From IMG/VR virus record IMGVR_UViG_3300042868_009837, positions 1 to 23,901 of that record: a stretch of DNA of 23,901 bases; one strand, written 5' to 3'. The notes beneath the pieces were generated by a model. It saw only the letters and a list, made by a program, of their open reading frames with translations, was not told where the DNA came from and did no database searches. This document shows, piece by piece, positions 1-23,901 of the stretch. The first letter of the stretch is position 1, and each line of letters begins with the position of its first letter. The DNA is from a virus. The position numbers and the translations under genes were made by a program.

Positions 1-1
1 T

Positions 2-1468
2 AAATTTAGAACATTAAATCAAGTTGACTTTACATATAGTAGTTCATTAGATCCAACAGAAGTATCTGTTTATGAGATTGATAATTCAGGTAATGTTCAA
101 TATTACCTTTTAAAGAAACAAGTTCAAGCTATTTCTGGTGAAATTAAAACTACTGATTACGCGTTCGGTAATCCAAAGCCATATGACAAAATTACGCTAC
201 CCGAAACTAACGTTTTGGATATTGTTAAAGTTACAGATGACGATGGCAATACGTGGTATGAAACTGATTATTTAGCACAAGATACGATTTTTGAAGATAT
301 TGCTAATATACCGTTTAATGATCCGACACTAAGTGTCTATCGTAGTACAGTACCGTATATTTTAAAATTACGTCGTACGGCTCGAAGATTTGTTAGTCGT
401 GTAAGAGCTGATTATCAAACTGAATTGCAATTCGGATCCGGCGTTAGTTCTGATTCGGATGAAGAAATTATTCCAAATCCTAAAAACGTTGGATTAGGAT
501 TAGATTATTTAGCTAGAACAACGACGTCGAATATTGATCCTAGCAATTTCTTATATACTAGTACGTATGGATTAGCTCCAAACAATGTAACGTTAACCGT
601 ACAATATACGATCGGTGGTAGTATATCAGATAACGTACCTGTTAATACAATTACAACTATTAACAATATTGTGTATAATTCTGGTAATGAGATATATAGC
701 TTAGATCTTTCTTTTGTTAAGAGTTCGGTAGCCGTTAATAATCCAGTACCTGCAACAGGCGGTAAAACTCGTGATAGTATTGATAGTATACGTCAAAATG
801 CTATAGCAAACTTTGCTGCACAGAATCGTGCAATTACACGAGAGGATTATATATCTAGATGTTATTCGATGCCATCTAAATATGGTTCAATTGCTAAAGC
901 ATATATTATCGGCGATACACAACTAGATACGAATGATCGTGATTATCCGCGCGACACTGTATCGAATCCGTTAGCATTGAATTTATATGTATTGGCATAT
1001 GATGTTAATAAAAACTTAACAGCACCTAACGAAGCAATTCGAGAAAATTTAAGAACATACTTAAGCAATTATCGTATGTTAACAGATGCAATCAATATAA
1101 AAACAGCATATATTGTCAATATCGGTATTGAGTTTGAAGTAATACCTACTCCTAACTCTAATAGTAACGAAGTTTTATTACGCTGTGTTAACAGGCTCAA
1201 GCAAATGTTTGATAATGACCGTATGCAAATCAATGGACCGATCAATATTTCTAACGTTGTTAGTGAAATTGATAGATTAGAAGGTGTACAATCTGTACCA
1301 AGATTAGAGATTGTAAACTTAACAGATATGAATAAAGGCTATGCCGGGAATGTTTATGATATTAACGCAGCTACTAAAAACGGAATTGTTTATCCTAGCC
1401 TAGATCCATGTATTTTTGAGATAAAATATCCTAACGTTGACATTAAAGGACGCGTGGTAAAACCTTAA
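2..1468 (+). CDS. gp6: Baseplate wedge protein, T4 gp6-like (5' partial)
   Basis: The reading frame is open from base 2 to the TAA at 1466-1468, so the gene enters from outside the window and at least 488 residues are present. A TTG at 215 lies in this frame, but the upstream codons read as ordinary protein and no Shine-Dalgarno precedes it, so it is not the true start. In T4, two gp6 copies and one gp7 form the heterotrimer at the core of each wedge and hold the baseplate ring together. The second half looks like the conserved gp6 / baseplate J C-terminal region: a segment reading QNRAITREDY near nt 823-850 (entry to the fold), then LRTYLSNYRMLTDAINI with IVNIGIEFEV near nt 1050-1140, and a final NISNVVSEIDRLEGVQSV. 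T4 gp6 is about 660 aa, so perhaps a quarter is missing. The next gene follows after 11 nt, consistent with a tail operon. Family assignment is fairly secure; the N-terminus is unseen. Confidence 0.82.
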   Translation, partial: KFRTLNQVDFTYSSSLDPTEVSVYEIDNSGNVQYYLLKKQVQAISGEIKTTDYAFGNPKPYDKITLPETNVLDIVKVTDDDGNTWYETDYLAQDTIFEDIANIPFNDPTLSVYRSTVPYILKLRRTARRFVSRVRADYQTELQFGSGVSSDSDEEIIPNPKNVGLGLDYLARTTTSNIDPSNFLYTSTYGLAPNNVTLTVQYTIGGSISDNVPVNTITTINNIVYNSGNEIYSLDLSFVKSSVAVNNPVPATGGKTRDSIDSIRQNAIANFAAQNRAITREDYISRCYSMPSKYGSIAKAYIIGDTQLDTNDRDYPRDTVSNPLALNLYVLAYDVNKNLTAPNEAIRENLRTYLSNYRMLTDAINIKTAYIVNIGIEFEVIPTPNSNSNEVLLRCVNRLKQMFDNDRMQINGPINISNVVSEIDRLEGVQSVPRLEIVNLTDMNKGYAGNVYDINAATKNGIVYPSLDPCIFEIKYPNVDIKGRVVKP

Positions 1469-1479
1469 GGAAGTAAAGA

Positions 1480-2628
1480 ATGATACAATTATATTACCCA
1501 GAACGAGATACTACAATATACGAACGATTTCCGGACAAAAACACGGGAATAGACCAGATGCTTGAACTAATAAAAATAGCATCTGGCTCAGCTTTTGAAG
1601 GCGTAATTCAAGCTAATACATATAACAGTAGAATCTTATTGGACTTTGGTAGTCAAATAACAGCTATAACAACAGCTATAGCTGCTGGAGATATTCCGAA
1701 AATTGGACCACTAAATGTCGGTAGTGCATCAGTATACTTAACACTCAAATGTGCATATGCTAGCGACCTGCCACTAGTTCATTCAATCTATGCATATCCA
1801 ATATATGAAACATGGACCAATGGTACTGGTAATTTTAATGATTTGCCCGAAACAACCAATGGAGTTTCTTGGTATTATACAAATAATAAAACACAGGCCA
1901 ACCGTTGGGCTACTGGTTCAGCTCCTAGTTATAATGACTTTAGTGTTACGAATCGCTTGGGCGGCGGTGCATGGTATACTGGTTCGGGGTATGAAGCAAT
2001 ACATACATTTAATGGCGGTACAACGTTAGATGTGCGAATGGATATTACAGATATCGTTAAAAAATGGACCGATAATACAATTACGAATTACGGTATGATT
2101 ATAAAACGTTCGACGGCAAATGAACGTTCAAATGATATTTTTGGTACACTTAAATTCTTTGGGTTAGATACACATACAATTTATGTACCAAGATTAGAAG
2201 TTGCTTGGGATGATAGTATACAAACCGGTACCGGATCTATATCTCAAATTACTAATGACATTTTTATTCCGTATATAAAAAACATACGTAATGAATATCG
2301 TGAAGCTGATAAAGCTATTTTTAGAATAGCCGCTAGACCAGAATTTCCGTTACGTTCATATACAACTAGTTCTCACTATGCTACTGAATATCGTTTACCT
2401 ACATCTAGTTATTATAGTATTACAGATGCAGTAACAAATGAAACGATTATTCCATTTGATACATATGCAACGCGCATTAGTTGTGATAGTAACGGTAGTT
2501 TCTTTAAACTTAGACTAAATACATTTCAACCAGAACGTTATTATAAAATAGTATTAAAGGTAGAACGTTCGGGCGGAAATGATGTACAAATATTTGGCGA
2601 AGGATTCTACTTTAAAGTGGTAAGATAA
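1480..2628 (+). CDS. DNRLRE-domain virion protein (tail/baseplate associated)
   Basis: This 382-aa protein starts at ATG 1480 behind a good Shine-Dalgarno (AAGGAAG, 1467-1473 region). Residues about 9-245 follow the DNRLRE beta-sandwich pattern: DTTIYERFPD at the start, RILLDFG at 51-57, ASVYLTLKC at 83-91, the YETWTNGTGNFND block at 109-121 where family members carry a Trp-Glu/Thr-Trp signature, and DITDIVKKW with NYGMIIK at 188-209. The remaining part (about 265-382) is beta-rich with an Ig/FN3-like feel and ends in GFYFKVVR. DNRLRE domains occur in secreted and surface proteins, often ones acting on glycans. Its place directly after gp6 suggests a baseplate or fibre-attachment component, possibly binding a host surface glycan. 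That role is inferred. Its stop codon overlaps the next start by one base (TAATG), so translation is probably coupled. Confidence 0.7.
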   Translation: MIQLYYPERDTTIYERFPDKNTGIDQMLELIKIASGSAFEGVIQANTYNSRILLDFGSQITAITTAIAAGDIPKIGPLNVGSASVYLTLKCAYASDLPLVHSIYAYPIYETWTNGTGNFNDLPETTNGVSWYYTNNKTQANRWATGSAPSYNDFSVTNRLGGGAWYTGSGYEAIHTFNGGTTLDVRMDITDIVKKWTDNTITNYGMIIKRSTANERSNDIFGTLKFFGLDTHTIYVPRLEVAWDDSIQTGTGSISQITNDIFIPYIKNIRNEYREADKAIFRIAARPEFPLRSYTTSSHYATEYRLPTSSYYSITDAVTNETIIPFDTYATRISCDSNGSFFKLRLNTFQPERYYKIVLKVERSGGNDVQIFGEGFYFKVVR

Positions 2629-5054
2629 TGAATAGATTTACAAATAGAAATTTGACGTCTGAACGTTTAGAGTATGATCTAAACGAAATGCTTGTCGGCA
2701 TAATGCAAGGCGAGTTTCCAGATGATGAGATATATAAAGCTGGCAAATTAACGCCATATACGTTAACACAAACCATTAATGGTATTAGTACAGACGTTCC
2801 TAAACCCGATGTAGAACTTAGAAACGGTTTGAATATATTAATGGTTTCGTCAGGTTCGGGCAAATTTGCTGAATACAAAATTGATAAAACATATCCAACA
2901 GTAACCGAGGAAGATTTAGATGAATTGATCGATGAAGAATGGGGTTACTTTATTAAACAAGACGTTTTACGTCCAGTAACTGAAACTGGTCTATTTTTAA
3001 TCAATACAGAAATTGAACTCAATCCGGCAGATTACCACGATGCTTATATACAACGTGGCCCGGCTCGTATTAACGATCGTTTAGCATTGGATGAAGATTT
3101 AGACTATGTAGTACGTACAACGTTTTGTGTGTATTACGTAGAAAATGGCGTAGCATTACCAATACCAAATTATCAAACACTTGAAGTATTATTAGTTGAA
3201 CGTGGTTTAACATATGATTCTATACAAGAAGCTACTGTTGAGCAGTTAGCTAACTATGATATGAACTTGGATGGATCGTTTATTGGAGACCGTACGGCTG
3301 ATAAACCAGCTGATGCATTAGAAGAATTTCAATACCGTCAAGTACTAGATAGAAGTCGCGATTGGAATCAACGTGTAAGATTTGATAGTGGATATCGACC
3401 AAAAACTCCATTTTTTAGAGATCCTGGAGATTACATGAAACCTTCTAATTACGAAGGCGGTACAGGTACATCTGATATTTATGTTAGTAGTGATCCTAAT
3501 GATTTATACTTTGATTTAACTTTTCAAAAACAAACATATAAAGAAAAATTACGTGCTAAGTATGAAGGACGTATGATTATATTGTCCTGGCCAGTACCGT
3601 ACACTACCGCTGCAGCCGAATCAAATACGCAGATAAATTCTGATGATTTAGTTTATAATGTACGTATGATGGTTAATGGCTTCTGGAAACAAGTTATCGA
3701 TGCCAATGTATTTAGACTATATGCTTCAATAAATGAATATGATTTATCAACATTTATAGCCGAACGTGCACAGATTGATGGTGATAATATTAATGAATTG
3801 TACGGAGAACGTGGTTTAATAAATTTACTAATTAGTGCCGGCGGCATTGATGTCGTTCAAAATACAGGCGATAATAGTCCGGTTTGGAATGACTTTCCGC
3901 ATATCGTAGAAGCAAATCGTTTAGATATAGACGAATATAAAAACTACTTAGATAATTTTAGTAATGCGGGAGCTCCATTTGATATTAATAACTTAAAGCC
4001 ATATGAGCCGGAAGGTAGTATGATGTATTACCCGGCCGTACAAGTACTTGCATTACAACAACAAGTCAGTGAGCAACAAGAAATCGAAGCATTAAGAATT
4101 CATATACAAGAACTATGGCCACAATTAGCTGCCCGCGTAGCTTCGTTAGATTTAATAGCAATGGCACTACCTCAAAATTATGCAGCTTACTATAATTCTA
4201 AATTCGGAACAAACAGTCCATTATATAAAATCATGACAGCCGCTTCGCCGTATAAATACATTAAAAGAAAAAGACGCGGTGTAACGGAAAAAGATACTAG
4301 AACAAACCTATTAGAAATGTTTGAACGCAACGAACGTATTTCTGCCGGAGCATTTAATGATCCATCGGACGCGGATCGTATTGTAGGTGTTAGTAAATGG
4401 GGACGTGTTTGGAATAACCAACCGGACAGTTTTGGAATAAATGCAATTGATGTAATTATTGCAGTCGGCAATACGGCATATGCTGGTTATTTATTTGCTG
4501 AGGCTGTTTCTGATTTAAGCAATCTAGGAAAAAACGCATTGCCAAGAAATCAAGCGTCGGTACGTAAACGCGCATTAATTAAAGATGCATCATATGTTAG
4601 AGGTATGATCGAATATGAACTAGGCCTAGTAATACAAGCTAAAGATTTATATAAACGTGCATCAGATGCCGATATTATGGTATCGACACTTAATGAAGCA
4701 ATTGCCGAAGCTAAGGATTTTATTATAGAAGTAGATACTTTATTAATCAATGCTGATTCAGTAACCGAGTTTCAAGATATTTATACTAGAATATTAGCGT
4801 TAAATACTGCACTATCATCGTTTAATGACGATGGATTAGAGTTTTGTGATCAGGTACGTAAAGATTGTGATTTCTTATTTCTTTCACAGCTAGATCGTTT
4901 ATATAAAGGTGTACAATACTTTAGACAACGAGTTCATGATGAAATAGGTAATAGATCAAAGTTCGGCGTCGTTTGGAGTTCTAGTGCAAGATCTATAATA
5001 GAACAGTATTTACCCGGTAAGACATTCGATGATTATTTACCTACCGAAGAATAA
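2628..5054 (+). CDS. Large structural protein of unknown family, probably baseplate
   Basis: An 808-aa protein that I cannot assign to a family. Its ATG shares a base with the stop of the preceding gene, and it ends 5 nt before the next gene, so it sits inside the wedge/tail gene cluster. The first 460 residues are mixed alpha/beta and acidic, with runs such as TVTEEDLDELIDEEWG near 85-100. A Gln/Glu-rich stretch near 470-512 (LALQQQVSEQQEIEALRI) could form a coiled coil. The rest is largely helical and charged, with KRKRR near 545. There is no signal peptide, membrane segment or recognisable enzyme motif. By position it could be the functional replacement of a T4 wedge component (gp7, gp8 or gp53), but nothing in the sequence proves this. 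Confidence 0.6.
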   Translation: MNRFTNRNLTSERLEYDLNEMLVGIMQGEFPDDEIYKAGKLTPYTLTQTINGISTDVPKPDVELRNGLNILMVSSGSGKFAEYKIDKTYPTVTEEDLDELIDEEWGYFIKQDVLRPVTETGLFLINTEIELNPADYHDAYIQRGPARINDRLALDEDLDYVVRTTFCVYYVENGVALPIPNYQTLEVLLVERGLTYDSIQEATVEQLANYDMNLDGSFIGDRTADKPADALEEFQYRQVLDRSRDWNQRVRFDSGYRPKTPFFRDPGDYMKPSNYEGGTGTSDIYVSSDPNDLYFDLTFQKQTYKEKLRAKYEGRMIILSWPVPYTTAAAESNTQINSDDLVYNVRMMVNGFWKQVIDANVFRLYASINEYDLSTFIAERAQIDGDNINELYGERGLINLLISAGGIDVVQNTGDNSPVWNDFPHIVEANRLDIDEYKNYLDNFSNAGAPFDINNLKPYEPEGSMMYYPAVQVLALQQQVSEQQEIEALRIHIQELWPQLAARVASLDLIAMALPQNYAAYYNSKFGTNSPLYKIMTAASPYKYIKRKRRGVTEKDTRTNLLEMFERNERISAGAFNDPSDADRIVGVSKWGRVWNNQPDSFGINAIDVIIAVGNTAYAGYLFAEAVSDLSNLGKNALPRNQASVRKRALIKDASYVRGMIEYELGLVIQAKDLYKRASDADIMVSTLNEAIAEAKDFIIEVDTLLINADSVTEFQDIYTRILALNTALSSFNDDGLEFCDQVRKDCDFLFLSQLDRLYKGVQYFRQRVHDEIGNRSKFGVVWSSSARSIIEQYLPGKTFDDYLPTEE

Positions 5055-5059
5055 ATACT

Positions 5060-8000
5060 ATGTCATTAGATAGATTTTCCAATAAAGAAGAGATTTTAGA
5101 AACAACAGGTATTACGAGAGGTGTAGTATGGAACGCAGATGAAGTTGATTCATTAGTTCTAGACGTTAAAACAGTTACGCCTGATAGTACTCCTAAAATC
5201 GAAATGCATGTATATTCGCCAACAGGTGATTATATAACTAGTTCTAATCCAACTAACTTTCTAATACGTGATAGTAAGATGTATATTAACTATGCATCTG
5301 AGTTAAACGCGTTAGGATTACGACGCGGCTTATTTGAAGTAGCCGTTAACGTACATAACGATATCGTCGGTAGTAATGACAATCGTTTATTACAAATCAA
5401 AGAAATATCTCCGGACCGTAGGGAAATGTTGGTACGTTTAGTACCACTACCAGACGAAGTACGTGATAAATATAGCGGATTAGTAAACGATTATTTAACC
5501 GAATATGCTAATCCATATGCAGCCGATTTAGCTGTTAATTTTGGCAATAACAATATTGTTAAAATTATAAATCAAAAAGATTGGGACAATGAAGAAGATA
5601 TGGTAATCCGTTTATATTCGGCATTACCTGATTCTGTACAATTAAATAATGTGTTTTGGATTGTTGAGGAGTTAGCAGATCCATATTTTGATAATATCGA
5701 TTTATCTATTCCATTACCAACGCCACAAACTACAACGTTACGTGGTCCTAATTTTGACGTGAGTAGTAATTACAATACTATTACCGAAACAGAATTTAAA
5801 AACTGGAATGATTTATTAGATGCGAATTTATCCACATCACAACGAGTAATAGATCGTTATTTTTCAGGATCATTGTCAGGCGTTACGTTAGGTATTGATT
5901 ATACAGCATTTGATAACTTTGTATTTTATAGTTCAGCAGCAGAACGCATAGCTAACTTTAAATACAAAATGGAAATGTTAGAATTTTATAACAATCGTTT
6001 AGTTGTTTTAAATGGCGTTTCTGGCTCAGATTCTGGTTCACTTACTAATAACGTTGCTATTACACAGCAACGCGTTGATAATATTATTGGAACGTTTGAT
6101 GGCTTCGAACGTTGGTTGTATTATGAGCCAACAGCTAGTCTAACAACACATGGCGTATCTGGTAGTTTCATTGGCTCAGATGGATATGCTATTACACCAT
6201 GGCCTAAATATTTATCGGCTAGTCAATACTATGTACATCATACTACATCTAGTTTAGGTACGAATTGGTTTAACGGGTTTTATGCTACGGCATCTGCATA
6301 TGATGTTGAAAATGCTAATGCGTTAGTAAAAACAATACCGGAACATATCCGTACGGATGTTAATAATGATCAGTACGAATTGTTTGTTAACATGATCGGT
6401 CATCACTTTGATATACTTTATACGTATGTTGAAGCATTAACAAAAACATATCGTCCGGAAGAACAACCTAAATTAGGCGCTAGTCGTGAATCTATTTACG
6501 AGATAGCTAAATCAATGGGTTGGACATTAGCTAATGGCAATCAAGCTTCTTCGCTTTGGAAATATAAGTTAGGTACGAATGCATCTGGTAGTTATCAAAG
6601 TACAGGTAGTTTATTTAGTAAAACAGACGAAGACATAACTACAGAAGTTTGGAGACGTATTGTCAACAACTTACCATATCTTTTAAAAACAAAAGGTACG
6701 GAACGTAGTGTAAAAGCATTAATGTCATGTTATGGCATTCCACAAACATTGTTAAGTATACGCGAATATGGCGGCCCAAAAGTAGAAGAAAACGTACCAA
6801 CACTAATCGAAGATCGTTACTCATATGTATTAGATACAAATAATGATAAAATAACCAGCCTGGCTATTAAATCATTTGGTTCATATTCTTCGAGTATCGG
6901 CCAATGGGGTATTCAGCGCGGAGGAGCTAGAAATAGTTATGCTATAGCTCCAATGGCACGTGAGTGGAGATTTTCACCACAAGTAACAGAGTCGATGGTT
7001 TTAGCAGCTACACGTGTCGCTACAACGCGTTTGCAATCATTGATTGTGTTAGAATATACCGGATCATATTCAGGTAGTGATAAATACGGCCGTATATTAT
7101 ATGCACATAGCGATGCTGATAATACACCTGCAAATGCTGTGACATTTTACGATTCAACAGAATGGTTGCCATTATATGATGGCGATATGTGGAACATACG
7201 TTGGTGGTGGGAAACAACTGGCGAGCATTATAATACTGGTTCAAATATTGATACTACTTATTATATACAAGTGCAAAAAGCTAGCGATTTTATCAATGGA
7301 AAGATTATACATAGTAGTAGTTTATCCGTCATGCCAGATAGTAATACAAATCAGTATACATCATGGGCAGGTGGCGGCAGCGCGTGTGAAATTGATTTGT
7401 GTAATAGAGTGGTTCCAGATACTTATCATTTAGCATCGGATCTTAATACTAATTACCCGAGCTTAAACCTAAACCTAGCTAACAAACCTAAATTTAGAGG
7501 ATATTTACAAGAATATCGCGAATGGCTAGAACCGTTAACACAAGCAGCATTTGATGAACATACACTCAATCCAACTAGTTATGTATCTGGATTGAGTCCG
7601 ACAAGTAGTTATGATACATTAATACGTCATTATCCATTTGGTAGTGATACTATAGCAATTAATCATAATTTATTTAGTTCTATAACAAGTAGTCATCCCG
7701 CAAATACTATAAAAAACTTTACCGGAGCTACTATAGGAAATACATATAGTACTATCGCGGCCGGAGTACCAGCTGATTTAGAGTTAGGACATTACACGCC
7801 AATAGAAGAAACATATTATGTGCAAGGCGTATCTCTTGGTGGTAGTCTACCTCGTTCAGAAAAGATTCGTTTGGAAGATAATTACTTGATACGTAGATTA
7901 TCTCCGACAAATACTGCAGAACGCTCTAGCTTTGATTATGCTCCAATCGATACAAATCGTGTCGGTTTGTTTTATAGTCATGCCGATCAAGTTAATAAAG

Positions 8001-9454
8001 ATATTTTTAATCAGATTGGCGATGTTGCTTTAGATGATTTTGTTGGCGATCCAAATCATGAGTTTGAATATCAGTATCCAGACTTGTTCCATTTTTCTAA
8101 GAATTATTGGAAAAAGTATACGGACCGTAACGATGTTAATGCTTATATTAGAATCTTTAGTCAATTTGACTTTAGTTTATTTAATCAAATCAAACAATTG
8201 TTGCCAGCCCGTGTTGATGAAGCAATGGGTCTTTTAATTGAACCGCATGCTTTAGAGCGTGTTAAAGTTCCATTAACAAAACGTCCGCAAGTAGAGAATC
8301 CACAATATGACGTTGAATTTACACGTCCTATTACTAGCGCTAGCGCAGAATATATGATGTATAATGCTAGTGTTGCTGTTACTGAAAATGTTATAGACGT
8401 TGAAAGTTTATATCACTACGGCACATATAATGGATATGACGAGACAGGCGATACTTGGTTTGCTAATACATATGTAGGCGCTACGAGTGGAGCAATGGAT
8501 TATTGTATAATAGAAATTAATCCAGTCGATGCTTTACCTAGTGCTACTGCTTCTATAAGTGATGTATTTAGTAAAAATACACAACCATACGATCCATGGA
8601 ATGTTACCGGAGCTTCTACTTTAAAAGAAGCTATCACATCAAATGATTCGGATAATAAATATGCTTATTTTTTATTTAACTCATTAGTTGTTATACCACA
8701 GACATCAGATGATTTATATATTGTTTTTGATGTACTATCGCAATTTGATACTAATGATTCATTTGATATCGATATTTGGCAACGAAGATTGGGCGGCACT
8801 GATTATAGTTTATCATTAACTACGGAAATACAATTATTGGACAGTAATAATACTATAATTTCTATTATAGAATCTATTAATAGTAACGTTACATTAACGT
8901 CGACATCTAGTCGTACGCGTATTACATTTACAAATATACATGTGCCGGCATATGTTAGCAAATTAGCAGTTAAACTAGTATTTAGTTGTATCGATCCTAC
9001 CACGCAACTAGGTCCTATAATAGAAAAAGTTTCAATTATACGAAATATAAAAGAAGTTTGTCATTCACCATTAATGCCAATAATAGAATCATATCGTCCA
9101 AGTAATATATATCAACAAGTTGTATATCATTATTCCGGTAGTGGTACTAACCTTTCACTTCGTGATCGCAACGCACAACATGCGTATAGTCAAAGTTTAG
9201 GATTATATTATAGTCAAAGTTTAATACCGGCTACGTACATGGATGATCAATTCGATCAGTATGAAAATGCTCGATATAATGGTTGTCGTATTTCGTCTCC
9301 GGATATTAATATAGCATCTAAGATTGCAGCGATTGGCAATACGCCGGTTATTGAAGTGTATGAAACCAATCCAAACCAATTAATATTTACTCAAAATCCT
9401 GAGTCTAGAGGTAATACAGGTAATACGGAAGCTGGTAATTTATTGGTTAGATAA
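5060..9454 (+). CDS. Giant tail/baseplate protein with tail-protein-I/gp7-like segment and LamG-like segment
   Basis: At 1464 residues this is the largest gene in the window. Residues about 1-130 form a beta domain ending in LLQIKEISPDRREM, a motif I recognise from large phage structural proteins. Near 536-574 lies LPYLLKTKGTERSVKAL followed by CYGIPQTLLSIREYGG. This resembles the P2 gpI / T4 gp7 type of wedge protein, which contacts gp6. A beta-rich stretch (about 600-870) ends in FRGYLQEYREWLEPLT and has the look of a LamG/concanavalin-like sandwich. Near 1010-1070 comes a second conserved block, IRIFSQFDFSLFNQIKQL followed by LLIEPHALERVKVPLTKRP. The last 90 residues are Tyr/Asn-rich and end NPNQLIFTQNPESRGN. 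T4 gp7 is about 1030 aa, so this protein is longer. I infer the gp7-type wedge component with inserted adhesion-like domains. The start follows the previous stop by 5 nt with only a weak Shine-Dalgarno. Confidence 0.6.
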   Translation: MSLDRFSNKEEILETTGITRGVVWNADEVDSLVLDVKTVTPDSTPKIEMHVYSPTGDYITSSNPTNFLIRDSKMYINYASELNALGLRRGLFEVAVNVHNDIVGSNDNRLLQIKEISPDRREMLVRLVPLPDEVRDKYSGLVNDYLTEYANPYAADLAVNFGNNNIVKIINQKDWDNEEDMVIRLYSALPDSVQLNNVFWIVEELADPYFDNIDLSIPLPTPQTTTLRGPNFDVSSNYNTITETEFKNWNDLLDANLSTSQRVIDRYFSGSLSGVTLGIDYTAFDNFVFYSSAAERIANFKYKMEMLEFYNNRLVVLNGVSGSDSGSLTNNVAITQQRVDNIIGTFDGFERWLYYEPTASLTTHGVSGSFIGSDGYAITPWPKYLSASQYYVHHTTSSLGTNWFNGFYATASAYDVENANALVKTIPEHIRTDVNNDQYELFVNMIGHHFDILYTYVEALTKTYRPEEQPKLGASRESIYEIAKSMGWTLANGNQASSLWKYKLGTNASGSYQSTGSLFSKTDEDITTEVWRRIVNNLPYLLKTKGTERSVKALMSCYGIPQTLLSIREYGGPKVEENVPTLIEDRYSYVLDTNNDKITSLAIKSFGSYSSSIGQWGIQRGGARNSYAIAPMAREWRFSPQVTESMVLAATRVATTRLQSLIVLEYTGSYSGSDKYGRILYAHSDADNTPANAVTFYDSTEWLPLYDGDMWNIRWWWETTGEHYNTGSNIDTTYYIQVQKASDFINGKIIHSSSLSVMPDSNTNQYTSWAGGGSACEIDLCNRVVPDTYHLASDLNTNYPSLNLNLANKPKFRGYLQEYREWLEPLTQAAFDEHTLNPTSYVSGLSPTSSYDTLIRHYPFGSDTIAINHNLFSSITSSHPANTIKNFTGATIGNTYSTIAAGVPADLELGHYTPIEETYYVQGVSLGGSLPRSEKIRLEDNYLIRRLSPTNTAERSSFDYAPIDTNRVGLFYSHADQVNKDIFNQIGDVALDDFVGDPNHEFEYQYPDLFHFSKNYWKKYTDRNDVNAYIRIFSQFDFSLFNQIKQLLPARVDEAMGLLIEPHALERVKVPLTKRPQVENPQYDVEFTRPITSASAEYMMYNASVAVTENVIDVESLYHYGTYNGYDETGDTWFANTYVGATSGAMDYCIIEINPVDALPSATASISDVFSKNTQPYDPWNVTGASTLKEAITSNDSDNKYAYFLFNSLVVIPQTSDDLYIVFDVLSQFDTNDSFDIDIWQRRLGGTDYSLSLTTEIQLLDSNNTIISIIESINSNVTLTSTSSRTRITFTNIHVPAYVSKLAVKLVFSCIDPTTQLGPIIEKVSIIRNIKEVCHSPLMPIIESYRPSNIYQQVVYHYSGSGTNLSLRDRNAQHAYSQSLGLYYSQSLIPATYMDDQFDQYENARYNGCRISSPDINIASKIAAIGNTPVIEVYETNPNQLIFTQNPESRGNTGNTEAGNLLVR
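9185..9223 (+). repeat. 15-nt direct repeat within the 1464-aa tail gene
   Basis: The 15-mer TATAGTCAAAGTTTA occurs at 9185-9199 and again at 9209-9223, a 24-nt period. In protein it gives YSQSL twice (YSQSLGLYYSQSL). It is probably a small in-frame duplication inside a Tyr/Ser-rich region of a virion protein, with no evident regulatory role. Confidence 0.5.
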
Positions 9455-9468
9455 TTAATCAGAACTGT

Positions 9469-9476
9469 ATATTTAT
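9469..9476 (+). promoter_or_regulatory. Candidate late promoter, ATATTTAT motif (site 1)
   Basis: ATATTTAT lies in the 43-nt gap before the 225-aa structural gene, ending 21 nt before its ATG. It is followed by an A/T-rich spacer and AATAGGA, which serves as the ribosome binding site. The same octamer occurs in four other gaps of this window. Confidence 0.5.
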
Positions 9477-9497
9477 TTAAAATAATAGGAATTTGAT

Positions 9498-10175
9498 ATG
9501 GGATATCTAAATAATAGTACAATCACAATTGATGCTATCCTTACTAAAAAAGGTCGTGAGTTACTAGCAAGAGGCCGTGATGAGTTTAAAATCACCCAAT
9601 TTGCACTTTCAGATGATGAGGTTGATTACGACCTTTACAATACAGAACATCCGTTAGGAACTGCGTTTTATGGAGCGGCGATCGAAAATATGCCGGTCAT
9701 CGAAGCGCTCGCCGACGAGACACAAATGTTAAAGTATAAATTAGTTACGTTGCCAAAAGGAACTGCACGTATACCGGTTGTAAGAGTTGGTCAAACAGTA
9801 CTGAGTTTAGAATCGGGCGAATCTACAATAATTGCTCCAAATACAGTTAACTTCCAAGGCGGTAATCGTCAGTTTGGTTATACAGCAATTTTATCAGATT
9901 CCGATGTAGCTGAAATTAGAGCGGTCACATCAGCGCCGGGCGCAGGTGGAGCACCTACCGTAGCACAATTTATTGGCGATTCGGAAGCAGCACAGAGTGT
10001 TACAGTTTCTGGATTACAATTTGAAATCGTAGCTAAGCCGCAGTATTTACGTGACGCAACAGCGACAGTATTAATTATTGGCAATGAAACGGGCGGCCGT
10101 GTAACATTGACAGTGACAGCTAAACGACAAGAAGTTGCAACTACAGTTTTAAATGATACTGCAGCAGTACGATAA
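9498..10175 (+). CDS. Conserved phage structural protein, Ig-like C-terminal half
   Basis: A 225-aa protein starting GYLNNSTITIDAILTKKGREL and continuing FKITQFALSDDEVDYDLYN; I recognise this N-terminal pattern from structural proteins of large tailed phages, though without a firm functional name. Residues 1-80 contain the conserved block. The region after residue 95 is Thr/Ser/Val-rich beta sequence, with a Gly/Pro/Ala-rich linker near 145-152 (SAPGAGGAPTV), then VTVSGLQFEIVAK and VTLTVTAKRQE, which look like an Ig-like strand pattern. It has its own candidate late promoter and a Shine-Dalgarno (AGGA, about 9 nt before ATG), so it heads a transcription unit with the two following genes. The likely role is a tail or fibre-associated virion protein; other possibilities cannot be excluded. 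Confidence 0.65.
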   Translation: MGYLNNSTITIDAILTKKGRELLARGRDEFKITQFALSDDEVDYDLYNTEHPLGTAFYGAAIENMPVIEALADETQMLKYKLVTLPKGTARIPVVRVGQTVLSLESGESTIIAPNTVNFQGGNRQFGYTAILSDSDVAEIRAVTSAPGAGGAPTVAQFIGDSEAAQSVTVSGLQFEIVAKPQYLRDATATVLIIGNETGGRVTLTVTAKRQEVATTVLNDTAAVR

Positions 10176-10188
10176 GAGGAAAATATAA

Positions 10189-11442
10189 ATGGGAACAACA
10201 AGAGGATTTAATACTCAAGGAAGCAGATTTACCGGTAGACAAACTTCTACTAATGCTACATCACAAGTTGAATCATTAGCTAGACAATTAGCCGATCAAA
10301 TCATTCGTGAACGTGATTCGGCACGTAGTCGTATACGTAGTGGTAAGATTTATAGTATTTTTGATACAGTAGACGATGTATTACCAAATAACGTAGAAAC
10401 GGTTACACGTGGTTTATTCTCTGGCAATACTGGTAGTTTAGTTAATATGTTTACATCGAGTATAGCAACAAGTATACAAAACACGTATTTTAGAGAAATT
10501 TATAATTATCCTACTTCCAATACATCAGCCGAGCCACAATTTTCTATAGCATATGGCCATTATGAAGGTTCCGGCTCTGCTGACTTAACTGGTAACTTAA
10601 ATAATGATACGCCGTCACGTGCTATTTATAAACAATATGCACAAATTTTATTGGCACCTAATGATTTTAAATTTACTATCAATGGTACTGATACGGATCA
10701 TATTTATGTTTTAAACTTTAACAGAGCACGTTTTCGTGAAAAATTAGATCCAGGTAATTTAGAAATTAATTTAGCTGCACTATCTGGTTCTGTTTTTGCT
10801 AATAACGTTCATACAGGATCAAATGTAACGCCACTTAAGACCGGTAATACAGGACATAATGTTATACGCTTAATCGATGACTCGTCAACCGCTAGTCCTA
10901 GTGTAGGAGAGTCTGGATTAGTTTATAATATTGTATCGGGCACGATCGATGAAGGTACAGTAATTTACAATCCATCGGCACCTCAGTATTATGGTCTATT
11001 CTATCCACAATATGGTATTGTTATTTTAAATGCTAATACATTAAATATTTCAGCTTCATTTAATACAGTAACAGGATCGGGCGTACAGGGTGATAATGCT
11101 ATGAAACTATTTGCATCGATATCAGGTTCGATCGCAAATCATTCGGCGCCAAGTGGTGATAATTATGGATTACAAGCACGTTCAAGTGAACAGGTTAAAT
11201 CAACTTATTACTTTGTACGTGTAAAAAATGGCGAGTATAATTATTCTAATAATCCATCCTTTATAACAGGTTCATTAGGACAACTTCGTTATACAACGTT
11301 TGTTAGTGATCCTCAAACATATATTACAACAGTAGGTTTATATAATGACCGTCGTGAGTTATTAGCAGTAGCTAAACTTAGCCGTCCGTTATTAAAATCA
11401 TTTACACGTGAAGCTTTAATTAAAGTAAAATTAGACTTCTAA
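10189..11442 (+). CDS. Virion protein with C-terminal 'GLYNDR' module (tail/fibre)
   Basis: A 417-aa protein starting 13 nt after the previous gene behind AGAGGA. The N-terminus is Ser/Thr/Arg-rich (about 1-55), then IYSIFDTVDDVLPNN, then a long beta-rich body with many Ser-Gly pairs. Residues about 350-417 form a module: YNYSNNPSF, ITTVGLYNDRRELLAVAKL and a hydrophobic/basic end KVKLDF. The following gene ends with the same pattern (FNYTLNPTA, ITTIGLYNDRSQLLAIGKL, WDY), so the two proteins share a C-terminal domain, probably used to dock onto a common partner. No enzyme motif is present. I infer a tail or baseplate-fibre structural component in the same operon as its neighbours. Confidence 0.6.
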   Translation: MGTTRGFNTQGSRFTGRQTSTNATSQVESLARQLADQIIRERDSARSRIRSGKIYSIFDTVDDVLPNNVETVTRGLFSGNTGSLVNMFTSSIATSIQNTYFREIYNYPTSNTSAEPQFSIAYGHYEGSGSADLTGNLNNDTPSRAIYKQYAQILLAPNDFKFTINGTDTDHIYVLNFNRARFREKLDPGNLEINLAALSGSVFANNVHTGSNVTPLKTGNTGHNVIRLIDDSSTASPSVGESGLVYNIVSGTIDEGTVIYNPSAPQYYGLFYPQYGIVILNANTLNISASFNTVTGSGVQGDNAMKLFASISGSIANHSAPSGDNYGLQARSSEQVKSTYYFVRVKNGEYNYSNNPSFITGSLGQLRYTTFVSDPQTYITTVGLYNDRRELLAVAKLSRPLLKSFTREALIKVKLDF

Positions 11443-11455
11443 TTAAACAAACGAT

Positions 11456-13219
11456 ATGCCAATTATTCCAACAGTATTTAGACCTATACGAGCAAACGAT
11501 TTTCAAACTCGGCCTCTCAAAACGTTTAAACGCTATACTGTAACTTCCGGAAGTTTTTCTGGGAGTGGTTATCGTACACATACAGGCATACATAACAAAT
11601 ATGCTATACACGTTGGGGATGATACTTATAACTATCCAACAAACTATGACGGTACAAATCAACACGTTGTGTGGCGCTGGGTAGATCATCGTTATTATAA
11701 GAATCCATACGACCCGGCACGTAGTCATGAACTTACAAACCAAACGAAAAACGTTAAGTTTTTATTTTACAGTTCTAGTACATTATCGGTACCGTATTTT
11801 GAAATGGGCGAGGCTATTAAGCCGGGAACGTTTACAGTAACATCATCTGTTAAGGCACTTCCTATACGTTTAGTTGATGACGGAAATGGTAATTTGCGTG
11901 ATCCTCAAATTTTAACATCGAGTTTTGCTACTAGCAGTCGTTGTTTCTTTTATATGGGTTTCGATAATGAGTTTCATAAGTTTGAAAAAAACGTTGGTTA
12001 TATAGAGTCCGGCAGTGTCGAATATACACTAAATGGTAAATCGTTACAAGCTGAAGCTAGATCAATAACAATACAACCAGTTATTAACGTTTCTGGCATA
12101 CCTGCTTCAGTAAATTCGCCATATTTTGGATTGGGTGCTAGGTTTGATACAAACGATTATGGTTTTAATGCCAATGCTGGTATACGAATACCGCATCATG
12201 AAACATTTAATAGATTTAATCCATGTGACCGTTGGACTATTAGTTTTTGGGGGACGTTTAATTACGATAACAGTTATTTAGTTAAAGGGCCGTTACGTAG
12301 AGAACAATATTTTGATACGGCTACTCGAGAAACTTTAGAACGCGACGTTATTGATAATTGGCCTACGGTAAATGCTATCGCTAATGATACTAGTGTATTA
12401 AACGGGTATCGTTTTCCATTTATGTTTGTTCATGCACTTACAGACGAACTAATCTTTTTATGCGGTAATGGTTCAAAAATTACGGAATTACGATCGCTCG
12501 TATTAGAAGATACATTAACACACGTAGCAGTGACGCGTGATAACACACTTATACGTTTGTACATCGATGGTATTGAAGTTGCTAGCGATACTATGGTAAC
12601 TGGAGATACGTCAAATAATTCGGATATAGAAATAGGTTGTTACGGCGGATATCGCCAAATGCAAACCAGCATTACAAATCAATTGGATGAAATACGTTTT
12701 TATGAGTATGCGGCTTCTCCCGCTGAAATACTTTCTTTAGCTAATCGTCATTATATTTCCGGCTCATTACATCAAACAAATGTAGCTGGAAATGTATTCT
12801 ATCGTAATGGCCAAGTCGTTGTAACATCAGTAATGCCAAAATACAATTCTGGTTCAGGATTCTTTAATTCTGCGTTTACAGCATCATACCGCGGTACACA
12901 TACTATTTACGAAAATGAAGTGTTAGTACGAGTGCCGGCGGATCAATTCAATTATACATTGAATCCAACTGCTACATATCGCCCGGGTACAGATGCATCT
13001 AATAACGACTGTAATGATACACCGGCCGGAGCTGAAAGTAATAACGGACCGGGAGAATTATATCTATCTTCATTTGTTTCCGGAACAGTTGGTCCTTATA
13101 TTACAACTATTGGTTTATATAATGATAGATCACAATTATTGGCTATCGGTAAACTAGGAACGGCGATAACTAAACGTTCAGATGTAGATATGAACTTTAT
13201 AGTACGTTGGGACTACTAA
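11456..13219 (+). CDS. LamG-like (concanavalin-fold) virion protein with shared C-terminal module
   Basis: A 587-aa protein whose ATG follows the previous stop by 13 nt; no clear Shine-Dalgarno is seen (AAACAAACGAT precedes it), so coupling is likely. Residues about 1-130 contain an aromatic-rich head (VVWRWVDHRYYKNPYDPARS) and FLFYSSSTLSVPYFEMGEA. Residues about 220-430 follow the LamG/pentraxin pattern: FGLGARFDTNDYGF, the DRWTISFWGTFN strand, THVAVTRDNTLIRLYIDG, and NQLDEIRFYEYAASPAEI near the end. Such folds commonly bind glycans. The C-terminus (about 495-587) repeats the module of the preceding protein, FNYTLNPTA to FIVRWDY, with a Cys/Asn/Gly-rich insertion (SNNDCNDTPAGAES). I infer a tail-fibre or baseplate-periphery adhesin; the exact role is unknown. 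Confidence 0.68.
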   Translation: MPIIPTVFRPIRANDFQTRPLKTFKRYTVTSGSFSGSGYRTHTGIHNKYAIHVGDDTYNYPTNYDGTNQHVVWRWVDHRYYKNPYDPARSHELTNQTKNVKFLFYSSSTLSVPYFEMGEAIKPGTFTVTSSVKALPIRLVDDGNGNLRDPQILTSSFATSSRCFFYMGFDNEFHKFEKNVGYIESGSVEYTLNGKSLQAEARSITIQPVINVSGIPASVNSPYFGLGARFDTNDYGFNANAGIRIPHHETFNRFNPCDRWTISFWGTFNYDNSYLVKGPLRREQYFDTATRETLERDVIDNWPTVNAIANDTSVLNGYRFPFMFVHALTDELIFLCGNGSKITELRSLVLEDTLTHVAVTRDNTLIRLYIDGIEVASDTMVTGDTSNNSDIEIGCYGGYRQMQTSITNQLDEIRFYEYAASPAEILSLANRHYISGSLHQTNVAGNVFYRNGQVVVTSVMPKYNSGSGFFNSAFTASYRGTHTIYENEVLVRVPADQFNYTLNPTATYRPGTDASNNDCNDTPAGAESNNGPGELYLSSFVSGTVGPYITTIGLYNDRSQLLAIGKLGTAITKRSDVDMNFIVRWDY

Positions 13220-13226
13220 TATTTAT
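13219..13226 (+). promoter_or_regulatory. Candidate late promoter, ATATTTAT motif (site 2)
   Basis: ATATTTAT overlaps the last base of the TAA of the LamG-like gene and lies 69 nt before the endonuclease I start. It is only 9 nt before the ATG of a 15-codon mini-ORF. It is the one site where the distance to the main gene is long. Confidence 0.4.
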
Positions 13227-13235
13227 AATAGGCGC

Positions 13236-13283
13236 ATGGAAACATACGACGAATATAATTGGTATCCCGACCAAAGCTTTTAA
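13236..13283 (+). CDS. Possible 15-residue mini-ORF upstream of endonuclease I
   Basis: ATG at 13236 opens a frame reading METYDEYNWYPDQSF and stops at TAA 13281-13283, 12 nt before the endonuclease I ATG. The peptide is acidic and aromatic. An AGG 4 nt before the ATG is a poor ribosome site, and the upstream promoter-like octamer would leave a very short leader. It may be a leader peptide, a tiny real gene, or chance. No function is claimed. Confidence 0.2.
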   Translation: METYDEYNWYPDQSF

Positions 13284-13295
13284 AGGAAATAAGTT

Positions 13296-13763
13296 ATGTC
13301 TTGGCGTAGTAAATCTAAAACACGAATAAATGCGCAAAAGTTAGGCTATAAGTCTGGCTTCGAAGCAAAAATTGCAGAACAACTCGATTCAAAACAATTA
13401 CAAGCAAAAGAACTCTATGAAAAAACTACTATCACATATACCGTACCTGCGCGTGATTCACGTTATACAGTCGATTGGACACTTCCTAATGGGATTCTAA
13501 TTGAGTCTAAAGGACGTTGGACAACCGAAGACCGTAAAAAGCATTTGTTAGTAAAGCAACAACATCCGGAAATGGATATACGTATGGTGTTCCAATCTGC
13601 TAAAACCAAGATTAGTAAAGGCAGTAAAACATCATATGCTGACTTTTGTGATAAACACGGAATAGCTTGGGCAGAAAAAACAATACCAGATGCATGGTAC
13701 ACCGAAACGCCGAAAACGCGTCTATCGGAAACTTTTTTGATAAAAAGTTGGTTTAGCTCTTGA
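13296..13763 (+). CDS. T7-type endonuclease I (Holliday-junction resolvase)
   Basis: A 155-aa protein with the size (T7 gp3 is 149 aa) and catalytic layout of phage endonuclease I. T7 uses Glu20, Asp55, Glu65 and Lys67; here Glu23 (GFEAKIAEQL), Asp60 (YTVDWTLPNG), Glu70 and Lys72 (IESKGRW) appear, with the same D-x9-E-x-K spacing. The family folds as a domain-swapped dimer related to restriction nucleases and cleaves four-way and branched DNA, resolving recombination intermediates before packaging. The start is supported by AAAGGAAAT about 6-13 nt upstream. T4 itself uses the unrelated endonuclease VII (gp49), so this is a T7-style solution in a T4-like virion gene cluster. It sits directly upstream of primase and the Mre11-Rad50 fusion, consistent with a recombination-dependent replication group. 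Confidence 0.85.
   Translation: MSWRSKSKTRINAQKLGYKSGFEAKIAEQLDSKQLQAKELYEKTTITYTVPARDSRYTVDWTLPNGILIESKGRWTTEDRKKHLLVKQQHPEMDIRMVFQSAKTKISKGSKTSYADFCDKHGIAWAEKTIPDAWYTETPKTRLSETFLIKSWFSS
13730..13749 (+). other. AT-rich hairpin at the end of the endonuclease I gene
   Basis: AACTTTTT (13730-13737) and AAAAAGTT (13742-13749) form a perfect 8-bp inverted repeat around the 4-nt loop TGAT. It lies in coding sequence 14 nt before the stop. The stem has only one G-C pair, so it would be a weak RNA hairpin; it is not a convincing terminator. Confidence 0.3.
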
Positions 13764-13788
13764 AGCTATGAGAATTATATATTATATT
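13760..13788 (+). promoter_or_regulatory. Candidate sigma70-type promoter for primase/Mre11-Rad50
   Basis: TTGAAG (13760-13765, 4 of 6 to TTGACA) and TATATT (13783-13788, 5 of 6 to TATAAT) are separated by exactly 17 nt. The -35 overlaps the stop of endonuclease I. Transcription would begin near 13795 and leave about 70 nt of leader before the primase ATG. This gap is the only one of 25 nt or more without ATATTTAT, which suggests a different expression class. In such AT-rich DNA a chance match is quite possible. Confidence 0.35.
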
Positions 13789-13810
13789 AAAATATAATTT
13801 TCAATTGAAA
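13773..13810 (+). other. AT-rich inverted repeat and 12-bp palindrome in the gap before primase
   Basis: AATTATAT (13773-13780) pairs with ATATAATT (13792-13799) around an 11-nt loop, and the 12-bp perfect palindrome TTTCAATTGAAA follows at 13799-13810. A third small pair, CATTGT (13827-13832) and ACAATG (13842-13847), lies downstream. They fall in the 100-nt non-coding gap 13764-13863 and could be an operator, a weak terminator or a transcript-stability element. All are AT-rich, so significance is uncertain. Confidence 0.3.
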
Positions 13811-13863
13811 GTTATTGAGATTGAAACATTGTTATGTAATGACAATGCTAATAAGTAATAATA

Positions 13864-14790
13864 ATGAGTAAGTTATCAATCATTCAAAATCTTGAGTCAG
13901 TTCTTGGCAAGAGTAAAACATCTACTAAAGATAACTTAGCATTTACATGTCCATTTTGTCATCATCATAAGCCTAAATTAGAAGTTGATATAACTACACA
14001 ACATTGGCATTGTTGGGTTTGTAATGCATCTGGTCGTAAGATTTCTGTATTGTATAGGAAACTTAATGTTGCTAGAGAAAAGATTTCGCAAATCATTACT
14101 TTATTAGATGATGTAGAATATAAACCTACAAAAACAACTACCGATACTCCTGTAGTTAATTTGCCTAGCGATTATCGTCCTCTATGGCGTATAGATAAAG
14201 CTTCGCCGGATTATAGAAATGCTATTACATATCTTAAAAATCGCGGTATTGGTATTTACGATATTTTACGCTATCGAATTGGATATTGTGAGACTGGCGA
14301 GTACTCCGGAAAGATTATTATTCCGAGTTTCGATGCTAATGGTAGTTTAAACTATTTCGTAGCTCGAGCATTTTATGAATCAGATAATTTTAAACATAAG
14401 AATCCAAAAGTATCAAAAGATATTATTGGGTTTGAACTACATATAAACTGGGAATTACCGATTGTATTGGTAGAAGGAGCATTTGATGCTATAGCAATCA
14501 AACGCAATGCTATACCATTATTTGGTAAAACAATTTCCAATACATTAAAAAAGCGTATTGTTCAGAGGAGAGTTAAAACAATTTATATTTGTTTAGATCA
14601 AGATGCTAGGAAACAAGCATTAGAAGCTGCTGAATATTTTATGAGTAATGGTATCGATGTTTATTTTGTAGATATAACAGGTAAAGATCCTAGTGACTTG
14701 GGTTTCGAAGCAGTAAAGAATTTAATAGATACAACCGTACAATTAACTGGTGAACGGTTAATGGAAGAAAAGATATTATGCATACTATAG
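13864..14790 (+). CDS. gp61: DNA primase, zinc-finger plus TOPRIM (T4 gp61 / DnaG type)
   Basis: A 308-aa primase of the phage single-domain kind (T4 gp61 is 342 aa), without a fused helicase. Residues 29-53 hold a zinc-binding motif: Cys29-x2-Cys32 and Cys50-x2-Cys53, with His33-35 close by and the family-typical HWHCWVC context. The catalytic TOPRIM core follows: VEGAFDA at 203-209 (Glu204) and CLDQDA at 243-248 with the Asp245-x-Asp247 pair that binds metal. GKIIIPSFDANGSLNYFVAR (149-168) matches the strand region before TOPRIM in DnaG proteins. It makes RNA primers for the lagging strand, working with a hexameric helicase not seen in this window. The ATG is preceded by a poor, A-rich Shine-Dalgarno (AAGTAATAATA). 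It overlaps the next gene by 13 nt, so the two are co-expressed. Confidence 0.85.
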   Translation: MSKLSIIQNLESVLGKSKTSTKDNLAFTCPFCHHHKPKLEVDITTQHWHCWVCNASGRKISVLYRKLNVAREKISQIITLLDDVEYKPTKTTTDTPVVNLPSDYRPLWRIDKASPDYRNAITYLKNRGIGIYDILRYRIGYCETGEYSGKIIIPSFDANGSLNYFVARAFYESDNFKHKNPKVSKDIIGFELHINWELPIVLVEGAFDAIAIKRNAIPLFGKTISNTLKKRIVQRRVKTIYICLDQDARKQALEAAEYFMSNGIDVYFVDITGKDPSDLGFEAVKNLIDTTVQLTGERLMEEKILCIL

Positions 14791-17700
14791 ATATTGGAAT
14801 TTCTAAGATAGATAAAATCTATCACATTGCAGACGTGCATGTACGTAACGTTAAACGCCATAAAGAATACGAACAAGTATTTAAGCGTCTGTATAAATAC
14901 ATTAAAAAAACAAAGACACCTGGTAGTATTATTTATGTAGCAGGTGATATCGTGCATGCTAAGACAGATATGTCCCCTGAATTAGTACATACTGTATCAG
15001 AGTTCTTTAAGAATCTAGCAGATTTAGCACCGACGATAGTTATTACGGGAAACCATGATTGCAATCTAAATAACTCGAGTCGTTTAGATGCCTTATCTCC
15101 TATTGTTAAAGCCTTAAATCATCCGCAATTACACTATCTTAAAGACACAGGTATATATAGTATATCGAACATACACTTTAACGTTATGTCGGTGTTTGAT
15201 CCGCCATCAAAATTTATTAAAGCTAGCGAATTTGAAGGTGAATATAAAATAGCACTACACCACGGTGCGGTTAATGCAGCTCAAACTGATTTAGGTATTA
15301 CATTAAGTAATACACATGTAACGGCTGATACATTTAAAGGTCATGACTTAACATTGTTAGGTGATATACACAAACCTCAATTCTTAAATTCAGCTAAAAC
15401 TATCGCATATGCCGGAAGTTTAATTCAACAGAATTTCGGTGAAGGTTTAGATCATGGTATAATGGTATGGGACTTAGATTCTAGATCTTGTGAATTTGTT
15501 GAAATTGAAAATGATTTTGGATACTGTACATTAGAAATTAGTAACGGCAATATTGTTACTGATATCAAACGAATGCCTAAAAAGGTTAGACTTCGTTTAA
15601 AGGTTAAGGATACTGATTCAGCTACGCTAAAACGTATTGTATCAGATTTAAAATCACAATATACTATACAAGATGTCACTATACAGAAAGTCAATCCTTT
15701 CAATTCAATTTCCAATGGTAAGAAAATATCATTTGGTAATGTTCGTGATGTAGAGTGGCAGAATAAAGTAATAACTGAATATCTAGATAATGAATATGCA
15801 TTGGATGATGAAATGCTAGATGTAGTTCGACATATTAATCGTACGGTACATAGCAAATTAACGCAATCCGACATAACTAGAAATAAATTATGGATTCCGA
15901 AAATATTTGAGTTTTCAAACATGTTTAGTTACGGCGAAGACAATTTAATTGACTTTGGTAACTTAGCTGGTTCATATGGTTTATTTGCTCCTAACGCTTC
16001 GGGTAAATCAACATTACTAGATGCATTGGCATTTTGTTGTTTTGATAAATGTAGTCGTACTAGTAAAGCCGTGCATGTATTGAATAATAAAAAGACACAA
16101 TTTAGATCTAAGTTTCAATTTGAAATGGACGGCATTGATTATTATATTGAACGTAACGGACGTAAAAATAATGGCGGACATGTTAAGGTAGATGTAGAAT
16201 TTTATTACTTTGATGATACTGGTACTAAAGTATCACTTAACGGCGAACAGCGCGATAACACAAATAAAATGATACGTCATTATTTAGGTGATTACGAAGA
16301 TTTTGTTTTAACAGCATTATCACTTCAAGGTAATAATACCGGCTTTATTGATATGTCACAAAAGGATCGAAAGGATTTGCTTAGTCAATTCTTAGACATT
16401 AATGTTTTTGAACAACAATATCAAATAGCTGCTGATGACAGTAGAGATACATCGGCGCTAATACGTGAGTATAAGCGTATCGATCATAGTACGGATCTAG
16501 CTACTGCTGAACAAACAATTGTTACTGTTTCTAAAGCATATAAAAGTAGATTGACGGAAAAAGAAACTTTAGAAAAGTTACGTGATGAATTAAATGAACA
16601 GGTACTTGATTTAACTAAAGAATTACGTACTATACCAGATAATATATCAGACCCTAAAAGTCATGAAACTAAAATAGCACAATTATTTGAAGCTAAAAAA
16701 GTTGGCCAACAACAATTGGATGTGGCACAGCAACGTATGAATGAAGCCGATGATATATACTTTAACTTGAAGTTACGTATTGACGATGTTAAGATCGATA
16801 TATTAAAACAAACGGCTGACGAACATAGACAATATTTAAAGACACTGTCAGATCTTAAGACAGAAATGCATGGAAAACAGCACGCAATAGAGCATGCTGA
16901 AAAAATGGTTTCTAAATTAGAAGAACATAAATGGGATGCAAATTGTGAGTATTGCATGGCTAATCCATGGCTTCACGATACTAAATTAGCTGCTGATCAG
17001 TTACCGAGTTTACGTAGAGAGATGGAAGCATATGAGTTTCAAGTATCGCAATTATTGTTAGCTATTGATGATACAGATGTTCAAAAATCAATTGATGATT
17101 ATCATCGATTAGTATCAGAATTAAATACAGCGTCTGTTATACGTAGTCAATCATCTGATACATTTAATGGGTACTTTACTAAATTACAAAGTACTATCGA
17201 TGCATATCACCAAGAGGTATTATTACTAACAAAGGCTATGGAATGTATCGCTGATATTGAATTTAATAAACAGCGTACGGAAGAAATAAATGAATTGCGC
17301 GATGAAATTAGTTCAATGACGCAAGAAATAAAAACTATAGATACGGAGGTTATTCAATTATCGGCTAAACTATCTGTAGCAGAGAAAACAAAACAAACAG
17401 CATTAAATGCTATAGAAAGATTGCGAGACCTAGAAGTACAATATAAAGGCTATGAATATTATTTGCAATCCATTAAACGTGATGGAGTGCCATATCAGTT
17501 AATAGAACGCGCGTTACCGCAAATTGAAGCTGAGGTCAATAATATTTTAACGCAAGTTGTTGACTTTACGATTATTCTAAACACCGACGGCAAAAATATA
17601 CATGGATATATTGTTTATGATGATACTAACTATTGGCCTTTAGAATTAACATCCGGAATGGAAAAATTTATTTCTTCCTTAGCTATTAGAGCATCATTAA

Positions 17701-17924
17701 TCAATGTTACTAGTTTACCTAGACCGAACTTCTTAGCAATTGACGAAGGCTTTGGCGTATTGGATTCTGATAATATGAATAGTATGTATATGCTGTTTGA
17801 TTATCTTAAGTCTCAATTCGGTTTCATTATGTGTATATCACATATCGATGCCATGCGAGACATTGTAGATAAACTAATCGAAATCAAAAAAGAACATGGC
17901 TATTCTAAAATAAACTACTCTTGA
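14778..17924 (+). CDS. gp47-gp46: Fused Mre11/SbcD nuclease-Rad50/SbcC ATPase (gp47-gp46 fusion)
   Basis: One uninterrupted 1048-aa frame contains both subunits of the recombination nuclease. Mre11-type phosphoesterase motifs occupy the first 230 residues: ADVH (18-21), GDIVH (56-60), GNHD (91-94), HHG (161-163) and GDIHK (195-199). The Rad50 part starts near 372: Walker A APNASGKS (404-411, Ala in place of the first Gly), then a long heptad-like helical region (about 575-890) broken by the zinc hook Cys723-x2-Cys726 (NCEYCM). The ATPase is completed by the signature LTSGMEKF (957-964, Met for Gly), Walker B FLAIDEGFGVLD (985-996) and His1022 in CISHI. T4 makes these as separate proteins of 339 and 560 aa, which resect DNA ends for recombination-dependent replication. 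The start overlaps the primase end by 13 nt, with GGAAG upstream inside primase. Confidence 0.9.
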   Translation: MHTIDIGISKIDKIYHIADVHVRNVKRHKEYEQVFKRLYKYIKKTKTPGSIIYVAGDIVHAKTDMSPELVHTVSEFFKNLADLAPTIVITGNHDCNLNNSSRLDALSPIVKALNHPQLHYLKDTGIYSISNIHFNVMSVFDPPSKFIKASEFEGEYKIALHHGAVNAAQTDLGITLSNTHVTADTFKGHDLTLLGDIHKPQFLNSAKTIAYAGSLIQQNFGEGLDHGIMVWDLDSRSCEFVEIENDFGYCTLEISNGNIVTDIKRMPKKVRLRLKVKDTDSATLKRIVSDLKSQYTIQDVTIQKVNPFNSISNGKKISFGNVRDVEWQNKVITEYLDNEYALDDEMLDVVRHINRTVHSKLTQSDITRNKLWIPKIFEFSNMFSYGEDNLIDFGNLAGSYGLFAPNASGKSTLLDALAFCCFDKCSRTSKAVHVLNNKKTQFRSKFQFEMDGIDYYIERNGRKNNGGHVKVDVEFYYFDDTGTKVSLNGEQRDNTNKMIRHYLGDYEDFVLTALSLQGNNTGFIDMSQKDRKDLLSQFLDINVFEQQYQIAADDSRDTSALIREYKRIDHSTDLATAEQTIVTVSKAYKSRLTEKETLEKLRDELNEQVLDLTKELRTIPDNISDPKSHETKIAQLFEAKKVGQQQLDVAQQRMNEADDIYFNLKLRIDDVKIDILKQTADEHRQYLKTLSDLKTEMHGKQHAIEHAEKMVSKLEEHKWDANCEYCMANPWLHDTKLAADQLPSLRREMEAYEFQVSQLLLAIDDTDVQKSIDDYHRLVSELNTASVIRSQSSDTFNGYFTKLQSTIDAYHQEVLLLTKAMECIADIEFNKQRTEEINELRDEISSMTQEIKTIDTEVIQLSAKLSVAEKTKQTALNAIERLRDLEVQYKGYEYYLQSIKRDGVPYQLIERALPQIEAEVNNILTQVVDFTIILNTDGKNIHGYIVYDDTNYWPLELTSGMEKFISSLAIRASLINVTSLPRPNFLAIDEGFGVLDSDNMNSMYMLFDYLKSQFGFIMCISHIDAMRDIVDKLIEIKKEHGYSKINYS

Positions 17925-17931
17925 TATTTAT
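17924..17931 (+). promoter_or_regulatory. Candidate late promoter, ATATTTAT motif (site 3)
   Basis: ATATTTAT begins at the last base of the TGA of the Mre11-Rad50 gene and ends 18 nt before the ATG of the 1015-aa fibre gene. It is followed by TAAAAAGAGGAAG, which contains a strong Shine-Dalgarno. It would restart late transcription after the replication genes. Confidence 0.5.
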
Positions 17932-17949
17932 TAAAAAGAGGAAGTTTTA

Positions 17950-20900
17950 ATGCCGTTACGTAAAAGAGTAGGCTATGTTGGTTTAAAGGATTTTCAATAC
18001 GCTATTCGTGATTCAGATGCAATATCTCGTGATTACTTTAACATCGTAGAATTTCCAAACCGCCTAACGGCCGGAAAGAATTTATTTAAGCTTAAAGCTC
18101 AGGCCGGTAATCTCGTAGATCAAAGTGAAATCTACATAGAAATTTTAGACTATAACGGCAATCCAATTTATTACGAACCTATCAATTATATTGAAAAGGA
18201 TGGTACTCGAGTTATTGCCGTTTACATTTATCCAGATACTTCTCCTGGTATAGCAACTGTATATCTAGCTTCTAGAGCACGCGTTAATGTAAATACCGGA
18301 GCGTTGATACCATATAGTCGCGACGTTAATGCCGAAAACTATTATAACATACCAAATTTAATTTGGCAACGTACTGTTACAGTAGCCCCTAGAGCTCGTA
18401 ACAATTCAGAAATTATATTTACTCAATATCCGCGCATTACATTATCAGAAGTAATACAGCCATACCAACAACCGTTAGATATCTTTAACGTAATTACAAC
18501 TGTATCCGCATCGGGAGCATCATTAACGATTACGCCATTACCATTAGTACCAGTAGGAACTACTAACACAGTTAGTGTGACACAAGGATCTGGTACTAGT
18601 AATACGCCGAATTTCGGATTACAGTTTTTCGATATTGGTACATTACAAAATTCATTAAGTAGTACTAATAATACATCGGCTGATGCGCCGCCTCTATATA
18701 CTTTAAGTGGAGCTAGTAAACTTACGACAGTTGGTTTTCCATTAAATGCTAATATGGTAGGTGGTTATATAGAAATACGTAAACCTAACATTACATTGGC
18801 CGGTACAAGTGATAATAATGGTAATGCTCCACAATTTAAAACACAGAATGGGGAAGTTTATCCGGAGTCACAGGATGGTGATTTTGGTAACTTCTATGGT
18901 ATATCTGTACCTGGGGCTGTAGTGCCACTAAGTGGTTCGTATCGTTTTGCTATTACGCAAGTAATTAGTAGTACACAGGCGCGTGTAGCACAATACTACG
19001 GTTTTCGTAATGATGATGATAATACGTTTGGACCATTTAATGTACGTCTTGTCATGCAACAAGGATTATCATCAAATATACAAACAATAAATACATCAAC
19101 AAACTTTACTGCTAGTTATACACAACCAGTTATAACAGTACAAACACAACGTAGTTCTAGTTTTGCTGATTTAATACTAGCTAATATAGAACCGGCGACT
19201 GGCGACATATACAAAATCAAAACATTATACAAGCCATCCGGATTTTTTGGAGATTTTATTGATCTAGGAGATACTATCTTAGAACAACAAAATATTTTAG
19301 TCGATACGGGTTCGGTAGAAACAAATATTGCTATCGGTGTAGCATATGAAGCATATGGAGCATTTGAAAACTTAGCTGAAATAGAGCAATATTGGACTAC
19401 TAGTAGTTATTCTCCATATGATCCGGCATTTAATGTTTGGGCGCCGTTTTCATATGATGATACTATATTAATTGGCGGCGCTAAGCTAAACTTAGATTTT
19501 AGTGATTTAGGTACTGGCATTGGCCCACAACAATATTTAGTAACTAATGAGTATGCTAGTTTTTCAATTAAATCACAGTATCAACCTACTGTAACAGCTG
19601 ATACGGAATATGTAGTACGTTTTAGTATAGCCAGCGATTCAGATGCCGCGGATATCTTTAGCCAAGATACAAATATACCAAATCATCGTTTAGATGTATA
19701 CATTTCCGGCTCGCGTGTACAAACACAAGAACAATTCCGTTTTGCACAGGCTGGGGATATATTGCCGGTGCCTAACTTTAATAATACTACAACAGGCGAT
19801 TTTAGAGACGGTGGGCCATTAGGTAATCGAATCGGTACATATCAGGTTAAACCAATAGCAGGAGCTATTAGTCAAGTAGAATTTAGATTTAAAGCTTTAG
19901 AAACAGCTCCGGTTGATTTAAAATTAGTTGTAAGAAATGGTCATTTTATTGTAGGTAATATAGAATTTCTAGCAAATAAAGAAACTGGATTTTCACCTAA
20001 CTATACACGTATTTTTAAACGTGTGCCATCTGAACACTATAATACGCCGTTAACATTTAAGTTTCAATACTTTGATTATACGGGTCAACAAGCAGATTTG
20101 GAAAGTATAGTGTATGGAGCTATATTTGATGGAGATAATACATATATTCAAGGTACGAATAACTTAATTACAGGTTCGATTTTTATTAGTAATGAAATTG
20201 GTACTGGTTTAGAAATAGCCGGAACTAATTCTGGACACATACGTAGTGCTGGATTCCTAGGCATGACTAAAGCCATTGCCGGTACCGGTAGTGCTGCTGG
20301 TATACTGTTTTATTCGGGTTCCATTTTAAAAGGCCAAACTTCGGAGTTTGTTGGGGGTGGGGTTGGATTTCAAATAGCAGCAGCTACAGATAAATACATG
20401 CGCGTTAATTCCAATACCGACGACTTTACAATTAAAACACCGGGCTTTACGTTTGCTTCTAAGAAAGGCGATGAAACTATAGCTTCAATCAGTGGTTCGT
20501 TTAATATAAGTGGTAGTGTATATATCGATAGTGGTAGTTTGTATATAAATAAAAACAGACAATTTAATTACAGTGGATTTTCAGACACTACCGACCAAAC
20601 TGTCGCGGCCGGCGTTTCTGCATCATTTACATATAATACTAGTGATACAACAGGTAGTGTAACTTTAGTTAGTAATTCTAGATTAACGGTACCGTCGACG
20701 GGTATATACAATATACAATTTTCTGTACAGTTATTTGCTACATCTGGAGCAGATACGATTTATATATGGATTAAGAAAAACGGAACGAATATTCCAAACT
20801 CTGCTAGTTCTATATATTTACGTAATAACGAACAACAAATATCTGCGTGGAATTGGTTATTAGCAATGAATGCCAATGACTATGTAGAAATTGTTTGGCA

Positions 20901-20997
20901 AACACTTAATGGTAATGCTAGGCTAGAACACTTCATCGCTTCGGGTAATGTTCCAGCTATTCCTAGTGTCATCGTAACCGTAACACAAGTAGCATAA
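17950..20997 (+). CDS. Fibre-like structural protein with C1q/TNF-like C-terminal head
   Basis: A 1015-aa protein with its own candidate late promoter and the clear ribosome site GAGGAAG. The N-terminal 150 residues are beta-rich (LFKLKAQAGN, IYIEILDYNGNPIYYEPINY, TVYLASRARV) and resemble in style the first domain of the 1464-aa tail protein. The middle is long and Ser/Thr/Asn-rich, probably beta-structured, with Gly-rich IAGTGSAAGILFYSGS near 775-790 and short Ser-Gly repeats (SGSFNISGSVYIDSGSLYI) just before the tip. Residues about 867-1015 match the C1q/TNF-like trimeric jelly roll seen at the ends of phage fibres: FSDTTDQTVAAGVSASFTY, VPSTGIYNIQFSVQL, IYIWIKKNGTNI and NDYVEIVWQ. I infer a trimeric tail or neck fibre with a receptor-binding or knob-like tip. 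No chaperone gene is obvious next to it. Confidence 0.7.
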   Translation: MPLRKRVGYVGLKDFQYAIRDSDAISRDYFNIVEFPNRLTAGKNLFKLKAQAGNLVDQSEIYIEILDYNGNPIYYEPINYIEKDGTRVIAVYIYPDTSPGIATVYLASRARVNVNTGALIPYSRDVNAENYYNIPNLIWQRTVTVAPRARNNSEIIFTQYPRITLSEVIQPYQQPLDIFNVITTVSASGASLTITPLPLVPVGTTNTVSVTQGSGTSNTPNFGLQFFDIGTLQNSLSSTNNTSADAPPLYTLSGASKLTTVGFPLNANMVGGYIEIRKPNITLAGTSDNNGNAPQFKTQNGEVYPESQDGDFGNFYGISVPGAVVPLSGSYRFAITQVISSTQARVAQYYGFRNDDDNTFGPFNVRLVMQQGLSSNIQTINTSTNFTASYTQPVITVQTQRSSSFADLILANIEPATGDIYKIKTLYKPSGFFGDFIDLGDTILEQQNILVDTGSVETNIAIGVAYEAYGAFENLAEIEQYWTTSSYSPYDPAFNVWAPFSYDDTILIGGAKLNLDFSDLGTGIGPQQYLVTNEYASFSIKSQYQPTVTADTEYVVRFSIASDSDAADIFSQDTNIPNHRLDVYISGSRVQTQEQFRFAQAGDILPVPNFNNTTTGDFRDGGPLGNRIGTYQVKPIAGAISQVEFRFKALETAPVDLKLVVRNGHFIVGNIEFLANKETGFSPNYTRIFKRVPSEHYNTPLTFKFQYFDYTGQQADLESIVYGAIFDGDNTYIQGTNNLITGSIFISNEIGTGLEIAGTNSGHIRSAGFLGMTKAIAGTGSAAGILFYSGSILKGQTSEFVGGGVGFQIAAATDKYMRVNSNTDDFTIKTPGFTFASKKGDETIASISGSFNISGSVYIDSGSLYINKNRQFNYSGFSDTTDQTVAAGVSASFTYNTSDTTGSVTLVSNSRLTVPSTGIYNIQFSVQLFATSGADTIYIWIKKNGTNIPNSASSIYLRNNEQQISAWNWLLAMNANDYVEIVWQTLNGNARLEHFIASGNVPAIPSVIVTVTQVA
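20353..20366 (+). other. G-run within the fibre gene
   Basis: GGGGGTGGGGTTGG at 20353-20366, with another GG at 20343-20344, is an unusual G-rich island in an otherwise AT-rich genome. It encodes VGGGVG using the rare codon GGG. Two-tier quadruplex folding is conceivable but not shown. Confidence 0.35.
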
Positions 20998-20999
20998 AC

Positions 21000-21007
21000 A
21001 TATTTAT
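21000..21007 (+). promoter_or_regulatory. Candidate late promoter, ATATTTAT motif (site 4)
   Basis: ATATTTAT lies in the 25-nt gap after the fibre gene and ends 15 nt before the ATG of the nucleotidyltransferase-ligase gene. AACAAAAGGAAATAT follows and provides the Shine-Dalgarno AAAGGA. Confidence 0.5.
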
Positions 21008-21022
21008 AACAAAAGGAAATAT

Positions 21023-22687
21023 ATGAATTTAGGACAATGGTTAGTAGAACACATTATTACAGAAGATACTAATATCAAAAATATTATAGCTGTATACCCA
21101 GGACGTTTTCAGCCATTCGGACAACACCACGCTAAAGCATTCCGTTGGCTTCAAAAACAGTTCGGCACTAATAATACTTATATAGCAACGAGTGATAAAA
21201 CAGAGCCTAAAAAGTCACCTTTTAATTTTAACGAAAAAAAGCAGATCATTAATCAATACGGCATAAAAAATGTAGTACAGGTTAAGAATCCATATAAAGC
21301 CGAAGAAATATTAGGACAGTATGATCCAGCAACTACTACAGTAGTATTTATGGTTGGTCAGAAAGACATGGAAGAAGATCCTAGATTTAAAATTGGTTTT
21401 AAAAAGGATGGGTCAAATTCATACTTTCAAGATTATGCTAAGCATAAAGACAATATGGAAGGCTTTGATAAACATGGATATTTGATTGTAGCTCCCCATA
21501 TATCATTAAACGTTCCAGGCTACGGAGAAATGTCTGGTACAGCACTGCGTAACGTACTTAAAACAGGCGACGATGAAACATATAAGGACGTATTAGGTTG
21601 GTACGATCCAAAAACAATAACAATGATGAAAAATAAATTATCAGAAGCACTTATAATGGAAGGTGGTGCCGGCGGTCATATGGCGCATCCATTTGATTTA
21701 CCATGGGTAAAGACCGGTAAAGATTTAGTTAAAGCATTTGCTATGGCAGGTGAGTATTTAAAGAAAGGCCCAGCATCAGTTAAGATTGACGGTATTAATG
21801 CTAGTATACGTTTAATTACATATGATGGTAAGAAGAAACAATTTGTAATGGACCGAGGCTCTAATAAACCATTAGACGTACAAGGTATTACCAAAGCTGA
21901 CTTGTTAGACCGTTTCGGTGAAGGCCATGGTATGATTGTTATTGGTGGTAAGGTATTAGATATATTCAATGAAGCTTTACCTGATATAACCAAACAACTC
22001 AAACAACTTGGTATGTGGGACAACCCGAACATTTTATTCAATATAGAGTATGTTGCGGGGTCGTCTAACGTTCTATCATATGATAAGAATTTCTTAGCTA
22101 TACACGGACTCTTAGAAATTGAACAAGTAACTCCTAAACGTCGTGCTACAAAAGAAATATCGTATAATGAAAATGTAATACAACAGGTATTAGATAATAT
22201 GGCTCCGACGGCACAAAAGTACGGCTATCAAGTTGTAGGATCTATTCCAACAACATTAGATAAAGATCCAGACTTTGCAGGTGAGTTAAATAAGAAATAT
22301 ACCGTTATAGTTAATGGCGAAAAGGTAACTAAGTCATTGAGTCAATGGTTAGCAAAAGCTCGTAATGAACGTGATACTGAAATTAAATTAGCTGACGGTA
22401 AAAAGGTAGGAGCACAAAGTAAACAAATACTTTTAGCGATTGCTGATAAAAAAGATGTAGCAGAACTAGTAGCTGAACCGGCAGATGTCGAAAAAGCTAT
22501 TAATGGATTTGTTATGTATTTAGCTACAATGGAACTAGGCAATGCAGTATTGGAAGCATTAAGTTCAGACCTAGGTCCAGTAAAAGACCAAGAAGGTATT
22601 GTGATACGCGATCCAAAAATTAGCGATAAGCCGTTTAAAATTACTGGACGATTTATTGTTAAAGGACTAGAGTCACAGTTTAAATAA
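21023..22687 (+). CDS. Cytidylyltransferase/NMNAT-like domain fused to ligase-type covalent nucleotidyltransferase
   Basis: A 554-aa two-domain enzyme. Residues about 20-205 look like the HxGH nucleotidyltransferase fold: GRFQPFGQHH at 27-36 corresponds to the GxFxPxHxGH motif but reads G-Q-H-H, so the first His is Gly, while MSGTALR at 170-176 matches the conserved ISxTxxR motif. This superfamily transfers nucleotidyl groups (NMN adenylyltransferase, cytidylyltransferases). Residues about 250-554 carry the signatures of covalent nucleotidyltransferases (DNA/RNA ligases, capping enzymes): Lys254-Ile-Asp-Gly257 (motif I, lysine-AMP site) with Arg263, FNIEY at 339-343 (motif III), EGIVIR at 524-529 (motif IV), and Lys539/Lys547 as candidate motif V. 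An insertion or accessory region lies near 370-515. The linker is NKLSEALIMEGGAGGHMAHP. Likely roles are RNA/DNA end sealing or nucleotide-cofactor chemistry; substrate unknown. Confidence 0.72.
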   Translation: MNLGQWLVEHIITEDTNIKNIIAVYPGRFQPFGQHHAKAFRWLQKQFGTNNTYIATSDKTEPKKSPFNFNEKKQIINQYGIKNVVQVKNPYKAEEILGQYDPATTTVVFMVGQKDMEEDPRFKIGFKKDGSNSYFQDYAKHKDNMEGFDKHGYLIVAPHISLNVPGYGEMSGTALRNVLKTGDDETYKDVLGWYDPKTITMMKNKLSEALIMEGGAGGHMAHPFDLPWVKTGKDLVKAFAMAGEYLKKGPASVKIDGINASIRLITYDGKKKQFVMDRGSNKPLDVQGITKADLLDRFGEGHGMIVIGGKVLDIFNEALPDITKQLKQLGMWDNPNILFNIEYVAGSSNVLSYDKNFLAIHGLLEIEQVTPKRRATKEISYNENVIQQVLDNMAPTAQKYGYQVVGSIPTTLDKDPDFAGELNKKYTVIVNGEKVTKSLSQWLAKARNERDTEIKLADGKKVGAQSKQILLAIADKKDVAELVAEPADVEKAINGFVMYLATMELGNAVLEALSSDLGPVKDQEGIVIRDPKISDKPFKITGRFIVKGLESQFK

Positions 22688-22695
22688 GCATTTAG

Positions 22696-22703
22696 ATATT
22701 TAT
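22696..22703 (+). promoter_or_regulatory. Candidate late promoter, ATATTTAT motif (site 5)
   Basis: ATATTTAT lies in the 33-nt gap after the ligase-type gene and ends 17 nt before the ATG of the 109-aa gene. TAAAAAAAGGAATAAAA follows, containing the Shine-Dalgarno AAGGA. Spacer and sequence closely match site 3. Confidence 0.5.
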
Positions 22704-22720
22704 TAAAAAAAGGAATAAAA

Positions 22721-23050
22721 ATGAAGTCAACTGAATTACGTAATCTTATACGTGAAGAAATTAAAAAAGCTTTATCAGAAGCAGGCGCGGATATGTCTTT
22801 CTTAGATAAAGTAGGCGGTTCAATCCGTTCTAAATTAGGTACTGGTAAGACACAACTTAATCGTGCATTGGATATGATCGATACTGAACGTTTGAGTAAA
22901 TTGCCTGTTGCACAAAAGATTGATTTGATGGTAGCACTAATGGACCGTGTTGGTATCGATGCTAAATCATTTAATCAGGTTAAGGCACGTGTAGCTAAAG
23001 AGTTAGGTGCTGGAGCTACTATGGAATCGAAACAGCCTAAAAAGAAATAA
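22721..23050 (+). CDS. Small basic-tailed helical protein, possible capsid internal protein
   Basis: A 109-aa protein of no recognised family. It starts behind a strong ribosome site (AAGGA) and a candidate late promoter. Residues 1-20 form a charged amphipathic helix, STELRNLIREEIKKALSE, immediately followed by Ala. The sequence L-S-E-A fits the short T4 prohead-protease consensus (Leu/Ile-x-Glu, then Ala/Gly/Ser), and T4 internal proteins carry similar short N-terminal capsid-targeting helices. The body is helical (MIDTERLSKLPVAQKIDLMV) and the C-terminus is lysine-rich (SKQPKKK), suitable for DNA contact. Late expression and this layout make a packaged internal protein a reasonable inference, but the consensus is short and could match by chance. 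The next gene starts 2 nt after the stop. Confidence 0.5.
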   Translation: MKSTELRNLIREEIKKALSEAGADMSFLDKVGGSIRSKLGTGKTQLNRALDMIDTERLSKLPVAQKIDLMVALMDRVGIDAKSFNQVKARVAKELGAGATMESKQPKKK

Positions 23051-23052
23051 GT

Positions 23053-23667
23053 ATGTCAAACAAGTTACAGAATGTTAAAGCAGTAAAAGAACTACTTTCT
23101 GGCGCACATAAAAGCCAAAGTAGAAAAACTGTTGGTTATATGAAAGGCGCCGAAGTTAAACGCAATGTAGGCGATACATGGACGGAGTTAGATCCTACGA
23201 CCGGTACGGTATGGAAGATCGAACAAAAGAACGGCTTTCGTACGCGAACTGTAGAAAATAGTATCTTACAAAAGATACGCGATATATTAACAGTGCCAAA
23301 GGAATGTTCATGTTGTGGTAAAGAAATGCGAGACGAGGAAAAACATTTAAACTTTAAAATGTACTTTATACATAAAAAATGTTTTTCGTGTGTTACGCAA
23401 GAAGAAACTTTGATTAGAGCTAATGGTAAAGAAGCTTGGGAAGAATATTCTCGTCAGCGTATGTTAGCCAATGCCGAATCATGGTTACGTGATGCTGATC
23501 GTGAAGTAGCTTTACTGCGCGAAGCTCTTAAAGTACAGTTCGTGCAAAATGCGGATGGTGGCTTAGAAGAATGGGATCAATCAGCATTCTTTGAAAAATT
23601 TGATGCTGATTACAAACAAACGCGAGAAACAATTCTAAATAACTTGAAAGGAACAACGAATGGCTAG
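23053..23667 (+). CDS. Hypothetical Cys/His zinc-binding-type protein
   Basis: A 204-aa protein of unknown function starting 2 nt after the previous stop with no strong Shine-Dalgarno, so translation is likely coupled. Residues about 36-66 hold a small Trp-rich beta segment (GDTWTELDPTTGTVWKIEQK). Residues 85-113 form a candidate zinc site: Cys85, Cys88 (CSCCGKEM), His107, Cys110 and Cys113 (HKKCFSC), the spacing of a treble-clef or zinc-ribbon-like finger. The rest is helical and charged (about 118-200), probably coiled-coil (WLRDADREVALLREALKV). It might bind nucleic acid or a partner protein, but no family is recognised. Its last 8 bases overlap the next gene. Confidence 0.6.
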   Translation: MSNKLQNVKAVKELLSGAHKSQSRKTVGYMKGAEVKRNVGDTWTELDPTTGTVWKIEQKNGFRTRTVENSILQKIRDILTVPKECSCCGKEMRDEEKHLNFKMYFIHKKCFSCVTQEETLIRANGKEAWEEYSRQRMLANAESWLRDADREVALLREALKVQFVQNADGGLEEWDQSAFFEKFDADYKQTRETILNNLKGTTNG

Positions 23668-23901
23668 ATCCATATCAAAAATATCAAAAGAGTTAGAAAA
23701 ACTAACCGATGATATGAAAAAGGCTGCAAAAGAGTACGGCACTGCTTCTGGTAAAGAACGTGAAGAAATGGTCAAGAAGCTTAAGGAAATGACTAAGAAG
23801 AAAAAAGATCTTGAACATGAACTTGAACGTGGCGTTATGGATTTAGATCAAGACGTCGATTTGCAAATCGATGAAGTTCGTAAGATGATACGTAATGTCA
23901 T
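23660..23901 (+). CDS. Charged coiled-coil protein (3' partial)
   Basis: ATG at 23660, preceded by AAAGGA about 8 nt upstream, opens a frame that runs off the window end; 80 complete codons are visible. It overlaps the previous gene by 8 nt. The peptide begins ARSISKISKELEKLTDDM and is dominated by Lys and Glu with heptad-like hydrophobic spacing, so a long coiled coil is likely (MVKKLKEMTKKKKDLEHEL). The acidic turn VMDLDQDVDLQIDEV follows. Family and length are unknown; scaffold-like or internal-protein roles cannot be judged from the fragment. Confidence 0.55.
   Translation, partial: MARSISKISKELEKLTDDMKKAAKEYGTASGKEREEMVKKLKEMTKKKKDLEHELERGVMDLDQDVDLQIDEVRKMIRNV

Follow-up and report, generated by a model that had tools for sequence, protein, structure and literature searches.

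Why should a phage place two nucleotidyltransferases of different chemistry in one reading frame? The frame in question encodes 554 amino acids and lies in the window, the whole 23,901-nucleotide stretch of viral DNA analysed here. The window is a 23.9-kb tailed-phage fragment with baseplate wedge, endonuclease, primase and SbcD/SbcC genes; no gp21-type protease or capsid gene was found in it. The original prediction had proposed a coupled cofactor cycle, with RNA repair or end capping as alternatives. We favour a different reading, to which we assign a probability of roughly 60%: a head-packaged polyprotein that is split by protease and delivers an adenylyltransferase and an RNA-ligase-like enzyme.

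Two nucleotidyltransferase folds in one chain

The two domains and their motifs are as follows.

21023..22687, plus strand: polyprotein reading frame, NMNAT-fold domain followed by RNA-ligase-fold domain (AF2 models, structure comparison)
21077..21646, plus strand: NMNAT/PPAT-type (HxGH superfamily) adenylyltransferase domain, residues 19-208 (Pfam, PHROG, NCBIfam, AF2 structure match)
21101..21130, plus strand: nucleotide-binding motif GRFQPFGQHH, residues 27-36, GxHH replacing HxGH
21530..21550, plus strand: second NMNAT motif MSGTALR, residues 170-176, Arg176 conserved
21662..22684, plus strand: RNA-ligase-fold (covalent nucleotidyltransferase) domain, residues 214-554, predicted mature N-terminus GGAGGHMAHPFD
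21782..21793, plus strand: ligase motif I KIDG, residues 254-257, catalytic Lys254 (275/275 relatives)
22037..22051, plus strand: ligase motif III FNIEY, residues 339-343, Glu342
22592..22609, plus strand: ligase motif IV EGIVIR, residues 524-529, Glu524
22637..22663, plus strand: ligase motif V KITGRFIVK, residues 539-547, Lys539

A position check placed every motif quoted in the original prediction at the residues listed. A two-domain AF2 model built from 74 relatives had a mean pLDDT of 91.9, falling below 50 only at residues 3-13 and 210-217, and its residues 19-210 matched NadD, archaeal NMNAT and PPAT structures with Z scores up to 11.7, bearing out the NMNAT/cytidylyltransferase fold proposed for the N-terminal half. 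This half alone is matched by Pfam CTP_transf_like (E 6e-4, narrowly under the curated threshold) and by the PHROG 395 cytidyltransferase model (E 1e-7); the ligase half lies outside the 'cytidyltransferase' models PHROG 395 and 3041. In those relatives that carry HxGH, the best family match of the domain is archaeal NMNAT (NCBIfam PRK01153, E 2e-7). With archaeal-type NMNAT (NadM) and PPAT the domain shares the fold and the GRFQP and SGTxxR motifs, and several family clades have HxGH; the window's clade differs in its GxHH, and the family in lacking an accompanying Nudix or NadV and in an additional conserved KD...R...YFQ segment, an insert on the acceptor side. Invariant residues include the last His of the nucleotide-binding motif and the Arg of SGTxxR.

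Among the marks of the HxGH superfamily, the fold (Z 11.7) and SGTALR are present and the first His is replaced. The original prediction had correctly noted this His-to-Gly change in the window and had raised the possibility of a dead domain, which would then serve as a binding module. We consider that quite unlikely: GxHH is no one-off. In the NMNAT tree a single clade, with 26 representative rows and an SH-aLRT support of 90, conserves it, and the remaining clades have HxGH; this conservation makes decay improbable. A second His occupies the Gly position of the motif, and one member nested within this GPHH clade (L286:2029-2601) again reads HSGH, which suggests that HxGH and GxHH can interchange. 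GxHH thus looks like a histidine relocated under constraint, not decay. PPAT enzymes such as E. coli CoaD (TxGH) function without the first His, so its loss is compatible with activity.

The ligase half had to be folded alone, because a Foldseek search with the two-domain model listed matches almost solely to the N-terminal domain. Modelled by itself, this half reached a mean pLDDT of 93.9. Foldseek of the isolated half gave nothing significant (best ligase E 0.07), and structural re-alignment (VIA) found RNA/DNA ligases only among the 50 matches listed, in agreement with the ligase-type covalent nucleotidyltransferase fold originally proposed, which we assign to residues 218-554. The top match was T4 Rnl1 (5tt6; Z 9.4, 179 residues aligned, rmsd 3.8), and the Naegleria RNA ligase scored Z 8.0. 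The neighbours among the matches listed were RNA and ATP-type DNA ligases and, because many Z values lie below 8, the argument for a ligase fold depends on how uniform this list is, combined with the motifs. All 275 near-full-length relatives have KxDG and the motif III pattern, 273 of 275 have motif IV (EG[ILVF]V) and likewise 273 of 275 have motif V (Kx[TS]GxF); Lys254 and the motif IV/V residues, on whose retention in homologs the original prediction had staked its claim, are therefore kept. Throughout the family, motif V has Thr in place of the second Lys of the usual KxK, which may alter strand sealing. Given the predicted fold and the intact catalytic residues, enzyme-AMP formation by this domain is likely.

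Sequence comparison placed the ligase half in no family above cut-off in Pfam, PHROGs or NCBIfam, and a 46-row profile found no sequence match in the PDB. The isolated half scored E 0.08 against Pfam RNA_ligase; HHalign of the family profile aligned motif I alone with T4 Rnl2, at a non-significant score, and gave no significant alignment with T4 DNA ligase. Judged by its modelled structure, the half constitutes a ligase-fold family previously unrecognised by sequence libraries, whose likeness to the Rnl families is structural only. It shares its predicted fold and the order of motifs I, III, IV and V with the ATP-dependent RNA ligases (T4 Rnl1, Rnl2, Naegleria Rnl and Trl1), and its KxDG/EKTDGxN resembles the EKIHGTN of Rnl2. 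It differs from them in its GGxxGHMxHPFD N-terminus, its KxTGxF motif V and a large insert between motifs IIIa and IV, and has no significant sequence match to them.

A viral family with several domain orders

Searches of viral contigs recovered 44 relatives of the whole protein and, with the ligase as query, at least 516 and at least 593 confirmed relatives among the 600 candidates listed. Some loci overlap, one contig being fetchable by several searches, and counts refer to distinct sequences where so stated. Just two annotated phage records were matched by the whole protein, that of an isolate, Microcystis phage Mel-JY01 (homologue WWT39297), and that of an uncultured huge phage; the ligase search added a second huge phage. 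The family looks viral, because the whole-genome collection yielded just five contigs, all metagenome-assembled.

Four arrangements recur: the NMNAT-ligase fusion of the window, a ligase-NMNAT fusion (L028 group), adjacent separate genes (L035 group), and polyproteins of up to ~2000 residues with the two domains at opposite ends (L163 group). The domains are ~1000 residues apart in some relatives. One polyprotein clade carries a third enzyme upstream of both, a P-loop kinase (AAA_33/zeta-toxin-like, GIFKAVFLAGGPGSGKT), found in L224 (L224:2821-7059), L249, L227, L254 and ~23 more ORFs. NMNAT was not detected in several long ligase-bearing contigs (G006, 236 kb; G008; G016), so the pair is not obligatory; nor was it detected in L091, L100, L121 and L123, where the ligase begins MGGAAGHM without a leader. 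Some lineages thus appear to be ligase-only, and we read the pairing as strong and re-invented in several orders. DUF5661 also shares polypeptides with NMNAT-type domains (L138:1699-7227 and L085:8209-9120).

In the coupled cycle of the original prediction, NMN released by an NAD-dependent ligase would be turned back into NAD by the NMNAT domain of the same bifunctional enzyme; this would explain why both folds share a chain and why the pairing recurs. However, searches revealed neither an NAD-ligase family nor an Ia domain at E values up to 1 with the whole protein or up to 5 with the isolated half, only 40 residues precede Lys254 within the ligase domain, where LigA has its Ia NAD-binding domain, and RNA and ATP-type DNA ligases make up the listed structural neighbours. 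The order of the domains is not fixed, ligase-only lineages appear to exist, and the junctions described below look built for cutting. A single-enzyme cycle is not supported, because sites in the linkers would separate the domains. With domain order, spacing and junctions all speaking against it, we dropped this explanation as very improbable.

Protease-type junctions and the T4 head-protein parallel

Two short stretches flank the NMNAT domain of the window protein.

21023..21064, plus strand: N-terminal leader MNLGQWLVEHIITE (residues 1-14), modelled with low confidence and containing the (L/I)xE sites LVE9 and ITE14
21638..21661, plus strand: linker between the domains, LSEALIME (residues 206-213), where prohead-protease cleavage is predicted at LSE208 and IME213; GG follows

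An (L/I)xE-type site, the pattern of the T4 gp21 prohead protease, precedes each domain, and four of the five [LI]xE triplets in the protein fall inside these two disordered stretches. Across the family, the ligase has the conserved start GGxxGHMxHPFD, and 160 of 171 distinct junctions before it read [LIV]xE/GG (P3 is L in 98, I in 58 and V in 4; P2 is free); in eight further junctions Met directly precedes GG, the protein starting MGG. After clustering at 60% identity, [LI]xE stood exactly at the junction in 16 of 18 clusters (the 17th has V, the 18th starts MGG), compared with a background rate of 0.011 per position; none of the other offsets among the 18 showed anything similar. A smaller [LI]xE peak five residues upstream corresponds to doubled sites, such as LSEALIME in the window. 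The junction motif is present in NMNAT-ligase fusions (30/30), long polyproteins (56/57), ligase-NMNAT fusions (5/6) and split genes (12/12); sorted by what lies upstream, it follows NMNAT (30/30), the middle of a polyprotein (56/57) or an N-terminal leader (5/6 and 7/7). Because the motif holds whatever lies upstream, common ancestry of the upstream sequence cannot explain the junction. Where further sequence lies ahead of an NMNAT domain, [LIV]xE in most cases stands before that domain as well, and other NMNAT domains begin with Met there, a claim that rests on the unclustered list, as clustering at 60% identity leaves 7 rows, too few for statistics. The P-loop kinase junction, (I/L/V)xE/G, is of the same kind in 11 of 13 distinct sequences.

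The T4 protease gp21 recognises L/I-X-E and cleaves behind the Glu; among the sequences that it removes are the leaders of the internal proteins, 10-19 residues long, which target those proteins to the capsid (PMC9026906; also PMC9958956, PMC5694885). Read from the T4 genome, with cut positions placed by the published motif, these leaders are MKTYQEFIAE/A for IPII and IPIII, MKTFKEFTSTTTPVSTITE/A for IPI (MKTFKEF...ITE/A) and MAKINELLRE/S for gp24. Leaders of the present family resemble them (MITFEQFLVE/GG, MKTFKQYYNTILNE/GG and MKSFKQFIINE/GG), and that of the window, MNLGQWLVEHIITE/D, appears capsid-targeting-like by the same analogy. The machinery is at hand in related genomes: Peptidase_S77, the gp21-type protease, occurs in 25 of 33 relatives' records and a gp23-type capsid protein in 24 of 33, and most of the longer relatives, including the near relatives L003 and L009, have both. 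In the four capsid proteins of relatives that were read, L/I-x-E/A lies close to the expected maturation site. The gene family sits upstream of the large terminase, at a median of 1.4 kb in 210 loci. Together, the junctions, leaders, gp21/gp23 homologues and terminase setting point to head packaging and processing.

The likeness to T4 IPI-III and Alt extends to leader length and pattern, (L/I)xE junctions, a late packaging-gene setting and, in most of the longer relatives, gp21 and gp23 homologues. T4, however, packages Alt and each internal protein as its own gene product, whereas the cargo here would be two enzymes (three in one clade) in one chain with internal sites. Polyvalent proteins of the phage P1 DarB/DdrB type are, in the available passages of the survey describing them, likewise multi-enzyme and phage-head-associated, and some are proteolytically processed; their processing is ascribed there to built-in metallopeptidases, in contrast to the gp21-type prohead protease proposed here, and the NMNAT/ligase pair does not occur in those passages.

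Could the protein instead be a two-domain RNA-end repair enzyme of the cytoplasm, never packaged, with (L/I)xEGG belonging to the fold or serving as a flexible linker? Some members start MGG yet keep GG..GHM, and the kinase that joins in one clade is reminiscent of kinase-ligase RNA repair enzymes. We nonetheless regard this as doubtful, given that P3 and P1 are fixed and P2 free across unrelated upstream contexts, that the junction stretch is disordered in the models and that the leaders correspond to the capsid-targeting sequences of T4. In at least four lineages the protein has no leader and begins MGG; under the packaging model, packaging of the ligase may therefore not be universal, or may follow a different route there.

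Proposed function and neighbouring genes

We propose that the polyprotein is expressed late by a T4-like phage and that its short N-terminal leader would direct it to the prohead core. A gp21-type protease would then cut after (L/I)xE, taking off the leader after Glu14 and parting the domains after Glu208 and/or Glu213, to yield an adenylyltransferase of the NMNAT fold and a second enzyme, of the RNA-ligase fold, whose N-terminus is Gly-Gly. Like T4 Alt and the internal proteins, both would be enclosed in the head alongside the genome and enter the cell at infection. There, the ligase, working through an AMP adduct on Lys254, would have RNA ends as its target, and the adenylyltransferase would have NMN or a related 5'-phosphate; together the two might counter host damage to RNA and/or NAD. 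We infer cleavage, packaging and ejection by analogy with T4, from computed features: the folds, the ligase catalytic residues, the pairing in every order, the junction motif, the genomic setting and the presence of gp21 and gp23.

Substrates and purpose are the least certain part of this explanation. RNA repair, also raised by the original prediction, is possible and weakly favoured; as the purpose of the pair, we give RNA-end repair somewhat less than an even chance, and the same holds for some other role, such as RNA or nucleotide capping. The co-packaged P-loop kinase of one clade would suit 5'-end phosphorylation before ligation. NMN is the default guess for the adenylyltransferase substrate. 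It would be the actual one if the NMNAT rebuilt NAD after a host NADase defence, in the manner of phage NAD-reconstitution pathways, the ligase being an unrelated, co-packaged RNA repair enzyme, an explanation that we find unlikely. The NMNAT-type fold and its archaeal NMNAT family match fit NAD resupply, but the acceptor side differs by its conserved insert, and among 29 records of relatives, many of which are fragments, NadV/NAPRTase turned up in just two, one of the two having only a weak NMNAT match. This rarity contrasts with the rule, given in the available passages of one survey, that published phage NadM is always accompanied by NadV (PMC9503650).

On a wider and more tentative view, which we think might hold but would not bet on, a widespread group of uncultivated T4-like phages carries a virion-borne nucleic-acid/cofactor repair kit, a capsid-targeted polyprotein that joins an adenylyltransferase to a member of a new RNA-ligase family and, within one clade, to a P-loop kinase as well; the head-maturation protease would free the enzymes, which would disarm RNA- or NAD-targeting defences before phage gene expression. 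Processed head cargo of the T4 type is already known; what is new is the cargo itself and the unrecognised ligase family. The available passages of NAD/ADP-ribose, jumbo-phage and polyvalent-protein surveys (PMC9503650, PMC7824862, PMC5512222) do not mention the NMNAT/ligase pair. If the packaging model is right, hundreds of environmental viruses carry a new ligase family hitherto labelled merely 'cytidyltransferase', and the head-maturation protease of T4 is employed to split a multi-enzyme cargo. The pair would then be a concrete candidate for virion-delivered RNA- or NAD-directed counter-defence, and (L/I)xE/GG and similar motifs a simple signature for other ejected enzymes in T4-like phages.

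Two genes follow the polyprotein gene in the window.

22721..23050, plus strand: 109-aa protein 3' of the polyprotein gene, with a similar leader MKSTELRNLIREEIKKALSE, then a predicted cut, then AGADM
23053..23667, plus strand: Cys-rich conserved neighbour, 204 aa

From its leader and putative cleavage site (MKSTELRNLIREEIKKALSE/AGADM), the 109-aa protein is a possible further head-cargo precursor. The Cys-rich family (~210 aa) lies ~50 bp downstream of the ligase gene in most of 245 loci and is followed by the large terminase in 210; it has a weak PHROG endonuclease match (E 0.015). Elsewhere in the window, a single ORF at 14778-17924 fuses SbcD-like (residues 10-350) and SbcC-like (residues 346-1047) subunits, whereas the T4 counterparts, gp47 and gp46, are separate genes; similar ORFs of ~1050 aa are present in 32 relatives. 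Between this fusion and the polyprotein gene, 17950-20997 encodes a 1015-aa protein with no PHROG match, whose sequence resembles a tail or fibre structural protein.
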